A DNA stretch of 64,000 nt from a virus. How positions within the stretch are numbered: position 1 is the stretch's first letter; each line of letters opens with the position of its first letter. Shown piece by piece: positions 1-64,000 of this stretch. Under the pieces are notes generated by a model. That model ran no database searches. It saw only the letters and a list, made by a program, of their open reading frames with translations, and had not been told where the DNA came from. The DNA is taken from IMG/VR virus record IMGVR_UViG_3300012210_000006, positions 1-64,000 of that record. One strand, written 5' to 3'. The position numbers were made by a program, and so were the translations under genes.

Positions 1-80
1 AATCCGTTTTCATTTTTCACACCCTGAAGGGCGAACTTCATTTTCTTGTTGCATATTTCGCAACGCAAGAAGTTTTCCAT
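1..80 (-). CDS. small CxxC protein, cut by the window edge
   Basis: Only the first 26 codons are visible. The ATG (complement of 78-80) has a GGGAAA ribosome binding site about 7 bases upstream, and the frame stays open to the window edge. The visible protein starts MENFLRCEICNKKM, with a CxxC pair typical of a zinc ribbon. It diverges from the rightward micro-gene operon that begins near 226. The function is unknown. Confidence 0.55.
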   Translation of the reverse strand, partial: MENFLRCEICNKKMKFALQGVKNENG

Positions 81-92
81 GGTACTTTCCCT

Positions 93-125
93 TTCCTGAT
101 ATATTCTATGTTTTCTGATATATTT
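93..125. repeat. two copies of CTGATATATT, operator-like
   Basis: CTGATATATT occurs at 96-105 and again at 115-124, a 19-base period. It lies between two divergent genes, where a repressor or activator site would be expected. The regulatory role is inferred from position only. Confidence 0.35.
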
Positions 126-165
126 GTCTATTGTTTTTTATTGCGTTTTCTTTACAAAATATGGA

Positions 166-195
166 TGTCACAATCCTAAAGTTTTGCGCTATAAT
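166..195 (+). promoter_or_regulatory. promoter of the micro-gene operon with a TGTCAC box
   Basis: A perfect TATAAT lies at 190-195, about 30 bases before the first start codon of the operon. In place of a consensus -35 hexamer is TGTCACAATCCTAA (166-179), a copy of a box that recurs through the window. This suggests a promoter whose recognition depends on a protein bound at the box. Confidence 0.5.
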
Positions 196-225
196 GCCGA
201 TACAATAATTAGAAAGAGAGAAAAT

Positions 226-363
226 ATGACACAGAAAACATGGGCTGATATGACCCCCGCCGAACGCCTCGAAGCGATTCGCGCGACGACCCCCGCTGAC
301 ATGATAGACGACAGGACGGTCTCCCTCTGCGAGGCCGAACCGATGAGTGATCGTCATGTCTAG
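226..363 (+). CDS. small acidic protein, first gene of micro-gene operon
   Basis: A 45-residue protein of unknown function, starting MTQKTWADMTPAERLEAIRA. The purine-rich AGAAAGAGAG just upstream of the ATG is a plausible ribosome binding site. The MTPAERLEAIR stretch is likely helical. Its last codons overlap the ATG of the next gene, so the two are probably translationally coupled. It is GC-rich compared with the rest of the phage. Confidence 0.6.
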   Translation: MTQKTWADMTPAERLEAIRATTPADMIDDRTVSLCEAEPMSDRHV

Positions 364-574
364 GATTATCTCCTATTTGCAGGCGGTGCGCCTGGCGACT
401 AAAAACCGCCGACGGGTAAAACGGATCCTCGACGAAATTGACGCGCCTCGGAGTTTGGCCATAGCCGAGGCGCGCATGAGCGCCCGCTTCCATCTTGATT
501 TCGCAGGTGTTTGTTTGCGTGATTATTCCTCATTGGAGACCCATGAGGTGTGCCATGGAACCAGAAGACAATAA
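356..574 (+). CDS. small basic protein, unknown function
   Basis: A 72-residue protein whose ATG overlaps the end of the preceding gene (ATGTCTAG). The N-terminal half is rich in Arg and Lys (KNRRRVKRILDEID), which suggests nucleic acid binding. No family is recognised. Its stop codon is the first three bases of a 21-base tandem repeat, and its 3' end overlaps the next gene by 20 bases. Confidence 0.5.
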   Translation: MSRIISYLQAVRLATKNRRRVKRILDEIDAPRSLAIAEARMSARFHLDFAGVCLRDYSSLETHEVCHGTRRQ

Positions 575-722
575 GGGACGAGGGAAACAATCTAAGGGAC
601 GAGGGAAACAATCTAATGGACGAGGGAAACAATCTTACGTGCTCCAACAGGCGCGGCGAAAAAAAGAACATTCTTTTAAGAAATTACTTGGACAAATCGA
701 GGTTTGTGGTTATTATGAGTAA
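555..722 (+). CDS. basic repeat protein with three KGRGKQS-type units
   Basis: A 55-residue protein. The ATG at 555 is preceded by GAGGTG at good spacing. It carries three seven-residue units, KGRGKQS, KGRGKQS and NGRGKQS, encoded by the 21-base repeat at 572-634, then a basic tail (QARRKKEHSFKKLLG). Such Gly/Arg/Lys/Gln repeats usually contact RNA or DNA, which is inference here. A second frame (550-846) is also open across the repeat, but this one has the better ribosome binding site. Confidence 0.5.
   Translation: MEPEDNKGRGKQSKGRGKQSNGRGKQSYVLQQARRKKEHSFKKLLGQIEVCGYYE
572..634. repeat. 21-base tandem repeat, three copies
   Basis: The unit TAAGGGACGAGGGAAACAAT plus C occurs three times head to tail (572-592, 593-613, 614-634). 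The third copy differs by one base (TAATGG). The unit is a multiple of three, so copy-number changes keep the frame. It encodes the KGRGKQS units of the 55-residue protein. Confidence 0.9.
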
Positions 723-846
723 TACCATGATGAGATGCCAGCACTCATGGAGAGATTCCGCCGACTCTAGCTCCCACGGCGGCACTATGACACACTATTC
801 TTGTTGCTGCCTATGCGGGGCATCCCGTGAGAGAGGTGCGTCGTGA
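715..846 (+). CDS. small Cys/His zinc-binding-type protein
   Basis: A 43-residue protein whose ATG overlaps the end of the preceding gene. It contains CQHSW, an HGGTMTHY segment and a CLC motif. The pattern C-x-H-x-W, H-x(3)-MTHY, C-x-x-C is shared with the leftward gene at 1851-2045, so the two are homologs. In the leftward copy the protein continues for about 20 residues; here that part is in the next ORF, in the -1 frame. Zinc binding is inferred from the Cys/His spacing. Confidence 0.5.
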   Translation: MSNTMMRCQHSWRDSADSSSHGGTMTHYSCCCLCGASRERGAS

Positions 847-923
847 TCGCGATCCACCAAAGCGATGGCCCGATAGGGACTCTCGTATACGAGCATATCA
901 GACCTGTTGGCAAGGGGGCATAA
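843..923 (+). CDS. tiny ORF resembling the C-terminus of the zinc-protein homolog
   Basis: A 26-codon frame starting at a GTG that overlaps the preceding stop (GTGA). Its DGPIGTLVY segment resembles GGPDTIGTVIA in the C-terminal part of the leftward homolog (1851-2045). It may be translated by reinitiation, or be the second half of a gene split by a frameshift or read by -1 shifting. Confidence 0.35.
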   Translation: MIAIHQSDGPIGTLVYEHIRPVGKGA

Positions 924-924
924 A

Positions 925-1011
925 ATGAAGGAATTGAGTGCCGAGTCCATCCGTGGCGGAAGGACAGAAGGCAATTATGGAACAATAATCACCTATGAGC
1001 AACGTGCATAG
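925..1011 (+). CDS. tiny protein, last gene of micro-gene operon
   Basis: A 28-residue frame with a clear GGGGG ribosome binding site 7 bases before the ATG. No family is recognised. Its 3' end overlaps the end of the convergent leftward gene by 19 bases. Confidence 0.4.
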   Translation: MKELSAESIRGGRTEGNYGTIITYEQRA

Positions 1012-1424
1012 AGGTCGAAGAACAGGCTAGCCATCTGCTCCCGGCGTGCGGCGTTGATCGGACCCAACTGCTCCCGGTGTGCGGCATCGATCGTATCCCG
1101 CTGCTCCTGGTATGCGGCGTCGAGCGTAGCTAGTTGCTCCTGGTATGCGGCGTCGAGCGTAGCTAGTTGCTCCCGGCGTGCGGCGTCGATCGGATTCATC
1201 TGCTCCCGGTATGCGGCATCGATCGTATCCCGCTTCTCCTGGTATGCGGCGCACCCGCTTGCGCTCAAGAGATGGGCAGCCGCCCACGAAAACGAAAAAT
1301 CCCTTGCGTGTCCGACGCATACGTCGCGCGTGAGTGCGACTGAGTCGCCGAAATAGGCCCTGAATCTGAGAAGTTCGGTTTCGCACGCACCGAGTCGCTT
1401 GAGTTGTTTGAGGGTTATGTGCAT
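993..1424 (-). CDS. phage protein with 11-residue (hendecad) repeats
   Basis: A 143-residue protein. The start is set by AAAGGAG seven bases before the ATG at 1424. Residues 1-60 form a conserved-looking domain (MHITLKQLKRLGACE, then FGDSVALT and WAAAHLLSA). From about residue 60 there are seven consecutive 11-residue units of the type DAAYQEQLATL, DAAHREQLGPI, NAARREQMASL. Hendecad repeats form long helices or right-handed coiled coils. Proteins with this N-terminal domain followed by AAY-type repeats are familiar in phages, but I know of no assigned function. It ends a leftward operon of small genes. Confidence 0.75.
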   Translation of the reverse strand: MHITLKQLKRLGACETELLRFRAYFGDSVALTRDVCVGHARDFSFSWAAAHLLSASGCAAYQEKRDTIDAAYREQMNPIDAARREQLATLDAAYQEQLATLDAAYQEQRDTIDAAHREQLGPINAARREQMASLFFDLYARCS

Positions 1425-1535
1425 GATTTTACTCCTTTTTGCGGCTTCGATGCCGATGCGGATTTGTCTGTTCGGCAAGATTTCGACAGCGGACGTTTCG
1501 TCTTCACCTATAAGGAGGAGTGACGCTCCTATCAT
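1425..1535 (-). other. CsrA-like coding segment fused in frame to the hendecad protein
   Basis: The frame of the hendecad protein stays open upstream to an ATG at 1535, which overlaps the stop of the preceding gene (ATGA) and has GGGAA upstream. This adds 37 residues including AVEILPNRQIRIGIEAAKRS. That resembles the core of CsrA (NQVRIGINAPKEV in the family), an RNA-binding translational repressor. There is no stop before the internal start at 1424, so a 180-residue fused form could exist. The resemblance is short and was judged by eye. Confidence 0.3.
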
Positions 1536-1648
1536 CGTATTCCCATGTCGCGCCGACACGCGGCACAGAGAGTACGTGCAGGCGTCGTCATTTTTTCGCA
1601 CCCCATGCATTGAACGGAGCGCCTCTTCTTATATTCTTTTCTGGACAC
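1532..1648 (-). CDS. 38-residue double-CxxC zinc ribbon protein
   Basis: A short frame from a GTG at 1648, with a basic N-terminus (MSRKEYKKRRS) and two Cys pairs, QCMGC and LCAAC, 16 residues apart. This is the layout of a minimal treble-clef or zinc ribbon. GGAG lies upstream at rather long spacing. The stop overlaps the next ATG (ATGA), consistent with coupled translation. Confidence 0.45.
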   Translation of the reverse strand: MSRKEYKKRRSVQCMGCEKMTTPARTLCAACRRDMGIR

Positions 1649-1653
1649 GTTTT

Positions 1654-1854
1654 CTACGCGCTCCGTGCCTGGGATGGGATGGCGTATCCCTTGTCGGGCG
1701 CAATGAGGTCGATCGTGCCGTCTGCTAGTATCGGGTATCGCTCCGTATGGAGGTAGTGGGGCATTTTTTTGCCGCTCGGAGCGTCAAAAAAAACATCCGC
1801 AGCAGACGCAGTGACGTGCCGCCCCCATACATACCTCGTGTAGATTGGACTCAT
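1654..1854 (-). CDS. hypothetical 66-residue protein
   Basis: The ATG at 1854 overlaps the stop of the upstream gene (ATGA), the usual coupling in this genome. The protein begins MSPIYTRYVWGRHVTAS and has a mixed, soluble composition with several Tyr and Pro residues. No family is recognised. Confidence 0.55.
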   Translation of the reverse strand: MSPIYTRYVWGRHVTASAADVFFDAPSGKKMPHYLHTERYPILADGTIDLIAPDKGYAIPSQARSA

Positions 1855-2045
1855 GACGCGCTACCGTACGATGTCGCGATGACCGTGCCTATCGTATCAG
1901 GCCCGCCCACCGCGACGCAGACGGTCTGCCTGCGCCGTATGCTGCACCATGCACAGACCGCGTAATGCGTCATATAGCCGTCGCTGTGGTAATTCGAATC
2001 CCCTCCATCCTGCCACAGGTGATTACACTTCGACTTGATTTTCAT
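1851..2045 (-). CDS. small Cys/His zinc-binding-type protein, paralog of 715-846
   Basis: A 64-residue protein with a strong GAGGAG ribosome binding site 6 bases before the ATG. It shows KCNHLWQD, HSDGYMTHY and CAWC, the same arrangement as the rightward protein at 715-846, followed by GGPDTIGTVIA. It is the first gene of the leftward operon. Zinc binding is inferred from Cys/His spacing; the role is unknown. Confidence 0.6.
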   Translation of the reverse strand: MKIKSKCNHLWQDGGDSNYHSDGYMTHYAVCAWCSIRRRQTVCVAVGGPDTIGTVIATSYGSAS

Positions 2046-2140
2046 AAGATCTCCTCGATGTCGCGAGTATACCATTCTATCGGCAGACTGTATCCGATTG
2101 TACACGAGGCAAGCGCAAAGAATCCTTTACGAGCAAGGTA

Positions 2141-2168
2141 TTGCCAGGATATGTGTGCGATGTATAAT
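2141..2168 (+). promoter_or_regulatory. strong sigma70-type promoter for the small RNA
   Basis: TTGCCA (2141-2146), a 16-base spacer, and a perfect TATAAT (2163-2168). No open frame with a ribosome binding site follows. The downstream 120 bases fold into a closed structure and end in a terminator, so the promoter most likely drives a non-coding RNA. Confidence 0.7.
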
Positions 2169-2173
2169 AGCAG

Positions 2174-2290
2174 TGAGCCCTTGTTCCGCAGGCCGCGTAT
2201 GCGTGGTATCAGGACTAGATCCCGATCGGATTGGACGCATGTCCCTGGGGCTCACCTTACAAATGCCTCTCTCGTACGGGAGGTTTTTAT
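2174..2290 (+). ncRNA. candidate structured small RNA with own promoter and terminator
   Basis: The predicted start is about 2175. GTGAGCCC (2173-2180) pairs perfectly with GGGCTCAC (2248-2255) and closes the molecule. Inside, CCGCG-TATG-CGTGG and ATCC-CGATC-GGAT can form hairpins, and CAGGAC can pair with GTCCCTG. A terminator follows at 2266-2290 (CCTCTC / GGGAGG then TTTTTATTTT). The length is about 115 nucleotides. It does not match tRNA, which would need an anticodon arm and T loop. Target and role are unknown; a regulatory RNA is the simplest idea. Confidence 0.55.
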
Positions 2291-2293
2291 TTT
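2266..2293 (+). terminator. rho-independent terminator of the small RNA
   Basis: A six-base stem CCTCTC / GGGAGG with a six-base loop, followed at once by TTTTTATTTT. Confidence 0.7.
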
Positions 2294-2329
2294 ACATATC
2301 CGATAAACATATATATATCCCTTAATAAT

Positions 2330-2367
2330 GAACCCTCCCGGCTTGTTTTTTCGCCTGCGGAGGGTTC
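2330..2367. other. 9-bp stem hairpin
   Basis: GAACCCTCC (2330-2338) pairs with GGAGGGTTC (2359-2367). The 20-base loop contains a T run and a possible inner GGC/GCC pairing. There is no T tail after the stem, so it does not look like a terminator. It may be part of a further leader or RNA. No gene is seen between 2291 and 2626. Confidence 0.4.
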
Positions 2368-2426
2368 GGGCAAGGATGGGTCCGAAGAGATTGTCTCATA
2401 TCGAGATTAAAAAACAAGAGATTATT

Positions 2427-2480
2427 TGTCACAGTACTGTAAAAATAGAAAAGACTCCGGACAGTATGTCACATTCCTGT
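2427..2480 (+). repeat. two TGTCAC-NN-TCCTGT-type boxes
   Basis: TGTCACAGTACTGT (2427-2440) and TGTCACATTCCTGT (2467-2480), 40 bases apart, match the box found at 166, 2924, 2962 and, inverted, at 3322, 13109 and 22532. They lie upstream of the small gene at 2627 and may be protein-binding sites. Confidence 0.5.
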
Positions 2481-2626
2481 CTCTAGGTCAACCCTCGCAA
2501 GCGTAAGGTTCTCGACTTTTCGCCGCACAGGAATTTTACACATGGGCACAAGGAACCCGCTAAAGTAGGTTAGAAACCCGGTCGATACTATAAGCACAAG
2601 CACTCTCACAGAAAGAGAGAAACGAC

Positions 2627-2743
2627 ATGAAAACGTATATCATATATATACCAAAGCAAGAAATAACCGTGCAAGCTGACAGTGAATCGTCGGCGCTCGA
2701 CTATGGGATTGCCGATCTTGATTATTGTATCGAGGAGGAATAG
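2627..2743 (+). CDS. 38-residue acidic protein
   Basis: A short frame with GAAAGAGAG before the ATG and a clear terminator 35 bases after the stop, which makes it a self-contained gene. The protein begins MKTYIIYIPKQEITVQAD and ends acidic (IADLDYCIEEE). The layout recalls the short phage proteins whose strand-helix fold is unassigned. The function is unknown. Confidence 0.55.
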   Translation: MKTYIIYIPKQEITVQADSESSALDYGIADLDYCIEEE

Positions 2744-2778
2744 GAATCTTTCTCTGCCTAAAAACTATCTCTATTTTC

Positions 2779-2810
2779 AAAAAGCCTCTCTCAATCGGGA
2801 GGCTTTTTTT
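2779..2810 (+). terminator. rho-independent terminator after the 38-residue gene
   Basis: AAAAAGCCTCTC pairs with GGGAGGCTTTTT around a short TCAATC loop and runs into seven T residues. The A run on the left arm means it could also work leftward. Confidence 0.85.
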
Positions 2811-2823
2811 GGTTGTCGTGAAA

Positions 2824-2886
2824 AAGAACGCCGTCTGGAGGAGCAGCGTTCTTAATGTAGAGACACCTTGTGAGTGTTGTTCTACA
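2824..2886. other. two adjacent hairpins with SD in a loop and a start-stop
   Basis: AAGAACGC (2824-2831) pairs with GCGTTCTT (2846-2853); the loop holds GGAGGAG, a Shine-Dalgarno sequence. Immediately after comes ATGTAG, a start codon followed by a stop. A second hairpin, TGTAGA / TCTACA with inner CAC / GTG, fills 2856-2886. This could be a translational or transcriptional control leader. No gene follows until 3509. Confidence 0.35.
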
Positions 2887-2923
2887 ATATTCAACATCAC
2901 AAACATAAGAATAGTTATTATTA

Positions 2924-2975
2924 TGTCACGATCCTGTCCTACCTGAGGATCACCTTTTGTATGTCACGCTCCTGT
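2924..2975 (+). repeat. two TGTCAC-NN-TCCTGT boxes, 38 bases apart
   Basis: TGTCACGATCCTGT (2924-2937) and TGTCACGCTCCTGT (2962-2975). They agree at 13 of 14 positions and lie in non-coding DNA, so they are conserved as DNA rather than as protein-coding sequence. Confidence 0.6.
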
Positions 2976-3034
2976 GGGAGAGTGCTGGGTGTATGTCGTT
3001 CGCGCTCTCCACTCGGAAAGTCCAATGATTTCCT

Positions 3035-3104
3035 GGGCCTGTAGTCCGTTTTCACCAGCGAGGGTGATTAGGGTATCATTATGGGGGGTCTCGCTTCCAG
3101 GCCT
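3035..3104. ncRNA. nested-helix structured element, candidate RNA
   Basis: Three nested pairings are visible: GGCCTG (3036-3041) with CAGGCC (3098-3103), AGCGAG (3057-3062) with CTCGCT (3090-3095), and TGAT (3065-3068) with ATCA (3075-3078). There is no credible open frame with a ribosome binding site. The strand cannot be set. It lacks tRNA features. Confidence 0.35.
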
Positions 3105-3133
3105 AAAGCGCGGCCCCGCTACGATTAAACGTG

Positions 3134-3170
3134 AAAAAAACACCTTCTACGATGGACATTGTAGAAGGTG
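3134..3170 (-). terminator. leftward rho-independent terminator
   Basis: A perfect ten-base stem, CACCTTCTAC / GTAGAAGGTG, with a ten-base loop. On the leftward strand it is followed by seven T residues. It therefore ends a leftward transcript coming from 3171-3500, where no leftward gene with a ribosome binding site is visible. Confidence 0.75.
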
Positions 3171-3321
3171 CTGCCCGTGCTCACTGTGGCGTATTACTCG
3201 CGCCGCCTGTGCTTGATTATGTGCGGGCACGAGTCTCTGCCCCATGTTTTAGGGGTGGGGTCATGCTGGCGTTTCAGGGCCTACCCCGCGTCGCAGGAAA
3301 ACTCGTTTATTAAATGTACTT
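3171..3321 (-). ncRNA. possible leftward non-coding transcript
   Basis: The strong leftward terminator at 3134-3170 implies transcription through this GC-rich stretch. On the leftward strand the TGTCACGTTCCTG box (3322-3334) is followed about 15 bases later by TTTAATAA, a weak -10-like sequence. I see no convincing protein. This is inference from the terminator and the box. Confidence 0.25.
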
Positions 3322-3334
3322 CAGGAACGTGACA
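3322..3334 (-). repeat. inverted TGTCAC-NN-TCCTG box
   Basis: CAGGAACGTGACA on the top strand reads TGTCACGTTCCTG on the bottom strand. It matches the other boxes. From 3335 to 3508 the DNA turns AT-rich with two further TGTCAC/GTGACA hexamers (3363 and 3483). Confidence 0.5.
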
Positions 3335-3508
3335 CACTTGACACATATGATAATATATAAATGTCACAGTTTTCGCGTAATCAGATTATTTTCGGATAGT
3401 TTGCAAGTAACAAGATTGTGACAAGAATTCTTGAGTAATCGGGAATTCTTTTTATTTCTCTTTAAATGAGATTTATATAAATGTGACACATCTCCTATAT
3501 TAAATAAT

Positions 3509-3715
3509 ATGGAAATATTAGGGTGGATCGGCGATATTTTTTCTATGATTGGCGCGTATCGCATAGCAATGGAGCAGCGTGACGGCTTTCTTTTCTTTAT
3601 ATTCTCCTGTATATTTTTGTTACCGCCATTAATTGTTTTCCACATTTGGAATCAAGTTGTTTTATGTTGTGTCTATTTGCTTTTTGATATATTAGGATAT
3701 TGTAAGTGGAAATAA
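3509..3715 (+). CDS. small two-helix membrane protein, PnuC-like fragment
   Basis: A 68-residue hydrophobic protein with two membrane segments (about residues 27-45 and 47-62). The pattern GWIGDIFSMIGAYRIA then DGFLFF resembles the first helices of PnuC-type nicotinamide riboside carriers and short phage relatives, but it is far shorter than a full transporter. There is no clear ribosome binding site at this ATG. A transport role is not supported on its own; a membrane-acting accessory protein is as likely. Confidence 0.55.
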   Translation: MEILGWIGDIFSMIGAYRIAMEQRDGFLFFIFSCIFLLPPLIVFHIWNQVVLCCVYLLFDILGYCKWK

Positions 3716-3744
3716 TCCTTAACACAAACATAATAAATCTTGTC

Positions 3745-3773
3745 TTGTAAAATAATTCCTGTTCGAATATAAT
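3745..3773 (+). promoter_or_regulatory. sigma70-type promoter for the 3890 operon
   Basis: TTGTAA (3745-3750), a 17-base spacer and a perfect TATAAT (3768-3773). It would give an untranslated leader of about 110 bases, which includes the inverted repeat TACTAT / ATAGTA near 3820-3840. No gene lies between 3716 and 3889. Confidence 0.7.
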
Positions 3774-3889
3774 TTAGGTATAAATCTGAAAAAATAAAGA
3801 AATAGAAATAGAAAATGTACTATGTATTCTCTATATAGTATATGTCGGTCGGGAAAACTCTTAGCGGCGAAATCTTTTAGGAGTGTTAT

Positions 3890-4105
3890 ATGAGCCTAGA
3901 AAATGAAGGTCGGAGAATAATTATTAAACAAAAAATGATAGAGTATATCCAGAACTCTACTGATCAAACAAGAATTATTCTTATTACTCAAAATAATAAC
4001 GGCGGGCAGCTTACGATTTCACACCATGGTTGTGACTTGATTGAGCAAGTTGGGATGCTTCAGTTAGTTTTAAAAAATGCATTAGATGGGGTACATAAAC
4101 AATGA
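3890..4105 (+). CDS. hypothetical 71-residue protein
   Basis: A soluble protein starting after AGGAG at good spacing. The N-terminal half looks helical (EGRRIIIKQKMIEYIQ), followed by a probable strand (RIILITQNN). No family is recognised. It is the first gene after the promoter at 3745, and its stop overlaps the next ATG (ATGA), so it is in an operon with the Tudor-like, LuxR-type and recombinase genes. Confidence 0.7.
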   Translation: MSLENEGRRIIIKQKMIEYIQNSTDQTRIILITQNNNGGQLTISHHGCDLIEQVGMLQLVLKNALDGVHKQ

Positions 4106-4437
4106 AATTTCACGAAGGATTGCGTGTGAAGCATAAAATTTGGGGACCAGGAATTGTTTTACAATCTGATCCTCTTCAAGTCGAATTTTATAGAGAACCT
4201 ATTATAAAAACATTTTATGGGAACACACAAGGGCAATTAATTCCCGATAGTCTTTATCAGATGGATAAGTTCAATTTATCTGATCGTGTTATGCATAATA
4301 CCTATGGTAAGGGGATAATTGTTCAAAAAGATAATACCACAGGAGATACTTTTGTATTGTTTAATAGTGTACAAGATAATGTCTTTTTTAGACAATTTAA
4401 ATTAAATGATCCTTCCTTACGGAAGGAAGAAAAATGA
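4102..4437 (+). CDS. protein with two UvrD-C/Tudor-like motifs
   Basis: A 111-residue protein with an internal duplication. Residues 6-19 (GLRVKHKIWGPGIV) and about 59-72 (SDRVMHNTYGKGII) both fit the V-x-H-x(2)-[FWY]-G-x-G-x-[IV] pattern. This pattern marks the C-terminal Tudor-like domain of PcrA/UvrD helicases and small relatives. In PcrA/UvrD that domain contacts RNA polymerase. A stand-alone double copy could act as a transcription modulator; this is inference. It is coupled by ATGA overlaps to both neighbours. Confidence 0.65.
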   Translation: MKFHEGLRVKHKIWGPGIVLQSDPLQVEFYREPIIKTFYGNTQGQLIPDSLYQMDKFNLSDRVMHNTYGKGIIVQKDNTTGDTFVLFNSVQDNVFFRQFKLNDPSLRKEEK

Positions 4438-4724
4438 ATAGAGAAGATTGGAAGGAAATAAAAACAAAATATATTAATAAAAATCGCAACCGAAATCTTT
4501 GTTTATCGTCTCAACAAATGCGAGGTTTAATTATGTTATGTGAGGGATTAAATTTCCAAGAAATTGGAAAGAGATTATTTATAGAGAAATCGACAGTTAA
4601 AAATCATTGTAATAAAATATATCGCAAACTTCATGTTCAATCAAAGACAGAAGCAGTTACTAAGGCGTTAATAAAAGGAATTATTCCTCCTAATGACGCA
4701 ATCAGGATTTTATATGATTGGTAA
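4434..4724 (+). CDS. LuxR/GerE-type HTH DNA-binding protein
   Basis: A 96-residue protein made almost wholly of a LuxR-type helix-turn-helix domain. Residues about 24-80 carry GLNFQEIGKRLFIEKSTVK and NHCNKIYRKLHV, the characteristic recognition helix and following helix of the GerE family. There is no receiver or ligand-binding domain, so it would act as a constitutive small regulator. It overlaps the recombinase gene and may control it or the early genes. Confidence 0.85.
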   Translation: MNREDWKEIKTKYINKNRNRNLCLSSQQMRGLIMLCEGLNFQEIGKRLFIEKSTVKNHCNKIYRKLHVQSKTEAVTKALIKGIIPPNDAIRILYDW

Positions 4725-5412
4725 TAAATTTATTGCTTATTATCGAGTAAGTACTCAAAAACAAGACGATAGTCATCTTGGTCTTGAGGCTCAAGAATCA
4801 ACTGTCCAGCGTTATTGTGCGGGTAATAATATCGTGTTAATGCGTTCTTATACAGAAATTGAAACAGGAACGAAAAATAATTTAGATAATCGTCCCATTC
4901 TTCAAAAAGCTCTTGGACATTGTAAACGTATCGGAGCGACATTAATAATAGCAAAGCTTGATCGACTTTCAAGATCAGTATATTTTACATCTCTTTTACA
5001 TGCTTCTGGACTAGAATTTATTTGTTGTGATATGCCTTTTGCAAATCGTATAACAATTCAGATTATGGCAATTATGGCGGAACAAGAAGCTAAGGTAATT
5101 AGCGAAAGAACAAAGTCTGCTTTATGTGCTTTAAAACAACGAGGAATTAAATTAGGAACACATCGTCCAGAGTGTAGGAATAATTTATCCTGTGTTGGAA
5201 GAGTACTTGGGAATAAGCGTGGTTCACAAAGGAACCAACAAAACAAGAAAGAAGCATATTCTGATTTATTGCCGGAAATAATAAGAATGCGAAAAGCTGG
5301 CAAAACGCACAAATATATTGCCGAATCTCTTAATATCAGGGGGGAAACGACACGAACAGGGTGTTTGTTTCTTCCTATAACAATTTCTCGTTTAGTCAAG
5401 ATTGGAGTTTAG
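4714..5412 (+). CDS. serine recombinase (resolvase/invertase family)
   Basis: A 232-residue site-specific recombinase. The N-terminal catalytic domain has the nucleophile motif AYYRVSTQKQ (Ser about residue 11), then IAKLDRLSRS and AEQEAKVISERT, all standard for the family. The C-terminal part holds an HTH-like DNA-binding segment (RKAGKTHKYIAESLNI). I chose the ATG at 4714 because AGGA lies 6 bases upstream; an ATG at 4693 has no such site. It is much shorter than large serine integrases, so it more likely acts as an invertase or resolvase. No inverted target sites were recognised. Confidence 0.9.
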   Translation: MIGNKFIAYYRVSTQKQDDSHLGLEAQESTVQRYCAGNNIVLMRSYTEIETGTKNNLDNRPILQKALGHCKRIGATLIIAKLDRLSRSVYFTSLLHASGLEFICCDMPFANRITIQIMAIMAEQEAKVISERTKSALCALKQRGIKLGTHRPECRNNLSCVGRVLGNKRGSQRNQQNKKEAYSDLLPEIIRMRKAGKTHKYIAESLNIRGETTRTGCLFLPITISRLVKIGV

Positions 5413-5413
5413 T

Positions 5414-5587
5414 ATGGAAAATGATAAAGAGTATGCACTTTCAATAAAGAAAATGATTGATGTTGAAGTACAGAATCGGATTAAATTACAAGATTCTTAC
5501 TTCAATGATGAGAAATTTTTATTTCCAGATCATAAGTGTGAACCAAAAGAAGATGCTTACTTTGATGACGTAGATATGGGAGCCTGA
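5414..5587 (+). CDS. hypothetical acidic 57-residue protein
   Basis: Starts right after the recombinase with GGAG at good spacing. It is acidic with several Tyr, Phe and Asp residues near the C-terminus (DAYFDDVDMGA). No family is recognised. It forms part of a run of small, closely spaced genes. Confidence 0.6.
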   Translation: MENDKEYALSIKKMIDVEVQNRIKLQDSYFNDEKFLFPDHKCEPKEDAYFDDVDMGA

Positions 5588-5588
5588 G

Positions 5589-5756
5589 ATGAATATTGGA
5601 GAATTGGTTAATGGTGCTCAAGTTGGGGACATTATTTCTATTGAAGTAAATAATAAATGGGAAGAATATGAAATTGTGAGATTTACAGAGTGTCCGGGAT
5701 TTGGTTATAATGGGTATTATCCAGATTTAACTATTGAATTGATGAAAAAATCATGA
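5589..5756 (+). CDS. hypothetical 55-residue protein
   Basis: Begins two bases after the preceding stop, and its stop overlaps the ATG of the next gene (ATGA). The sequence starts MNIGELVNGAQVGDIISIEV and looks like a small beta-barrel with a GYNGYYPD loop. The function is unknown. Confidence 0.55.
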   Translation: MNIGELVNGAQVGDIISIEVNNKWEEYEIVRFTECPGFGYNGYYPDLTIELMKKS

Positions 5757-5908
5757 ATATTGCATTTGGTTTTGGCATTGGTGTTTTTGTGTATTACTTG
5801 TATCAGAAGTTGGAAAATATTCATTATCAGGTAGACCAGTTGTACCAAACTGTTAATGAATTTGAAGAAGAGGTTGAACCAAGTTGCAGTTGTCCTTCGG
5901 AGAATTAA
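5753..5908 (+). CDS. small membrane-anchored protein
   Basis: A 51-residue protein with an N-terminal hydrophobic segment (AFGFGIGVFVYYLY), then a charged helix (NIHYQVDQLYQTVNEFEEEV), ending CSCPSEN. One membrane anchor with a short coiled tail is likely. Translation is coupled by overlap to the preceding gene. The role is unknown. Confidence 0.5.
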   Translation: MNIAFGFGIGVFVYYLYQKLENIHYQVDQLYQTVNEFEEEVEPSCSCPSEN

Positions 5909-5909
5909 T

Positions 5910-6329
5910 ATGGAACGAAAATCTTGGGATGAATATTTTTTCGATCTTGCGAAACTTGTAAGTACGCGAGCAACCTGTTCACGCGCACAAGTTGGTTGTG
6001 TACTTGTTAAGGATAAAAGGATTATTGCTACGGGATATAATGGTGCTCTTGCTGGTAGAAAACATTGCAATCATGGGAATCAGGATATGTTATGGATTCA
6101 TGGATCGCCCCCGCCTCCAGAATATCTCGCGAAGAAAGACCTATATATGATAGATGGCATCACACATTGCTTAATCGCCGTCCACGCAGAACTTAATGCC
6201 GTCGCAGACTGTGCAAGGCGTGGTATTTCCTGCGATGGAGCAACGATGTATATTACTAAGAAACCATGTGATAATTGTTTAAAGTTAATTTATTCATCTG
6301 GAATTTTCGATATAAAGGTATGTGAATAA
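5910..6329 (+). CDS. dCMP deaminase
   Basis: A 139-residue zinc-dependent cytidine/deoxycytidylate deaminase. It converts dCMP to dUMP, the substrate for thymidylate synthesis, and so pairs with the ThyX encoded at the far right. The motif HAELNAVADCA holds the zinc-binding His and catalytic Glu, and PCDNCLK holds the two zinc-binding Cys. An extra Cys/His-rich stretch (residues 45-60) fits the phage T4 type. The ATG at 5910 has GGAG at good spacing. Confidence 0.93.
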   Translation: MERKSWDEYFFDLAKLVSTRATCSRAQVGCVLVKDKRIIATGYNGALAGRKHCNHGNQDMLWIHGSPPPPEYLAKKDLYMIDGITHCLIAVHAELNAVADCARRGISCDGATMYITKKPCDNCLKLIYSSGIFDIKVCE

Positions 6330-6610
6330 TGTTTAAAATTGGTTTTCGCAATATATGGATGCAAATAGGACTCAATGAAGAGAGTTTTATATGTTTTTGT
6401 TTTCCGAATAAAACTCCATATTTTTAGTTTAAAATAAAACTATTTTCGTTTGAAAATATAAAAAATGTTTTTCAAATATTAATTGGGTTAGATATTGCAA
6501 TTGATAAAATCAATCAAAATTCTATTAACATTAATTTAAATTTATTAATCATAAGAATTGGGATTTCATTTAACCAAATGAATTGTCTGAAGGAAATTAA
6601 GGGGAAATAA
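6329..6610 (+). pseudogene. 93-codon frame interrupted by one TAG
   Basis: The ATG overlaps the end of the dCMP deaminase gene. A TAG lies at 6425-6427 after 32 codons. The same frame then stays open for 60 more codons and ends with TAA at 6608-6610, just before the next gene. The product would be a hydrophobic Ile/Asn/Phe-rich protein of unknown function. It may be a nonsense mutation, a sequencing error, or a site of amber readthrough or suppression. Confidence 0.45.
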
Positions 6611-6612
6611 AT

Positions 6613-6795
6613 ATGCTTACATTAAATGATATAAATTTATTAAAGGAAATAATGCCAAATCATATTAATGTTCATCCAAATGTTTCAATTCATGGAATTA
6701 GTTGCGAAAGAATTTATAAAAATTGGTTGTTTTGGGAAAACAATAATAGTGGAGAAATTAATAATTATTTGAAGAAATATAAGAAAGGTAACTAA
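6613..6795 (+). CDS. hypothetical 60-residue protein
   Basis: Preceded by AAGGGG at good spacing. The stop overlaps the ATG of the methyltransferase gene (TAATG). Composition is soluble and rich in Asn and Ile. No family is recognised. Confidence 0.6.
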   Translation: MLTLNDINLLKEIMPNHINVHPNVSIHGISCERIYKNWLFWENNNSGEINNYLKKYKKGN

Positions 6796-7433
6796 TGTTT
6801 TACGGACAACGACAAGAAGATCAAAAGATATGTGAACTTCTCGGTGGAGAAAATATACATCGAGAGGGTTTTTACATAGATGTAGGTGCATGGGACCCCA
6901 ATAAGGAATCCGTGACGAGATTCTTTTACGAAGAATTAGGGTTTACTGGCATTAATATCGAACCTGTTACACGTCTTTGGAATAATTTTTATCCCGCTCG
7001 TGCAAAAGATATTAATCTGAATTGTGCTATTGGTAAAAATATTGGTAAACAAACAATGAAAGTTGTTTGTAATGGACATGAGATTACTGGATTGAGTACG
7101 TTGCATAAGCAAAACTCTGATAATGCCTGTGCAGGTCGTAACTCATATGAACAGGATGTTGAGGTTTTTACATTAGAGAGCATCTGTGATACATGGGCAC
7201 AAGGAATTGAAATAGATTTTCTGAAAATCGACGTTGAAGGATATGAAGCGGAAGTTATTTATTCTGGTAATTGGGCAAAATATCGTCCAAAGGTGCTTTG
7301 TATAGAAGCGACTGTTCCCTTATCGGATGTAAAATCAGACTCTTGGGATAGTTATGTCAGAGTGATATGTAAATATGATTTTGTTTATTTTGACGGACTT
7401 AATAATTTTTATGTTCGTAGGGAAGGTTGGTGA
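6795..7433 (+). CDS. FkbM-family methyltransferase
   Basis: A 212-residue SAM-dependent methyltransferase. GFYIDVGAWDP (residues 26-36) is the SAM-binding motif I, GINIEPV is the acidic loop, and FLKIDVEGYEAEVI (about 144-157) is the FkbM signature. FkbM enzymes usually methylate hydroxyl groups on sugars or polyketides. In a phage it may modify a glycan on the virion or cell surface, perhaps with the glycosyltransferase at 23498; that link is inference. Confidence 0.9.
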   Translation: MFYGQRQEDQKICELLGGENIHREGFYIDVGAWDPNKESVTRFFYEELGFTGINIEPVTRLWNNFYPARAKDINLNCAIGKNIGKQTMKVVCNGHEITGLSTLHKQNSDNACAGRNSYEQDVEVFTLESICDTWAQGIEIDFLKIDVEGYEAEVIYSGNWAKYRPKVLCIEATVPLSDVKSDSWDSYVRVICKYDFVYFDGLNNFYVRREGW

Positions 7434-7436
7434 TTT

Positions 7437-7880
7437 ATGGGAATTGAAGAATTGCTACAAGGTTGCTATGTTGTTTGTCACTTTTGTAAAGAAGGTAAAT
7501 TTACTACTATTGATAATGAAACGACAACTGATTTTGAAAAATATCATTTATCACATGGAACAATTGAGATAATTCCAGCTCAGAAGTTTCTGTCTGAAAA
7601 TCTAAGTTCACAATACATTGATGTTGATCGTCCTGAGCAGAAATCAATTGGAACGTCAATTGGTCCGGTAGAAAAGAAAGATATTATTGAAGTTTTCAAA
7701 TCTAGTCAATCTGCAAGGATGAAATATTTACAAAAGCAAACCAATAATGCAATTAAGAAAAATGAGAGTTATTTCCCCATCATTCCAGCATTGACTTTAC
7801 CTGTGATCATAATTAATAAATTCGATGAATATATATTTACGAAGGAGGATTGGCTAACTCCTCAAGCAATAAAAGACTAA
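7437..7880 (+). CDS. hypothetical 147-residue protein
   Basis: Follows the methyltransferase closely. The N-terminus has a CYVVCHFC cluster that could bind a metal. The rest is soluble, ending with a helical C-terminus (FTKEDWLTPQAIKD). It sits directly upstream of the terminase genes. No family is recognised. Confidence 0.65.
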   Translation: MGIEELLQGCYVVCHFCKEGKFTTIDNETTTDFEKYHLSHGTIEIIPAQKFLSENLSSQYIDVDRPEQKSIGTSIGPVEKKDIIEVFKSSQSARMKYLQKQTNNAIKKNESYFPIIPALTLPVIIINKFDEYIFTKEDWLTPQAIKD

Positions 7881-7916
7881 TTGACTATCTTATAATCTGC
7901 CAGGGGATATTATTTA

Positions 7917-8585
7917 ATGGCGAAGACTCAATATAAGTTGGCAAAAACTCTCTCACTCCAAGCAAGACTCAAGCAGGTAATGCGTCTTCACCTTGGAGGT
8001 CTTTCTCATTACGCCATAGCGAGAACAATGGAATATAGTATCGAACAGGCAAAAAAGGATGTTGCCACGATTTCACATGCGACAAAAGAATGGGAAGACG
8101 TTGGGGAACATTTAAAGGATACTGTTGCAAGAACTGGTGAGTTATTAAAATCTTTGAAATTTCAACAGGACTTGCTTCAAAAACAACTAGATTATGCGAA
8201 CGAATGGGTTGTTCAATTGGATCAAATGGGTTCTCCTTTACACGAGAGATTAGATAATGGGGAATTAGGTCCAGTTTTATATGGTCCTCGTGACTCTCGT
8301 CTTTCTTTAGCTTTATCATCAAAAATTACCGACTTAACAGAACAACAAGGAAAACTTCTTGGTGTGTATGCAAAAACGATGGACGTTACGGTTCGCTTAG
8401 AAGAATCAGAACAAACAACAATGCTTGTTCTTCAGGCGATTCAAGAGTGTGCTCCTGAGTTACAATCGAAGATTGTTCGCAAACTGAAAGCATTAAAGGC
8501 TTCTGAGGACACTTTTTCTAATATTGAAGTAGAAACAATCGAAGGTGAGTATGAAAATTTTGAAGGACGTAAATTAAATGCCTAG
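7917..8585 (+). CDS. terS: putative terminase small subunit
   Basis: A 222-residue protein directly upstream of and overlapping the large terminase gene. The N-terminal 50 residues contain an HTH-like segment (LHLGGLSHYAIARTMEYS) and residues 75-120 look like coiled coil, the order expected for a small subunit that recognises the packaging site and forms a ring. Assigned mainly by position and architecture. Confidence 0.65.
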   Translation: MAKTQYKLAKTLSLQARLKQVMRLHLGGLSHYAIARTMEYSIEQAKKDVATISHATKEWEDVGEHLKDTVARTGELLKSLKFQQDLLQKQLDYANEWVVQLDQMGSPLHERLDNGELGPVLYGPRDSRLSLALSSKITDLTEQQGKLLGVYAKTMDVTVRLEESEQTTMLVLQAIQECAPELQSKIVRKLKALKASEDTFSNIEVETIEGEYENFEGRKLNA

Positions 8586-11490
8586 TAATCCAGGTGGAGT
8601 TGATGGGCATCATTTAGGTGGCGGAGCGAGGAAAAAGAATCGCACGTATCTTGATATTGATAATGTTTCGTCTAAAGCATCGAAATTAATGACCTCTCTT
8701 GATGATTATTTGGCGGCATTACCAGACGAAGATGAAGTAATTGATGAAGTTTTTAAGGAAAAGTTTGTTGATTTAAAAACATGGTTATATGCTCCTGAGT
8801 ATATGGGATTAGAGATTCGTCTTTCTACAATTCAATATGAAGTTCTGGAAGCTATGGGGGATTATAATCCTAAAACTAATCCTTATACTGAAGGAGTATG
8901 TGAATGGGGAAAAGGTTCGGGGAAAGACTTTATCTCTGCTTTATGTGCATTAAGGTGTGTGTATTGGTTATTGTGTCTTAGGAATCCATATATTTATTAT
9001 GGACTTGCTAAGGGAACTGGTATTCAATTATGTAATATTGCATATACTGCCGAACAGGCAATTTATGTTTATTTTAAACAATTAACAGGATTAATTAAAG
9101 CATCTCCTTGGTTTATGAAGCAAAAACCTGATATTAAAAAATCTCGTATTGATTTTCCCAATGAAATTACCCTTGTGTCTACCTCAACAGATGGAGATTC
9201 GGCTGAAGGACAAAATTTAATATTTGCCGTTATGGATGAAGCCTCTGCATTTAAGGATTCTAAAACAATTAAGGCACAAACAAGAAAGGATGGTGTCAAG
9301 GTTGATCGTGCTGCTGACGCTATTTATAAGGTATTAAGAAGTTCTGTGAACTCTCGGTTTCCTAATGCTGGTAAGGTATTGATAATTTCATATCCTCGCT
9401 ATAAAGATGATTATATTGAGACTAAATTAGCTGAAAATAAAGAAGCGAATAAGGGTTTTGTTTCTGGTCCATATGCAACCTGGGAGGTTAATCCTTCAAG
9501 AAAAAGAGAACATTTTAATGAAGACTATGAAAAGAATCCAGAATTAGCAGATGCGATGTATGCGTGTGTTGGTGAAAATACATTAGTAAATGATTGGTGG
9601 GGAGGATTAACTTTAATTAAGGACTCTAATAATTCAATTTATAAAGGAAAAAAACAAACTTTTAGATTAAAAACATTATTAGGGTATGAAATTGAGACAA
9701 CTGTGGATCATCTATTATTAGATGAATATCAAAATTGGAAAAAATTAGAAGATTATAAAATTGGTGATAAAATAAGTGTTTGTCAAAATGAGCAGAAATT
9801 TGGTTCTTATGAAGAAGATTTAAGAATTGCCGAATTAGTCGGACAAATGGTTGGAGATGGATGGGTTGGGAACGAAAATAATAAAAAACCAGAATGTGGA
9901 TGGGCTTATGCAACACAAGATATGGATTTAATTCAAAGACATATGGGATTTCTCCTAGAATTAGGAGAAAATTTTAATGTTAGTGCTGTTCGAACATTGA
10001 GTGGTAAAAAAACTTGCACAGGTATAAGACTAAGAAATCAAGATGCATATAATAGATGGTTCACCTTATTAGAAGGTCATAAAATGGCATGGAATAAAAG
10101 AGTGCCTTCTTGGGTTATGCAAGGAACAAAAGATGTTGTTGTTGCATTTTTACGAGGATTATTTGAAGCCGACGGATGTGTTAATAAACAATTAGACTGT
10201 AGTTATTCAAGTGTTTCTTTTAATTTAGTTAAAGAAGTCCAATTATTATTAGGATTATTTGGAATAACTTGTCCAATTAGACAACACCAAGGTAAATGGA
10301 ATGAATCTTTAAATGCAAGAACTAAAACTTCTTGGACAATTCAATTATCTCATGTTAGGAGTAGACAATTCTTTAAAGAAATTGGATTTATTTCCAATAG
10401 AAAACAAAATAGAGGAATTGAATTATTGAATTCTCCTGAATGTAAATGGGTTCGACCAACTCATTTAGAATATTATCCAGATATTATTGTTTCAATTGAG
10501 GATTCTGGAATTCAGGATGTTTATGATTTATTAGATATGCCAAATCACATGTTTTATGCAAATGGATTAATTGCTCATAATTGTAACCCTCCGTTTTCTG
10601 AGGATGGGTGGGTAAAATATCCTGATCGTTTTCTGAAGTGCGTTGCAAATTCTGTAAAACTTGGAACATTAAAATCTCCGATAGATGAAGATGGGATTTA
10701 TGATCCGTTTTTCCAAGGCATCCCAGGAAAATTATATTGTATTCATGTCGATTTAGCTTTAAATGCTGATAAATGCGCCTTATCTCTTGCTTCACAAGGA
10801 AATCCGATCATAAAGGAGAAATGTCCATGTGGAGCAAATGCTCCCTGGGACGAACGATATGAAGTTTGTAGTTCCTGTGGTCTTGCTAAGGAGAAATGGC
10901 TTAAAATAACGATGCCTACAATGGTAGTTTCTCTTTTGAAGCATTTTAAACCAAGAAATTCTGCGTCAGGTAGAAAAGAAGTTCATTTTGCAGATATTCG
11001 TGAGGAGATATTATTTCTTCGTGATCGTGGACACAAAATTTGGGCCTTATCATATGATGGATGGCAATCAAGGGACTCTATTCAGACAATGCAGAGGTTG
11101 TTAGGGAAGAGAATTATTAAAGATCGTTGGGGTCAGCCTCTTAAAGAAGAGGAAATTGCTCAAACATTATCGGTTGATCGTGATACGAAGGCATATGACA
11201 CTTTAAAAGAGTTTATTTATGACGAAAGGTTTTATATTACTCCTCCTGCAAGTGTGAAGAAAAAAGAAGATTGGGAAGAATCAGAGGACCCTGTGGCGAT
11301 TGCTTATCGGGAATTTAGAGGATTACGCCTAATCAACTGGAAGAAAGTAGATCATAGCCTGGGGGCTTCAAAGGATTTTACAGATGCTTTAGCTGGTTGT
11401 GCCTATTGGGTATCACAAATGCCAATGTCACGAGGTAGAGGGCCATCTATTAGTGGTTGGCGCGAAAACATGGATATTGTTAGGAGATGA
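8578..11490 (+). CDS. terL: terminase large subunit interrupted by an intein
   Basis: A 970-residue precursor. It packages DNA into the prohead using an ATPase and a nuclease. The ATPase domain shows WGKGSGKDF (Walker A) and LIFAVMDEAS (Walker B). Residues 330-668 are an intein; removal leaves a 631-residue enzyme. After the intein come a zinc-ribbon-like CPCG / CSSCG pair and nuclease acidic residues in HVDLAL, SYDGWQ and FTDALAG. It overlaps the small subunit gene by 8 bases and is followed at once by the portal gene. Confidence 0.95.
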   Translation: MPSNPGGVDGHHLGGGARKKNRTYLDIDNVSSKASKLMTSLDDYLAALPDEDEVIDEVFKEKFVDLKTWLYAPEYMGLEIRLSTIQYEVLEAMGDYNPKTNPYTEGVCEWGKGSGKDFISALCALRCVYWLLCLRNPYIYYGLAKGTGIQLCNIAYTAEQAIYVYFKQLTGLIKASPWFMKQKPDIKKSRIDFPNEITLVSTSTDGDSAEGQNLIFAVMDEASAFKDSKTIKAQTRKDGVKVDRAADAIYKVLRSSVNSRFPNAGKVLIISYPRYKDDYIETKLAENKEANKGFVSGPYATWEVNPSRKREHFNEDYEKNPELADAMYACVGENTLVNDWWGGLTLIKDSNNSIYKGKKQTFRLKTLLGYEIETTVDHLLLDEYQNWKKLEDYKIGDKISVCQNEQKFGSYEEDLRIAELVGQMVGDGWVGNENNKKPECGWAYATQDMDLIQRHMGFLLELGENFNVSAVRTLSGKKTCTGIRLRNQDAYNRWFTLLEGHKMAWNKRVPSWVMQGTKDVVVAFLRGLFEADGCVNKQLDCSYSSVSFNLVKEVQLLLGLFGITCPIRQHQGKWNESLNARTKTSWTIQLSHVRSRQFFKEIGFISNRKQNRGIELLNSPECKWVRPTHLEYYPDIIVSIEDSGIQDVYDLLDMPNHMFYANGLIAHNCNPPFSEDGWVKYPDRFLKCVANSVKLGTLKSPIDEDGIYDPFFQGIPGKLYCIHVDLALNADKCALSLASQGNPIIKEKCPCGANAPWDERYEVCSSCGLAKEKWLKITMPTMVVSLLKHFKPRNSASGRKEVHFADIREEILFLRDRGHKIWALSYDGWQSRDSIQTMQRLLGKRIIKDRWGQPLKEEEIAQTLSVDRDTKAYDTLKEFIYDERFYITPPASVKKKEDWEESEDPVAIAYREFRGLRLINWKKVDHSLGASKDFTDALAGCAYWVSQMPMSRGRGPSISGWRENMDIVRR
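9565..10581 (+). mobile_element. intein with LAGLIDADG homing endonuclease in TerL
   Basis: A 339-residue intein. It begins with Cys (CVGENTLVND), has the TVDH block B motif, and ends FYANGLIAHN followed by Cys as the first downstream residue, as class 1 splicing requires. LVGQMVGDGWVG and FLRGLFEADGCVN are the two LAGLIDADG motifs of a homing endonuclease, so it is probably mobile. It interrupts the protein after ADAMYA. Both domains look intact. Confidence 0.95.
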
Positions 11491-11491
11491 A

Positions 11492-13105
11492 ATGCCTTCT
11501 AAATTAAACAATAATGTTAAACAAGAAAGAAAAAAGTTTAATTTTGAGGTCCTGAAAAGTAGTCAGGATTCTTTTCAACGTGATATTTCTGCTTTTATGG
11601 AGAATATAACAAAAAGAAGATTTTTTGAATTATCAGAACAAATTAAGAATTCCACTGTTGCACAGAAAAAGGGAGTAGGCAAGAATTTAAAATTGCGTCT
11701 TCCTATTTCGACTATTGCTGGATTTGGTAATCAATCAGAACAAACATTAATGTCTGCGTTCGGATGGTACTGGGAACCTCTTTTGCATGATCTTGCTTTT
11801 TTTGACGAAATGCGAGCAGCAGTTTCCCTTATGTCTGGTCAGGTAAATAAATTAGTCGATACTGCTCTTTGTGGATTTCGCATTGCAAATGACGATCCAG
11901 ATGTGTTACGAGATTTAAATGAATTACTGATGTATAATCAGAATGTAAATTTGAAAGAGTCTATTCGTAATGCAATGGTTGATCTTTTCTCCCTCGGTAA
12001 TTGTTATAAAAAACCAGAATGGACGAAAATTAAAGACGGGAGAACAACCCTAGAGGTTATTCGTCCTATTCGTTCAAATGCTATTCGTAAACTTAGGAAT
12101 GACCATTTAGCGACAGAGGGATATGTTCAATTATTGCATCGTCCCTCTGAGTTTATTCTTGGTGGAACGCCGCATACACCTACAATTTACCTATATGACG
12201 AAGTATTATGTGGAATACAGCGGTCATTTGGATGGTATGCATACGGCGAACCTCTTGGTGCATCATTGCCTTTCGCAATAAGGCTTAAATTACAAATGGA
12301 ACGTGATCTTGCAGAAATGCTTCATCAACATTTGCCAAGAATTGTCGTGACGTTTTCGCCCGATGAACAAATGAATCAAGAACAAGTTGATAAGTCTAGG
12401 GATGATTTAAAAACACAAATTTCACAAATGCGACCAACAGATAACTTTGTGACAACTCCCGATGTTGTTGTTTCTTACGCTGGTCCACAAGGACATGCAT
12501 TAGACTTCTCTTCTACACAAAAACATATTGAAGAGCAATTATTTTATGTTCTTCCTTTTGCTCCGGCGATTATGGGGCTTGATTCTAAAGGAAACCCTTA
12601 TGATTCTCAACAACATTGGACTGTTGCTTGTTATACCGCCTATGATCTTCGGCATGAAATAGACGTAATGTTCCGACCTATGTTTCGTATCATAGAAGAA
12701 GACTGGGGATGTGGTCCAATTACTCTTGCTTACGACGATCTTGATCCCGAGATGACTGCGAAACATGCTGAGACTGATGAATATGTTGCGAATAATGCGG
12801 TATTAAAACGAGATAATGGATTTATCGACCAAGATACTGCTGCACAACAGGCAACCGCTCATCATCCAGACGGTCCTGTTAAAAAAGCTGCAAAACCAGG
12901 AGCAATTCCTCCTCCGGTCGATAATACAGGAGTAAAAGACGGAGGAGCACCGGGAGGTTCTGGTTCTAAGGTAAGAACAAAAGGTCCTAAAAAGGATGGA
13001 ACGAAGGTTCCCGATAAGGATAATCGCCCAAGAGGGAAAAGACATTCCCGGCAACAATTTGCGATTACGGAATGGGCGCTTGCACAATTAGAAGAAGAGG
13101 ATTAA
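11492..13105 (+). CDS. portal protein
   Basis: A 537-residue protein in the usual place after TerL. Portals form the dodecameric DNA gate at one head vertex. Long helical stretches (MEENITKRRFFELSEQ-like start, a central LRHEIDVMFRPMFRII helix) fit the family. The C-terminus is a low-complexity Pro/Gly/Lys tail (GSGSKVRTKGPKKDGTK). The ATG at 11492 has TAGGAG upstream; a longer frame from 11399 lies inside terL. The assignment rests largely on order and size. Confidence 0.8.
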   Translation: MPSKLNNNVKQERKKFNFEVLKSSQDSFQRDISAFMENITKRRFFELSEQIKNSTVAQKKGVGKNLKLRLPISTIAGFGNQSEQTLMSAFGWYWEPLLHDLAFFDEMRAAVSLMSGQVNKLVDTALCGFRIANDDPDVLRDLNELLMYNQNVNLKESIRNAMVDLFSLGNCYKKPEWTKIKDGRTTLEVIRPIRSNAIRKLRNDHLATEGYVQLLHRPSEFILGGTPHTPTIYLYDEVLCGIQRSFGWYAYGEPLGASLPFAIRLKLQMERDLAEMLHQHLPRIVVTFSPDEQMNQEQVDKSRDDLKTQISQMRPTDNFVTTPDVVVSYAGPQGHALDFSSTQKHIEEQLFYVLPFAPAIMGLDSKGNPYDSQQHWTVACYTAYDLRHEIDVMFRPMFRIIEEDWGCGPITLAYDDLDPEMTAKHAETDEYVANNAVLKRDNGFIDQDTAAQQATAHHPDGPVKKAAKPGAIPPPVDNTGVKDGGAPGGSGSKVRTKGPKKDGTKVPDKDNRPRGKRHSRQQFAITEWALAQLEEED

Positions 13106-13121
13106 TTTCAGGATTGTGACA
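13102..13121. repeat. 20-base element shared with 22525-22544
   Basis: TTAATTTCAGGATTGTGACA occurs identically here and at 22525-22544, each time at the end of a structural gene and before a leader with ATTATTCTAT. It contains the inverted TGTCAC-NN-TCCTG box. A late promoter element or operator is possible. Confidence 0.6.
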
Positions 13122-13181
13122 GGGAAATTATTTAGGAGATTATTCTATATTCAATAATGATTAATTAGGAGATTTTTTATT

Positions 13182-13256
13182 ATGGCGAAGAATAAAGATA
13201 AACATAAAGAGAATAAGAAACCTAAAAAAACTGAAGATAAAAAGAAGAAAAAATAA
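13182..13256 (+). CDS. 24-residue lysine-rich peptide
   Basis: A tiny gene with AGGAG at good spacing whose stop overlaps the protease ATG (TAATG). Thirteen of 24 residues are Lys, mixed with Asp, Glu and Asn. It is preceded by a dedicated leader with the 20-base element. It could bind DNA, the acidic scaffold, or serve only to couple translation. The function is unknown. Confidence 0.55.
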   Translation: MAKNKDKHKENKKPKKTEDKKKKK

Positions 13257-15013
13257 TGCCTGATATTCAGACGAAATTACAAGAAACAATTAAATCGCTA
13301 CAAGAATCTGGTGATTTAATTGGTTCTACTATTTTGGCTGAAGAATCTGCTTCAGGACAGAAAATTCCGTCTTCTCATCTTAATAAGATTCGGAAATGGA
13401 TAAGAGAAGATATAGACGTAGAAAGAATTCATACTTTTCCTGTTATTATGATTGATACCGCTCCTACGAGGAATTTAGTCATATATACAGCAAAAACACA
13501 AAAGAAATCTTTAAATGGATGGTTTGGAAGAACGGTTCTGTTTAATTCAACTGGGGTTGGGAATGTAGGTTTGTTAGGACAGGCAGATCATTCTCTTCAA
13601 GCTTCTTCTCAAGTAGCGCGCATATATGATGCAAAGATGGTTAAAACTCCCGATGGTGAAATTGGGACTCTTGGATGGATATTTGCAGTTGAAGGCGTTG
13701 ACCCTGTTATAGATTCTTTTATTAATAAATTAAATGCTGGTGTTTTACGAGAAGTTTCTATCCATGTTGCGGTTGCTGAAGGAATTTTTTGTTCTATAGA
13801 TGAAAAACAATTTGCATCATGGAGTGATGATAAAACTGAAGAAAATGAAAAAATTATATGTTTCGATCATCAACCTGGGAATAAATATGGAAAACAAATT
13901 TGTTATATGTCGACCGGGGACCATAGAGTTGAACCCTTAGAACTATCGGTTGTTGCTTGTCCTGGTTCGATAAATGCTAGAGTATTAAAACCTGATGAAG
14001 TTGAAGATTATACAATGACCTCTCTTAGTGAGGCATTAGGTGGTTCAAAAGAAGTGAAGGAGAATATCATGGCTAAGAAAAACGAATCATCTGATCCCGC
14101 ATTGAAGACAATATTTGAATTGGCAAAAGAAGCTGGTCTTTTAATTTCTGAAAAGAAAGACGATAAGAAAGAGTCTAAATGTGGAGAGTGTGGTCATCAA
14201 TCACATGAAGGTTCTTGTTCTGCTAATTGCAATTCTTGTAAGGAATCAAAGAAAAAGGATGAAAAATACGATAAAGAGTCTTTGAACTCCGAGAAAAAGG
14301 ATAATGTCGTTGATGACGGTGACGACGATGATAAGAAGAAAAAGAAAGAAGAGGAAGAAGCTAATCCAGATCAAAAGAAACCGGGTACGAAATCTAAGGA
14401 TTCTAAAGAGGAAGAAGAGTCTAATCCTGACCAAAAGAAACCTGGGACAAAATCAAAAGATTCCAAGGATAAAGATAAAGACGACGAAGAAGAGAAGAAG
14501 GCTGATCCACCGGAAGGCGATGATGATACAAAAGAATCATTTTTGTTTATAGAAGGTGATTGTCCTGCCTGCGGGCGTTCCGAGGCTTCATCTAACACAG
14601 ATGAAGAGGCCGTGAAGAATTTGCGCGCTAAAATGACCGAACAGGTTCAATTGATTATTACGGAAGCGAAAAAGAGAATTAAGGCGAATTCGGAAAAAGC
14701 GGCTCAATACGATGCTATTTTCTCCCTGTTCGTAGAGGAAACTGCATCGCTTGCTGTCGAGACGGGATTAAAGAAGTTTCAGGAACGTGACAATTATATT
14801 GAAACCTTAAAATCTCTGTCTTTTAATGCAGTACAGGAAATTCGTCTTAGTCTTTCTGCAAAACAGAAACCTTCTCGTGAAAATAAGGTTGAAGAATTGC
14901 ACCAATCAATGTTGGAAAGAGCGAAACAAAATCTTGGAACAGTGATTGAAGAGAAAGATGGCAAGAAGAAATCTGTAAGCGGCTTAACTTCTCGCCCTAA
15001 GTTCGCAGTATAA
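13256..15013 (+). CDS. prohead protease fused to scaffold-like C-terminal region
   Basis: A 585-residue protein. Residues about 40-255 resemble HK97-type prohead proteases (S78): ADHSLQASSQVARI with the candidate His, VLREVSIHVAV with the candidate Ser, and EPLELSVVACPGS at the domain end. Then follow a Cys-rich stretch (CGECGHQ, CNSCKE), a charged region with the NPDQKKPGTKSKDSK unit twice, a CPACG pair and a helical C-terminus. Protease cutting of an attached scaffold is the standard route to prohead maturation. An internal start at 14069 would make the scaffold alone. Confidence 0.8.
   Translation: MPDIQTKLQETIKSLQESGDLIGSTILAEESASGQKIPSSHLNKIRKWIREDIDVERIHTFPVIMIDTAPTRNLVIYTAKTQKKSLNGWFGRTVLFNSTGVGNVGLLGQADHSLQASSQVARIYDAKMVKTPDGEIGTLGWIFAVEGVDPVIDSFINKLNAGVLREVSIHVAVAEGIFCSIDEKQFASWSDDKTEENEKIICFDHQPGNKYGKQICYMSTGDHRVEPLELSVVACPGSINARVLKPDEVEDYTMTSLSEALGGSKEVKENIMAKKNESSDPALKTIFELAKEAGLLISEKKDDKKESKCGECGHQSHEGSCSANCNSCKESKKKDEKYDKESLNSEKKDNVVDDGDDDDKKKKKEEEEANPDQKKPGTKSKDSKEEEESNPDQKKPGTKSKDSKDKDKDDEEEKKADPPEGDDDTKESFLFIEGDCPACGRSEASSNTDEEAVKNLRAKMTEQVQLIITEAKKRIKANSEKAAQYDAIFSLFVEETASLAVETGLKKFQERDNYIETLKSLSFNAVQEIRLSLSAKQKPSRENKVEELHQSMLERAKQNLGTVIEEKDGKKKSVSGLTSRPKFAV
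14069..15013 (+). CDS. nested in-frame scaffold protein
   Basis: An ATG inside the protease gene and in its frame is preceded by AAGGAGA at ideal spacing, in an otherwise ordinary coding region. It would give a 314-residue protein beginning MAKKNESSDPALKTIFELAK, made of the charged and helical region. Phage lambda C/Nu3 uses the same nested layout. Inferred from the internal ribosome binding site. Confidence 0.6.
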   Translation: MAKKNESSDPALKTIFELAKEAGLLISEKKDDKKESKCGECGHQSHEGSCSANCNSCKESKKKDEKYDKESLNSEKKDNVVDDGDDDDKKKKKEEEEANPDQKKPGTKSKDSKEEEESNPDQKKPGTKSKDSKDKDKDDEEEKKADPPEGDDDTKESFLFIEGDCPACGRSEASSNTDEEAVKNLRAKMTEQVQLIITEAKKRIKANSEKAAQYDAIFSLFVEETASLAVETGLKKFQERDNYIETLKSLSFNAVQEIRLSLSAKQKPSRENKVEELHQSMLERAKQNLGTVIEEKDGKKKSVSGLTSRPKFAV

Positions 15014-15029
15014 TAAGAGGAGCATTCAA

Positions 15030-15572
15030 ATGCCTGCACAATTTCCGAGAGTCAACGGGGTCTTAGTTGATCCTCATACTGCACAAATTAATTCTTTGTA
15101 TCCTGATCCGTCGCTTTTGGCTGGTTCAACGAATGCTTCTTCGGTTGTGCCGATAACGGGTTCGAGTGCTCAATACGGGCAATTGTGGCGTGGAATGCCA
15201 GTTTATATTAATAACACGACTGGTAAATTGGTTCCTCCGAATGATGCAGGAGTTTCTGGTTCGACTTCGATTTATACGGGTGTGCTTGTTGATGATCTAT
15301 CATCTTTTAAGCTTGCACAGGGAACGAAGGTTTCTTATATTATGCGTGGGCGTATTCGTTCTTACGCTGGTGGGGCCTTAATGGTTGGAGATTGGGTTAA
15401 ACCTGATGTTTCTGCTAATTTTTCAGGTTTTGTTAAATGGGTCGATGGAACCGACGATGTGATTTATCGTGTTGGACAGTTTCTTCCTATAGATGATGGT
15501 TCGGCTGAGAATGGTTCTTCTGCTGGAACTGCTGCTGTTCAAGGTGATTCGATTTTCGTTAATCTTGTCTAA
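15030..15572 (+). CDS. putative head decoration protein
   Basis: A 180-residue protein between scaffold and capsid, with GAGGAG before the ATG. It is Gly/Ser/Val/Asp-rich and likely all beta (TKVSYIMRGRIRSYAGGALM, GDWVKPDVS). Its position fits a capsid-stabilising decoration protein, made in amounts similar to the capsid protein. No firm family match. Confidence 0.6.
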   Translation: MPAQFPRVNGVLVDPHTAQINSLYPDPSLLAGSTNASSVVPITGSSAQYGQLWRGMPVYINNTTGKLVPPNDAGVSGSTSIYTGVLVDDLSSFKLAQGTKVSYIMRGRIRSYAGGALMVGDWVKPDVSANFSGFVKWVDGTDDVIYRVGQFLPIDDGSAENGSSAGTAAVQGDSIFVNLV

Positions 15573-15603
15573 TAAATAATAGGAGATTATTTCAGTAATA
15601 TTC

Positions 15604-15620
15604 CTCTCGTTCTAGGAGAG
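15604..15620 (+). promoter_or_regulatory. hairpin containing the capsid gene ribosome binding site
   Basis: CTCTC (15604-15608) pairs with GAGAG (15616-15620). The right arm is part of the AGGAG that serves the capsid ATG at 15627. Similar hairpins precede the genes at 16771 and 22630. Confidence 0.45.
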
Positions 15621-15626
15621 ACTACA

Positions 15627-16739
15627 ATGTCAGTTTTGAAAAAAATAAATCTTCAAGAAGCCGTTACGAAATTGGTTTCGGAGATTGGCGAGCGCATCCC
15701 TCTGAAAGCTTTTGATAAAGTCAAGAAAACTTCAGTTGCTGCACAATGCCGTGAAGCTGGCATCTCTCTTGGAGAACTTGCGGAGTCTCTTGGGTATGAT
15801 GGTGCTGCTTCATTTTTGAAACAGCAAATGGGAGTGGATGTTAAAACGCTTCGTTTAGAAGAACTTTGGACTTCTGACGAATTGCACGGTATGCAACCGG
15901 AATTGTTCTTGGATACAATTTTGATGGCAAACCTGAATGCAATGGTTATGCATAATGTTGTCACGGAGATTCCGATTGAGCGTGGCGAGATTGTGATTCG
16001 TACGTTTGAAGATGCTGGTCAGGTTTATGAACTTGGTCAAGGACAAACGATTCCTGACGATCAGGGTATTATCATCCGTCGTACGCATTATGTGAAGAAA
16101 ATTGGTCGTGGTCTTAATTGGTCTTATGAAGAGCAACGCCGTACGCAATTTCCTTTGATTCAGTTGAATCTTATGCGCGTTGGTCTTCGCATGGCTCTTA
16201 AAAAAGACTTGGACATTCTTAATGTGCTTCGTACGGGTATCCCTGCACAGTTGGCAAATGGTCAACAGCCTGCCCAGGCGGCTATTGCGACTCCGACTTC
16301 GATTTCACAATCGAATACGGTTGGTTCCGGTGTGCCTGCTGGACAGTTGGTTTTTGCCGATGTTGTGCAAATTGTTACGGACATTGCGAATCGTAATTAC
16401 CATGGTGATTTCGCGGTTATGTCGCCAGTCACATATGGTAAGTTCGCTCTTATTCCCCAGGTTTCTAATTACCTGAATGCCGGTCCAATGGCATCAAAAG
16501 TTCTTGAAACTGGCGTGATTTCACATTTCTTTGGTCTTGACTTGTTTATTACGAAGCAGATGCCCGATAATGAAATTCTTGCTGGTCAAAAGGGATTCGC
16601 AGGAGTATTGTTTGTCGAACAACCGCTTCTTCTTGAAGAAGAAAAGATCATTTCGAAACAGATTGAGCGTTGTCAGGTTACGGAATGTTATGTTCCGGCT
16701 GTGTTGTATACACAAGCTTTGACGAAAATGGACTTCTAA
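15627..16739 (+). CDS. major capsid protein
   Basis: A 370-residue protein after protease, scaffold and decoration genes, the normal place for the HK97-fold capsid protein. An N-terminal helical region (residues 1-70, an expected scaffold-like delta domain) is followed by a mixed domain with VTEIPIERGEIVIRTFEDAG, and TDIANRNYHGDFAVMSPVTY near the middle of the second half. It ends VLYTQALTKMDF. The codon use is rich in G/T-ending optimal-looking codons, as expected for a highly made protein. Confidence 0.8.
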   Translation: MSVLKKINLQEAVTKLVSEIGERIPLKAFDKVKKTSVAAQCREAGISLGELAESLGYDGAASFLKQQMGVDVKTLRLEELWTSDELHGMQPELFLDTILMANLNAMVMHNVVTEIPIERGEIVIRTFEDAGQVYELGQGQTIPDDQGIIIRRTHYVKKIGRGLNWSYEEQRRTQFPLIQLNLMRVGLRMALKKDLDILNVLRTGIPAQLANGQQPAQAAIATPTSISQSNTVGSGVPAGQLVFADVVQIVTDIANRNYHGDFAVMSPVTYGKFALIPQVSNYLNAGPMASKVLETGVISHFFGLDLFITKQMPDNEILAGQKGFAGVLFVEQPLLLEEEKIISKQIERCQVTECYVPAVLYTQALTKMDF

Positions 16740-16751
16740 AACTAGAAACTG

Positions 16752-16764
16752 TTCTCTAGGAGAA
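16752..16764 (+). promoter_or_regulatory. hairpin with embedded ribosome binding site
   Basis: TTCTC-TAG-GAGAA forms a five-base stem that includes the AGGAG used by the GTG at 16771. Confidence 0.4.
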
Positions 16765-16770
16765 ATGAAC

Positions 16771-17220
16771 GTGAAGAAACTTCTGTCGCTTATATCCTTA
16801 CTTGCAATTACCTGTGGTATTGCTCAAGCACAAAGCATTTCTCTTTCTCCTGGTGTTGCCCAACAGGCCGTTCCTGAGTTTTCTCGCTGTGGATATTCTG
16901 TTGCAATATCTTCTTCGACAGCCGCAACAACTCTTTTATCTGATGGTACGTTGGTTGGTCTTGGACTTCATGTATGTGGTTTCGAAGTTCAAATTGTTTC
17001 TGGGACTTCACCGACTTTTAAATTAGTTTATGGTACGAAAGTATCTACTGACTGTGACACTGGTGCAATTAATGTAACTGGTGCATTTGCAGGAACTGGT
17101 GTATTTACTTCTAGTGGTATTGGAATGCAAATGAATATATCAAGTGGAAAGGAATTATGCATCATTGCGGGGGGAACATCTCCTGTTCTCGCGGGATTTG
17201 TGACCTACGGGTATTGGTAA
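16771..17220 (+). CDS. exported protein 1 of structural module
   Basis: A 149-residue protein with a classic Sec signal peptide (MKKLLSLISLLAITCGIAQA, predicted cut after AQA). The mature part is Gly/Ser/Thr-rich and probably beta, with four Cys residues suited to disulfide bonds. The GTG at 16771 is at the right distance from AGGAG; the ATG at 16765 is too close. It directly follows the capsid gene. An exported protein here is unusual: it may act at the cell surface, or reach virions released from or assembled near the membrane. Confidence 0.75.
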   Translation: MKKLLSLISLLAITCGIAQAQSISLSPGVAQQAVPEFSRCGYSVAISSSTAATTLLSDGTLVGLGLHVCGFEVQIVSGTSPTFKLVYGTKVSTDCDTGAINVTGAFAGTGVFTSSGIGMQMNISSGKELCIIAGGTSPVLAGFVTYGYW

Positions 17221-17221
17221 G

Positions 17222-18007
17222 ATGCAAAAATTCAAAATAATAGGATTGCTGTTTTTAGCAATCCTATTAGGCTTTGTTCATGTCGGTAATGTTTCGGCTC
17301 AAACATTTGGGACGAATATTCCTTGTTTTAATGCTGGTCTTCCTGTTCCTACTCCAGCAGTGACGGGACAAGTAACCGCTCCTATATGCATTAATGGAAA
17401 ATTACAAGTAAATGCGATTGGTGGTTCTACTCCTGTTCCCTGTGTAACTGACGGAGCAGGCATATGCTATGTTCATCCGACCGCAATACCGACATTGAAC
17501 GTACATAGCGTTGATCCTACTCCTATTCCTGTTCCGACTTGTAATTTAGGAATTCCCTGTGTGCAGATAACCGGAGCACCTACATTTCCGCCTTTGCCGA
17601 CGCCAATTCCAAATTCAACGTCAGTGCCGTATTTCGTGTCGTGCATTGTTGTCTCTTCCGGCGTATGTCCAACTCCGTTAGCAATTCAACCTGTATCGCC
17701 GGCTACAACCGTGACTCCCGCCACGCAGATAACAGCAGCGGCTTCAATAACGTCGATTGTGTTGTTTGCTGGAAATGCTTCATTAAATGGATTTACGATT
17801 TGTAATTCATCTACGTCTGATGCCTATTTCAACTTCGGGACAACTGCGACGCTAGGATTACCTTTTTGGCAACACTTTCCTGCGGTCACAGTATCTCCTA
17901 CGGTCGTAGAACCGTGCTTTACTTTATATGGAGTTGGCATATATCGTGGCCCTATATCGGCTATATCGACATCGGCAACAGGATTCTATGTTTTGACGTG
18001 GTGGTAA
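17222..18007 (+). CDS. exported proline/threonine-rich protein 2
   Basis: A 261-residue protein with an N-terminal signal peptide (IIGLLFLAILLGFVHVG, predicted cut near VSAQ). The middle is a Pro/Thr/Val-rich linker (VPTPAVTG, DPTPIPVPTC, PPLPTPIPN). The C-terminal domain, from about residue 165, is beta-like (SITSIVLFAG, AYFNFGTTA) and ends FYVLTWW, which resembles the FVTYGYW end of the preceding protein. It is probably a related binding domain on a stalk. Confidence 0.75.
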   Translation: MQKFKIIGLLFLAILLGFVHVGNVSAQTFGTNIPCFNAGLPVPTPAVTGQVTAPICINGKLQVNAIGGSTPVPCVTDGAGICYVHPTAIPTLNVHSVDPTPIPVPTCNLGIPCVQITGAPTFPPLPTPIPNSTSVPYFVSCIVVSSGVCPTPLAIQPVSPATTVTPATQITAAASITSIVLFAGNASLNGFTICNSSTSDAYFNFGTTATLGLPFWQHFPAVTVSPTVVEPCFTLYGVGIYRGPISAISTSATGFYVLTWW

Positions 18008-18008
18008 A

Positions 18009-18827
18009 ATGATTATATTATTGCGATCTTTTATTACTCTGTGTTTTGTTGTTGTTCTTAATTCAGTGGTCACGGCGCAATCATGGCCCCCATCGAGCGG
18101 AGGCGGGGGCGGAGCAGTTTCGTCGGTTTCGAATACCGACGGCTTCCTTGATATTTCCCCTACAACGGGAGCCGTTGTAGGTGGCCTGCATGTTGAGCCT
18201 GGAACACAGTGCTCTAGCGTTTTCGGCACCTCTTTTGCCTTTATCAGCACCGCATTCGGTCCTCCCACAGGGATGACATTTGACGGTTTAAATATCGGCG
18301 TTTGCTCAGATATTTACGCCTCCCAGATGCATGCTAGTGTATACCAAGCCTTGCAAACCACAATCACTCCTAGCGAGTATATGTGGGTCGATTATACCAA
18401 TAATCCAGGGAACGGCATCGGAGCAGGTACGGGCGTGCTCAACGGGATAACCTGCGAGATTCTTCAAATCTCAACGAACACGTTCGGCGGGACAACCGCA
18501 TGTACTCTCGGGATGGACAGAAACGGTACGTTGACCACGCAAAGCGGGGCTGTTTTTGGCCCCGGAACCGTAAAAACATTCCCCTGGCATCCGGCCACTG
18601 ATCCATCGTGCACCGTGTCGGCGGGCGGCACTTCCTGCACGACGACGTTCAACGTTCCGGATACTTCAATGCGGTGCACCGCCAATGACGAGGCTACGGC
18701 GCTGGGCGGAATCGGCTACTCAATTGCTGTATCCGCTCCGTCAAGTACGACCGTCACGCTAACATACGGGGCAGTTGGCGTCATAGCGGGTGGAGGAGTT
18801 GCGACCTTCTCGGTGGTATGCAATTAA
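18009..18827 (+). CDS. exported glycine-rich protein 3, GC-rich gene
   Basis: A 272-residue protein with a signal peptide ending near VVTAQS, then a Gly run (SSGGGGGAVSS) and a beta-rich body with several Cys residues (TCEILQIS, SCTVSAGGTSCTTTF). The base composition is clearly more GC-rich than both flanking genes, a sign of recent acquisition. The glycine linker and beta body recall adhesin or tail-spike domains, but there is no clear family. Confidence 0.75.
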   Translation: MIILLRSFITLCFVVVLNSVVTAQSWPPSSGGGGGAVSSVSNTDGFLDISPTTGAVVGGLHVEPGTQCSSVFGTSFAFISTAFGPPTGMTFDGLNIGVCSDIYASQMHASVYQALQTTITPSEYMWVDYTNNPGNGIGAGTGVLNGITCEILQISTNTFGGTTACTLGMDRNGTLTTQSGAVFGPGTVKTFPWHPATDPSCTVSAGGTSCTTTFNVPDTSMRCTANDEATALGGIGYSIAVSAPSSTTVTLTYGAVGVIAGGGVATFSVVCN

Positions 18828-18871
18828 AAGAGAGCAGGAATGTTTTCGATTTTAATCGAAGGAGATTATTT

Positions 18872-19315
18872 ATGAAGTTTTTAGCATTTCCGATTTTAGC
18901 AATTATTCTTCTTGGTGCTTCTCGTAATGAAATTCCTATTAAAGAATTAACTGTTCGGCATGAAACACAATGCGATTATTCATATGATCGTCAGGAAAAA
19001 ATAGCTGTTGATTTTTGTTTATTGGCAGCAGACGAATGGGCACAGGTCGCTGCAAAATATAATAAAAAACCAGAAGGACTTTTCGCAGAGATTATGGAAG
19101 CATTAACAAGGACGCAAACATCTATGGCAATGAAACATGAAGGTAATGTTAATGCATTATCACAAATGGACTTAGCATTTACTATTGTTAAGGGAGTTTG
19201 TCGAGAAGATGAAGCAGAGTTTGCAATTCAAGCATGTAATGCTGTTGGACGTGCCGCTGTAAAGAACTTTCCAGAAGTATATACATTTACAAAACCACAG
19301 GAGAAAATAAAATGA
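18872..19315 (+). CDS. exported protein 4
   Basis: A 147-residue protein from an ATG with AAGGAG at good spacing. It has a short hydrophobic N-terminus (KFLAFPILAIILLGAS) that fits a signal peptide or anchor. The mature part is helical with four Cys residues (ETQCDYSYD, VDFCLLAAD, KGVCRED, IQACNAVG), possibly two disulfides. No family is recognised. Its end overlaps the lipoprotein gene. Confidence 0.7.
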   Translation: MKFLAFPILAIILLGASRNEIPIKELTVRHETQCDYSYDRQEKIAVDFCLLAADEWAQVAAKYNKKPEGLFAEIMEALTRTQTSMAMKHEGNVNALSQMDLAFTIVKGVCREDEAEFAIQACNAVGRAAVKNFPEVYTFTKPQEKIK

Positions 19316-19539
19316 AATACCTTTGCTTGTTAGGTCTTCTTGCTCTTACTGCGTGCAAAACTGGTTTTGGTATAACGGTTGTCGGCAGTACGCCGGTTAA
19401 AATTAGTGTTCCGATTCCAGGAACCTCCCCATTACTTCTTACCTGTTCGACAAATACGTTTGTTTGTGAAGGAGATATGGTTGTCGGTGGACAAGTAGTC
19501 CATATTACGGCTTCAAAAGCTGTTCGCGTTGTTCATTAA
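19312..19539 (+). CDS. small lipoprotein
   Basis: A 75-residue protein with a textbook lipobox, LLALTAC at residues 9-15, so Cys15 would be lipidated and the protein anchored in a membrane. The mature part is short and beta-like with one more Cys pair (LTCSTNTFVC). The ATG overlaps the preceding stop (ATGA). Phage lipoproteins of this size often block superinfection or act in lysis; neither is shown here. Confidence 0.75.
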   Translation: MKYLCLLGLLALTACKTGFGITVVGSTPVKISVPIPGTSPLLLTCSTNTFVCEGDMVVGGQVVHITASKAVRVVH

Positions 19540-19567
19540 TTTTTACTTGACTTGAGGAGATTTTTCA

Positions 19568-20155
19568 ATGTCTTTATCTTCAGAAGAAAAACGTAATCTT
19601 GATACCCTTGGTGTGACGCATATCTCTATTGAGAATGGCGGATTTTATCAAGGTATTACCCCAGGTGGTTTCCCCGATGTGCAAACGCATATTAAGGTTC
19701 CAGGACCAAAGGTGGAATTTGTTGATGCTTTTAGTCGAGAGATCAAAGCATTTAAAGAAATTCCTGAGCCCGTTCAATTTCCTCATTTTAAAATTGTTCT
19801 TGAGAAAAATGAACGGTCTGGGTTGTTGGAAGAAATTGAACGGGATTTTAATGCGATGGATATTGACCCTATCCACCTTGGATTGCTTTTTGCTCTCCAG
19901 ACTGGCGTCATTCGTTATGTTCCAGAATATGAAATGCAAGAGAAATATCCTGATACGTGGGCAAAACGCTCTTTGAAACTTGTTTGGCGCAATGCGTCGG
20001 ATAAGCCGGAAAAAACGAATCGTCAATTGTTGGATGAAGCGGAACAATCCGACTCGTACTTAAGGAACTCTAAGGAAGTTTCTACTCATGTAAAAGCGGT
20101 TCAAACTGCTCTTGCAGAGGGAAAGGTTCCTCCGAAGCCTCTTGCGTTTAAGTAG
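19568..20155 (+). CDS. hypothetical structural-module protein
   Basis: A 195-residue soluble protein with GAGGAG before the ATG and no signal peptide. It begins MSLSSEEKRNLDTLGVTHIS; the C-terminal third is helical (RQLLDEAEQSD). It is followed by a strong terminator, so it closes the head-gene transcript. No family is recognised. Confidence 0.65.
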   Translation: MSLSSEEKRNLDTLGVTHISIENGGFYQGITPGGFPDVQTHIKVPGPKVEFVDAFSREIKAFKEIPEPVQFPHFKIVLEKNERSGLLEEIERDFNAMDIDPIHLGLLFALQTGVIRYVPEYEMQEKYPDTWAKRSLKLVWRNASDKPEKTNRQLLDEAEQSDSYLRNSKEVSTHVKAVQTALAEGKVPPKPLAFK

Positions 20156-20165
20156 GGTAAATAGC

Positions 20166-20200
20166 AAAAGCCCTATCTTATACATAGGGCTTTTCTTTTT
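20166..20200 (+). terminator. rho-independent terminator after the head genes
   Basis: AAAAGCCCTAT pairs with ATAGGGCTTTT around a short loop and is followed by CTTTTT. It divides the head and exported genes from the connector and tail genes. Confidence 0.9.
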
Positions 20201-20218
20201 AGAAAGGAGTGCATTGAT

Positions 20219-20947
20219 ATGATTACACTTACTACAGATCAATTGCGTTCCGTTCTCCAGTTACCGGAGCGCCCTTATTCCGATCCTCGTTTTTATGACG
20301 GATCATTATATTATGAACTTGAGCGTTTTGAAGTTGCAAGAATATTATCTGTAAGCGGAACTGCTTCTGGTTCTGCTTATTTGTTTCGGCCTAATGTTGA
20401 TTATCATCTTAATTATGATTCAATTGATTTTACGGGATCACTTGTTCCTCCAGATTTGAATTCGATGTTCATTACGCAATATACATATTCGCGTCTTGGT
20501 AGTTCTCTTGCTTCAACTGCTTGTGCGAATGCTGTAATGATTACGACACAAGACTTAGGTCCATTATATCCGTATGCTTCGCATACTTCAAGTAATATTT
20601 CAACTGATCAACTTGCAACTTTTATTGCATCATTTCGTGCTGCCGCTGAAGCATGTAAGGGAATATCTTCTTCTGAAATTGAATTGGCACAGAAACTTAG
20701 AAGAGGAGCGGTATTATTCGATGACTCGAAGAAAACATCTGATTGGTTAGATCAGTCAATGAAGTGGGAAACCGAATATAAGAAATATTTAACTATGGTA
20801 AGACCGAGCGGAATGGTGAGAGGTTTTTCTCTTGCTCGTCCTGTGGTAGAAAACTTAGTCATGGGTGAAGCAGGAAGAGCATGTTTCGATGGATTGTTCA
20901 ATGGTTCCCTTCCCTTAACTGGTTCTCCGTGGGGCGGGATTTTCTAA
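20219..20947 (+). CDS. putative head-tail connector protein
   Basis: A 242-residue protein with AAAGGAG before the ATG. It opens the connector block between the terminator and the tail tube. Mixed helix and strand content. The first 90 residues include a beta region (FRPNVDYHLNYDSIDF). Assigned from gene order only. Confidence 0.5.
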   Translation: MITLTTDQLRSVLQLPERPYSDPRFYDGSLYYELERFEVARILSVSGTASGSAYLFRPNVDYHLNYDSIDFTGSLVPPDLNSMFITQYTYSRLGSSLASTACANAVMITTQDLGPLYPYASHTSSNISTDQLATFIASFRAAAEACKGISSSEIELAQKLRRGAVLFDDSKKTSDWLDQSMKWETEYKKYLTMVRPSGMVRGFSLARPVVENLVMGEAGRACFDGLFNGSLPLTGSPWGGIF

Positions 20948-21522
20948 TGTCAATAAATAGGTCCAGTCTAGCGCAAAGGGAATTTTCCCAAATATTAATG
21001 AAGACTGCTCCTCAGAAGTTATTACTTATTCACGCACTTCCATTGAATTGTACTGGCGGGAATTGCTTTCAAAATGGGAGAGGATCAATCTCTGCATTAT
21101 GCTCTATATGTGATGGCACAGGATATTTGACTGGATCACAATCGGGAGGTGCGGCACAAAAACCCCCCTTTTCACAAGCACCATATGCAACATCTGTGTT
21201 TATTTATGGTGATCTTCAGCAGGGACATGGATTATACGGCGCAGGCGGAGATTTCCTCAAATTGATTGCTGATCTCGGTAAACAAGATGTTGGGGATGGA
21301 ACTTTATTTTGTAAGATGTGGGATTTTAATCAATTAACTGGAGAAATAGTTTATCCTGTGGTCGATGCGACATTACCGCGACCAGATATCATTGTAAGTG
21401 TTTATGGTCAACCATATAATATAATTAGGGAAATGATAGCAGAAGTGGGTAATGAGCAAATTGCTCGTATTTTTTCAGTAGAAAAAGGTAGTTTTTCATC
21501 AATGTCTAATGGTGGTCGATAA
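20947..21522 (+). CDS. putative head-tail joining protein with zinc motif
   Basis: A 191-residue protein whose ATG overlaps the preceding stop (TAATG). It contains NCTGGNCF and ALCSICDGTGYLTG, a DnaJ-like CxxCxGxG zinc knot, unusual for a connector. Position suggests a head completion or neck protein. Confidence 0.55.
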   Translation: MSINRSSLAQREFSQILMKTAPQKLLLIHALPLNCTGGNCFQNGRGSISALCSICDGTGYLTGSQSGGAAQKPPFSQAPYATSVFIYGDLQQGHGLYGAGGDFLKLIADLGKQDVGDGTLFCKMWDFNQLTGEIVYPVVDATLPRPDIIVSVYGQPYNIIREMIAEVGNEQIARIFSVEKGSFSSMSNGGR

Positions 21523-22025
21523 TGTTTCAGGTTAAGTGCGATATTCCAGAAGATTTAGAATCTAAGTTTGCAATTGCATTATCTTCTGAAATGTTGACAA
21601 TTCGTACTATTGCTATTGCTCAGGAGGCCGGTGTAACGCTTTTGAACCATGCTGTACAGGCATGCATTGATAGTGTTTACGGTGCTAGTTCTGGAACAAC
21701 AGACTCAGAACATGAATATGAACGTACTCTTGCATTATTAGATTCTCATATTGTGCAAGATAATGGACTAGAACAATTTGTTTGTGTTGACCCCGATTCC
21801 GAAGCGATTGATCCTCATAGCGGAAGAGAATCGGTATTAGATTATGCCATTCCTGTGCATGAAGGATATGAGCAATGGTTTATGGGGAATAATACAGGAG
21901 AATTTCATCCTGGTAAATTCTGGTTTGATACAACACTTGCGGAAGCTTCTCCTGTTATTTTTCAGTATATTTCTCTTGCATATGAAACAATCGTTATGGA
22001 ACTGTTATCGGAGGTCTTTGGATAA
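21522..22025 (+). CDS. putative neck/tail completion protein
   Basis: A 167-residue protein overlapping the preceding gene by one base. N-terminal helical segment (IPEDLESKFAIALSSEM), with many acidic residues and a HEGYEQWFMGN loop. Neck or tail terminator proteins lie here in siphoviruses; there is no sequence proof. Confidence 0.5.
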   Translation: MFQVKCDIPEDLESKFAIALSSEMLTIRTIAIAQEAGVTLLNHAVQACIDSVYGASSGTTDSEHEYERTLALLDSHIVQDNGLEQFVCVDPDSEAIDPHSGRESVLDYAIPVHEGYEQWFMGNNTGEFHPGKFWFDTTLAEASPVIFQYISLAYETIVMELLSEVFG

Positions 22026-22027
22026 AT

Positions 22028-22528
22028 ATGTATCCCGCCGGAGAAAGTTATTCAACTCTGATGTCTGTTGCATTTCTTAATGCTCTCCAAGATACTAATA
22101 TGGTTCAACCTACGGGAGTCGCATCAACGGCGTTATTCCCCTCTGATCGTTTTAATATAATTCTTGGGAATGACGCTGCGGTTGTTGGTTCTAAGGATAA
22201 AATAAAATTACCCTTAAATTTACCAACGGCATATATTGCGATAGGAAGACCATACGGAACAGAACACGGATACTGCGGTGCAGAAAGTTTCGTTGATGTG
22301 CGAGCATATATTCCTTTTTCGGTATACGCAATGACGGCAGCAACACAAGACGATACCGAACAGCGCCTTTTATTCTCTAGGCAACATCGGCAAAACGTAT
22401 ATTCCTCACATGGTTTAAATATTTGTGTAGCGAATACAACAGTCCGTGGTCGCCCAAGAATGCCTTCTCCGATTACTGGATTAATGATTGTGGATTATCA
22501 ATGGAATTTTTGGTATAGCCGTACTTAA
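22028..22528 (+). CDS. putative tail terminator/completion protein
   Basis: A 166-residue protein, last before the tail tube gene. Mixed alpha/beta, with a basic C-terminus (TVRGRPRMPSPITGLM). Its place fits the tail terminator. Assigned by order. Confidence 0.5.
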   Translation: MYPAGESYSTLMSVAFLNALQDTNMVQPTGVASTALFPSDRFNIILGNDAAVVGSKDKIKLPLNLPTAYIAIGRPYGTEHGYCGAESFVDVRAYIPFSVYAMTAATQDDTEQRLLFSRQHRQNVYSSHGLNICVANTTVRGRPRMPSPITGLMIVDYQWNFWYSRT

Positions 22529-22544
22529 TTTCAGGATTGTGACA
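22525..22544. repeat. 20-base element shared with 13102-13121
   Basis: An identical copy of TTAATTTCAGGATTGTGACA at the end of the preceding gene. It is followed by a leader of about 85 bases containing ATTATTCTATCTTCA, much like ATTATTCTATATTCA in the leader at 13140. Confidence 0.6.
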
Positions 22545-22610
22545 CCTATTTTTATTTGAGTATTTTCTATTTTTTAAAATGACATAGCGGATATTATTCT
22601 ATCTTCAGGT

Positions 22611-22625
22611 TTTCTCTAGGAGAAA
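22611..22625 (+). promoter_or_regulatory. hairpin containing the tail tube ribosome binding site
   Basis: TTTCTC-TAG-GAGAAA is a perfect six-base stem with a three-base loop. The AGGAG for the ATG at 22630 is partly inside it. Confidence 0.5.
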
Positions 22626-22629
22626 TATC

Positions 22630-23349
22630 ATGGCGCAGAAGACTTTAACAGGTAGAAATATTCGTTGGTACTTCAATGGCGAACCTTTTGCTATGTCGCG
22701 CTTGACCATGTTGAAGCCTGATATTAATCAGGGTCTTGATAAGGTTTTGGAATGCGGTAATCCGAATATTATCGAATATGCGAAGAAAGTTCCTGAAACT
22801 TCATTGTCTCTTGGTTTTACGATTATAAATAAGGCACAATTGGCTGTTGCCGTTGGTGAATCTCTTTCGGTGACTGTAACAACGGGTGAAGTTCCCCCGT
22901 TGCCGGATAATATTGATATTGTTGAACGTCGGATACAACCTGGAACAGAAGGGACGACTTCTGAAGTTGTGCAAGGGTATTCAATTTATCAGGCAGTTAT
23001 GATTGAGAAACAGGCGTTTGACCAGGAAGTTGATAAACTTCTTGCTGAAACGGTTTCTGCGAAATGTCGGGCTCCGCGTGACTTTGAAGGAATCAATGGG
23101 ATCGCCTTTCAAAATTTCACTGGTAATGGTTCTACGACTGCGTTCTTGCTTGCTTCGCATTCAGCGTTCAATATGCTTTCAGATGGGACTATGGCGATTC
23201 GAGTTGAAGCACCGTTAGGGAATGTTCTTCGCTATGGATCGGCAAACGATTATGTCACGGCCAGTACGTCGAGTACGACAACGGTTACATTTAATGTTGC
23301 TCCTGCTTCGAGCACGACTCCGAACGTGTTAGTCGTGTACGCTTTCTAA
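22630..23349 (+). CDS. major tail tube protein
   Basis: A 239-residue protein with its own leader and a strong ribosome binding site, two features of abundant structural genes. The N-terminal 170 residues are likely the tube domain (GRNIRWYFNGEPFAMS). The C-terminal 70 residues form a Thr/Ser-rich beta region (TASTSSTTTVTFNVAPAS) that may be an exposed extra domain. It lies just before the chaperone and tape measure region, as expected. Confidence 0.75.
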   Translation: MAQKTLTGRNIRWYFNGEPFAMSRLTMLKPDINQGLDKVLECGNPNIIEYAKKVPETSLSLGFTIINKAQLAVAVGESLSVTVTTGEVPPLPDNIDIVERRIQPGTEGTTSEVVQGYSIYQAVMIEKQAFDQEVDKLLAETVSAKCRAPRDFEGINGIAFQNFTGNGSTTAFLLASHSAFNMLSDGTMAIRVEAPLGNVLRYGSANDYVTASTSSTTTVTFNVAPASSTTPNVLVVYAF

Positions 23350-23403
23350 GATATAGAATTTACAAGCGGTTTGAAACCGCACAAGATTGAGGAGATTATT
23401 TCG

Positions 23404-23484
23404 GTGAATACTTATATCCTAAAAGTTCCACAATTAAAACTCTTTGGTATTAAATTACCTGAGAGTTTTTCTTTGTTGCAATAG
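23404..23484 (+). CDS. possible 26-residue ORF
   Basis: A short frame from a GTG with GAGGAG about 9 bases upstream. It ends at a TAG immediately before the next ribosome binding site. It may be a leader peptide coupled to the glycosyltransferase gene. Support is weak. Confidence 0.3.
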   Translation: MNTYILKVPQLKLFGIKLPESFSLLQ

Positions 23485-23497
23485 GAGATTATTTAAA

Positions 23498-24739
23498 ATG
23501 TTTAATAAAAAACATAAAATTCTTGCTTTGTCAGATTTTGGTGTGAGCGGAATTTCCGAGAGCGCGATTGGGCCGCTTAAACATTGGCACGAACAGGGTT
23601 ATGAAATTTTTCATCTTGCTTTGGGATTTAACGGAATATCTGCTGGAGTAGATGAGCGTTTATATCCTTGGAGAAATCGCCTTATGCCGGTTAATCCCGG
23701 TTCCGAAGCTACCAAATTCGGGCAATTGCAAATTAAAAACGCACTTGAAATTTCTCAAGCAGATGTTCTTCTTACCACGTTCGACGTTTGGATGTGTGCG
23801 TATATCTCGCAACCAGAAAATGCTACAAATTTAGACGAAGCAACGCGCAAAGTTTTGTCACATCAACATCGTAAGTTTCACCATATCATGTTGTATCCGA
23901 TAGATGGTGCTCAACAAAATAAATACTTGCCATTGGGAATGGAAGAATCAATACTTGGGGCTGACACTCCAATTACATATTCTAAGTTTTCGCAAAACTT
24001 GATGAAAACGAATTTCAATATCGAAGTTCCATATATCCCAATAGCACATGATCCTAAAATATTTAAACCGATGGATAAAAAAGAATGTCGTCGGCAGTTG
24101 TATTTAAAAGAAGACGGTTTTTATTGCGCGATGGTCGGAACGAATCAATACCGAAAGTTGTTTGGAGATTTCTTTGACGGAGCAGTTCCGTTTGCAAAAG
24201 CACATGATGACGTGTATTTGATTCCCTTTACGACCTGGGATATGCAGATTTTGGGAGGGACGGATATAAAATCTCATGTGTATAAATCAGGAATTGGTGA
24301 TCGCATTATTGATCCCTCTAATCTTGTTGGAAAACTTTCTGCCGAGGGCATGAGCATGTTTTACAATGCTATGGATGTTATAGTATTGTGTACCGTTGGA
24401 GAAGGAGCCGGGCTTCCTCCATTGCGCGCCCGCGCTTGCGGCGTACCTGCGTTGGTGTCAGGTAATACTTCCAATATTGAGTTTGCGGGGCATCAGTTTG
24501 AGCTTATCAAGAATCGCGGCAAATACTACGATAATTTCGGTTCCAATCTTGAGCGATACCTTACTGATACTAACGATCTTCGCGAAAAACTAGAAACCTT
24601 ATATAATAATCCCTCATTTCGACATGAGGTGGGACAAGCGGGACTCGCACATATGAAACAATTCGAAGTTGATAATGTAATGCCTGCGTGGGATAAAATT
24701 CTTGATAATATTCCTGATCGAACCGAAGAGGTGGCGTAA
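23498..24739 (+). CDS. glycosyltransferase (GT4-like, GT-B fold)
   Basis: A 413-residue enzyme with AGGAG before the ATG. The N-terminal domain starts KILALSDFGVSGISES, and the C-terminal domain has VGEGAGLPPLRARACGVPAL, the nucleotide-sugar binding region with the Glu and Pro-Pro pattern of GT4 enzymes, then VSGNTSNIEF. It would transfer a sugar from an activated donor. Sitting between tail tube and tail chaperone genes, it may glycosylate a virion protein; this is inference. Confidence 0.88.
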   Translation: MFNKKHKILALSDFGVSGISESAIGPLKHWHEQGYEIFHLALGFNGISAGVDERLYPWRNRLMPVNPGSEATKFGQLQIKNALEISQADVLLTTFDVWMCAYISQPENATNLDEATRKVLSHQHRKFHHIMLYPIDGAQQNKYLPLGMEESILGADTPITYSKFSQNLMKTNFNIEVPYIPIAHDPKIFKPMDKKECRRQLYLKEDGFYCAMVGTNQYRKLFGDFFDGAVPFAKAHDDVYLIPFTTWDMQILGGTDIKSHVYKSGIGDRIIDPSNLVGKLSAEGMSMFYNAMDVIVLCTVGEGAGLPPLRARACGVPALVSGNTSNIEFAGHQFELIKNRGKYYDNFGSNLERYLTDTNDLREKLETLYNNPSFRHEVGQAGLAHMKQFEVDNVMPAWDKILDNIPDRTEEVA

Positions 24740-25374
24740 TGCGATATATAATTATTTCGCCAAACCAAATTAACGATCCTCATGTGTATAAAATTGCACA
24801 ACTTCGAAATGAGTTTATGCATAATGCTAGAGTGGTGAATGGCGATGAAGTCGAATCTATGGAAATTATTGATTTTAGTATTTTCGATTATCAGTATGAG
24901 GATTTTTATAAAAACTTTAATGAAAAGAAAGAACTTGACGGCTCCTGGAAATCTATGTGCTTTCTTAATGAAGAAGTTTTACCTGATCTTAGAAAAACTT
25001 TGGTAAGTTTAATTCGGGATAAAGAAAAAGATATTATACATGTTGATCTTGGGAAATCAATTCTGCCTTTATATCTTGCGTATTTCGCAATTCTCGAAGG
25101 TGTTGCCCTTAACGTAACATTTCATGTTCCTGATCCTACCGATGAGAAACCAAGTTTTAATATTGGAGGAGATAGCGCATATTCAAATCCTCGGAATAAT
25201 CTGCGTCGTTATCTCGCAACACAGATTATGAAAAATGCAATGACTGTTTTTATTGATGATCCCCGCATTGTTCAAATTCTTAATCATTTGTTCCCTCGTG
25301 TAAATCGCGAGATTCATCTTGATCCTCTTGTTCGTATAGAAAAAGAAGAGAGCGAGTTACAAAATGTTAAATGA
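24739..25374 (+). CDS. hypothetical protein coupled to the glycosyltransferase
   Basis: A 211-residue soluble protein whose ATG overlaps the glycosyltransferase stop (TAATG). It begins MRYIIISPNQINDPHVYKIA, a Rossmann-like strand start, and has DIIHVDLGKSILPLYLA in the middle. It could be a partner or a second diverged transferase. No family is recognised. Confidence 0.6.
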   Translation: MRYIIISPNQINDPHVYKIAQLRNEFMHNARVVNGDEVESMEIIDFSIFDYQYEDFYKNFNEKKELDGSWKSMCFLNEEVLPDLRKTLVSLIRDKEKDIIHVDLGKSILPLYLAYFAILEGVALNVTFHVPDPTDEKPSFNIGGDSAYSNPRNNLRRYLATQIMKNAMTVFIDDPRIVQILNHLFPRVNREIHLDPLVRIEKEESELQNVK

Positions 25375-25591
25375 TCGCGAAAAACTCAAGGACTTTGTTA
25401 CCTCTACAATCGAGCAGAGATTTGGTGTTATTGCCGATAGCATTAGAAATTTTATTGAAAAGAAAGAAATTTCTGGAGTTGTCGGAGAGATACTTCAAAA
25501 GTTCGCGAGAACCCAAGGGAATTACGCGATACGGACGATCCATCAACATCTGGACTGCAATGATGTTACTCATAAAAATAAAGGAGATTAG
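25364..25591 (+). CDS. hypothetical 75-residue helical protein
   Basis: Overlaps the end of the preceding gene by 11 bases. A soluble, likely all-helical protein (REKLKDFVTSTIEQRFGVI). An overlapping longer frame starts at 25371, but this one is better placed. The function is unknown. Confidence 0.45.
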   Translation: MLNDREKLKDFVTSTIEQRFGVIADSIRNFIEKKEISGVVGEILQKFARTQGNYAIRTIHQHLDCNDVTHKNKGD

Positions 25592-25593
25592 TC

Positions 25594-26055
25594 ATGTCAG
25601 TTATACGCATTCCCCGTAAAATTAAAACCTTTGAGTATGAAGGTGCTAAGTTTGGTCTTCGTCGTCTTCGTGTTGGAGAAATGGCGGAACTAACCCGTCT
25701 TACTTCGCTGTATCTTGCTTCAACGAGAAAAGAATTGAAGCAAGTTGTTGAAGATAAGATTACTGAATTTGCTGTTGTTCAAGGTGATCTTGGACTCATG
25801 CACGATGCACAGGTGTATTTGGCAAAGACGGCGGTCATTGATGTTACATCTCAATTGCCGATTTTCTCTGGAGATGAAAAGATTGAAGACATTGATAACG
25901 ATTTTATTAATGTTGTTTGGAATACCTACAATACTACCGATGAAGTAAAATCATCTGTGCCGGATGATAAGAAAGAAGAACCTGCCCGCCCTTTGGACCT
26001 AAAAACGACCCCGTTAACGACGACATTAAGCTCCGCAGAAACATCCTCAGTATAG
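25594..26055 (+). CDS. tail assembly chaperone, gpG-like
   Basis: A 153-residue protein with AAAGGAG before the ATG, directly upstream of the tape measure gene. The first 100 residues (RKIKTFEYEGAKFGLRRLRV) fit short tail chaperones that coat the tape measure protein. The last part is a low-complexity tail, where a -1 frameshift would lead into the next frame. Confidence 0.75.
   Translation: MSVIRIPRKIKTFEYEGAKFGLRRLRVGEMAELTRLTSLYLASTRKELKQVVEDKITEFAVVQGDLGLMHDAQVYLAKTAVIDVTSQLPIFSGDEKIEDIDNDFINVVWNTYNTTDEVKSSVPDDKKEEPARPLDLKTTPLTTTLSSAETSSV
25989..25995 (+). promoter_or_regulatory. -1 ribosomal frameshift slippery heptamer CCCTTTG
   Basis: In the chaperone frame the codons are CGC CCT TTG, giving the X-XXY-YYZ heptamer C-CCT-TTG. 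Slipping by -1 puts CCC TTT in the P and A sites. The -1 frame is closed just upstream (TGA TAA near 25963) and open from there to 26285. AAAAAC at 26001-26006 is a weaker second candidate. Confidence 0.65.
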
Positions 26056-26285
26056 CAGAGTATTTCCATATAAACCCCTTAGACGTTTGTAAATGGGAAT
26101 ATTGCTATTTTCTTGAAGTAGTAGAGGATGTAAATCGTTTCGTCGAGGAGAAGAATGCTCGGCAAAATGACAAGGTTCCTGAGCCGGAAAGAAACGAAGA
26201 CGGAACATACTTTAATACTGAGTTTCAAGAAGCACATGAAATGTCAGCGGAAGAAATGCTCGCCGAATTAAAGGGAGATTTCTAA
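25995..26285 (+). CDS. gpT-like extension made by -1 frameshift
   Basis: An open frame of 96 codons in the -1 frame with no good start codon of its own at its beginning. Its product includes EYFHINPLDVCKWEYCYFLE and an acidic tail, and it ends just before the tape measure start. Fused to the chaperone it would give a protein of about 230 residues. This two-product layout is conserved in long-tailed phages. Confidence 0.7.
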   Translation, partial: GPKNDPVNDDIKLRRNILSIAEYFHINPLDVCKWEYCYFLEVVEDVNRFVEEKNARQNDKVPEPERNEDGTYFNTEFQEAHEMSAEEMLAELKGDF

Positions 26286-29200
26286 GTGTTTGAGCGGAGT
26301 ATTGGAATACGATTAACTTTGTTGCCTGCCTTTGCAGAAGCGACAAAGTTAATCTTGTCTGATATTGGGGAAATTAATAAGGGTCTTCAAAGCATCAATG
26401 AAAATGGCAGTAAAATTAATGTAGATGGCTTGAAGGTTCTTAATACTGAATTGAGTAGTTTGGTTGGCGGAGCAAATGCAGCGGCAAAAGCAATAACAGA
26501 GCTTAACGGAATTAAAATAACAAAAAATACCTTATCTGCAATGCAAATAGGCTTACAAGAAGTAAGTGTTTCGGCAAAACAAACGCAAAAAGATATTGCG
26601 GGACTTGGCGATCAAACTGCACAAACAGCAAAAGTTATCGAAGAGGAAGTCGGAGCAGCGGCTAAATCATTTTCAATTTTAGGTCAACAAATATTAAATG
26701 CTGAGAGAGCATTAGCCAAACTTGGCTTGTTTGCAATGCCGAATATGAATACGTCGATAATCGGTATGCATAATATTGTTTCTGAAATAATGCTTGCGGA
26801 ATCTGCAATGCGTCGCTTAGATTCGTTTGCTCCGCGACAACTTGAGGATACGGTTCTTCGTCTGAATTCAGGGCTCCAAAATTTACGGATGTTGGCAAGT
26901 AGTCAACAGCCCCTTATGCTCGGTCCTGGGCCTGCTTGGGCTACAGGCAACGCGGCATATAATAATGCGCGCACAATGTCTCTTGGGGCAGGCGCGGCAC
27001 CAGAACAGGCTCCTTGGACTTCAGTTAGAGGTAATTCTCCCTATATGCTCGGTCCTGGGCAATGGAGCGGAAATAATATAACGCCATATGCTCTAAATCA
27101 AGGAATTAATCCACAGTCAACCCCATATGAGCCAGGTAACCGTGGACAAGTTTATGAGGGTCCTGGTGCGATTACACCATATGTTCAAGATTTGGGACGC
27201 GGACAATGGCAGTCTCGTAATATACCAGGTTCTCCGAATTATGGACCGATGATCCCGGCGAATTATGGTAGTGAAGGCACAATGAATGCTGGTCGTGGGA
27301 TTATGCGACATGGCGATGTAATGCAATCTGCTGGTTGGTCAGGAGCAATGAATGCAATTATTCTTGAAAGTGTTTTAAGTCCGCTTGTTAAGTCACAAAT
27401 GGATATTCAGGATTTATATGGTGTTGCCGGAGAAGCATTGCAGGCAGTAGGGGCAAGACCTAAGAATTATCAAAATATTATGTCTGGAGCAGAAGAGGCC
27501 TCTACGAAATATGGTGGTTCACTTCGCGAAAATGTTTCAGGGATGTACACTTTTGCATCTTCTGTTCCTACTCTTTCTAAGATTAATTGGAATGACCCAC
27601 AACAAGCGGAATTAATGAAAAAATCATATGAGAAAATAACCGAAGGAAGTATTATTGCTGGTCGCTCAACACATCCTGTTTCACAGGAACATTCTATATT
27701 AGATATTTTAGCATCTGTTACTAATCTTGGCATGCCTATGAAGAACGCTAAAGAACTTGGAAATTCGATTAACGTCTTAACTGATGTTTTTACAAATATT
27801 AAGAATTCAACTTCTACGGACTTTGATTTACTTGGGACAACTGTTAGAAATGTTGGAGCAGTTGCCCACAATATGGGAGTATCTTGGCAAGACACGATGG
27901 CCCTTACGGGATTACTTGCTGAAGGTAAATATCGTGGTTCGATTGCTGGTACATCTTTAAAACGTATTTTTTCTCGTCAGGCAATGGACCCTAAGCAGGC
28001 TGCAAAAATGGAGGAACTTGTCGCTTCATTTGGTGGCAATGTTTCTATGTATGATAAACAAGGGGCAGCGTTATCTCCCTTGGGTTTCTTCGCAAATATT
28101 GCCAAATTTGAAGATCAACATTTGCGTGGACCTAATGGAGCAAAAGCAAGGTCAAAATTAGAAGGTTCTCTCTCTGGTTTATATGCTGGTGCTCCTATGG
28201 GAGAGCTAGTTAATCTTGCTCGTGGTTTTGGAGGGAGTGAAGGTCTTAAAAAATATGAAAAAGATTTAGTTGGCGGGGCTCCTGGTGCAACTGATAGAGC
28301 ATATCAAACACGAGATATGAATGGTCAAAATATTAAAATCGAAGGACAGAAGGTTGATAATTCTTGGCAATTAGAAATGCACAAGACGTTTGTAATGATG
28401 CAACCTGACCTTGTAAATGCATTGCATGGAATTCAAAAACTTATTGGTATATGGCATGGTATGTCTGATCCGGTGAAGAAATTTATTTTAGATGCTGCTG
28501 CACTTGCATTGGGATTATCGGCGATCACCGGCATTAGTGGTATTCTTATTGGGAATTTCTTAAAGATGGGAGGAACATTAATATTCCTGAGTGGTAATGC
28601 CTTGAAACTTGTAGAACATTTTAGCGGATTTGTTTCCATTATCCCTCGCATGATTGCTGGTGCAAGCGGACTTGTTGTTGCAATGGGACCTATTGGTTGG
28701 ACAATTTCCGCAGTAATTCTTGCAGTTGGAGCATTAGCTATTGCCTGGTCGAAAGATTGGGGTGGTATACGTGAAAAAACTGCTGAGGCAACTTCTGGAA
28801 TTACTACTGAGTTTCATAATATTATGAATGGATTATCAAATCTTGCTCAATCGGGAATGACCTATGCAAAACAATTTGGAGATGGAGTTGTTCATGGTTT
28901 TCAGGATGTCGCGTCACGAGTTAAAAGTGCATTAAATCCAATTGGTAATCTTTTTCCACATTCAGAACCGAAGGATTCATCTTCTCCTCTTGCTGGAATG
29001 GGACATTCTGGACAAGCATACAGCGATCAATTTATTGAAGCAGCAATTATGGGGTTTGGAAGTGGGGCAAAGAAAGTTAAGAAAGCTGCAAAACCTATTG
29101 GAGATGTTTTCATTGAATTAAAATCTGAAAGTGTGCAACATGTTCAAGAAATGGCAAAACAAATCGAACAGGAATTAATTAAGGCTGGTACGATTGTAAA

Positions 29201-31472
29201 AAATCGTTGGATTGATCTGTATAATCCTAAAACCGGACAAATTACAAGAGTACATGGAGATATCCAGGCATATAGGGTAGCAGTTGGTAAAACTGAGCAT
29301 GATGATTCAGTCCAAAAAGCCCATGATTATTTACAAAAGATTCATCGTGAAATTTTATCTGGTATGCCGGTGAATATTGATAAGGCAATTGCGACATTAA
29401 CAAGTTTATCTGTTCATGCATTATCCGAACATGCAATGGCTCAAATTAATCAAATGATCTTTATGCTTCGTGGAGCATCGGAAAAAGCTGGAAATGAAAT
29501 CAAAAAAGCATTTGAATCTAAAAAGACAAGTTTTGATTCTCAATTACAAACCGTGAATAATGCTGGAAATAGATTTGATCTTATTCAACAGGATTCAAAA
29601 ATCCCTACTTTAAGTAGTGAACCAACTTCCAAGGAACTGCAATCCGTAATTAAGGCTGAAACCTCTGAGAGAAATATCCTTGCTTCTGTACTTTTGAACG
29701 AGAATGAAGATGTAACGAGATTACAAGGAACATATGAAAAATTAGAAAAAGATATTGCCACATTAAATGGAACATCTAAATATGAAGCACAAATTAGAGC
29801 ACAATTAAAGGGAGAATTATCTGCTGCTAATGATGAGTATGGGCAAGTAACAGCAAAAATGACACAACAGAAGGCCGTTGTTGATGGATTAACTGCATCA
29901 GTAAAACAGCAAACGGATGCGATTCATAAAACAAAAGACACCTGGTCAGGGATGTTCTACAATATTCAACAGCATAACGCTGCAATATTAATAGACCAGA
30001 ATTTTAAATCGCTTGCCGATCATGTACAGAATTATTTTAATCTTCAGAATTCCTCAATGGGTTCTGCTGGTAATTCTGCTGGTCGTCAACAGGCAAACAA
30101 TTTTGCTAATCAGGCGATTCAACAATTATTTCAACAGATGTTTGATACCTCTGCAACCTCAAGTTTAGTTGAGAAAATTTTTTCGGGACATGCTGGTAAA
30201 AAGGGGAATAAGCATGAAGCGGCGATACCTCCGACTCTTGCGGAAACAAAATTAATTGAACACATAGGAAAGGCAAATACACAATTAGATAAGATTGCAA
30301 AAAATACGGAATATTTAAATCCAAAGAATATTAGCGGTATGCCTACTCCTGTGACAATGTTCGATCAATCGGGTGGAACCGATCTTGGACAATCTTTGGT
30401 TGATGTGCAGAATGCTATTCTTAATAATAATGTAAGTGCAACATATAGCGGTGGAAGTAGTATCTCTAATAATGCGGGAGAAAAATCTAGTTCACAAACT
30501 TCATTGCAGAAATTCCAAGGTTTAGCAGGACAAGTTTCTGAGGGATTAAGTTTAATTAATGGATTAAAAGCAGGTGGATTAGGCGGAGCGATTCAATCTG
30601 GCTCTACTGCATTTCAAATGACAGGTAATCCATATATTGCTGGAGCAGCAGCATTAGTTGGTTTCCTTGGTATTGGTCCTCATGAAACACCGGCACAGCA
30701 ACCTGATCTTAATGATACAACATATCAACAACTCTTACCAAATTGGGCCGGAACGCAACAAATCCTTGGTAATCAGGTAATCCAACCGAATCAACAATAT
30801 TCAAAGTATGCTGGTAATCAGAATATGGCTCAACAAACATATTCGTTTATTTCTAATCCATCCTCACAAATTGGGATGAACCCTCAACAAATACAACAAA
30901 TACAACAACTGCAAGCTTTAGCGAATAATAAATCCGGGATCAGTATGGGAGCATCAGGATTAGCAATCAAATCGGAACACCAGGGACAATTAACGCTTGC
31001 ATCTGGACAAACTATTTCTGTTACAGATTTTGAAACCCTTGTAAATAGTTCACAAGGTATGTTATCAGCATTCAATAATAATGTTCTTCAGCAGCAGCAA
31101 AATGCTGATCGTCTTGCATCTTCATTTACTTCATTTGTATTAAATGGACCACAGGGATTTAAGATGCCGGATTTTGTTGGGGGTGGTTCCGGTGGACTAG
31201 GTGTACACCATGTAATTCCTTCTACTGGTGCAAGTTCGACAATTAGAACATCTAATATGGGATTATCGAATACCGTTGGAGATTTAGGGCAAAATCAACA
31301 ACCTGCTCCAATTACGATTAATATCCTACAGGGTGGTTCGATTCATGGTTCTGACCAGGCATCTATTCAGGCAGCAATTCAAGCAGAGATTCCATCTATT
31401 ATTCAAGCTGTTGGTGGATCACATAATACAACAACGAGGTTAACGGGTTCTTATGTTTCTAATACCTTTTGA
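26286..31472 (+). CDS. tape measure protein
   Basis: A 1728-residue protein from a GTG with GGGAG upstream. It sets tail length and helps DNA enter the cell. The first 150 residues are coiled (IGEINKGLQSINENG). A Gly/Pro/Asn-rich stretch covers about 215-345. Hydrophobic segments lie near residues 726-770 and 795-822 (GPIGWTISAVILAVGALAIA). Further coiled regions and a Gln-rich C-terminal part (NPQQIQQIQQLQALAN) follow. At about 0.15 nm per residue the tail would be near 260 nm, an estimate. Confidence 0.93.
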   Translation: MFERSIGIRLTLLPAFAEATKLILSDIGEINKGLQSINENGSKINVDGLKVLNTELSSLVGGANAAAKAITELNGIKITKNTLSAMQIGLQEVSVSAKQTQKDIAGLGDQTAQTAKVIEEEVGAAAKSFSILGQQILNAERALAKLGLFAMPNMNTSIIGMHNIVSEIMLAESAMRRLDSFAPRQLEDTVLRLNSGLQNLRMLASSQQPLMLGPGPAWATGNAAYNNARTMSLGAGAAPEQAPWTSVRGNSPYMLGPGQWSGNNITPYALNQGINPQSTPYEPGNRGQVYEGPGAITPYVQDLGRGQWQSRNIPGSPNYGPMIPANYGSEGTMNAGRGIMRHGDVMQSAGWSGAMNAIILESVLSPLVKSQMDIQDLYGVAGEALQAVGARPKNYQNIMSGAEEASTKYGGSLRENVSGMYTFASSVPTLSKINWNDPQQAELMKKSYEKITEGSIIAGRSTHPVSQEHSILDILASVTNLGMPMKNAKELGNSINVLTDVFTNIKNSTSTDFDLLGTTVRNVGAVAHNMGVSWQDTMALTGLLAEGKYRGSIAGTSLKRIFSRQAMDPKQAAKMEELVASFGGNVSMYDKQGAALSPLGFFANIAKFEDQHLRGPNGAKARSKLEGSLSGLYAGAPMGELVNLARGFGGSEGLKKYEKDLVGGAPGATDRAYQTRDMNGQNIKIEGQKVDNSWQLEMHKTFVMMQPDLVNALHGIQKLIGIWHGMSDPVKKFILDAAALALGLSAITGISGILIGNFLKMGGTLIFLSGNALKLVEHFSGFVSIIPRMIAGASGLVVAMGPIGWTISAVILAVGALAIAWSKDWGGIREKTAEATSGITTEFHNIMNGLSNLAQSGMTYAKQFGDGVVHGFQDVASRVKSALNPIGNLFPHSEPKDSSSPLAGMGHSGQAYSDQFIEAAIMGFGSGAKKVKKAAKPIGDVFIELKSESVQHVQEMAKQIEQELIKAGTIVKNRWIDLYNPKTGQITRVHGDIQAYRVAVGKTEHDDSVQKAHDYLQKIHREILSGMPVNIDKAIATLTSLSVHALSEHAMAQINQMIFMLRGASEKAGNEIKKAFESKKTSFDSQLQTVNNAGNRFDLIQQDSKIPTLSSEPTSKELQSVIKAETSERNILASVLLNENEDVTRLQGTYEKLEKDIATLNGTSKYEAQIRAQLKGELSAANDEYGQVTAKMTQQKAVVDGLTASVKQQTDAIHKTKDTWSGMFYNIQQHNAAILIDQNFKSLADHVQNYFNLQNSSMGSAGNSAGRQQANNFANQAIQQLFQQMFDTSATSSLVEKIFSGHAGKKGNKHEAAIPPTLAETKLIEHIGKANTQLDKIAKNTEYLNPKNISGMPTPVTMFDQSGGTDLGQSLVDVQNAILNNNVSATYSGGSSISNNAGEKSSSQTSLQKFQGLAGQVSEGLSLINGLKAGGLGGAIQSGSTAFQMTGNPYIAGAAALVGFLGIGPHETPAQQPDLNDTTYQQLLPNWAGTQQILGNQVIQPNQQYSKYAGNQNMAQQTYSFISNPSSQIGMNPQQIQQIQQLQALANNKSGISMGASGLAIKSEHQGQLTLASGQTISVTDFETLVNSSQGMLSAFNNNVLQQQQNADRLASSFTSFVLNGPQGFKMPDFVGGGSGGLGVHHVIPSTGASSTIRTSNMGLSNTVGDLGQNQQPAPITINILQGGSIHGSDQASIQAAIQAEIPSIIQAVGGSHNTTTRLTGSYVSNTF

Positions 31473-31487
31473 GAAAGGAGGAATAAT

Positions 31488-32459
31488 ATGGCAATCACGC
31501 TTACTCCGCAATGGTTGATTGATAATGTGGCATTACCTCGTAATCCGAATTCCTTTAAATATACTTTTGATAAGGTAAATGCGACATATGAAAAACAAGC
31601 AGATGGTCGTCAAATTCGTATATCTGCTCCTAAATTGCAAACAGCTATCGACATTGTTTTAACATGGAAATATGCGCCACGTCGTATTATCCGCTCAATT
31701 TTACAATACTGTAATCGGACAACTATTGAATTCGATCAACCTCATATTATCACAATTACAGGAATTCAACCTCCTCTTATTATTAAGGGATGGTTTGATA
31801 CGCCGGAAATAACAATGTCTCAGGAAAATGTAACATCTAGAGTTGGAGAGGGAGGTACATTTCAAGATTTACAATTAACACTACGATCAGATGCATTTGG
31901 TTTTCAGTCTGCTAATTTTATTCCAACAGGTTCATCGGCGATATATGCTACAATTGCTTCTAATTTTGGTGGAATAATTGGCAATTCCTTAGATTATTTA
32001 CCTGCTTCACAATGGGATGGTGTTTCATATTGGCAGCAACCTTTTGCTTCTTCTACTAATATGACAATTTGGAATCTTGGAGATCAACAATGGTATCCAA
32101 TGATTCAAATAAATGGCCCATTTACGAGTTTTACATTAATTCAAAACAGTATTAAATTATCATATGCGGCGCAACTGGTTCAATTTCTTTGGACAGGAGG
32201 CGCAGTTGCATCTGGAAATGCAGTTATTTATGATATGATGCAGAATCGTTGTTATCTTGTGACCGCTTCTGGAACAGTCAATACTGAAGTATATACGTAT
32301 GCACTCCAAACAACTGGAGATAATTTACCATTTGGTTATTATCCCGGTTTAGTTGTTGGAAGCAATTCTTTTTCTATTTTAGCAACAGGTTCTTTTACTG
32401 CTGCAACAAATATAGATTTTTCCCATAATGGAGCAGAACGCTTTAGGTATTGGGGATAA
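31488..32459 (+). CDS. putative distal tail protein
   Basis: A 323-residue protein with AAAGGAGG before the ATG, right after the tape measure gene, where distal tail (Dit) proteins lie. The N-terminal half has RNPNSFKYTFDKVNATYEKQ and looks like a tube-type beta domain; the C-terminal half is beta-rich. Assigned by order and composition. Confidence 0.6.
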   Translation: MAITLTPQWLIDNVALPRNPNSFKYTFDKVNATYEKQADGRQIRISAPKLQTAIDIVLTWKYAPRRIIRSILQYCNRTTIEFDQPHIITITGIQPPLIIKGWFDTPEITMSQENVTSRVGEGGTFQDLQLTLRSDAFGFQSANFIPTGSSAIYATIASNFGGIIGNSLDYLPASQWDGVSYWQQPFASSTNMTIWNLGDQQWYPMIQINGPFTSFTLIQNSIKLSYAAQLVQFLWTGGAVASGNAVIYDMMQNRCYLVTASGTVNTEVYTYALQTTGDNLPFGYYPGLVVGSNSFSILATGSFTAATNIDFSHNGAERFRYWG

Positions 32460-32460
32460 T

Positions 32461-32589
32461 ATGAGGGCAATAAAAAACTTACAAGATTTTCAATTACATG
32501 ATTTCGTAAGTTATAATTTTAAAAATTATCAAATGTATTATATTATTATCTATGATACAAATTTCGTTTGTCAAGTGAGTAAGAATTAA
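32461..32589 (+). CDS. possible 42-residue ORF
   Basis: A short frame filling the gap between two tail genes, starting one base after the preceding stop. It is rich in Tyr, Asn and Ile and has no clear ribosome binding site. It may be real or only AT-rich spacer. Confidence 0.3.
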   Translation: MRAIKNLQDFQLHDFVSYNFKNYQMYYIIIYDTNFVCQVSKN

Positions 32590-32590
32590 A

Positions 32591-35254
32591 ATGGGAAGTC
32601 CAACGATTTTAAAGCAAGCAACACTTGGTTTATCTAGTATTGGCGCACAACCTGTTATGTTTGGAGATTGGCTTGCCGCATTTGATCCTACTCTTACATA
32701 TCGACCTGCTAATGGAAACCTTATTGTTTTAATAGGACAAGGAAACCCAGGTCCAACTCCTTTTGATGGAAGATTAGGAACAGGGTGGCATGGACTTGAT
32801 ATTAAACCTCCTCCACCCCCAGGAGGAACATTTAATTGCTCTTCAAATTTTTATACATTTGTTATATGGAAAATATGGGAAGACTCAGATACTGTTGGGG
32901 AAATAGCATTTATTTCAACTGCAAATTATAGTATATTTGAAATTACTGGTTATGATCCTATGAATCCTATTCAACAAGTATTATGTTCAATCACTGCACC
33001 AGTGTATTCTCCGGTCACTACAGTTCCTATAACTCCTGATTCGATTGGAATGTTACCAATATTCTGTGTTGCTAATGAGAACAATGCTGCTGCCCCAAGT
33101 GGTCCTACAAATTGGACTGGAGCAACTCTTGTTGGATACAGTTATGCTGTATTTCCAGATGATACTCCATCTATCTTTTCTACTGCTATTGGATCAATAA
33201 CAACAGATACAATTACTCCAATATCTGCAATTGCTACACTTGATTCTAATAATCAATCAGGGAGTAACCCGAGTTGTCAATTTGAATCTGTTGTTATTCT
33301 AATTGGTCCCGGAAGCGGCGGAGCACAAACTCCTTCTGGGCCTGACCCAATTAATCCTCAAAATGGATTTCCAGTTGGTGCGCTTGTAAATATGAAAAAA
33401 GCGCAAACAAGTTCCTTTTTATTACAAGTATTTAGAAACGGAAATTGGATAGATATTCCTGTTCGATCTGCAACTGGAAGTATTAAAAAAGCCTCTGCTG
33501 GTCAAATGACCGCAGTTATTAATGACAATCTTGGTGATCTTCAACGATCACATTTGTACGAAGGGGAAAAAATTCGAGCATATAAGGGGACACTTGGAAG
33601 CGGAAGTGTGCGAGTATGGACTGGTTTTGTTGATGCCCCAACAGTTACAGATAACGGTTTGATTTCTAGGTCAGTTGTTATGACTGATAATGTTCAAGAG
33701 TTGAATACGGCAATATTACTTGATGGACACGTTTTTGATAATATTGATCCTATGTATGTTGCTGCTTCATGTATTCAACACGCGATTGATACCTCACAAT
33801 ATATTCCCACAGACGATAGTGGAAATCCATTAACGGGAGCAACCGCTTCGTTTTCGAATCCAAGTGGAAATGCATTATGTTATTTTCCCGATTTATATAA
33901 TCTTGACGGTTCTTTGTTTACAATGGCATCTGGACAATTAGGATCATATACTTCTGGTCCATTTGCTTATGCATCATTGATGGTTCCAATTGCTTCAGCA
34001 GGACAGGCATATTTAACATATACGTTACCAAATCAATATTTAATTGCTTCTATGACGGCGATTCTTGGATCAACGATGACCCTTGCTAGTACAAATGTCG
34101 TTCCTCCTGCATCTGGACAATATGTCGCTGATTATTACAATGGCATATTATATTTTAATAATGCTAATCAAGGACAAACATTATATCTTTCTTCAACATA
34201 TTTTCAATCTCCAAATTGGGCATTCGCTCCAGGAACCTCGATTTATGATATTATATCTGAGGTAATGGATAAATCGGGTTGTCGTTGGGGAGTTGATGCA
34301 TATGGTAAATTTTGGTCTAAGTTTATTGATTCTACAGGGGCACCGACCCATATTTATAATAATGGTAATTATATTGATCTATCAATCCAAATTAACCGTG
34401 ACCGTCGAAATATCATTGTTTGTGAGGGATGGAATGCACAGTATTCTCAACTTATTGTTGCCTTAGCTGTAAACTATACAGATATTACCTCTCCTCCTCC
34501 AATTGGGCTTGGTAAACGTCAATATATGATTATCCAGGATCAATCTTGGAAGTCCCAAGATGTTGTAAATCAAGCAGCATATTATGCTGCACAACAAATT
34601 GGGAGAAGAGGTAAAATTAAAAGTATTAAAATTATTGATGATCCAACAATTCAAGTTGAGGATGTTATTGGCTTCATGCCTGCATTTTCAGAATTAACAC
34701 CAGGGGATTTCTTCTATGTTGATTCATATGAATGGAATTTTAATATACCAAAGGGAGGAGGAATGAACGCAACAGCCACATTAAGCGGAGGATCAATTCC
34801 GGGACAGGGACTTGTTTTTATTAATGCGATGACCGCAAATTCAAAGTATGCTTCGACCTCAACAAACTCAACCGTTCAAGGATATGCAATTCAAAATGTT
34901 GCTCCATTAGCATCATGTTCATTATCTCCAAATGGAGGAAGTTATTATAGCACTTTCAGTATTGGAAATGGACTTACATTAAATTATAATGTTGCATCAC
35001 AATACAATAATTTATCAACACCAGATGGATTCGGAGGTTTTATTTTAACTCACGGGACAGGGACATTAGAAGTTTATGGTTCTGATACAAGTTATCAAAA
35101 ATTTACAGGATTACCTAATGCAAATGGGGTAAATAATTATGCAATTCCAATGACAAATTTTCATTTTGGAGTTTTTTATGTTTTAAAATTTACCTATCAG
35201 GACTGTTGGAACAATATTTCAGTATATCGTGATTTCTCCAATGCTGGAATATAG
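32591..35254 (+). CDS. tail tip / baseplate hub-like protein
   Basis: An 887-residue protein. The N-terminal 250 residues are beta-rich with a PPPPPGG linker. From about residue 255 it resembles hub or late-control-type tail proteins: GEKIRAYKGTLGSG and RVWTGFVDAPTVTD, then SVVMTDNVQELN. The C-terminal 150 residues look like an added beta domain. It would form the tail tip and contact the cell wall. Confidence 0.65.
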   Translation: MGSPTILKQATLGLSSIGAQPVMFGDWLAAFDPTLTYRPANGNLIVLIGQGNPGPTPFDGRLGTGWHGLDIKPPPPPGGTFNCSSNFYTFVIWKIWEDSDTVGEIAFISTANYSIFEITGYDPMNPIQQVLCSITAPVYSPVTTVPITPDSIGMLPIFCVANENNAAAPSGPTNWTGATLVGYSYAVFPDDTPSIFSTAIGSITTDTITPISAIATLDSNNQSGSNPSCQFESVVILIGPGSGGAQTPSGPDPINPQNGFPVGALVNMKKAQTSSFLLQVFRNGNWIDIPVRSATGSIKKASAGQMTAVINDNLGDLQRSHLYEGEKIRAYKGTLGSGSVRVWTGFVDAPTVTDNGLISRSVVMTDNVQELNTAILLDGHVFDNIDPMYVAASCIQHAIDTSQYIPTDDSGNPLTGATASFSNPSGNALCYFPDLYNLDGSLFTMASGQLGSYTSGPFAYASLMVPIASAGQAYLTYTLPNQYLIASMTAILGSTMTLASTNVVPPASGQYVADYYNGILYFNNANQGQTLYLSSTYFQSPNWAFAPGTSIYDIISEVMDKSGCRWGVDAYGKFWSKFIDSTGAPTHIYNNGNYIDLSIQINRDRRNIIVCEGWNAQYSQLIVALAVNYTDITSPPPIGLGKRQYMIIQDQSWKSQDVVNQAAYYAAQQIGRRGKIKSIKIIDDPTIQVEDVIGFMPAFSELTPGDFFYVDSYEWNFNIPKGGGMNATATLSGGSIPGQGLVFINAMTANSKYASTSTNSTVQGYAIQNVAPLASCSLSPNGGSYYSTFSIGNGLTLNYNVASQYNNLSTPDGFGGFILTHGTGTLEVYGSDTSYQKFTGLPNANGVNNYAIPMTNFHFGVFYVLKFTYQDCWNNISVYRDFSNAGI

Positions 35255-35263
35255 GAGATTATT

Positions 35264-36940
35264 ATGAGTGGAATTGATGCACATGATTGGTCACGTAAGG
35301 CATTACAGAAACAAAATCAAAATCTTCGAGGAACTAATCAATCTTCTGGTCGAAGTGCAGTAGGTCCCCGTGGATTAACAAAGGGAATTCAAGCCGGTGG
35401 TTTAACAGGAGGCGGAATTGGACAAGATGCAATAAATACCGACCAAATGGGAAATGTTCAAACATCATCGCATTTGAATATACAACATTCTGTTCTTCCT
35501 CTTGTTTCTGACGCAACGATTGTAATAACAGCAAATGGCTCCAATAACACTGTTGATATTCAAATTTATGGAGTAGGAGGAATAGGAACTCATATTTCAG
35601 TAAATCGACCAGATCAAAGTATTATGCTTTGTCCGCCGGTTTTAACAACGACACAATCACATAATTTTACTTCTCCACATTCTGTTTATTGTTTAGTGTA
35701 TTATGATGTTTTCCATGATGCATTAGGGAATGGACAATTTGTTGTTCTTTGGAAAACAGTTCCATTTACTGCAATTGAACTAGCAACCGCTTATCAGGAT
35801 GGAAAAATTCCATTCCTTGCTAGTCCATCCAGTACAATCACTGGATTAACAAGTGGAACAGCGGGAACATATACACAATCATTGTTTGGAACATTTGGTG
35901 CGTCTGGAGGGATAGGTGGGGTGTCTGGAATTATTTCTATTGCTACACAAAGTGGACCTGCAATTACATTAGGATCATCTGATTCTTCTGTGACGATTAC
36001 TCCATCTGGTAATAATATTGATCTAACATCTGTTGCAACTTTTGCTTCCCAAACACAGAATCTTATTTTTGCATCTCCAAATGGGAGTTCTGGTATTCCA
36101 ACATTTCGTCCTTTAGTTGCTGCTGATATTCCGAATTTAAATTTCTCTAAAATTACCACAGGTATTGTCCCTGTTGCACAGGGAGGCATGGGAGTTTCTC
36201 TTGCGAGTACTGGCGGAACGTCACAGGTATTGAAACAAACAAGTGTTGGTGGAAATATAACAGTTGCTCAATTAACGTTCACAGATATTAGCGGTTCTGT
36301 TGCTGCTACTCAATTACCTAATCCTTCTGCAAGTACATTAGGCGGTATACAATCGCTTGCAGCGGCTTCACATAAATGGATAAATACTATTTCTACTTCT
36401 GGAGTGCCTTCAGCTACACAACCGGCATTTACTGATTTAAGTGATTATGCCGCCGGAACATCATCTCCTGAATTTGGGGCCTTTAGTGCTAATGGATTAT
36501 TTACAAGTCTATCCGGAGGTATTACATTTAATGATAATCCAGGTGGAGGTACTCAAGGAACTCTAAATGACTATGAGGAAGGAAGCTGGACACCAGTTGA
36601 TGTAAGTGGTGATAGTCTCGCACTTTCTGGTGCATCAGGAACGTATGTTAAAATAGGGAAATTAGTATTCGTGAGTGGCACATGGAATTATCCATCCACC
36701 GCTGGAAGTACCCATAATGCACTTATTGGAGGTCTTCCATTTACTAATATATCCGGGACTGGCGGACAAACATCATTCAATATAGGATTCTGTAATATTG
36801 GTAGTGTCGTCAATATCCGTCAGATCTCGTCTAGCACATCATTTGCATTGTTATACGCGACTAACGGAAATGCGATCCCAAATACGGCAATGAATACTGC
36901 AGTTGTGTATATGTCAGGAGTTTATAAATCTTCTTCTTAG
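35264..36940 (+). CDS. tail fiber protein
   Basis: A 558-residue protein with AGGAG before the ATG. After a basic N-terminus come repetitive Thr/Ser/Gly/Ile beta stretches, including TTGIVPVAQGGMGVSLAS typical of fibers. The C-terminal domain starts NDYEEGSWTPVDVSG and has YVKIGKLVFVSGTW, the well-known DYEEGTWTP receptor-type tip domain. It likely determines host binding. Confidence 0.88.
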   Translation: MSGIDAHDWSRKALQKQNQNLRGTNQSSGRSAVGPRGLTKGIQAGGLTGGGIGQDAINTDQMGNVQTSSHLNIQHSVLPLVSDATIVITANGSNNTVDIQIYGVGGIGTHISVNRPDQSIMLCPPVLTTTQSHNFTSPHSVYCLVYYDVFHDALGNGQFVVLWKTVPFTAIELATAYQDGKIPFLASPSSTITGLTSGTAGTYTQSLFGTFGASGGIGGVSGIISIATQSGPAITLGSSDSSVTITPSGNNIDLTSVATFASQTQNLIFASPNGSSGIPTFRPLVAADIPNLNFSKITTGIVPVAQGGMGVSLASTGGTSQVLKQTSVGGNITVAQLTFTDISGSVAATQLPNPSASTLGGIQSLAAASHKWINTISTSGVPSATQPAFTDLSDYAAGTSSPEFGAFSANGLFTSLSGGITFNDNPGGGTQGTLNDYEEGSWTPVDVSGDSLALSGASGTYVKIGKLVFVSGTWNYPSTAGSTHNALIGGLPFTNISGTGGQTSFNIGFCNIGSVVNIRQISSSTSFALLYATNGNAIPNTAMNTAVVYMSGVYKSSS

Positions 36941-36984
36941 TTAAGAAATAAAATAATTGCTATCTTATAGCATGTGGAGGTTTT

Positions 36985-37413
36985 ATGAGTGATTTTATTG
37001 CGAATCATTTACAAGGTCTTGCTGCTGCTATTTCCGCTGGAATAGCTCTCGCTGGAGTTATTCTTGCCTCTCCGCATCTTAAGAAGATATTAAATATATT
37101 TAAATCGAAAAATGATTTAAATAGTGCATATTATGCATTATTAAAACAGTTTACTGAAGATCGTGAAGCCTGGCGCGAAACAATGGTTTCCTGGAAGGGA
37201 ACAGCAACAGCCCTACGATCAGAGATGGTTGTTCTGAAGGAACGTCTTGGTCGATTAGAGGCAGAACTTGAGCGATTAATTCCTAAATACAGATCGGCGT
37301 TAAAATTTATTCTCGAATTGAAAAGTCATATTGTTGAAAAAGATATGCCTAAGACTCCAGAATTAATTGAACATGATTTGGATCAAATTTATCAGGAGAT
37401 ACAACCTCAATGA
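36985..37413 (+). CDS. membrane protein before the lysin, holin candidate
   Basis: A 142-residue protein. One N-terminal hydrophobic segment (GLAAAISAGIALAGVILAS) is followed by a long charged coiled coil (TALRSEMVVLKERLGRLEAE). It overlaps the endolysin gene by four bases (ATGA). Position suggests a holin, spanin-like or holin-regulating protein, though most holins have more membrane segments. Confidence 0.55.
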   Translation: MSDFIANHLQGLAAAISAGIALAGVILASPHLKKILNIFKSKNDLNSAYYALLKQFTEDREAWRETMVSWKGTATALRSEMVVLKERLGRLEAELERLIPKYRSALKFILELKSHIVEKDMPKTPELIEHDLDQIYQEIQPQ

Positions 37414-38036
37414 ATATTTTAGATGTTTCATATTCACAAAAAAATATAGATTATAAAGCAGTAAAAGAAAGTGGTGAAGTAGAAGCTGTTTGTATCAGAG
37501 CTTCTCAAGGGCACACCATTTCGGATGAAATGTTTAAAATTCACCATGACGGATTTAAATCTGTTGGTATACCTATTGGTGCATATCACTTTTTTATGTT
37601 TGATTCTTCCCCTGCACAACAAGCACAATTCTTTTTAGAGCAAATCGCCGGTCGAGAAGGTGAACTGTTACCAATGGTTGACTGTGAGGGGGATAGCCTG
37701 TTAAACGATCCGCACAGTTCCATTGGTGATCGTATGCAATGGTTACACACTTTCAATGCATATTTGTTAGATCATTTCCCTGCTCCGTGTCATAATTTAC
37801 TTCTATATACTCCTCTTGATTTTTGGAATACGAAAATGAATGGGACCTCTGCCTTTCAAGGTCATTTTTTATGGTTAGCTGAATACAACAATGATTCTCG
37901 TCCAGAATTACCAAAAGGTTTTGTTGATTGGAAGCTTTGGCAACATACGAGTAAAGGGGCAGTAACTGGAATTGATTCCCCGGTTGATCTTTCTTATTTT
38001 AATGGATTTTCTCTTGAGGAGATTACAAGAAAATGA
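37410..38036 (+). CDS. endolysin, GH25 muramidase
   Basis: A 208-residue glycoside hydrolase family 25 lysozyme that cuts the glycan strands of peptidoglycan. It shows LDVSYSQKNIDYKAV, IRASQGHTISDE, IPIGAYHFFMF and the catalytic-site motif LPMVDCEGDSL with the acidic pair. A C-terminal WLAEYNNDSRP and WKLWQHTSKGAV-type motif follows. There is no separate cell-wall-binding domain and no signal peptide, so release depends on a holin. Confidence 0.93.
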   Translation: MNILDVSYSQKNIDYKAVKESGEVEAVCIRASQGHTISDEMFKIHHDGFKSVGIPIGAYHFFMFDSSPAQQAQFFLEQIAGREGELLPMVDCEGDSLLNDPHSSIGDRMQWLHTFNAYLLDHFPAPCHNLLLYTPLDFWNTKMNGTSAFQGHFLWLAEYNNDSRPELPKGFVDWKLWQHTSKGAVTGIDSPVDLSYFNGFSLEEITRK

Positions 38037-39358
38037 AACAGCATTTAAAGCATGCCGATTCAAAAATGAATCCTATTAGAAAAAAATCTGGTATTAAAAA
38101 ACAAGAAATATTGCCACTTCCAAAACAATCGAAATATACTGATGAGCAACTTTTAAAAATCGAAAGTGCATATATTCTTCCAAGAGCAAGAGCATTGGTT
38201 GAAAAATTTGGAAGTATGGATAATGCTGCACGTAATGTTGTTCGTCTTGATCCAAGAATGAAATGGAAGGGGGTAAAGCAAGCGATTCAACATACACTTA
38301 GTGATCGTTTAACAACGAAGAAACCAATTAAGTGGGGATTTCCATGGCCCTATGATTTTATTAATGATAAATCATTATCGCAGTTTGAACCTGAAAATTA
38401 CGAACAACAAGACTGGTCAGTAAATGATCTTCATATTTTAGACGATTCTGGTGAAGCACCAAAAGATTTTAAAAGTATGATTGGTGCATTTAAAGACGCT
38501 CAAGCAGAACGTCAAAAACATGATTCCGAAGCAAGACATGCTGTTGTTGATTTTTCAAAAAAGAAACTTCCGATTCTTATATTTCAACATACTGATGTCC
38601 ATTGGGGTTCTGTTGAAACTGATTACGAAGCAATTGCAAGACACATTAATTTTGCAAAAACAATTGAAGATTGTTATGTATTTTCGACCGGAGATTTAGC
38701 AGAACTTGCAAAGATTCGTCATCGTAGTGCCCTTGAAACACAGGTATATGGACCAACGATGCAGCTAAAGGGTGCTCGTAGTGCAATTCTTGAAATTTGG
38801 GATAAGGTTCTTTGTTTTGTAAATGGTAATCACGATGAGAGAATCTTCGATATGACAGGATTTGACATCGGGGAGTATTTAATTGGTACACCACCGCCGG
38901 GAAAACATAAAATTCCCTTTCTTCGGGACGGTGGGCTAGTGACCATTAAACTTGGTTCCCAAGTGTATACCAATAATATCTTTCACGGTGATTCACGGTT
39001 CGGTACGATGTTCAATGAGAATCATAAAGGACGACAAACAGCGCGCATGGTGGATGGATATTGTGACCTGACCTGGAACGGTCATACCCATAATCCCGCC
39101 GTACAGGACGCTAATGAACCCAAGGGGGACATGCAAGGGTCCCGTGACTGTGCCTACCTACAAGGAGGGTCGTACAAGGCTGATCCCGATGGTTTCTCGC
39201 GCCGGGCGAAATTCTTCACTGTGGATGAAGTCCAAATGCCTGCGGCTATTTTATTGCCTGATTGTCATAAATATTTCATTTTTAAAAGAATCGAAGATGC
39301 AATTTATGTGTTTAAATTAATTAGAGAAGCATATAAGAAAGGAAATACGTACAAATAA
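38033..39358 (+). CDS. calcineurin-like metallophosphoesterase
   Basis: A 441-residue protein overlapping the lysin gene by four bases. The catalytic domain (residues about 180-400) has all metal-binding motifs: HTDVHWG, STGDLAEL, NGNHDER, IFHGDSRFG and NGHTHNPA. The N-terminal 150 residues are basic and contain a possible HTH (KFGSMDNAARNVVRLDPRMK). Phage relatives include nucleases and phosphodiesterases; the substrate is unknown. Codon use is more GC-rich around 38980-39240. Confidence 0.88.
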   Translation: MKQHLKHADSKMNPIRKKSGIKKQEILPLPKQSKYTDEQLLKIESAYILPRARALVEKFGSMDNAARNVVRLDPRMKWKGVKQAIQHTLSDRLTTKKPIKWGFPWPYDFINDKSLSQFEPENYEQQDWSVNDLHILDDSGEAPKDFKSMIGAFKDAQAERQKHDSEARHAVVDFSKKKLPILIFQHTDVHWGSVETDYEAIARHINFAKTIEDCYVFSTGDLAELAKIRHRSALETQVYGPTMQLKGARSAILEIWDKVLCFVNGNHDERIFDMTGFDIGEYLIGTPPPGKHKIPFLRDGGLVTIKLGSQVYTNNIFHGDSRFGTMFNENHKGRQTARMVDGYCDLTWNGHTHNPAVQDANEPKGDMQGSRDCAYLQGGSYKADPDGFSRRAKFFTVDEVQMPAAILLPDCHKYFIFKRIEDAIYVFKLIREAYKKGNTYK

Positions 39359-39681
39359 TGAGAATTTATATTGCTGGTCCAATGACAGGAATAAAAAGTT
39401 TCAATTTTCCAGAATTTAGAATCGTAAAAAATAATCTTTTGTTACAGGGCTATGATGTTATTTCTCCTGTTGATTTAGACGAACAAGAATACCCAAACCA
39501 TGATTTTGAATCTGGTACTCTTCCTTCTAATTGGAATTATAAAACACAATTAGAAGTTGATATAATGAATTTAAAATTATGTGATGCTATTTTCCTATTA
39601 AAAGGATGGGAAAACTCTAATGGAGCAAAAATTGAATTATGTAATGCCCTACAACTTGACTTAATGGTAATGTTACAATAA
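39358..39681 (+). CDS. DUF4406 / nucleoside deoxyribosyltransferase-like protein
   Basis: A 107-residue protein overlapping the preceding gene (TAATG). IYIAGPMTGIKSFNFPEFR and the later DIMNLKLCDAIFLLKGWE match DUF4406, a small Rossmann-like family related to nucleoside 2-deoxyribosyltransferases. It probably acts on nucleosides or nucleotides, but no activity is established. Confidence 0.88.
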   Translation: MRIYIAGPMTGIKSFNFPEFRIVKNNLLLQGYDVISPVDLDEQEYPNHDFESGTLPSNWNYKTQLEVDIMNLKLCDAIFLLKGWENSNGAKIELCNALQLDLMVMLQ

Positions 39682-39722
39682 AATTTTTCCTAATTATATA
39701 ACAAATTGAAGGAGAAATCAAA

Positions 39723-39953
39723 ATGAACTTTTTTCAAAGAATTGGTCAATCATTAAGTAAGTTCCTTGGTTCACCACAGGCACATGATATTGAAAAAGCA
39801 ATAATAAACGAAGTGGCTCCTGTTGCGGAAGCAGCACTTCTTGCGGTTTCTAAAGCAAATCCTCTTGCAACGATCATTGTGCAAACTGTTGTTGTTCCAG
39901 CCGTTCAAGCTGAAGTTACAGATATGAATAAACCACCGAGTCCCGGTTTGTAA
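39723..39953 (+). CDS. small hydrophobic protein, possible holin
   Basis: A 76-residue protein with GAAGGAG before the ATG. An amphipathic N-terminus (NFFQRIGQSLSKFLGSP) precedes a hydrophobic run (NPLATIIVQTVVVPAVQAEV). The helix is short and interrupted by Pro. It is close to the lysin, so a lysis role is possible but not shown. Confidence 0.5.
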   Translation: MNFFQRIGQSLSKFLGSPQAHDIEKAIINEVAPVAEAALLAVSKANPLATIIVQTVVVPAVQAEVTDMNKPPSPGL

Positions 39954-39957
39954 AACA

Positions 39958-40101
39958 ATGACACATTCTGAATTAATTTATATGATTAATCGGATGACTC
40001 TCAAGGAATTAGAAACTGTACGAGAATTAATTGATATTAAAATAAAATTGAAAATAATAAAAGCGCATAAACAAATTCTAAAAATAAAACGCCCTGATTA
40101 G
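39958..40101 (+). CDS. 47-residue basic helical protein
   Basis: The last rightward gene, starting 4 bases after the previous stop. The protein is very helical and basic at its end (IKIKLKIIKAHKQILKIKRPD). There is no clear ribosome binding site, so it is probably coupled to the gene before. The stop lies in the loop region of the convergent terminator. Confidence 0.45.
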   Translation: MTHSELIYMINRMTLKELETVRELIDIKIKLKIIKAHKQILKIKRPD

Positions 40102-40114
40102 GGTGTTTTATTTT
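40081..40114. terminator. bidirectional terminator between the two genome arms
   Basis: AAAATAAAACGCCCT pairs with AGGGTGTTTTATTTT around a GATT loop. A on one side and T on the other let it work in both directions. The stop codons of both converging genes lie inside it. Confidence 0.85.
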
Positions 40115-40514
40115 GCCAAGGTTTTGGTGTATCACCGTACGGAATTTGAATAAAACATATTCTCATTAAATTATTTCCACATCGAGAACATTCATATGTT
40201 TTGTATGACCCTGTAATGTCCAATCCATTGTTAATTTGGTTATACCATATTCTATTGTAATTTAAAGTATATGTATTATCACAATTTGCACATACCCAAC
40301 GTGCAACAGTTACAATATACTCGGGCTTTAATTGACTGGCGTGAACTAACTTAGGAACAATTTGTTCATTTTGTTTTTCGTTTTCTTTTGCTTGTTGTTC
40401 TTTAATATATTTAATAAAACATTCGCGTAATTCAACTCTTGTTTTTCTTTCTGAGAAAAATAAGACCGTAGGAATTAAAATTAACAGTACAATTATGGTA
40501 ACAATTTCAATCAT
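40098..40514 (-). CDS. membrane-anchored zinc-ribbon protein
   Basis: A 138-residue protein. Residues 3-22 are a membrane segment (IVTIIVLLILIPTVLFF), followed by a charged helix and then a ribbon with CANCDNTY and CSRCGNN. It follows the ribonucleotide reductase gene with a four-base overlap (ATGA-type). It is the last gene of the leftward arm. The function is unknown. Confidence 0.65.
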   Translation of the reverse strand: MIEIVTIIVLLILIPTVLFFSERKTRVELRECFIKYIKEQQAKENEKQNEQIVPKLVHASQLKPEYIVTVARWVCANCDNTYTLNYNRIWYNQINNGLDITGSYKTYECSRCGNNLMRICFIQIPYGDTPKPWQNKTP

Positions 40515-42415
40515 ATTAATTCACAACTCCCCCCGCTGCAAGCAAGTTCTTTGGCTCCAATTGTGTGATCTGATTGTTCTAGTTGATCTAAAATAGAATA
40601 ATCTATTTCAGGCATTGCTGCTTTTCTTTTTTTGTATTCTTCCTCCGTTATTTCTTCATAGGGAGCAAGACGATACACATGGTCAGAAGTAGGTAGAAAA
40701 GATATACCTCCAATATGTTTCCAATTGGAATATACCAAATATTGTAATTCAATCCATTCAATTATTTTTGCATAAATTGTCACCGACTGGTTATGTTCAC
40801 ACCATGATTTTTTCATCATTAACCAATGATTAAATTGTTGTTTTGCTGAGAAATCATGTCTAGTAATTGCTGTTGGAGGAGCTTTTATGGGGAATTCCAG
40901 AACCCATGTTGTTGCATTTGTTTCGTTCTGCCCGATTTCTGGAACAGCAGGCACACCCGATGCCTGGACCATTTTAAATAATGGATCAGAGGCATTAATA
41001 CGAACACGACGGATAAAAAACTTACTCCACCATGTATGACATCCTGATCCACTGAAAACAACTTGAGATTCTGTGCCAGCTGGCTTACCCGTTGTGATTG
41101 CTGCGCTTTGATTAATACCTAGAAGTTTTGCATATTTCTTATTTACCTTAATCGCATATTGCCTTAGTAATGACAAACTCTCCCCAGAATTATTATAAAT
41201 AAATGGGCAATCCATTTGACCAGTAATACTTACTCCAAGAAGTCTTTCTTCATCGCAATTTTGTTTCCATTCATCACTAATATAAGTAAAATCAGTAAAC
41301 ATTGATTGAATTGTTCCGACAATTGTTGCTAATTTAATTTTCTCAGCTAGAGAATCAAAATTGTCTTCTGGTCGAGCAATAACACTAGATAAATTACAGA
41401 ATTGTCTTGAACGAAGATTAATCTCACCGCAAGGGTTCGTTCCAAAGGTGGGCCAATCTTTGCGCCTTGGAGAAGTACTTAAAATTGATGCACGATTAAA
41501 TATCCCGCGTTCTCCTGATCCAGATTTCACAAGTGATAAAAATTCCTCCATAAACACAGAAGCTTCAGGTTGTTCATTATATGCTACCGAATTATTCGCC
41601 ATTGCGCGAAATGGAACAGAGGACCAAAATGCTCCGAATTTAGCATTTCTCATTTCCATATCGTCTACATTCGATAAGGAAATTAAACTAGACCGTCGTA
41701 CGCCGCCGGAAACGACGACCTCCCCAATAGTACACATAATGTCATGTGCGTCTATCGAACGTAACCTACGGCCCGCACGGGACCTTATTTTTTCTTGGGT
41801 GAAGTCCAATAACCTCTTAAGAGGTTCCGGTCCACTAGAGCGCCCTCCCATCGTTTTCAGAATCGCACCACTTGGGCGTAAAATAGAATAATCAAAATTA
41901 ACATGAATGCCATTATATGCCGATTCGATGGCAAGTCGTAATGCAATTGCCCATCCTTCTCTGGAATCGTCAATAAGATGATTCTTAATTACTTTACTGT
42001 CTTTTGCGGCAATTTGAGGGAGTGATTCAATATATTCAGATTCTACTGAAAAACCAAATCCACTTCCTGACATAAGAATAAAAAGAGCCTCATCAAATAC
42101 GCGAAGATCAGTAATTGCAGCATAAGCACAATTGAAAATAGCACAGTTATTTTTTGTTGCCGCAATTCCCGCTGACCATAAAAGGCGCATACTCGGAAGA
42201 ATTCTGTGGTCATAAATTGCTTCAGTAATTTCTTGACGGTCAAGGTCTGATAGCACATTGCCGGCCTTTGCAAAAAGAAATTCTGTTGCCCGATCAACAG
42301 TTTCTGCCCAATTTTCCCTACGTTTTAGGTCATCTATCCAACGAGGATATGTCCGTACAAACACAAACTTCGCTAGTGGAGTTTTAAATGGTTCCGGTCG
42401 ATTTTCAAGTAACAT
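40511..42415 (-). CDS. nrdJ: class II (B12-dependent) ribonucleotide reductase
   Basis: A 634-residue reductase that makes deoxyribonucleotides using adenosylcobalamin. It shows NNCAIFNCAYA, MSGSGFGFSVE, GGVRRSSLISLS, GERGIFNRAS and FGTNPCGEINLRS, motifs of the monomeric RTPR-like class. The C-terminus CSGGSC is the redox-active Cys pair that reloads the active site. It needs no small subunit, and none is nearby. It would depend on host cobalamin. Codons near 41690-41880 are more GC-rich. Confidence 0.93.
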   Translation of the reverse strand: MLLENRPEPFKTPLAKFVFVRTYPRWIDDLKRRENWAETVDRATEFLFAKAGNVLSDLDRQEITEAIYDHRILPSMRLLWSAGIAATKNNCAIFNCAYAAITDLRVFDEALFILMSGSGFGFSVESEYIESLPQIAAKDSKVIKNHLIDDSREGWAIALRLAIESAYNGIHVNFDYSILRPSGAILKTMGGRSSGPEPLKRLLDFTQEKIRSRAGRRLRSIDAHDIMCTIGEVVVSGGVRRSSLISLSNVDDMEMRNAKFGAFWSSVPFRAMANNSVAYNEQPEASVFMEEFLSLVKSGSGERGIFNRASILSTSPRRKDWPTFGTNPCGEINLRSRQFCNLSSVIARPEDNFDSLAEKIKLATIVGTIQSMFTDFTYISDEWKQNCDEERLLGVSITGQMDCPFIYNNSGESLSLLRQYAIKVNKKYAKLLGINQSAAITTGKPAGTESQVVFSGSGCHTWWSKFFIRRVRINASDPLFKMVQASGVPAVPEIGQNETNATTWVLEFPIKAPPTAITRHDFSAKQQFNHWLMMKKSWCEHNQSVTIYAKIIEWIELQYLVYSNWKHIGGISFLPTSDHVYRLAPYEEITEEEYKKRKAAMPEIDYSILDQLEQSDHTIGAKELACSGGSCELI

Positions 42416-42808
42416 TTATTTCTCCAATGATGTTGAAGTTATTCCGTAATTTTTATCAGGAGTGGGATTTCCATTAATGTCTTTGTTTTTAACAATAAGG
42501 CCATTTTTAACAACACAACACTTCTTGCGATCAGTAAGTTTTTGAACGACATATCGAGATACTGCTTTTAATGAGTATCCAGAGTTAATTGCATGCATTA
42601 AACACGTTACAAGAACATCTCCGAATTCTTTTTCCTGTTCTTCTCGTGACCATCCTTTATTAATTGTTTCAGCAAGTTCTCCTAGTTCACCGCAAATCTT
42701 TAAAGCAGTTTGTGAGGGTAATGGTTCTGTTGCTTTATTAAGAACATAGAAATGCTCGTAGAAATCAGCAACAGCTTCTTGTATTCTGTCTAGTGGGGAA
42801 CTAATCAT
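42416..42808 (-). CDS. MazG-like nucleotide pyrophosphohydrolase
   Basis: A 130-residue all-helical protein. ICGELGELAETINKG and KEFGDVLVTCL supply the metal-binding E-x-x-E and E-x-x-D pairs of the MazG fold. It would hydrolyse NTPs or dNTPs, or lower ppGpp-like signals. The ATG at 42808 has GGGAG at good spacing inside the end of the upstream gene; an upstream ATG at 42847 lacks one. Confidence 0.85.
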   Translation of the reverse strand: MISSPLDRIQEAVADFYEHFYVLNKATEPLPSQTALKICGELGELAETINKGWSREEQEKEFGDVLVTCLMHAINSGYSLKAVSRYVVQKLTDRKKCCVVKNGLIVKNKDINGNPTPDKNYGITSTSLEK

Positions 42809-43610
42809 TGAAATCTCCCAGTGCAGCAACTTTACCAAATTCAGCAATAATTTTTTGATTTGTTTTTTGAATAATTTGTCTGATACGAGACGATCCTATT
42901 TTTGTTTTATATTCCATTTCCATAGTGAGATATTCATCAATTTGTTCAACACTTTTTCCACTAAACCAATGTAGTCTCCAAATCTCTCCATCCGGTTTAG
43001 GAAATATTTTTTCATTAAAAGAAATTTGATATATAGTTTTCAATATTTTAATACATTTTTCATTGCGTAGATTCTCTAATTCTTTTTCCTCACAATCCAT
43101 AATATTAGCAAGAGTTGCTTCGTATATTTCTTTTGCAAACTTTGAATCTTCAAAATAATTATTTGAATGATATGCAATATTCATATCTATTGATAATTCA
43201 TTTTTCCACCCATGTTTTTTCAACTTTTCTTGTATACTGTATAATACACGATGATATAATTTGTTTTTAATATAATTTCCAAAAACTGCTAAATTTTCTT
43301 CCTTATTTTTAATTTTGAAATCGTTAACAACAAGGTCATAAAATTCAAGTAAAACATCTTGGTAAATATCGTTATATTCATAACTCTTTTGTGCAAGATT
43401 ATATTTGATATAAAAATGAGTAGTATTCTTTTTAAGAAGATATTGAAACTGCTCAGTTAATTTCCAAAGTGCATCATCTCTTTCATCTTTTGTATAATGT
43501 TGATTAACATTTTGAATAATAACAATAAGTGTTTCGGGAATAACATATTTTTTCTTATTTGTACAAAAAGGACAATCTTTGATGGTTCCGGCACAAATTG
43601 GACATTTCAT
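42801..43610 (-). CDS. zinc-ribbon protein with sigma-factor-like domains
   Basis: A 269-residue protein whose ATG overlaps the polymerase stop (ATGA). It starts MKCPICAGTIKDCPFC, a zinc ribbon. Residues about 60-110 (YEYNDIYQDVLLEFYDLV) resemble sigma70 region 2, and the C-terminal 60 residues (HWFSGKSVEQIDEYL then SSRIRQIIQKTNQKI) resemble an HTH like region 4. It may direct host RNA polymerase to phage promoters. The similarity is by pattern only. Confidence 0.5.
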   Translation of the reverse strand: MKCPICAGTIKDCPFCTNKKKYVIPETLIVIIQNVNQHYTKDERDDALWKLTEQFQYLLKKNTTHFYIKYNLAQKSYEYNDIYQDVLLEFYDLVVNDFKIKNKEENLAVFGNYIKNKLYHRVLYSIQEKLKKHGWKNELSIDMNIAYHSNNYFEDSKFAKEIYEATLANIMDCEEKELENLRNEKCIKILKTIYQISFNEKIFPKPDGEIWRLHWFSGKSVEQIDEYLTMEMEYKTKIGSSRIRQIIQKTNQKIIAEFGKVAALGDFND

Positions 43611-46600
43611 TGTGAAATAACCTTTAAAATTGAAACATCGAAATATCCCTTCCACTTATCAGGATTTGATTTACGACCAAGTAAGTCCACAATCATTCCC
43701 TTCTTCAATTCTGGATTATTAAACTTATTCATTTGTGCTGCATTAATAATCATTTTCATGGTGAAAGATTCATCTTCAAGATCAATCATATACATGAATT
43801 TTCCATCTTTTTTACTTTTCTTTTTAATGATGTTTGTTATCATTACGCGAGTACGATGTTCTATATATTTTTCAATTCTTCGTTGTCCATATTTTGTAAA
43901 GGACATTTGTTTTTCCATTCGCCAGTCATCTTCAATCTCTTGCAAGGTTACTAAATTAGCAACTTCTTTTTGCCACTGTGAACGGCCTACTTGACACGGA
44001 TGACCTGAAATATGAAATCCAAACAAATCATATTCTTTTTCAAGAGTAATTGCCGTCGTTACGTTATCAACCTGATCGAAACACCCCGATTGATGTAATG
44101 CATCCAAAACCTTAGAAGTTGCGTGACGAGCAGGAATACGTTCTCTCCAATTTATACTATTTTGATAGTATCCATTTTTTTCTCTTTCTTCTACGATATG
44201 TTCGACGCTTGCGGGGCCAACTCCTCTTATGCAATCGAGTCCAAGCATAATTGTTTTTTTATCAAGAGCGATAAATCCCTTACCTGAATAATTAATATCA
44301 GGAGGCATAAGAAAGCATCCAGCTATCTGTGCATCTCGAATTAATGTTGGGATATTATCTTTCGTACTAGAATTCTCTGCTGTTAAGCAGGCCGCGAGAA
44401 AGTATGCGGGGTAGTAATACTTCGCCCAGGCCGTTTGTGCTGTTAAGTATGAATAAGCCATGGCGTGAGATCGGTTAAAAACATACTCGGCCATTGGAAG
44501 AATTTGTCCCCAAAGAGTTTCTCCAATTTCTCTTGTAATATGTGAATGCTCAATAAGACCATTGATAAGCTGTTCCTTATATTTTGGAATTTTATCAACT
44601 TGTTTTTTGCCCATTACCTTACGGAGATCGTCTGCTTCTGCAAGAGAAAATCCAGCGCATTGATTCGCAATCGCCATAATACTTTCTTGAAATGCACATA
44701 CACCAAGTTCCTTTTCAAGAATTGGTTTTAATTCAGAGAAGAGGTAATGAACTTGTTCTTGTCCGTTTCTGCGAGCGATATAGGTTGCCGTATCTCCTGA
44801 TAACATAGGTCCAGGGCGACATAATGAATTAAGGACTGCCAAATCTTCAACACAAGTTGGTTTGGCCTGTTGAAGTAAACGAACATAACCGCCTCCTGCT
44901 GCTTGAAATATTCCCATTGTTCGACCAGATGTTAATAAGGTATAAATCTGTGGATCATCGAGGTTAATATTGTCAAAACTGAAATTAGGATCGTCATTTT
45001 TTCTAATCTGTCTTTCTACTGACTTTAAAATATCAAGAGTAATGAGTCCAAGAATATCAAACTTGATTAACCCAAATGCCTCAACATCTTGCATATCTAA
45101 TTGAGCAAGTATTATTTCTTCTTTCGTCCCTGTTGATTTCGCAACCATAAGAGGAATAATCTCGTTAACAGGCTTTGATGCAATAATGATACCGCTTGCA
45201 TGAGTGCTGGCATGAGTACCAAGAGAACGTAGGCCGCGAGCATAATGTAAAAGATATAAACCTGGTTCCCCAAGGGACTCAATAATTTGTCTAAATTCAT
45301 GTGATTGTGTCCATACGTCGTCGAGTGAAAGACCGTGAGGTTCTGCCGCTGGTCCTGCCCCTTGCAGCGAGGATTCCCCTTCAGGGATAATTGCTGTTAT
45401 CTTATTTGCGATTCCTAAATCAATCCCTAAGACTTGACATAGCTTTTTAACAAGTTTCGCAGGGCCAAAAGTCGAATAAGTGCCAATCTGACAAACATTT
45501 TTTTCTCCATATCGATCTCGAAGATATTGTATAATTTCCTGACGGCGTTCTTTCTGAAAATCGAGATCAATATCCGGGGGAGCAAACCGTTCTAGACGAC
45601 CAGGATTAATGAACCTCTCAAATGGGAGCTTTCGGGTTATAGGGTCTACTCCGGTGATCCCTAAGACCCAACAGACGAGGCTTCCCACGGCGCTGCCGCG
45701 TCCGCATCCTACCATAATATCTTCGCGCTTACAAAACTGCATCAAATCCCAAAGAACGAGAATATATTCTACGAAGCCTGCTTTAATAATAACTGTCATT
45801 TCGTATTCTAAGCGTTCTGCATATTCTTGCGGAATAATTGATAGAATAGGAATGTTTAATTTTTCACACAATCCACCCCAACATTTGTCTTGAAATGTCC
45901 TTTCTTTATCAGCTTCGTGAAAACTATTTGCAGGATATATATCAAAGGGTAATTCAGGAACAAACCATTGTTTCCGAAGGGGAAGTTCGAATTCTACTTG
46001 ATCGGCAATCTTCTGAGTATTCTCTAATTCCCATGGATTAAATAATGCTGACATTTCGTCAGTAGTCTTTAACCAACATTGATTCGTAGGGAAACGCCAT
46101 CTATCTGGATCGTGTTTTTGAGCAGCAGTGTTGCAACACAATAACGTGTCATGTGAGTCATAATCTTCTTCATTTAGATAATGACAATCTGATGAACATA
46201 TTATCTGTTCTTTGGAGAAATTTTGTCTATACCAAGTATTGAGTTTCTCCTGCGTTGACTCCGCACCATGCCACTGCAACTCCGCGTAGAAATTGTCGCC
46301 GAACGTTGATTGAAACCACTGACATTCGCCTCTTGCAATCTCTTCGCTATATGCACATTTTCCTTCGCCTTCTCCATCCAAGCCGCGCGAAAGTCTTTGA
46401 GCAATGATTCCACCGAGGCAAGCGGTTGTGACAATGAGTCCATCGGAGTATCGAGCAAGGATTTCATGGTCGATGCGAGGTTTTTTATAGAAACCCTCTG
46501 TAAACGCGAGAGTGGAAAGGGTTTTGAGGTTATTCCAGCCTTGTTCTGTTTTCGCGAGGATGATGAGGTGAGCGGCATATGATTCTCCTTTTAAATAGTG

Positions 46601-46840
46601 TTTACGATGCCTTGAATCTAATGCAATATACGCTTCCATGCCTATAATCTGTTTCACGCCGTACTTATGACATGCATCGTATGCTTTTACAACCGACGCA
46701 AGATTACCGTGCTCCGTGAAGGCTATTGCCTTTTGTCCATCATCTGCAATCTTTTTGACAGCAGAATCAATTCTCACCATAGAATCTAGGAGAGAATAAC
46801 CGGAATGACAGTGCAAGTTACAAAATGGGATTTTAGACAT
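43607..46840 (-). CDS. dnaE: DNA polymerase III alpha subunit (DnaE-type)
   Basis: A 1077-residue C-family replicative polymerase. It has an N-terminal PHP domain (NLHCHSGYSLLDSM, AFTEHGNLAS), a palm with GCGRGSAVGSLVCWVLGI and APPDIDLDFQKE supplying catalytic Asp residues, fingers with ARGLRSLGTHAS, a helix-hairpin-helix (DCIRGVGPASVEHI) and a C-terminal OB-fold region. It is slightly shorter than cellular DnaE (about 1160). Phages with their own DnaE are uncommon compared with family A or B enzymes. Confidence 0.96.
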   Translation of the reverse strand: MSKIPFCNLHCHSGYSLLDSMVRIDSAVKKIADDGQKAIAFTEHGNLASVVKAYDACHKYGVKQIIGMEAYIALDSRHRKHYLKGESYAAHLIILAKTEQGWNNLKTLSTLAFTEGFYKKPRIDHEILARYSDGLIVTTACLGGIIAQRLSRGLDGEGEGKCAYSEEIARGECQWFQSTFGDNFYAELQWHGAESTQEKLNTWYRQNFSKEQIICSSDCHYLNEEDYDSHDTLLCCNTAAQKHDPDRWRFPTNQCWLKTTDEMSALFNPWELENTQKIADQVEFELPLRKQWFVPELPFDIYPANSFHEADKERTFQDKCWGGLCEKLNIPILSIIPQEYAERLEYEMTVIIKAGFVEYILVLWDLMQFCKREDIMVGCGRGSAVGSLVCWVLGITGVDPITRKLPFERFINPGRLERFAPPDIDLDFQKERRQEIIQYLRDRYGEKNVCQIGTYSTFGPAKLVKKLCQVLGIDLGIANKITAIIPEGESSLQGAGPAAEPHGLSLDDVWTQSHEFRQIIESLGEPGLYLLHYARGLRSLGTHASTHASGIIIASKPVNEIIPLMVAKSTGTKEEIILAQLDMQDVEAFGLIKFDILGLITLDILKSVERQIRKNDDPNFSFDNINLDDPQIYTLLTSGRTMGIFQAAGGGYVRLLQQAKPTCVEDLAVLNSLCRPGPMLSGDTATYIARRNGQEQVHYLFSELKPILEKELGVCAFQESIMAIANQCAGFSLAEADDLRKVMGKKQVDKIPKYKEQLINGLIEHSHITREIGETLWGQILPMAEYVFNRSHAMAYSYLTAQTAWAKYYYPAYFLAACLTAENSSTKDNIPTLIRDAQIAGCFLMPPDINYSGKGFIALDKKTIMLGLDCIRGVGPASVEHIVEEREKNGYYQNSINWRERIPARHATSKVLDALHQSGCFDQVDNVTTAITLEKEYDLFGFHISGHPCQVGRSQWQKEVANLVTLQEIEDDWRMEKQMSFTKYGQRRIEKYIEHRTRVMITNIIKKKSKKDGKFMYMIDLEDESFTMKMIINAAQMNKFNNPELKKGMIVDLLGRKSNPDKWKGYFDVSILKVISQ

Positions 46841-47004
46841 TAAACCAAATCACCAAGTGCTTCAATAATAGAATTTACAGTTATCCAATCTTTATGATTT
46901 TCATATAGAAACTGAGTTGTATCTTTAATTATAAATTTAATTCTTTGAATTGCCTGTGTTCTTTTATCTGCCAAATTTAACTCTTCATCATTTAATAATT
47001 GCAT
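46840..47004 (-). CDS. hypothetical 54-residue protein
   Basis: A helical protein (DEELNLADKRTQAIQRIKFI) with GAGGG before the ATG. It fills the gap between phoH and the polymerase gene and overlaps the polymerase start (TAATG). No family is recognised. Confidence 0.6.
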   Translation of the reverse strand: MQLLNDEELNLADKRTQAIQRIKFIIKDTTQFLYENHKDWITVNSIIEALGDLV

Positions 47005-47005
47005 C

Positions 47006-47635
47006 CTAATTTCCCTCGTACTTTCTTACAATTTTTCCTACTAAACCATGTCTCTGACAATCTTCAATTTTGAACTTAACGATTCCTATTTCATCTTTCC
47101 AATTTGGACCATCGAATCTTTCAATAACATCGCTTAATCCATTAATAAAATTATTATCAAGATCACACTGCCGAAGATCACCAAGGATAACCATCTTGGA
47201 ATCTTTTCCTAATCTAGTCAAGAACATTTTCATTTGATTCACAGTAGAATTTTGTGCTTCATCAAGAATGATGAACGAATTTGAAAACGTCTTTCCCCTC
47301 ATAAATTCGAGACATTCGAAGCGTACTCTGTCATCGGAAATCAATTTCTGATACTGTTCGCATAATGCCTCTTGAAAAAACTCATCAAGAACCTGTTTAT
47401 ATGGAGCAGTTTTCTCATCGAGATCACCTGGTAAAAAACCAAGATCACCGTCTACTTGAATTAAGGGTTTACTAAATATAATCTGTGATCCACGGTGTTT
47501 TTTTAACCATTCTGAAGCCATGTTTGCCGCTAAGAAACTTTTGCCTGTTCCGGCAGGCCCGAAACCAAATATAATGTCTTTTTCTTTTATAAGTTTAACG
47601 AATTCGGTTTGTCTTTCTCCGCGCGCTTCAAACAT
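47006..47635 (-). CDS. phoH: PhoH-like ATPase
   Basis: A 209-residue P-loop ATPase. GFGPAGTGKSFLAA is Walker A, NSFIILDEAQNST is Walker B, and GDLRQCD is the sensor segment. The ATG at 47635 has AAAGGGGA upstream; a longer frame to 47782 has no such support. PhoH proteins are common in phages and may act in RNA metabolism, but their phage role is not settled. About 150 bases without a gene precede it. Confidence 0.9.
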   Translation of the reverse strand: MFEARGERQTEFVKLIKEKDIIFGFGPAGTGKSFLAANMASEWLKKHRGSQIIFSKPLIQVDGDLGFLPGDLDEKTAPYKQVLDEFFQEALCEQYQKLISDDRVRFECLEFMRGKTFSNSFIILDEAQNSTVNQMKMFLTRLGKDSKMVILGDLRQCDLDNNFINGLSDVIERFDGPNWKDEIGIVKFKIEDCQRHGLVGKIVRKYEGN

Positions 47636-47785
47636 TACATCCCCTTTGATTCGAGATACGTAATTAAATATTGAACTTGTTGAAAATCTTTTAAGGGATA
47701 TATGTTTATCTGCACATCCCCATAAAAAACGAAATAACACCTTTCTCTTACACACCAGTAAATTATGAACGGTCCCTTCCAAGAA

Positions 47786-48142
47786 TCAGGTTGTAATTTC
47801 ATAAACACAAACTTTTAGATTATACTTACGGGCTTCCTTGATCATATGTCTTGTTCCTGGTCCCTTACCGGGAATAGCAAGTAATGCGTCAGCTTTTCCT
47901 TCAACAATCATTTGAGTATTTCTAATTACCCCTGCTGCCCTACGATGTTTATTCCAATCAGCCGGAAATTCAATCACAGGAATTCCATTTAATATTGCCC
48001 ATTTCCAACCAAGTGTATCAACTCCTGGTGCCATTCCACAAATAACTGTATTAATTTCTTTTGCAAATGGACATATATCTAATGCATCAAATAAAATATC
48101 AGGTAAAACAATTTCTCTACCTCCTGCTATAATACATCTCAT
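47786..48142 (-). CDS. DUF2493 / SLOG-like nucleotide-binding protein
   Basis: A 118-residue Rossmann-like protein. MRCIIAGGREIV, ICGMAPGVDTLGWKWA and ALLAIPGKGPGTRHMIKEA match DUF2493, a member of the SLOG superfamily thought to bind nucleotides or nucleotide signals. The ATG at 48142 has AAGGGTGG upstream. Its role in phages is not known. Confidence 0.88.
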   Translation of the reverse strand: MRCIIAGGREIVLPDILFDALDICPFAKEINTVICGMAPGVDTLGWKWAILNGIPVIEFPADWNKHRRAAGVIRNTQMIVEGKADALLAIPGKGPGTRHMIKEARKYNLKVCVYEITT

Positions 48143-48169
48143 ATAAACCACCCTTGGTCAAATAACATT

Positions 48170-48334
48170 TTAAATTCCCTTCAATATAGATAATTTAAAA
48201 TTATTAATATTTTTAGAATACTTTTTATTTCGTAATCTTCGCATTGCATTAGCACATATTCTGCATCTCTTATATTTACAAGAGAGTAAATTGTCCTGTG
48301 TTTGTGAATGTCCACATTGTTTAAACATATCCAT
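48170..48334 (-). CDS. 54-residue basic zinc-finger-like protein
   Basis: CGHSQTQDN, then CKYKRCRIC, gives a C-x-H and C-x(3)-C-x(2)-C layout like a treble-clef or HNH-related knuckle. The rest is basic (MRRLRNKKYSKNINN). It resembles the short Cys/His cores of phage DNA-binding proteins. The ATG lies 2 bases after the preceding stop. Confidence 0.5.
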   Translation of the reverse strand: MDMFKQCGHSQTQDNLLSCKYKRCRICANAMRRLRNKKYSKNINNFKLSILKGI

Positions 48335-48335
48335 A

Positions 48336-48617
48336 TTAAATATGTCCAAATGCGATTATAAAATGACTGAGATCATCTTCTACAAAATCCCTGCGGAAAA
48401 CATATGCGACTCCCTGAAAATCGTGAATAAGTCTTCCGTGTAAAATTCCGTTTGTTTTTCCATAACGATCAAGACAAACTGTTACACCTACTGATCGAGT
48501 ATCAATTTGGTGGTTAGAAAGAAGATTTTCTAATTGACATTTAATTGAACCATCGTCAACAGGAATTTCAAATATTAGCTTGTAACCTTCGGGATGTTCG
48601 ATTCCACCTGGGTGCAT
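48336..48617 (-). CDS. hypothetical 93-residue protein
   Basis: An alpha/beta protein starting MHPGGIEHPEGYKLIFEIPV, with a segment VGVTVCLDRYGKTNGIL. Close spacing to both neighbours supports an operon. No family is recognised. Confidence 0.65.
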   Translation of the reverse strand: MHPGGIEHPEGYKLIFEIPVDDGSIKCQLENLLSNHQIDTRSVGVTVCLDRYGKTNGILHGRLIHDFQGVAYVFRRDFVEDDLSHFIIAFGHI

Positions 48618-48618
48618 A

Positions 48619-48906
48619 TTAATCCCCTCTTAAATACTCATGTTTCAATTGTTTATTACAAACTAAGCATGTATTTATTACATACAGTGACTTACTACTA
48701 TAAGAACCAGTATAATCTGAGTGTTCACTATATTCCCATTTCTCTTCCTTTTTTATATCCCAATGTTGGCACTTATTCATCCAAAATTGTTTTTCTTCAT
48801 ACAAAAGAGTTAAATCAGTCTTTGTTAAGGCAAGTTTTCCATTTTCATAATTTTTAATATTTGTTAGGACTTTGTTAAACTTTTCTACCCAAAATTCCTG
48901 TGTCAT
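48619..48906 (-). CDS. hypothetical 95-residue protein with CxxC
   Basis: A helical N-terminus (VEKFNKVLTNIKNYENGK), then aromatic and charged residues and a CLVC motif near the end. It overlaps the HerA-like gene by four bases. The function is unknown. Confidence 0.6.
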   Translation of the reverse strand: MTQEFWVEKFNKVLTNIKNYENGKLALTKTDLTLLYEEKQFWMNKCQHWDIKKEEKWEYSEHSDYTGSYSSKSLYVINTCLVCNKQLKHEYLRGD

Positions 48907-50279
48907 TGTAATTCTTCCCTCTCCTTAAATTGTTTAAATTCTTGGCGCAAGTTTGCTTTAATATCCTTAGATAAGATTTTCTTTAATAATTGCATCGGCT
49001 CAACAAATTCTTGAAGTTCTTTAACCTCATTTTGTAGTCTTTTTATATGTTCTATTGTTGCTTGAGCACGATAATTACTTCCTGAATTCATTTCCTTTTC
49101 GCAGATTTGTAATTCAAAAATACGATTCTGTAATAGTGTTGCGTCTTCTGTCATTGAATTAATTTTCTTTTGAAGAGTTGGAATTATCTTCTCCATTTCA
49201 TGCAGATATTTCGTTGGAACAACCGACATTCCTGATTCAGAATTTTCATCAACAATTTCCTTTTGAAACTCTTCGAGATTCAAGCTTTCAATCGTTTTGA
49301 AGTGGTTAATATTTACATCGTTAATTGTCCAAGTTGATTCCGTTTTTGGTTCATAAATATGATCCGTCAATTGTATACGTCCGTTCATATATATACAATC
49401 GCCTGGTTTCATTGCTTGTACTTTTGTTTGTACATCCGAAAGACCACAAATCTTCTCATAAATATCCATGTCATTCGGATATGTCACATAATGTAATAGA
49501 AAAATGTAACACTGTGTAAGAACATCCTTAACAAGAGAAGCAGGACGTTGTGACATAACACAAAGAGATATTTCTCTTTTTCTGCCACGTTTAGCAAGTT
49601 GAATAATCTGTTTTAAAAGAGGATCATCTTTTTGAATTCCTGCTCCTTGTGGGCACATTTCATGTGCTTCTTCGATGAAAATTCTGTGATAATGTTTATT
49701 CTCTGGCGTTGCTGCTTCAAAAATTCCCTGAAGATATGCCTTCACATATACACGCTTAACATCATCTTCAATTCCGGCGAGAAGAAGAACCACGTTCATC
49801 TTTTTAAGATATGCTTTTCTTCCCATCTCATAAAATTCGTTACTGTTCGATAATTTAATATCCAATTTAACGGAATCAAAGTTTGTCAAAGAAGCAGGAG
49901 ACATATCATCAATTTTTTTGGATACCGACTCCATAGTAATAGGCGGTCCGGCAATAATAACTTCACCAAGTGTTTTCAGGAAATGATATTCATTTTCAAT
50001 ATCAAGAATAGTAAATCCTAAATTAAGCCGAATATGCTCTTCCATGAAGCGGCGCGCCGAAGTCGATTTTCCACTGCCGGTCGAACCTAAAAGAGCGATT
50101 GACCTCCCATTAATCTCTAATGGATCAAGAACAATTGTAGGAGCAAGAATAATATGCTTAGTATTATGCTGTACAGGTTTTAGATTTACACCTAGAGTAA
50201 CAGAAGGAGGTACGCCAAAATTCATTGGTTTTAGATTAGGGCGCGGAGGAAGAGGAGGCAATCCTGGCAGTTCTGACAT
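48903..50279 (-). CDS. HerA/FtsK-like ATPase (DUF87)
   Basis: A 458-residue protein. After a Pro-rich N-terminus (ELPGLPPLPPRPNLK) comes an ATPase core with LLGSTGSGKSTSARRF (Walker A), TILDIENEYHF, RIFIEEAHEMCPQG (Walker B) and CVMSQRPASL. Residues about 345-458 are coiled coil. HerA-type motors move DNA in repair and end resection and work with nucleases; the RecB/Cas4-like protein of this arm is a possible partner. Confidence 0.88.
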   Translation of the reverse strand: MSELPGLPPLPPRPNLKPMNFGVPPSVTLGVNLKPVQHNTKHIILAPTIVLDPLEINGRSIALLGSTGSGKSTSARRFMEEHIRLNLGFTILDIENEYHFLKTLGEVIIAGPPITMESVSKKIDDMSPASLTNFDSVKLDIKLSNSNEFYEMGRKAYLKKMNVVLLLAGIEDDVKRVYVKAYLQGIFEAATPENKHYHRIFIEEAHEMCPQGAGIQKDDPLLKQIIQLAKRGRKREISLCVMSQRPASLVKDVLTQCYIFLLHYVTYPNDMDIYEKICGLSDVQTKVQAMKPGDCIYMNGRIQLTDHIYEPKTESTWTINDVNINHFKTIESLNLEEFQKEIVDENSESGMSVVPTKYLHEMEKIIPTLQKKINSMTEDATLLQNRIFELQICEKEMNSGSNYRAQATIEHIKRLQNEVKELQEFVEPMQLLKKILSKDIKANLRQEFKQFKEREELQ

Positions 50280-50419
50280 TATTCATCCTCTCCAAACCGT
50301 GAATCATAATAGCAATTTTCTTCAGAATCGAAAAGTTTATATTTTTTGTTAATAACTGGATTTTTTTCAACAGGAATTTGATTTTCAATATTGTTCAAAT
50401 CTGCTTCTACTCCGTACAT
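50279..50419 (-). CDS. hypothetical acidic 46-residue protein
   Basis: A short frame that overlaps the HerA-like start (TAATG). It is acidic near the C-terminus (YDSRFGEDE). No clear family. Confidence 0.5.
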   Translation of the reverse strand: MYGVEADLNNIENQIPVEKNPVINKKYKLFDSEENCYYDSRFGEDE

Positions 50420-50420
50420 T

Positions 50421-50936
50421 TTATTTTCTCCTGCGTTCCTGAATTTCGTGTGTTAGGTACCATGAAGCTTTTTTCAAATCTTCGATTGGAGCATTTTTTA
50501 ATGATTCTCTCCAAATATATTTAATACAGTTTCCTAATGCAAATCCGAAATGTTTAGAAATGTCAATGCATTCGATTGGTTTACTGCAATGAACACATCT
50601 GATTTTATCAGAGTTATAATGTTTGGGATTATTAACATTATCTGAAATTGTAATTTTAATGGGAATTTTTCGATTTAAATCTAATGGTGGATTAAAATTA
50701 GGGTTTCCAACTGCTGATCCGTCATTTTCGTAAAACCCGTTATATGGATCACCCTTAGCAAATCCGATTATTTGTTTCTCAGGAATAATGTGAGAAATTA
50801 ATTTTGAGTAATCGTGATAAACTTGATACCGTTTCCCTGGATTTATACATGAAATAATTACAGCATCTGTGCAATTACCCTTTTTAGGCCAATCTCTTAC
50901 TTGAACAAATTGATTACATTTATATTTATGATTCAT
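50421..50936 (-). CDS. DUF3310 domain protein
   Basis: A 171-residue protein. The C-terminal 80 residues (NNPKHYNSDKIRC, IECIDISKHFGFALGNCIKY, then DLKKASWYL) match DUF3310, a small helical domain common in phages and often called nucleotide-kinase-like without proof. Its usual core is interrupted by a CVHC pair. The N-terminal 90 residues are a beta region of unknown type. Confidence 0.85.
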   Translation of the reverse strand: MNHKYKCNQFVQVRDWPKKGNCTDAVIISCINPGKRYQVYHDYSKLISHIIPEKQIIGFAKGDPYNGFYENDGSAVGNPNFNPPLDLNRKIPIKITISDNVNNPKHYNSDKIRCVHCSKPIECIDISKHFGFALGNCIKYIWRESLKNAPIEDLKKASWYLTHEIQERRRK

Positions 50937-50938
50937 AA

Positions 50939-53557
50939 TTATCGACCTTTCAAAATTTCAAATTCTTTAATTTGTAAATTTGATGTTTGAGGATTCGAAT
51001 CAAAAGAAAGGCGAATTGTCCCCTTGCCTCCTCCGCGATTCTTGCCTAATATTCCAAGCATTCCATCTGATCGTTGTGTAAGCAGAAATACTGCATGAGC
51101 ATCCTGTGCAAATTTAATTGATGAAGCAAGATGTTCTACTGCTGGTAAATCTTCTTTTTGAGATTCTCGATTTAACTGTGCAAGAATTATGATTGGCACA
51201 TTCAAGGAGTCAGCGAGATTTTTAATATCTTGAGATGCTTCTGCGTATTCCTCATGTTTACCAAATTTTCCTCTATTGTGATATGGAGAAAGGTCAAGTA
51301 ATTGTATGTAATCAATTAAGATATAGTCAAGATTTCCCTGTGACTGTAAGATGCGCGCTTGCATCGCAATTTCCTTGACGGTGTTTTGTTCTGACATCCA
51401 TGTAATCCGTGATTTATTTATTTTTTCTGCCGAATTAATAACAAAATCTATTTGTTCTTGTGTTTCATAGCGCGAAGCTTTTATAAATGATTCCGGCATT
51501 CCAGAATCTATTGCGAGCAAACGGAAATTATTTTCGGTCGGTGTCATTTCCATACTCACGAGGAGGCCTCCGGCATGCGCCGCGCCGGGAAAATCGGCGA
51601 TAGATAGGGCATGTACCCAATTCATGCCTACAACGCTCTTGCCGACTCCCAAAAAGGCTCCTATAAGGTAGCAGCGCCCGCCTTGCAGGCCTCCTAGCAT
51701 AGAATTCATCCAGGCCCAAGCAGGCCCCAGGGAAAGCCCTGCAAGACCGTTTTCGGTGCCTGTCCGGCGCTCCATTTCCTCAATTGTTCTCCGAATCGCA
51801 ATAGCGGAGGAACAAATACGTTTTTCGTTTTTTACTTCTAGGGTACCTGTAATATCTTGGACAATTGTTGAAAGTGTTTCTTGTATTGGGGAAAGAGTAT
51901 CCTTAATTTGTAATTGTGATCGCGATAGAATATCTCTTGCTTGGCGACGAATTCCTTTTTCATAGATTTCTTGCGTGAATTTCTCAACATTATTTCTTTG
52001 TACTCCCTGTAATTTATTGATCGTATTAATAATTTCTTCGCCACATTTTTTATTCGATGCTTCAGTAATAAGCAATGCGATATTTACTTCAGCATATTCT
52101 GTGTATATTTCTTTCATTATTCGATATATTATTTTATATCTATTTAGAGAGAAGTCTCTTTCAGAAGTTTTTGAAAGGGTAATCCATGCCTTAGAATTTA
52201 ATGCAAGTTCTGCAAGGATTATCATCTCTGCTTGAATATTAACAAGAGACTGATCTCCTGTTTCAGTTATGTAATCTTCAATTGATTCTTTCGCTAGTTT
52301 TGTTATTCCAGAAAGAGATGCAATTCCTAATTCTCGATTAATAGACTTAATAGGATAAGCAAGTAGAAAAGGCTTAATATCATCCAAAAGGCGGAGTTTT
52401 GCCGAAGGAATTTCCAAATTAATATTAGTGAATCTTGTTTTATACCACAAAATGTAATCTAACGGGGGAATTGTTGAATCGCGCAAATCATTAATAAAAC
52501 GTTCGTGACCGTGTTTACGAATTGAATCTTCAGGTTCACTTTCGGTAATTAAGAACGAACAGGATATATCTGTGAATTCCGGGCACTTCCTAGCAAATTC
52601 AAACATCCCTTCTTGTCCGCCGTTATCATTGTCTAGGCATATAATTACTTTTCTGATCGAATGTTGTTGTAATACTTCAATTTGTTCCTTGGATATTTTC
52701 GTACCACAAAGACCAACAGCGGGGATTCCGTACTGTTGACACATCATTACATCGTGGAATCCCTCAACAATAACAAGAGGTAAATCAATATTTCTTAGAC
52801 GATTCCTTGCTTTAGCGAAAGCAAACAAACGACCAGATGATTCAAAAAGTTTTCCTTGACTTGAGGTTCCGATATACTTTGGTACATTCGCTTCTCTCGT
52901 ATCAGGTTGTCTTGCGAAAAATCCAAAAATTCTATCTGAAATTGTCCGTTGGGGGTAAAGAAGTCTTCCACCAAAAATTCTGGAATGATTGGATAATGTG
53001 GGTTCGATGAAATGTAAGACTTCCCCTGAACAATAATTTTGAGCAAATTGCATGGAAGGGCAATAACCAATGCAGAAGTCGTTAAGTGTTGTTTCGTTAA
53101 TTCCACGTTCAAGAAAAAATTTAAGTTCTTGTGGAGTATTGAGAAGCTGTTGGTGAAACATGTCGGACACTTGTCCAAGAATGTTATAGCCATTTTCTTT
53201 CTCCTGTTCTTCGCTAGAAAGTTCTCTCTGATATTTTGTAAGATCGAAATTAGTTAGTTCTGCGATAATTTCAATTGCCTCTATAAAATTGACATTATGA
53301 ATCTTCTCAATAAAAGCAAATAAATCTCCAGCTACGGAGCATGAAAAACATCCCCAACATCCAAGTGTTCCGTCTTTATATTTCTGATAAGGAGAAATCG
53401 TAAAAGACGGATTCGTATCGTGATGGAACGGACATAAAGTTAAGAACCGTTGACCTTGTTTTTTTACCTCTCCTGTATACTTTGATATTAACCCAACAAT
53501 ATCAACATGAGAGCGTAATGCAGTTTTTAATTCAACAAGATCATTGTATTTTTTCAT
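50939..53557 (-). CDS. primase-helicase fusion (DnaG/DnaB type)
   Basis: An 872-residue two-enzyme protein. The N-terminal CHC2 zinc domain (LCPFHHDTNPSF, LGCWGCFSC) and TOPRIM core (LVIVEGFHDVMM, KVIICLDNDNGG) prime synthesis. The C-terminal DnaB-type helicase has IGAFLGVGKSVVGMNWV (Walker A), YILIDYIQLLDL (Walker B) and AQLNRESQKED. One chain thus opens and primes the fork for DnaE, as in T7 gp4. A GC-rich patch covers 51530-51790 around the Walker A region. Confidence 0.95.
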   Translation of the reverse strand: MKKYNDLVELKTALRSHVDIVGLISKYTGEVKKQGQRFLTLCPFHHDTNPSFTISPYQKYKDGTLGCWGCFSCSVAGDLFAFIEKIHNVNFIEAIEIIAELTNFDLTKYQRELSSEEQEKENGYNILGQVSDMFHQQLLNTPQELKFFLERGINETTLNDFCIGYCPSMQFAQNYCSGEVLHFIEPTLSNHSRIFGGRLLYPQRTISDRIFGFFARQPDTREANVPKYIGTSSQGKLFESSGRLFAFAKARNRLRNIDLPLVIVEGFHDVMMCQQYGIPAVGLCGTKISKEQIEVLQQHSIRKVIICLDNDNGGQEGMFEFARKCPEFTDISCSFLITESEPEDSIRKHGHERFINDLRDSTIPPLDYILWYKTRFTNINLEIPSAKLRLLDDIKPFLLAYPIKSINRELGIASLSGITKLAKESIEDYITETGDQSLVNIQAEMIILAELALNSKAWITLSKTSERDFSLNRYKIIYRIMKEIYTEYAEVNIALLITEASNKKCGEEIINTINKLQGVQRNNVEKFTQEIYEKGIRRQARDILSRSQLQIKDTLSPIQETLSTIVQDITGTLEVKNEKRICSSAIAIRRTIEEMERRTGTENGLAGLSLGPAWAWMNSMLGGLQGGRCYLIGAFLGVGKSVVGMNWVHALSIADFPGAAHAGGLLVSMEMTPTENNFRLLAIDSGMPESFIKASRYETQEQIDFVINSAEKINKSRITWMSEQNTVKEIAMQARILQSQGNLDYILIDYIQLLDLSPYHNRGKFGKHEEYAEASQDIKNLADSLNVPIIILAQLNRESQKEDLPAVEHLASSIKFAQDAHAVFLLTQRSDGMLGILGKNRGGGKGTIRLSFDSNPQTSNLQIKEFEILKGR

Positions 53558-53739
53558 TTAATCTTACTTAAAATGTTCAAATTTTGCAGAAGAAACTGTG
53601 CATATTTCAAATGCAAATCGGCAGCAATTCTAGCAATGCGGGTAAGATATTCTTCATTACTTTCTGAAGAATTTCTAATTACAATTTTCTGAGAAGAAAT
53701 ATTAAGACATTCAACTGCAAGAGGATTATCTTCAATCAT
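53554..53739 (-). CDS. hypothetical 61-residue protein
   Basis: A helical protein (MIEDNPLAVECLNISSQKIV, then LTRIARIAADLHLKYAQFLL). It overlaps the primase-helicase start by four bases. An ATG at 53778 would overlap the upstream gene by 38 bases, so I prefer 53739. Confidence 0.5.
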   Translation of the reverse strand: MIEDNPLAVECLNISSQKIVIRNSSESNEEYLTRIARIAADLHLKYAQFLLQNLNILSKIK

Positions 53740-53740
53740 G

Positions 53741-53968
53741 TTACCACGGTTTCCCCTCTTTGTGCCATTTGTAAGCATTACGACCCTGAATAATAAAAAG
53801 AACTAAGCCAATAAGGATTAAACTCCATACGCCGTGCATAATTCCTACGGTCGTTGTAAAAAATTCAGCAATAAATGTCATAACCGGACCACGTAGTCGG
53901 TTATTCCCGGTTTGCCATATTCCGTAAAATAGAGGAAATGCAGATAATGACTGAAGAAGTAAATCCAT
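53741..53968 (-). CDS. small membrane protein
   Basis: A 75-residue protein with two hydrophobic segments (about residues 3-19 and 46-62, VWSLILIGLVLFIIQG) and a basic C-terminus. Possible inner membrane protein; a membrane anchor for replication or a superinfection factor are guesses. Start overlaps the preceding stop (TAATG). Confidence 0.6.
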   Translation of the reverse strand: MDLLLQSLSAFPLFYGIWQTGNNRLRGPVMTFIAEFFTTTVGIMHGVWSLILIGLVLFIIQGRNAYKWHKEGKPW

Positions 53969-54147
53969 TATTCTATTTCTCTCATTTTCATTTCAAGTGA
54001 AATTCCAACAGGTTTAATCTGTCCTAATTTTAGAACAGGATTTTCATTTATTTTTTCTTGAATTCGATCAGTTTGCTTGTTGGTTAAATCTTCAAGAATT
54101 TCTTTTTTGTTTTTCAAGTACTGTTGACTTGAACCACGTTTGTTCAT
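53968..54147 (-). CDS. hypothetical 59-residue helical protein
   Basis: A charged helical protein (MNKRGSSQQYLKNKKEILED). Overlaps its neighbours by a few bases on both sides, typical of real genes here. No family is recognised. Confidence 0.6.
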   Translation of the reverse strand: MNKRGSSQQYLKNKKEILEDLTNKQTDRIQEKINENPVLKLGQIKPVGISLEMKMREIE

Positions 54148-55592
54148 TTAAACTCCTTAAAATTAAAATATTTTTCATTTTTATAAATCGAAATCCGGCG
54201 TTTCGCATGATATGCTAATAACTCAACACTTGGCTTATAATCAGCAACCTCCGCATGATCCTTGCCAAGAGCAGGACGCAATGCTCTTCCGATGCGCTGA
54301 TATACCTTCACTGTTGATTTTCCACCACCTGCCAAATTGACACAATTGACCACAGGCAAATCTAGACCCTCGTCGGCGATTGTGGTCGCTATGAGATGTC
54401 TTAATTTTCCATTTCTTACATCGTTAAAAACTTTTTCACGATATTCAACAGAATCCGATCCACTAAGGAAGATAGTCTTAATAGAATTAGCATTATGTAA
54501 TTTCTCCAATACAACCCCGTGTTTAATCGCTGTTACAAGAGTAAGAATCGTTTTGCCATCTAGGAACCATTTCCGATTCACTTCGAGAACCTGTTGATGG
54601 AAATTTTCATTCTTAGAATAGTATGTTGAATTCAACGTTTGCCAATTCTCCTTTGGAGAACACATTTGCTTTGGTTCTGCTTGAGGATACACTGTCACAT
54701 GTGCGGGAACTAAATACCCCTGTTCGACAAGATCACTAATTCCGCAATCAAAGATTCGAGGACCTACTGCCGATTCAATTAATAAATCTGATCCGTCGTC
54801 TCTCCAATCTGTTGCAGTAAGTCCTAATCTATATCGTGCATTTTTGCATTTTTTCATAACTGCCGCAAATGTCTCTGCAATAATATGATGAAGTTCATCA
54901 ACAATAACAACATCTGCTGATTCTAATAGTTTAATTACTTCCTCTTTTTTTACATTTAATACTTCTTGTTTTTCTTCAGATTTGTTTTCATCTTTAATAT
55001 CAAGTGCGGCTGTTATTGTTTGCATCGTGCAAACGGTTATAATATTCGGTTCAAATATTCCTCCGCCACATACACCCACGATGTTATCAAAATGCAATAA
55101 CCCCTTTAATACTTCAGTAAATTGTTTCAGTAAGTCTATTCTATGGACAAGAATAACCGTACGTCGTTCCAATTGTGCAACAATGTGAGCAGCACATACC
55201 GTTTTGCCACCTCCTGTAGCAAGACGAATAATTCCACACTTATTGTGAATCGCTGATCGAACAGCCTCTTCTTGATATGGTCGTAATACTGTATTGACTT
55301 TCGTAGGCATAAAAAATTCACAAGGCGGGTCAATTCGATTATCTTTTATTGTATATTCTAATCCAAATTTATCCAGAATTGAGCAAACACGAAACAAAAG
55401 CCCTGTTGCAAATATTCTTGTACTTGGCGTAATCAGGTATTTCCTTTCTTGAACATGAGGATTAAATTTCTTTTTATGAAAAAAATCTGGATCGCGAAAC
55501 GAAAGTTCCTGATACAAGATTGTAAATATCTTCGTATCAATAACTCCTGTCAGTTTGGATTGCGTTGATCCAACGTCTATCGTAAGGCTCAT
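54144..55592 (-). CDS. superfamily 2 DNA helicase (UvsW-like)
   Basis: A 482-residue helicase. IIRLATGGGKTVCAAHI is motif I, VIVDELHH motif II, LGLTATDWR motif III and VYQRIGRALRP motif VI. The N-terminal 110 residues fit the accessory domain of UvsW/RadD-type enzymes. It likely remodels recombination and stalled-fork intermediates, beside RecA and RuvC in this arm. Confidence 0.92.
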   Translation of the reverse strand: MSLTIDVGSTQSKLTGVIDTKIFTILYQELSFRDPDFFHKKKFNPHVQERKYLITPSTRIFATGLLFRVCSILDKFGLEYTIKDNRIDPPCEFFMPTKVNTVLRPYQEEAVRSAIHNKCGIIRLATGGGKTVCAAHIVAQLERRTVILVHRIDLLKQFTEVLKGLLHFDNIVGVCGGGIFEPNIITVCTMQTITAALDIKDENKSEEKQEVLNVKKEEVIKLLESADVVIVDELHHIIAETFAAVMKKCKNARYRLGLTATDWRDDGSDLLIESAVGPRIFDCGISDLVEQGYLVPAHVTVYPQAEPKQMCSPKENWQTLNSTYYSKNENFHQQVLEVNRKWFLDGKTILTLVTAIKHGVVLEKLHNANSIKTIFLSGSDSVEYREKVFNDVRNGKLRHLIATTIADEGLDLPVVNCVNLAGGGKSTVKVYQRIGRALRPALGKDHAEVADYKPSVELLAYHAKRRISIYKNEKYFNFKEFK

Positions 55593-56146
55593 TTTGATAA
55601 CCTAAATTTGGTAATGCGATCAAGCCATTGATTCAACTCCTCTGTCCTATATGCATGTTTTGATTTATTACACATTTCACAGCAAGCGAAACAATTACCC
55701 ACAACATAACTGTCTTTATTATTTTCCCTGTCTATTCCGTTGTAAGTATATTCTCCATTGTATCCCTTACATTTCAGAATCTTCGACGGGATGATACCAC
55801 AATAATAACAATTCTGTTTGATTAAATCTTGAAAATACTCAATTGTTAAATCAAAATCTAGTTTCCTGATATTAGCATTATATTTGTAGTGGTAATATAA
55901 ATTATTTAATGTTGAAACACCGGGAGAAAGACTAACAGTTTCCTTGTGTAGACATCCACAACTCTTCGTTGTTCCTTGTCTAATGCTGCCAGAGTGATAG
56001 TCTTTAATTGTACCGCAATCACATTCACAGGTAAACCATGTCGTGTTGCATCTCCCTGTAAATTTATAAAATTGCTCGATAACAATTAGTCTGCCAAATC
56101 TTTGTCCAATGCACGAACCCATTAGTTGTCCACCAGATTTAATCAT
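55589..56146 (-). CDS. HNH endonuclease, homing type
   Basis: A 185-residue protein. The N-terminal zinc region (RFGRLIVIEQ, CECDCGTIKD, KSCGCLHKET) is typical of phage HNH homing enzymes. The C-terminal domain has CYYCG, the YNGIDRENNKDSYVVGNC core and CCEMCNKSK. Probably a free-standing selfish endonuclease. An ATG at 56122 is a possible alternative start. Confidence 0.9.
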   Translation of the reverse strand: MIKSGGQLMGSCIGQRFGRLIVIEQFYKFTGRCNTTWFTCECDCGTIKDYHSGSIRQGTTKSCGCLHKETVSLSPGVSTLNNLYYHYKYNANIRKLDFDLTIEYFQDLIKQNCYYCGIIPSKILKCKGYNGEYTYNGIDRENNKDSYVVGNCFACCEMCNKSKHAYRTEELNQWLDRITKFRLSK

Positions 56147-56504
56147 TTCTAGTTATCTCTTGGTATGCTGTTAATAGCCTTGAGACACATTCATATCTTT
56201 TACCACATGAAGAAACCGCAACCTCAATAAAATCTCTGGCCGCAATTCTGTGGGATTCCTTTCTGTCGCTTTCTAGGCGTAACCTGCCCCATAAGGTAAC
56301 TAAGAAAGAATGTTGATTGCTATAATAAGCCAGTAGCTTGATAATCCGATTAATGTTCTCTTTTGAAGGAACCTCATCTGGAATGTCCATAGATGGATTA
56401 TCTATGATATCCTGAATCTCGTCTAATAAGGCAATCGAACATGAATCCGCATATTCCAACACATTATTCACAGACAATAGTCCCCGTGCTTGTCGTGCGT
56501 TCAT
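56139..56504 (-). CDS. hypothetical 121-residue helical protein
   Basis: An all-helical protein (NNVLEYADSCSIALLDEIQD, then RIAARDFIEVAVSSCG). It overlaps the HNH gene by 8 bases. No family is recognised. Confidence 0.6.
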   Translation of the reverse strand: MNARQARGLLSVNNVLEYADSCSIALLDEIQDIIDNPSMDIPDEVPSKENINRIIKLLAYYSNQHSFLVTLWGRLRLESDRKESHRIAARDFIEVAVSSCGKRYECVSRLLTAYQEITRND

Positions 56505-56556
56505 TTTTAATCGTGGTACTCAATTTGTTTAAATGGACGTTGTACAATCTGAAACA

Positions 56557-57075
56557 TTATTTCTTTTCCTTCTTAGGTTTTTTAGCAGCTTTTGGTGCCG
56601 TAAGTTCAAATGTTTTTTCGATAATAGCCTCGCCGCATTTCGCTATTGCGAAAGCATCTCTTTCGTCCTGTGACGGTAACTCAACATTAAATTTCTTATA
56701 TATCGCTAAACTCATAAGGTCTTTAGTTTTTTCACCCTTAGAGATACCTAAAAACCGTCTTATTGTTGCGTTTGCTAATTTTGTAAATGGAATATCATGA
56801 TTGAATGATGTGCGTTCGATAATATATTCTACTTTCCCGGATTCTTCAACACCGTTACTAGCACAATATGCAATTCCCTCGTGAAATATAACATCAGGTT
56901 TATATTGTGTAAATACTTTATCTAATTCAATTTCAAGTTGAATTAACTGGTGTATTTTTTCGTCCTTTTTTGCATTTTTAAAAATCTCAATTTTCCAAGT
57001 TTTAAAATCCTTGAGATCATCTATAAAACACAAACCCATATTCGTTTTTCCAGGATCAATCCCTAAAATTTTCAT
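56557..57075 (-). CDS. ruvC: RuvC-like Holliday junction resolvase
   Basis: A 172-residue nuclease of the RNase H fold. MKILGIDPGKTNMGLCFIDD gives the first catalytic Asp, IFHEGIAYCA the Glu, and SQDERDAFAIAKCGEA the final Asp pair. It would cut four-way junctions before packaging. A Lys-rich C-terminus (KAAKKPKKEKK) follows. It overlaps the small gene upstream. Confidence 0.92.
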   Translation of the reverse strand: MKILGIDPGKTNMGLCFIDDLKDFKTWKIEIFKNAKKDEKIHQLIQLEIELDKVFTQYKPDVIFHEGIAYCASNGVEESGKVEYIIERTSFNHDIPFTKLANATIRRFLGISKGEKTKDLMSLAIYKKFNVELPSQDERDAFAIAKCGEAIIEKTFELTAPKAAKKPKKEKK

Positions 57076-57206
57076 AAAAGACTTACCAAATAATCTCCTA
57101 AATGAATATTATTTTCATAACACATATCTAGGATAAAATTTAAGGAATTTACATATTGTAAATCTGGTAAAAATTCTTCAATTTCGAAATCTCCATTATT
57201 AAACAT
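57072..57206 (-). CDS. hypothetical acidic 44-residue protein
   Basis: Sits between recA and ruvC and overlaps both by a few bases. Acidic helical protein (MFNNGDFEIEEFLPDLQYV). No family is recognised. Confidence 0.5.
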   Translation of the reverse strand: MFNNGDFEIEEFLPDLQYVNSLNFILDMCYENNIHLGDYLVSLL

Positions 57207-58269
57207 TTTTTAATCCATCCGCAAGACGATAAATTTCCTTTACAGCATCATTATTCTTACGAATCTCTTCTCGAAACTTATCAAATCCATTTTCACGAAT
57301 CTCTTCAACGCCGCCTTCACAAACAAACTGAAGAATATAGATATTACCCGTTGGCGTTTCCTTAAAACTATTTCCCTGTAACGCAAGGAAACTAAGCATA
57401 TCTGAAACCTTATCAAATCCGGTCTTATAGTCCAGATGTAAATGAATCGGTGCGCTTACAGAAATAATCTTTGATCGTTTCGCTTCAACTTTCAAATCAT
57501 GTGATAAGGGATTTTTGTCATCGTCTTTTTCATAATTCGTTGCTGTTACCCACGTTTTGGTGGTAGCGGCATACTTGAGAGTTTCGCCACCGCATCCGTA
57601 ACGAGGATCACCGAAGGACATGCCGGGCTTTAACCGCAATTGATTGATCCAGAATAAAGTAATTCCTCTACGCCCTGCGCTTGAAACAAGTCGGGGGAGC
57701 CACAAGCTCCCAACTCTTGCCAAAGCTGCCATACCCACGGTTTTGGTAGCAGAACCACCCCAGGAGTCATAGGTAATTGTATCAACCGTTTTGAGTCTAG
57801 GATTAAATTCCCATTCATTTTTATTTTCCTCGTACCCCATAAGGTTCATGGCAATAAGACAAGCTTCTTCAGCCGTTTCGGGTCGAATGATAATAAGACG
57901 ATCAGGGTCACAATTTACCCCGAGCATTTCAAAAAATGTAATATTTGCAGTATGTTCGAGATCAATAAGCGCATGAATAGAATTCGGATGTGCTCGCTGA
58001 TATGCACCCACGGATGCAAGAGCGATAGAGGTTTTTCCCGAGCCAGGCGCACCTTCAAGTACATGCAGTCTTCCTTTCGCCCATCCTCCGATTCCCAAGA
58101 TTTTATCCAATGAATAAAAACCAGAAGAGAATGTTTCGATATGTTTAATTGCTAAGGGATCAGGAACAGAAAGAGGAGAGGTTAATTTTGCAATCCTCTC
58201 TCTCATATTATCTGCAATATTATCGGAGAGAGCAGGCGCGCTCTCCCCTGTTTTCTTTGGCCTTGCCAT
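57199..58269 (-). CDS. recA: RecA/UvsX-type recombinase
   Basis: A 356-residue strand-exchange protein. LEGAPGSGKTSIALAS is Walker A, IHALIDLEHT carries the catalytic Glu region, and TLFWINQLRLKPG then GGETLKYAATTKTW match the DNA-binding loop and interface region of RecA. It would drive recombination and recombination-dependent replication. It follows the putative ssDNA-binding gene at one base, which fits a shared function. Confidence 0.93.
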   Translation of the reverse strand: MARPKKTGESAPALSDNIADNMRERIAKLTSPLSVPDPLAIKHIETFSSGFYSLDKILGIGGWAKGRLHVLEGAPGSGKTSIALASVGAYQRAHPNSIHALIDLEHTANITFFEMLGVNCDPDRLIIIRPETAEEACLIAMNLMGYEENKNEWEFNPRLKTVDTITYDSWGGSATKTVGMAALARVGSLWLPRLVSSAGRRGITLFWINQLRLKPGMSFGDPRYGCGGETLKYAATTKTWVTATNYEKDDDKNPLSHDLKVEAKRSKIISVSAPIHLHLDYKTGFDKVSDMLSFLALQGNSFKETPTGNIYILQFVCEGGVEEIRENGFDKFREEIRKNNDAVKEIYRLADGLKNV

Positions 58270-59748
58270 TTACAAACCAATTGCCTGTGTAACGGCGTCG
58301 TTTCCTTGTGAAGCAAATTCAATAATCTGCTTGAGGTGTTCTACATCGTTAATCTGTCGCACAGTGCGAATCGTCCCATCGGGGAAGAACAGCTTCAAGA
58401 ATTGCATAATATTTGCAGGACTCTTAAAAACCGGCAACGACATAAGAATCTTCGTAAGTTCCGCTCGCGAAGCATCTAGATCGCTTACTGCGCTACCCAC
58501 AGGCACAACAACAGCCGTAGGAGTAGGCATTACCTGACCAGGAAGCTTCGGCAGGCCCGGCAACACAGGTTTCACAATCGCTTCAACAGGAGGGCCAGCG
58601 AGAACAAGTTGTGCTCCGGCTACAAGTTCCGCCGTAAGCGAATATTCTCCTAATTGTTCCGTCGTTGCCTCCGCAATAAACTGTAAGTATTCCGAATGCA
58701 GAAGATCGACTCCCCACGGATCAACAAGGGCGCATGCAGCATCATATGCTACACGAACATTTGGTTTTACTACAGGAACAGGCATCTGATTAATTTTCCC
58801 AATCGTTGGAGAAACTTTCAATCCTGACATGGGGATAATGACCGGAGCTTGCGTAATCGTCGAATGCAGTTCTTCAACTGGAATCGCATTCTTTGGGGGC
58901 CTACCACGTTTCTTTTCTCCCGATTGCATTGTAATCTGTTGTACGGCAGGAACGGCAACCGGAGTAACATTCCGCAAACCAGGAGGAACGCTTGGTAGTC
59001 CCGCGCTTGTCGGTAAAGACATTACCTTTGATTGCGGCAATGCAGTGTTGTGCGTTCCAACATTTTCACTCGCACTCTTCAAGGCTGCTTTTGTTTGTGC
59101 ACTATTATACCATTCTTCTTGTTGTTGCGGCGTCGTCAATGGATTAAGATAGAATTTCCTAAAATCAACAAGCATTGGAAGGTCCGTATCACCATACTCT
59201 TCTTGAGCAGGAAATTCCAAAAGATTAATCTCTTGATCCAATGTATCAGAAATTGCCGTACAATTGTACTTTGTGTTAAATTGTCCTTCGCCAGTTTTAA
59301 CAATGATCCAGTCTATTGCCCAAAGTTGGTTTTTCTCAAGTCCAAGCATACTAAGTTGTTCACCCATGCTTTTCCACAAAGAAAGACGCATATTGAATCC
59401 GAGAATAAAACTCTCCGTATATGTCTTTTCTTTCGCATTCACCCCGTCATATACAACGACGTTAATAAGATTATCGTACGTCGTATCCCACGAGAGAAGT
59501 CCTTCATGAAAAATACATCCATTCCGAATGCCGATGCAATCAACTGGACGCGCACCAATAACAGCCTTCACATCGTCTGGCGGGAAATGTTTGGACTTGT
59601 CCCAAGTTCCCTTAGCATACAAAGAATCGGCCGGGATTGCCGCAGCGACCTGTGGAGAAAGAATCCTAATACGAACAGGGTGATCTTTTTCCAGTTTGAG
59701 CAGTGGGAGGGGTTTCGATTCCGAAAGTTCTTCGACAGTCCAAGCCAT
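58270..59748 (-). CDS. putative ssDNA-binding protein with AT-hook
   Basis: A 492-residue protein with AGGAG before the ATG and its own leader. The N-terminal 200 residues look like an OB-type domain with GEGQFNTKYNCTAI. The linker is Pro/Val-rich and contains GEKKRGRPPKNAI, an AT-hook (GRP flanked by basic residues). The last 55 residues form a helical domain. Pairing with recA suggests single-stranded DNA binding; not proved by sequence. Composition is more GC-rich than its neighbours. Confidence 0.55.
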   Translation of the reverse strand: MAWTVEELSESKPLPLLKLEKDHPVRIRILSPQVAAAIPADSLYAKGTWDKSKHFPPDDVKAVIGARPVDCIGIRNGCIFHEGLLSWDTTYDNLINVVVYDGVNAKEKTYTESFILGFNMRLSLWKSMGEQLSMLGLEKNQLWAIDWIIVKTGEGQFNTKYNCTAISDTLDQEINLLEFPAQEEYGDTDLPMLVDFRKFYLNPLTTPQQQEEWYNSAQTKAALKSASENVGTHNTALPQSKVMSLPTSAGLPSVPPGLRNVTPVAVPAVQQITMQSGEKKRGRPPKNAIPVEELHSTITQAPVIIPMSGLKVSPTIGKINQMPVPVVKPNVRVAYDAACALVDPWGVDLLHSEYLQFIAEATTEQLGEYSLTAELVAGAQLVLAGPPVEAIVKPVLPGLPKLPGQVMPTPTAVVVPVGSAVSDLDASRAELTKILMSLPVFKSPANIMQFLKLFFPDGTIRTVRQINDVEHLKQIIEFASQGNDAVTQAIGL

Positions 59749-59802
59749 GAGATTTCTCCTGTTCGAGATTAGTGAGGGATTATATATTATATAGGGAAAA
59801 TG

Positions 59803-60321
59803 CTAGGAATTTTCTACTTTGGCGGGTTCCTTAACCCGAATTTTAGGAATTTCAATCCACTTATAAAAATCAGCAATGTCAGAATAAATTACCTCTTGTC
59901 CAATTGCAACTACTCTTCGCAGAAGAGTTTGTTCAATTCCCATTATGAAGAGTTGAATCATTTGAGGTAGTTCAAAATAATCCTTTATATGTGGATAAGT
60001 TGTAGCAAAATTATTCTTATCTCCGCTTTGATAATTATCTTTCGGATATGATAAATCACGGTCGAACCAAATCGCAAGAGCATCACATTTATTTGCACGA
60101 ATATCAACATTTGTATTATGAAATCCAATTTCTCTAATATCTCCTCCAATTTTCAAAACACCAATTTTTCGATTTTGAAAATGAAGAGTTTTAAGGCGGG
60201 GAATATTTTCATTTTTATCCAATACACATTGAAGAGTCTCTCCACATATTCCCAACGTAGGATTAAAATGATTATAATTAATTTCAGAAGGAAAAATTGT
60301 TTTCAAATCAACTTTTGACAT
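59803..60321 (-). CDS. hypothetical 172-residue protein
   Basis: A soluble alpha/beta protein (KIGVLKIGGDIREIGFHN, then DALAIWFDRDLSYPKD). It precedes the leader of the putative SSB gene. The start overlaps the upstream stop. No family is recognised; proximity suggests a replication role. Confidence 0.65.
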   Translation of the reverse strand: MSKVDLKTIFPSEINYNHFNPTLGICGETLQCVLDKNENIPRLKTLHFQNRKIGVLKIGGDIREIGFHNTNVDIRANKCDALAIWFDRDLSYPKDNYQSGDKNNFATTYPHIKDYFELPQMIQLFIMGIEQTLLRRVVAIGQEVIYSDIADFYKWIEIPKIRVKEPAKVENS

Positions 60322-60460
60322 TCTTATCTCTTTCTTCGAGAAATTTTAAAACTAACTGTTCACGAACATATTTAGATGACACATCAATTTCTTGGTCCGG
60401 TTGTTGAAAAGCATTATTTAATTTTATCATTTTTTGCTGTTGTTTATTCTTTTTGGACAT
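60308..60460 (-). CDS. hypothetical 50-residue charged protein
   Basis: A helical, charged protein (MSKKNKQQQKMIKLNNAF). Overlaps the neighbours on both sides, including TAATG at its start. No family is recognised. Confidence 0.55.
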   Translation of the reverse strand: MSKKNKQQQKMIKLNNAFQQPDQEIDVSSKYVREQLVLKFLEERDKNVKS

Positions 60461-60723
60461 TATTTCTCCATAAAAGATTTAATAACTTGTTTTTCTAAAT
60501 CTTCAAGTTCTTTTTTATACCAATTTGCTGTATTTTCATTTTCAGAATGGATAATTAGAGATTTTGTTTCCTTAATTCTTGTGTACAATTCTCTTCGTTA
60601 TGTTTCCTGTAAGGTTAAAGCAGGTGATCCAACGAATTTTTCAATTTTAATTCCTTCTGTTTCTTTATTATCGCCATAGCCACCATGCCAACTAGTATTA
60701 TTTCCATCATATTCAGCAGGCAT
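60460..60723 (-). pseudogene. 87-codon frame interrupted by one TAA
   Basis: The ATG overlaps the stop of the nuclease gene and the final stop overlaps the next ATG, so the whole span behaves as one gene. After 41 codons a TAA stands at 60598-60600; then 45 more open codons give a charged helix (NWYKKELEDLEKQVIKSF). The first part includes DGNNTSWHGGYGDNKETEG. A recent nonsense mutation, sequencing error or readthrough are possible. Confidence 0.5.
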
Positions 60724-62015
60724 TATTTTTTATCCTTTTCTTTGTTTACAATCTTTGGATATGAAGCACCGGGAACAAGAGAGTATGTATTCGGTAGGGA
60801 ATCTTCAATCTCTTGTGCTTTTATAGGATTCGTTTGTCGTAATTTTTTAATTTCTTCCTCAATCTTTATTTGTGATAAACTTGCATGTTTTACGAAGAAA
60901 TCTATTCCTAGTAATTCAGCAAGTTTCTTATTATTGTAATCTTTATTTTGAACATGCGTCATTTTTATATCTTTGCCGATTGAATCCAAGGAAATTCGCT
61001 CTTGATGCTCTTGTTGCATCCAATTGCGAATCACGGAATTAATTTGCTTACAACGGTCTTCCGCATATTTCTTAACAGTATTATACTTTTCATGCTCTTC
61101 CCAAATCTTATTCCAATCGACATCTCCTGTCAAGTTCACCTGTGAGGAATACAACATCATCTTTTCAAATGTTTTACAAACTTCCTTACGATGACACCAT
61201 GCACACCATTTATTTTGTTTTTCTTGTGTAATTATGTAAGTTTCTTTTTCTTGTGTCGTTTTCAGCTTATCATACTCAATCCAAGTATTTACCATTTGTT
61301 GAGATATATTTTTGATATAATCAATCGTTGTTTGATGATCGAATTCACTTTCTTCGATCGAAACACAGGTTCCTTGTGCAATATATTCCCAAAGTCCTAA
61401 AATATTTTTAACGATATATCCTTGTTCTTCCAGAATCGGAACAAGTATTAAACGACAATACAGCATATATAATGCACATTGAATATTCTCAGTAACAAGT
61501 TCTTCTTTTGTAGAAGCCCATCCTGTTTTTTTGTCGATCAAGAGTAATGTTATATTTTTCGGATTTTGTAATTCTGCAATAATTGATAATTCATCAATCG
61601 CTCCCATGCACGGAAGGCACCATGAATGATGTTGAAATAAGTTTCCATCTGTATCTATAAGTTTTTGTTCTACATTCAATATTTGTTTATTCTGAATAGG
61701 AATTTTAGGATGGAAATTATTCATGCGAAACATTTGTTCACATTTATTTTTCGCATCTTTAAACATTGAGAATGATTCGGCGAATCGTTCCTCTTGACAA
61801 ACCTGCTCGAAGCAAATCATCATTTGTTCTAGGGATTGTGTGTTCCAATTGTTTTCTGGTTTATAAAATTTTTCTGAAACGGCATGCACAATAGACCCAA
61901 CGTCTGCTTTTTCGTTCTTTTGTTGGAGTTTAAATTCTGGATCATATCGTGTCAGATATCGCGCAGGACATTCGGAATAGTTTTGAGCTGCACTCGCGCT
62001 ATTATGTTTAATCAC
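60723..62015 (-). CDS. RecB/Cas4-like PD-(D/E)XK nuclease
   Basis: A 430-residue protein. NSASAAQNYSECPARYLTRY is the typical N-terminal helix of RecB/Cas4-type nucleases. ELSIIAELQNPKNITLLLIDKKTGW gives the D-x(n)-[DE]-x-K core. CAWCHRKEVC, with an earlier upstream Cys, resembles the Cys cluster that can hold an iron-sulfur centre. The GTG at 62015 has GGAG upstream and overlaps the previous stop; a TTG at 62096 and an ATG at 62045 are alternatives. It likely processes DNA ends. It is not linked to any CRISPR array here. Confidence 0.8.
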   Translation of the reverse strand: MIKHNSASAAQNYSECPARYLTRYDPEFKLQQKNEKADVGSIVHAVSEKFYKPENNWNTQSLEQMMICFEQVCQEERFAESFSMFKDAKNKCEQMFRMNNFHPKIPIQNKQILNVEQKLIDTDGNLFQHHSWCLPCMGAIDELSIIAELQNPKNITLLLIDKKTGWASTKEELVTENIQCALYMLYCRLILVPILEEQGYIVKNILGLWEYIAQGTCVSIEESEFDHQTTIDYIKNISQQMVNTWIEYDKLKTTQEKETYIITQEKQNKWCAWCHRKEVCKTFEKMMLYSSQVNLTGDVDWNKIWEEHEKYNTVKKYAEDRCKQINSVIRNWMQQEHQERISLDSIGKDIKMTHVQNKDYNNKKLAELLGIDFFVKHASLSQIKIEEEIKKLRQTNPIKAQEIEDSLPNTYSLVPGASYPKIVNKEKDKK

Positions 62016-62190
62016 AGAATTTATTACTCCAATGTGCGGGACCATTATTGAGGAAATTATGCAATGATCGTTCACATCTATTATTAAACATTGCAATAAT
62101 AAACCAAGGAAAGAAAAATAAACATAAACACAGTATCCTGATTAGCATTAATGGTATACCAATGAGAATAATTTTTCCTGTGTAAGTCAT
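62008..62190 (-). CDS. small membrane protein
   Basis: A 60-residue protein with one long hydrophobic segment (LIGIPLMLIRILCLCLFFFP). The ATG overlaps the preceding stop (ATGA) and its end overlaps the nuclease start. The function is unknown. Confidence 0.5.
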   Translation of the reverse strand: MTYTGKIILIGIPLMLIRILCLCLFFFPWFIIAMFNNRCERSLHNFLNNGPAHWSNKFCD

Positions 62191-62360
62191 CTCCAATTTA
62201 TCTTTCTAGCATAACCAGCAAGTTTGTTTTTGATACGATTTATTTTGCGCCGTTTCGCGCCCATACCTTTATCAAATTGGCGATAGATATTAAGAATTTT
62301 CAAACGATCTTGCTCTTTTTGAGTACGCTGTTGTTTTTCGATAAAATCAATGTCTTTCAT
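62187..62360 (-). CDS. 57-residue basic protein
   Basis: A strongly basic helical protein (KGMGAKRRKINRIKNKLAGY), likely to bind nucleic acid. It overlaps both neighbours by four bases. No family is recognised. Confidence 0.6.
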   Translation of the reverse strand: MKDIDFIEKQQRTQKEQDRLKILNIYRQFDKGMGAKRRKINRIKNKLAGYARKINWR

Positions 62361-62560
62361 TGTACTTCCTCAAATTGTATCATTAATCTCTGTTTAGTAT
62401 AATGTATATTATCCCCAGGTAAACAACTCATTGGAGAGATTGAAGTAATCCGAAATGATTTTGCGATACCATCTTCACGGATTTCAATTATTTCACCAAC
62501 AGAATCTTTACCACTCCAAGCCTGTAAAGAAGAATGTAATATTGATCCAATTTCAAACAT
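62357..62560 (-). CDS. hypothetical 67-residue protein
   Basis: A small beta-type protein (GKDSVGEIIEIREDGIAKSF), possibly an SH3-like barrel. Overlaps thyX by one base and the next gene by four. The function is unknown. Confidence 0.6.
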   Translation of the reverse strand: MFEIGSILHSSLQAWSGKDSVGEIIEIREDGIAKSFRITSISPMSCLPGDNIHYTKQRLMIQFEEVQ

Positions 62561-63450
62561 TATTTCACATATTCCTTTTCAAATGTTTTGCGATATTGCA
62601 ACCATGATTCATGGAAATTCCCATTTTGTCTATTGCCGTCAAAATATGTTGGTTTTGCAACGTGCTCGAAAGAACTCCAATGACCTGATTGCTCCAAACG
62701 AACTGCTAATTCCAAATCTTTTTTTATATCTTTTATCTCGTGATTAAGATACGAAACCCTGGCACATCTTGCAACAGAGATTCTTTTTAGATATTCAGAA
62801 GAGTAGTTATTAATATCCTCTTGAGTGATAAATGGTAAATGCCATTCATTATTATCCAATTGAACAGGTTCGTTGTTTTCAATCACATAGCGAATCATTT
62901 CGGCAATATGCCTAATCGTAGGATCGGCAAGATCGGAACAACGAAGATGAAAAAAATTATTCCAATTTGTAGAACTAATAACCGTCGTAATCCAGACGAA
63001 CGGTTCAAGAATCCGATTGCAAATTTGTTTGTGGCAATGTATATCATTTAATCTTTTTGCTTGTTCAATTGCTAATTGACTTGATCTTATCCAATCATTT
63101 TGTGCTTGAACAATATTTTCAATATTGTCTCCACCTTGCATACCGCTTTGGTTTTTCTGCCATTTATACGGCATAGCCGGGTTATTCTGCACCTGTTTAA
63201 TAATCTTTGATATTGGAATAGCGCGAGAAGAAGCAGCGTTTCGGGAAAATTCACGATGAGTCATCATCTCTGAATGTACAAAACGCGGGTATCGTGCAGT
63301 AATCGTTGTAAGGCGTGATCCAAATTTATTTATTGAATCGGCAATTACTTTTACTTCATAACCATTAGAATCTTTCATCCAACCCAATCGTGTTCCAGGG
63401 TGACAGGTAATATTTGATTTGGTTGCTTCTTGAGAAATATAATCAAGCAT
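62560..63450 (-). CDS. thyX: flavin-dependent thymidylate synthase
   Basis: A 296-residue ThyX, making dTMP from dUMP with FAD and methylenetetrahydrofolate. The signature region reads HSEMMTHREFSRNAASSRAI, the variant of RHRxxSxNxxSxRY common in phages. The later NEWHLPFITQEDINNYSSEY and RVSYLNHEI segments fit the fold. It works downstream of the dCMP deaminase at the left end and beside the class II reductase. Confidence 0.9.
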   Translation of the reverse strand: MLDYISQEATKSNITCHPGTRLGWMKDSNGYEVKVIADSINKFGSRLTTITARYPRFVHSEMMTHREFSRNAASSRAIPISKIIKQVQNNPAMPYKWQKNQSGMQGGDNIENIVQAQNDWIRSSQLAIEQAKRLNDIHCHKQICNRILEPFVWITTVISSTNWNNFFHLRCSDLADPTIRHIAEMIRYVIENNEPVQLDNNEWHLPFITQEDINNYSSEYLKRISVARCARVSYLNHEIKDIKKDLELAVRLEQSGHWSSFEHVAKPTYFDGNRQNGNFHESWLQYRKTFEKEYVK

Positions 63451-63479
63451 TGATTAACCTACACAGTATTTCAAATATT

Positions 63480-64000
63480 CTAGTCATTGTATTTTATTTT
63501 ACATTTTTGAAATGAAATTGCGGTATAAACTCCACAATCGGAACACTGATACATATAGGAGTTTCCGTCTTCCCCAAATTCTAGGGTATAATATGCTTTC
63601 ATTGTTCCTGGGCAACCATTAGGACCGGGATGCAATCTAGAATTAGGACAAAGAGAATCTTGCCAAGGGCCGGGTAATACTTTCCCGTATTTCTCATCAT
63701 CTTCAATTGGTTTTATTTCTTTTTGTTTTGTTGACGGTGTTTTTGTTGTCTTAATCGGTCCTGTTCCATTTTGATTAAAGGTCGATGGATTGATGGGCAA
63801 TAATTTGAGACCCTGCAAGCCTGTGGGCGGCATAGGAAGTCCATTTTGCACCCCGGCCAATCGCAAGAGAGAATTCGGTAATTTTTGCGGTTGTCCTTGC
63901 GTTTTTTGGACTGTCTCCACGACTGCCGGGCTTTTCCCGGCTTCGGATCGCGGGGGAGAATATGCCTCCTGCATTGGGTCACAGGCAATTTCTACAAGGG
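63480..64000 (-). CDS. hypothetical zinc-ribbon protein, probably cut by window edge
   Basis: The frame is open to the window edge, and the first ATG (63974) has no ribosome binding site, so the true start is probably outside. The visible protein has a Pro/Lys-rich, likely disordered N-terminal part and a C-terminal domain with GPNGCPGTMK and YQCSDCGVYTA, a zinc ribbon. Its N-terminal coding DNA is GC-rich. The function is unknown. Confidence 0.6.
   Translation of the reverse strand, partial: LVEIACDPMQEAYSPPRSEAGKSPAVVETVQKTQGQPQKLPNSLLRLAGVQNGLPMPPTGLQGLKLLPINPSTFNQNGTGPIKTTKTPSTKQKEIKPIEDDEKYGKVLPGPWQDSLCPNSRLHPGPNGCPGTMKAYYTLEFGEDGNSYMYQCSDCGVYTAISFQKCKIKYND

Follow-up and report, generated by a model that had tools for sequence, protein, structure and literature searches.

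Why would a tailed phage carry a run of genes for exported proteins in the middle of its head module? This question is raised by the window, a stretch of 64 kb from the 70,111-bp record of an uncultivated virus. From head to tail, its genes are ordered as a small terminase candidate, the large terminase (carrying an intein-sized insert), portal, a protease-like gene, a small decoration-like gene, the major capsid gene, a block of five genes, and then connector and tail genes. The block and the features that border it are all on the + strand. Upstream, the border is the major capsid protein gene (15627..16739), which matches phrog_3922 (E 5e-14) and phrog_1650, as well as PF25209 at its cut-off. 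It is preceded by a gene for a small, non-exported protein without cysteine (15030..15572), which is decoration-like by position and has homologues ahead of the capsid gene in two related contigs, L001 and L002. Downstream, a non-exported neighbour in the connector region (19568..20155) is conserved directly after the block in both contigs, and a terminator-like hairpin in the sequence 3' of this gene (20166..20194) closes the stretch that includes the block. We found no excess of promoter-like sites within the five-gene block.

Between these borders, at 16765-19539, lie five consecutive ORFs with N-terminal export signals, which we refer to as P1 to P5. Signals were called on simple gene calls with a home-made rule of the von Heijne type, which requires a charged n-region, an uncharged hydrophobic core, and a -3/-1 cleavage site. 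At a score cut-off of 4, the rule flags five of the 69 called genes in the window, with the understanding that scanning several starts per gene inflates signal matches. These five are exactly P1 to P5, as the original prediction had proposed for the border between capsid and connector genes, and the probability that five flagged genes would be neighbours by random placement is 6e-6. The signal types read by eye in that prediction also hold: P1 to P4 have sites for signal peptidase I, and only P5 has a lipobox.

P1 (16765..17220, 151 aa, site AQA/Q) is a predicted Sec-exported protein with a C-terminal jelly roll and two predicted disulfides. P2 (17222..18007, 261 aa, VSA/Q) is predicted to be Sec-exported, with a proline-rich linker and 10 mature cysteines, and P3 (18009..18827, 272 aa, VTA/Q) is a predicted Sec-exported, modular, fibre-like protein with 8 mature cysteines. 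P4, a predicted exported protein with 4 cysteines and the site LGA/S, is listed as ORF 18818-19315 (165 aa); its signal begins not at 18818 but at ATG 18872, or 18866, behind AAGGAGATTATTT, so that the signal-bearing part is 18872..19315. P5 (19312..19539) is a 75-aa ORF for a predicted lipoprotein of 60 residues, with lipobox LTAC and 2 further cysteines. The start of P1 has two readings, as GTG at 16771 is as good as ATG at 16765; AGGAG lies 8 nt upstream of the GTG, and the L001 homologue begins at a GTG matching window position 16771. The genes for P1, P2, and P3 are 1 nt apart, and there is a 4-nt overlap between those for P4 and P5. The part of P2 that encodes the signal peptide includes a perfect hairpin (17238..17269), which is kept in L001 with a compensatory change (z -3.75 and -4.49). 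Altogether, export of P1 to P5 is a strong and well-supported prediction.

Comparison with related phages, which had been proposed as a check, supports both the block and its signals. Searches with capsid and P1 profiles recovered only L001 and L002 as close relatives, with capsid proteins 86% and 78% identical to that of the window, and in both contigs the slot after the capsid gene is filled by exported genes. The cultured phages in our collection include no relative of the window capsid protein, of P3, or of the collagen-like protein of L002 described below. L001 has three exported genes in the slot: a P1 homologue (72%), a P2 homologue (39%; L001 11632-12201), and a third. Between the window and L001, non-synonymous changes affect 11 of 19 P1 codons in the signal and 30 of 129 in the mature part, with signal hydrophobicity kept; because it changes fast while remaining hydrophobic next to a conserved mature part, the P1 N-terminus behaves as a real signal peptide. 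In L002, the slot includes small membrane proteins, an exported trypsin-like protease (PF13365, phrog_9683), and an exported collagen-like protein. The C-terminal module of window P3 is shared with this collagen-like protein, and the N-terminal module of the latter is shared with the third exported protein of L001. By these sequence matches, N- and C-terminal modules are exchanged among window P3, L001, and L002, as in phage fibres. P4 and P5 are absent from L001 and L002 and have no relatives among the 8,696 ORFs of the collected loci.

With few or no relatives for P2 to P5 (one for P2, two for P3), the argument from protein families rests on P1. Following up a weak match in cultured Synechococcus phages, we identified XAI96956.1 of phages Ssp-JY42 and Yong-M4-211, a signal-bearing protein that has the P1 core and whose gene adjoins a second exported gene. 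This member differs from window P1 in being a 2-cysteine version in the tail/fibre region, and it is annotated as a hypothetical protein. We then searched viral contigs with the pattern Y-G-T-G-x-N-C-x-x-G and found the domain in at least 100 contigs (100 of 108 ORF-bearing stretches among the 120 matches listed), compared to six true members in 118 stretches from a motif scan of bacterial genomes. Window P1 has the family core, with YGT, an invariant cysteine, and a second invariant cysteine about 35 residues on, though its core reads YGTKVSTDC instead of YGTGxNC.

Among the matches listed, and without correction for kinship among the sequences, the family is uniform in several respects. Signals are predicted in 72 of the 80 non-redundant members with a complete start, versus 41 of 425 genes at a distance of four or more genes within these contigs; the multi-start scan inflates both counts. 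Glutamine follows the cleavage site at +1 in 58 of 73 members. The domain is at the extreme C-terminus in all 119 of 119 ORFs, which span about 130 to 1245 aa, and a few proteins have two or three copies of it. Immediate neighbours are themselves exported in 35% (-1) and 39% (+1) of cases. Pfam has no model for the family, PHROGs has almost none, a PDB sequence search gave no match, and the literature that we searched includes no description of the family or of exported blocks in phage head modules, so the expectation that the block was undescribed has been borne out. On these sequence comparisons, P1 is the founder of a large, widespread, undescribed, and phage-specific family.

Cysteines provide a further view of where these proteins fold. 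P1 to P5 have 4, 10, 8, 4, and 2 mature cysteines (P5 in addition to its lipid cysteine), an even number in all five, and their cysteine content is 2.7-5.3% versus 0-3.3% in other right-arm genes. The number is also even in 10 of 10 exported proteins from four related or unrelated contigs, one of these proteins having none. Within the family, C97 and C132 of P1 are invariant in 77 sequences, which is partly a selection effect, as the search pattern demands the first cysteine. The outer pair, C42/C71, was not selected for: 49 sequences have both, 21 have neither, and seven are discordant (Fisher p 3e-13, kinship uncorrected), and most of the seven have a replacement pair. Among the matches listed, mature cysteine counts are even versus odd in a ratio of 60:13, compared to 189:178 for non-exported genes; misplaced cleavage sites account for several of the odd counts. 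This combination of pairing and parity is what proteins folding in an oxidising compartment would show.

These observations bear on the simplest alternative, that P1 to P5 are ordinary cytoplasmic head proteins whose hydrophobic N-termini merely resemble signals, for example being cut off by a prohead protease. There is a precedent, as a study of Porphyromonas phages reports capsid proteins whose predicted signals are thought to be cut in this way (PMC10367356). Still, AxA- or lipobox-type sites are found in five of five proteins, signals are kept in 90% of a diverse P1 family and Q at +1 in most members (both among the matches listed), and covarying cysteine pairs need an oxidising place, all of which make this alternative very improbable. 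A narrower alternative takes P4 and P5 alone as a spanin pair, inner- and outer-membrane, leaving P1 to P3 as the exported block. The 4-nt overlap, the short predicted lipoprotein P5, and the absence of both genes from L001 fit a spanin pair, but the genes are 17 kb away from the lysis genes of the window (a holin-like gene at 36985-37413 and a GH25 endolysin gene at 37410-38036), and the signal of P4, a protein with four cysteines, is of the cleavable type. We thus consider a spanin pair improbable.

Is the position of the block peculiar to this phage? The original prediction had regarded an exported block inside the head module as unusual, and here it needs revision, as many environmental phages that are unrelated to this one have comparable genes next to those for capsid, portal, terminase, or connector proteins. 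Based on PHROGs and our own reading of the sequences, the nearest non-exported upstream neighbours of P1-family genes are major head proteins of phrog_212 (9 cases) and phrog_1005 (4 cases), and head morphogenesis, protease, portal, and terminase families, and the nearest downstream are head-tail adaptor, neck, portal, scaffold, and major head families. In L014, an unrelated contractile-tailed phage, a capsid gene is followed by three exported genes, including a P1 relative, and a connector-like gene. Seven podovirus-like contigs (L022, L062, L114, L088, L117, L121, and L129) have a capsid gene, a decoration-like gene, and then two or three exported genes; in L088, an exported neighbour includes a T4 gp9/10-like stretch. 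A survey based on the terminase could not serve as a neutral baseline, because it led to a remote clade (about 30% identity) in which the terminase is followed by exported genes of a separate, unrelated kind. Judged by gene order, exported blocks recur in phage head modules.

We predicted structures for P1 and P3. AlphaFold2 with mature P1 and 76 relatives gave an all-beta jelly roll (pLDDT 81.7, pTM 0.70). Foldseek against the PDB returned nothing that reaches E 0.001 for this model; realignment gave, among others, Z 9.5 (rmsd 5.5) for Ena2A, Z 8.8 (rmsd 2.8 over 108) for the KHP40 trimeric cement protein, Z 8.6 (rmsd 3.4) for the HFTV1 turret, and Z around 7 for C1q domains. Several predicted viral structures that match P1 at E 1e-4 to 1e-6 are named virion structural proteins. 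The P3 model has a pLDDT of 40, and only its last 80 residues look ordered, as a beta-rich region. Because the jelly-roll fold is common, these matches weakly back a structural or binding role. We rejected the P1 family as an outer-membrane beta-barrel: its proteins end in Y-x-Q-F with Tyr at -4, whereas the beta-signal needs aromatics at -1 and -3, and the predicted model is a jelly roll. Similarly, the C-terminal end thought to be common to two of the proteins, FVTYGYW and FYVLTWW, is not a sign of homology between P1 and P2 by profile comparison, with a P2 profile of two sequences only; the FVTYGYW-type end is the conserved last beta-strand of the P1 family (consensus GxVSYxQF).

The structural matches have likenesses as well as limits. 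The KHP40 cement and HFTV1 turret proteins (PDB 7dou, 8qpg) have a beta jelly-roll arrangement resembling the one predicted for P1, but identity is 6-12% in a comparison made by fold and sequence identity, and P1 has a predicted signal and disulfides. Ena endospore appendages (PDB 7a02, 9i0y) are built from jelly-roll subunits into extracellular disulfide-linked fibres (Z 8.7-9.5 to P1); these are Bacillus spore pili, with 7-8% identity to P1 and rmsd above 5.

Fold and position together raise the alternative that the proteins are virion appendages, exported to acquire disulfides, waiting in the periplasm, and attaching to heads or tails at lysis as decoration or receptor-binding fibres. A virion-appendage role is favoured by the fibre-like architecture and the gene position: phages unrelated to each other have the genes next to those for capsid and connector proteins, and the proteins combine a C-terminal jelly-roll tip, a collagen shaft in L002, and the module exchange among P3, L001, and L002 with fold matches to cement, turret, and predicted virion structural proteins. 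Jelly rolls are common, though, Z scores of 7-9 are middling, and we know of no tailed phage that loads Sec-exported parts. We regard virion appendages as unlikely, though the main competitor. The broader form of the idea, that many environmental tailed phages make disulfide-bonded virion parts via Sec and an oxidising periplasm and add them only during lysis, is doubtful in our view; if parts were added at lysis, this would be a second, extra-cytoplasmic stage of tailed-phage assembly.

Prophages provide evidence that bears on the partner of these proteins. A scan of bacterial genomes with the P1-family alignment gave no match, and the motif scan recovered few prophages; its six true members are from three Acidobacteriota bins, Novosphingobium, Acetobacteraceae, and one further bacterium. 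In one of these members, L329, the P1-family gene comes after an apparent capsid gene. A scan of two clades (299 and 297 genomes) found the P1 family only in the pre-selected genome. Novosphingobium sp. FSW06-99 has two P1-family prophages: L348 (contig NZ_KQ954253.1), with a podovirus-like portal and capsid, and L349, with contractile-tail baseplate genes. They share a cassette of a holin-like gene (88% over 253 bp) and an exported gene whose mature N-terminus is nearly identical, plus a 2.8-kb segment (83.5%) in which L348 has two more exported genes; beyond the cassette, the only match between the two regions is a stretch of 100 bp at 75%. As the exported module passes between virions of different types within a single host, the sequences suggest that the host, rather than any particular virion, is its partner. 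The same mature N-terminus in two unrelated virion types also counts against virion appendages, for which the attachment site would be expected to differ.

Presence in prophages could also point to lysogenic conversion, with the proteins being secreted to promote adhesion or alter the matrix (biofilm, EPS, attachment) for the benefit of the lysogen or infected population, and carried as cargo in the late operon. A large family member in L043 includes a GH16-like segment, and large members sometimes have carbohydrate-active stretches, which would suit such a role. However, position in a structural operon predicts late rather than lysogenic expression, and there are no lysogeny genes among the annotated genes of the window, so we consider conversion cargo improbable.

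A host-facing role is favoured because the cassette is common to two unrelated prophages, and the reading that we tentatively prefer, as possible though short of probable, is that the block encodes late-made, secreted, fibre-tip-like adhesins acting on the host envelope or its receptors around lysis. P1 to P5 would be a host-secreted set, presumably expressed late, with their place inside the late operon simply giving strong late expression. Sec would translocate them, folding and disulfide formation would take place in the envelope, and the proteins would probably remain periplasmic or extracellular until lysis. The adhesins could then mask receptors or glycans of the infected cell and of its debris, independently of the virion, with the effect that superinfection is blocked or that new virions are kept from sticking to the remains. 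The collagen repeats in L002, the T4 gp9/10-like stretch in L088, and the position in a structural module would suit a virion part equally.

Phage proteins that are exported to the host envelope, as proposed here for P1 to P5, are known from superinfection exclusion, and Llp of T5 is a superinfection-exclusion exoprotein. Ltp of TP-J34 is encoded by a single superinfection-exclusion lipoprotein gene in the lysogeny module and is made in the prophage, and the same source mentions Glo of a Vibrio cholerae phage as a soluble periplasmic superinfection-exclusion protein (PMC3952083). The Ltp type combines a lipoprotein anchor with a lysogeny or early gene, whereas the block has mostly soluble proteins encoded by head-module genes, and P1 ends in a jelly roll, unlike Ltp-type exclusion lipoproteins as described. 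We do not file P1 to P4 as Ltp-type, because they have no lipoprotein anchor and their genes are not in a lysogeny module; by analogy, they may nevertheless work like these proteins. The location of Ltp-type genes in the lysogeny module and their production in the prophage, unlike the block, is an observation that sits uneasily with superinfection blocking. The closest statement in the literature that we searched concerns Porphyromonas gingivalis tailed phages, which are reported to encode exported proteins with Gln at +1 whose function was left unassigned (PMC10367356). These are like the P1 family in Sec export and Gln at +1 and are set apart by description, as no family, fold, or cysteine pattern was given.

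Our results suggest that many environmental phages act outside the cytoplasm in a way that has not been studied. A large, undescribed secreted family among virion genes, common to unrelated phages, would mean that annotation has missed an extracytoplasmic phage activity, and the prophages of the Novosphingobium strain together with the two cultured Synechococcus phages make the question testable. If virions acquire the proteins after lysis, the textbook account, in which tailed-phage assembly is completed in the cytoplasm, would need an addition. If receptor blocking is true, superinfection control by phages in the lytic phase would be far commoner than is known.

The gene for P2, the second of the five predicted exported proteins between the capsid and connector genes, includes a perfect hairpin in the part that codes for the signal peptide (window 17238-17269). 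This hairpin is conserved in the related viral contig L001 (11652-11681) with one compensatory change, GGATTGCT/AGCAATCC in the window vs GGAATGCT/AGCATTCC in L001, and it is more stable than every shuffled sequence with which it was compared. It is perhaps a translational or RNA-processing signal. Another hairpin of L001, also strong (ATAATCCCCC...GGGGGATTAT), separates its capsid gene from P1 (11129-11158) and may dampen, by attenuation, the transcription of the exported genes that follow; the capsid-P1 gap of the window is short and lacks this hairpin.

The large terminase gene of the window (8578-11490) encodes 970 aa, compared to 631 aa in L001, and is interrupted by an intein-sized insertion (CVGENTLV... 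to ...AHNC). The window also encodes an FkbM-type methyltransferase ahead of the packaging genes (6795-7433) and a glycosyltransferase with a partner gene within the tail region (23444-25374), with possible roles in virion or glycan modification.

In the capsid-connector slot of the related contig L002, a gene for an exported trypsin-like protease with a GDSGAG motif (3054-3677) lies immediately 5' of that for an exported collagen-like protein. The remote terminase relatives (L140-L219) encode a conserved exported protein (MNSFKKIAL...) directly after the terminase gene, followed in many by an exported PA14-domain protein that is hydrophobic at its C-terminal end and by an exported subtilisin-like protease (e.g., L151 11822-15227 and 17860-18738). 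This is a second exported set in environmental phages, unrelated to the window block.

Two prophages of Novosphingobium sp. FSW06-99 that differ in virion type, L348 with podovirus-like portal and capsid genes and L349 with contractile-tail baseplate genes, share a cassette of holin-like and exported genes (L348 16552-19900, L349 7736-11498). With both cassette-bearing prophages, this strain is a cultured system for tests.
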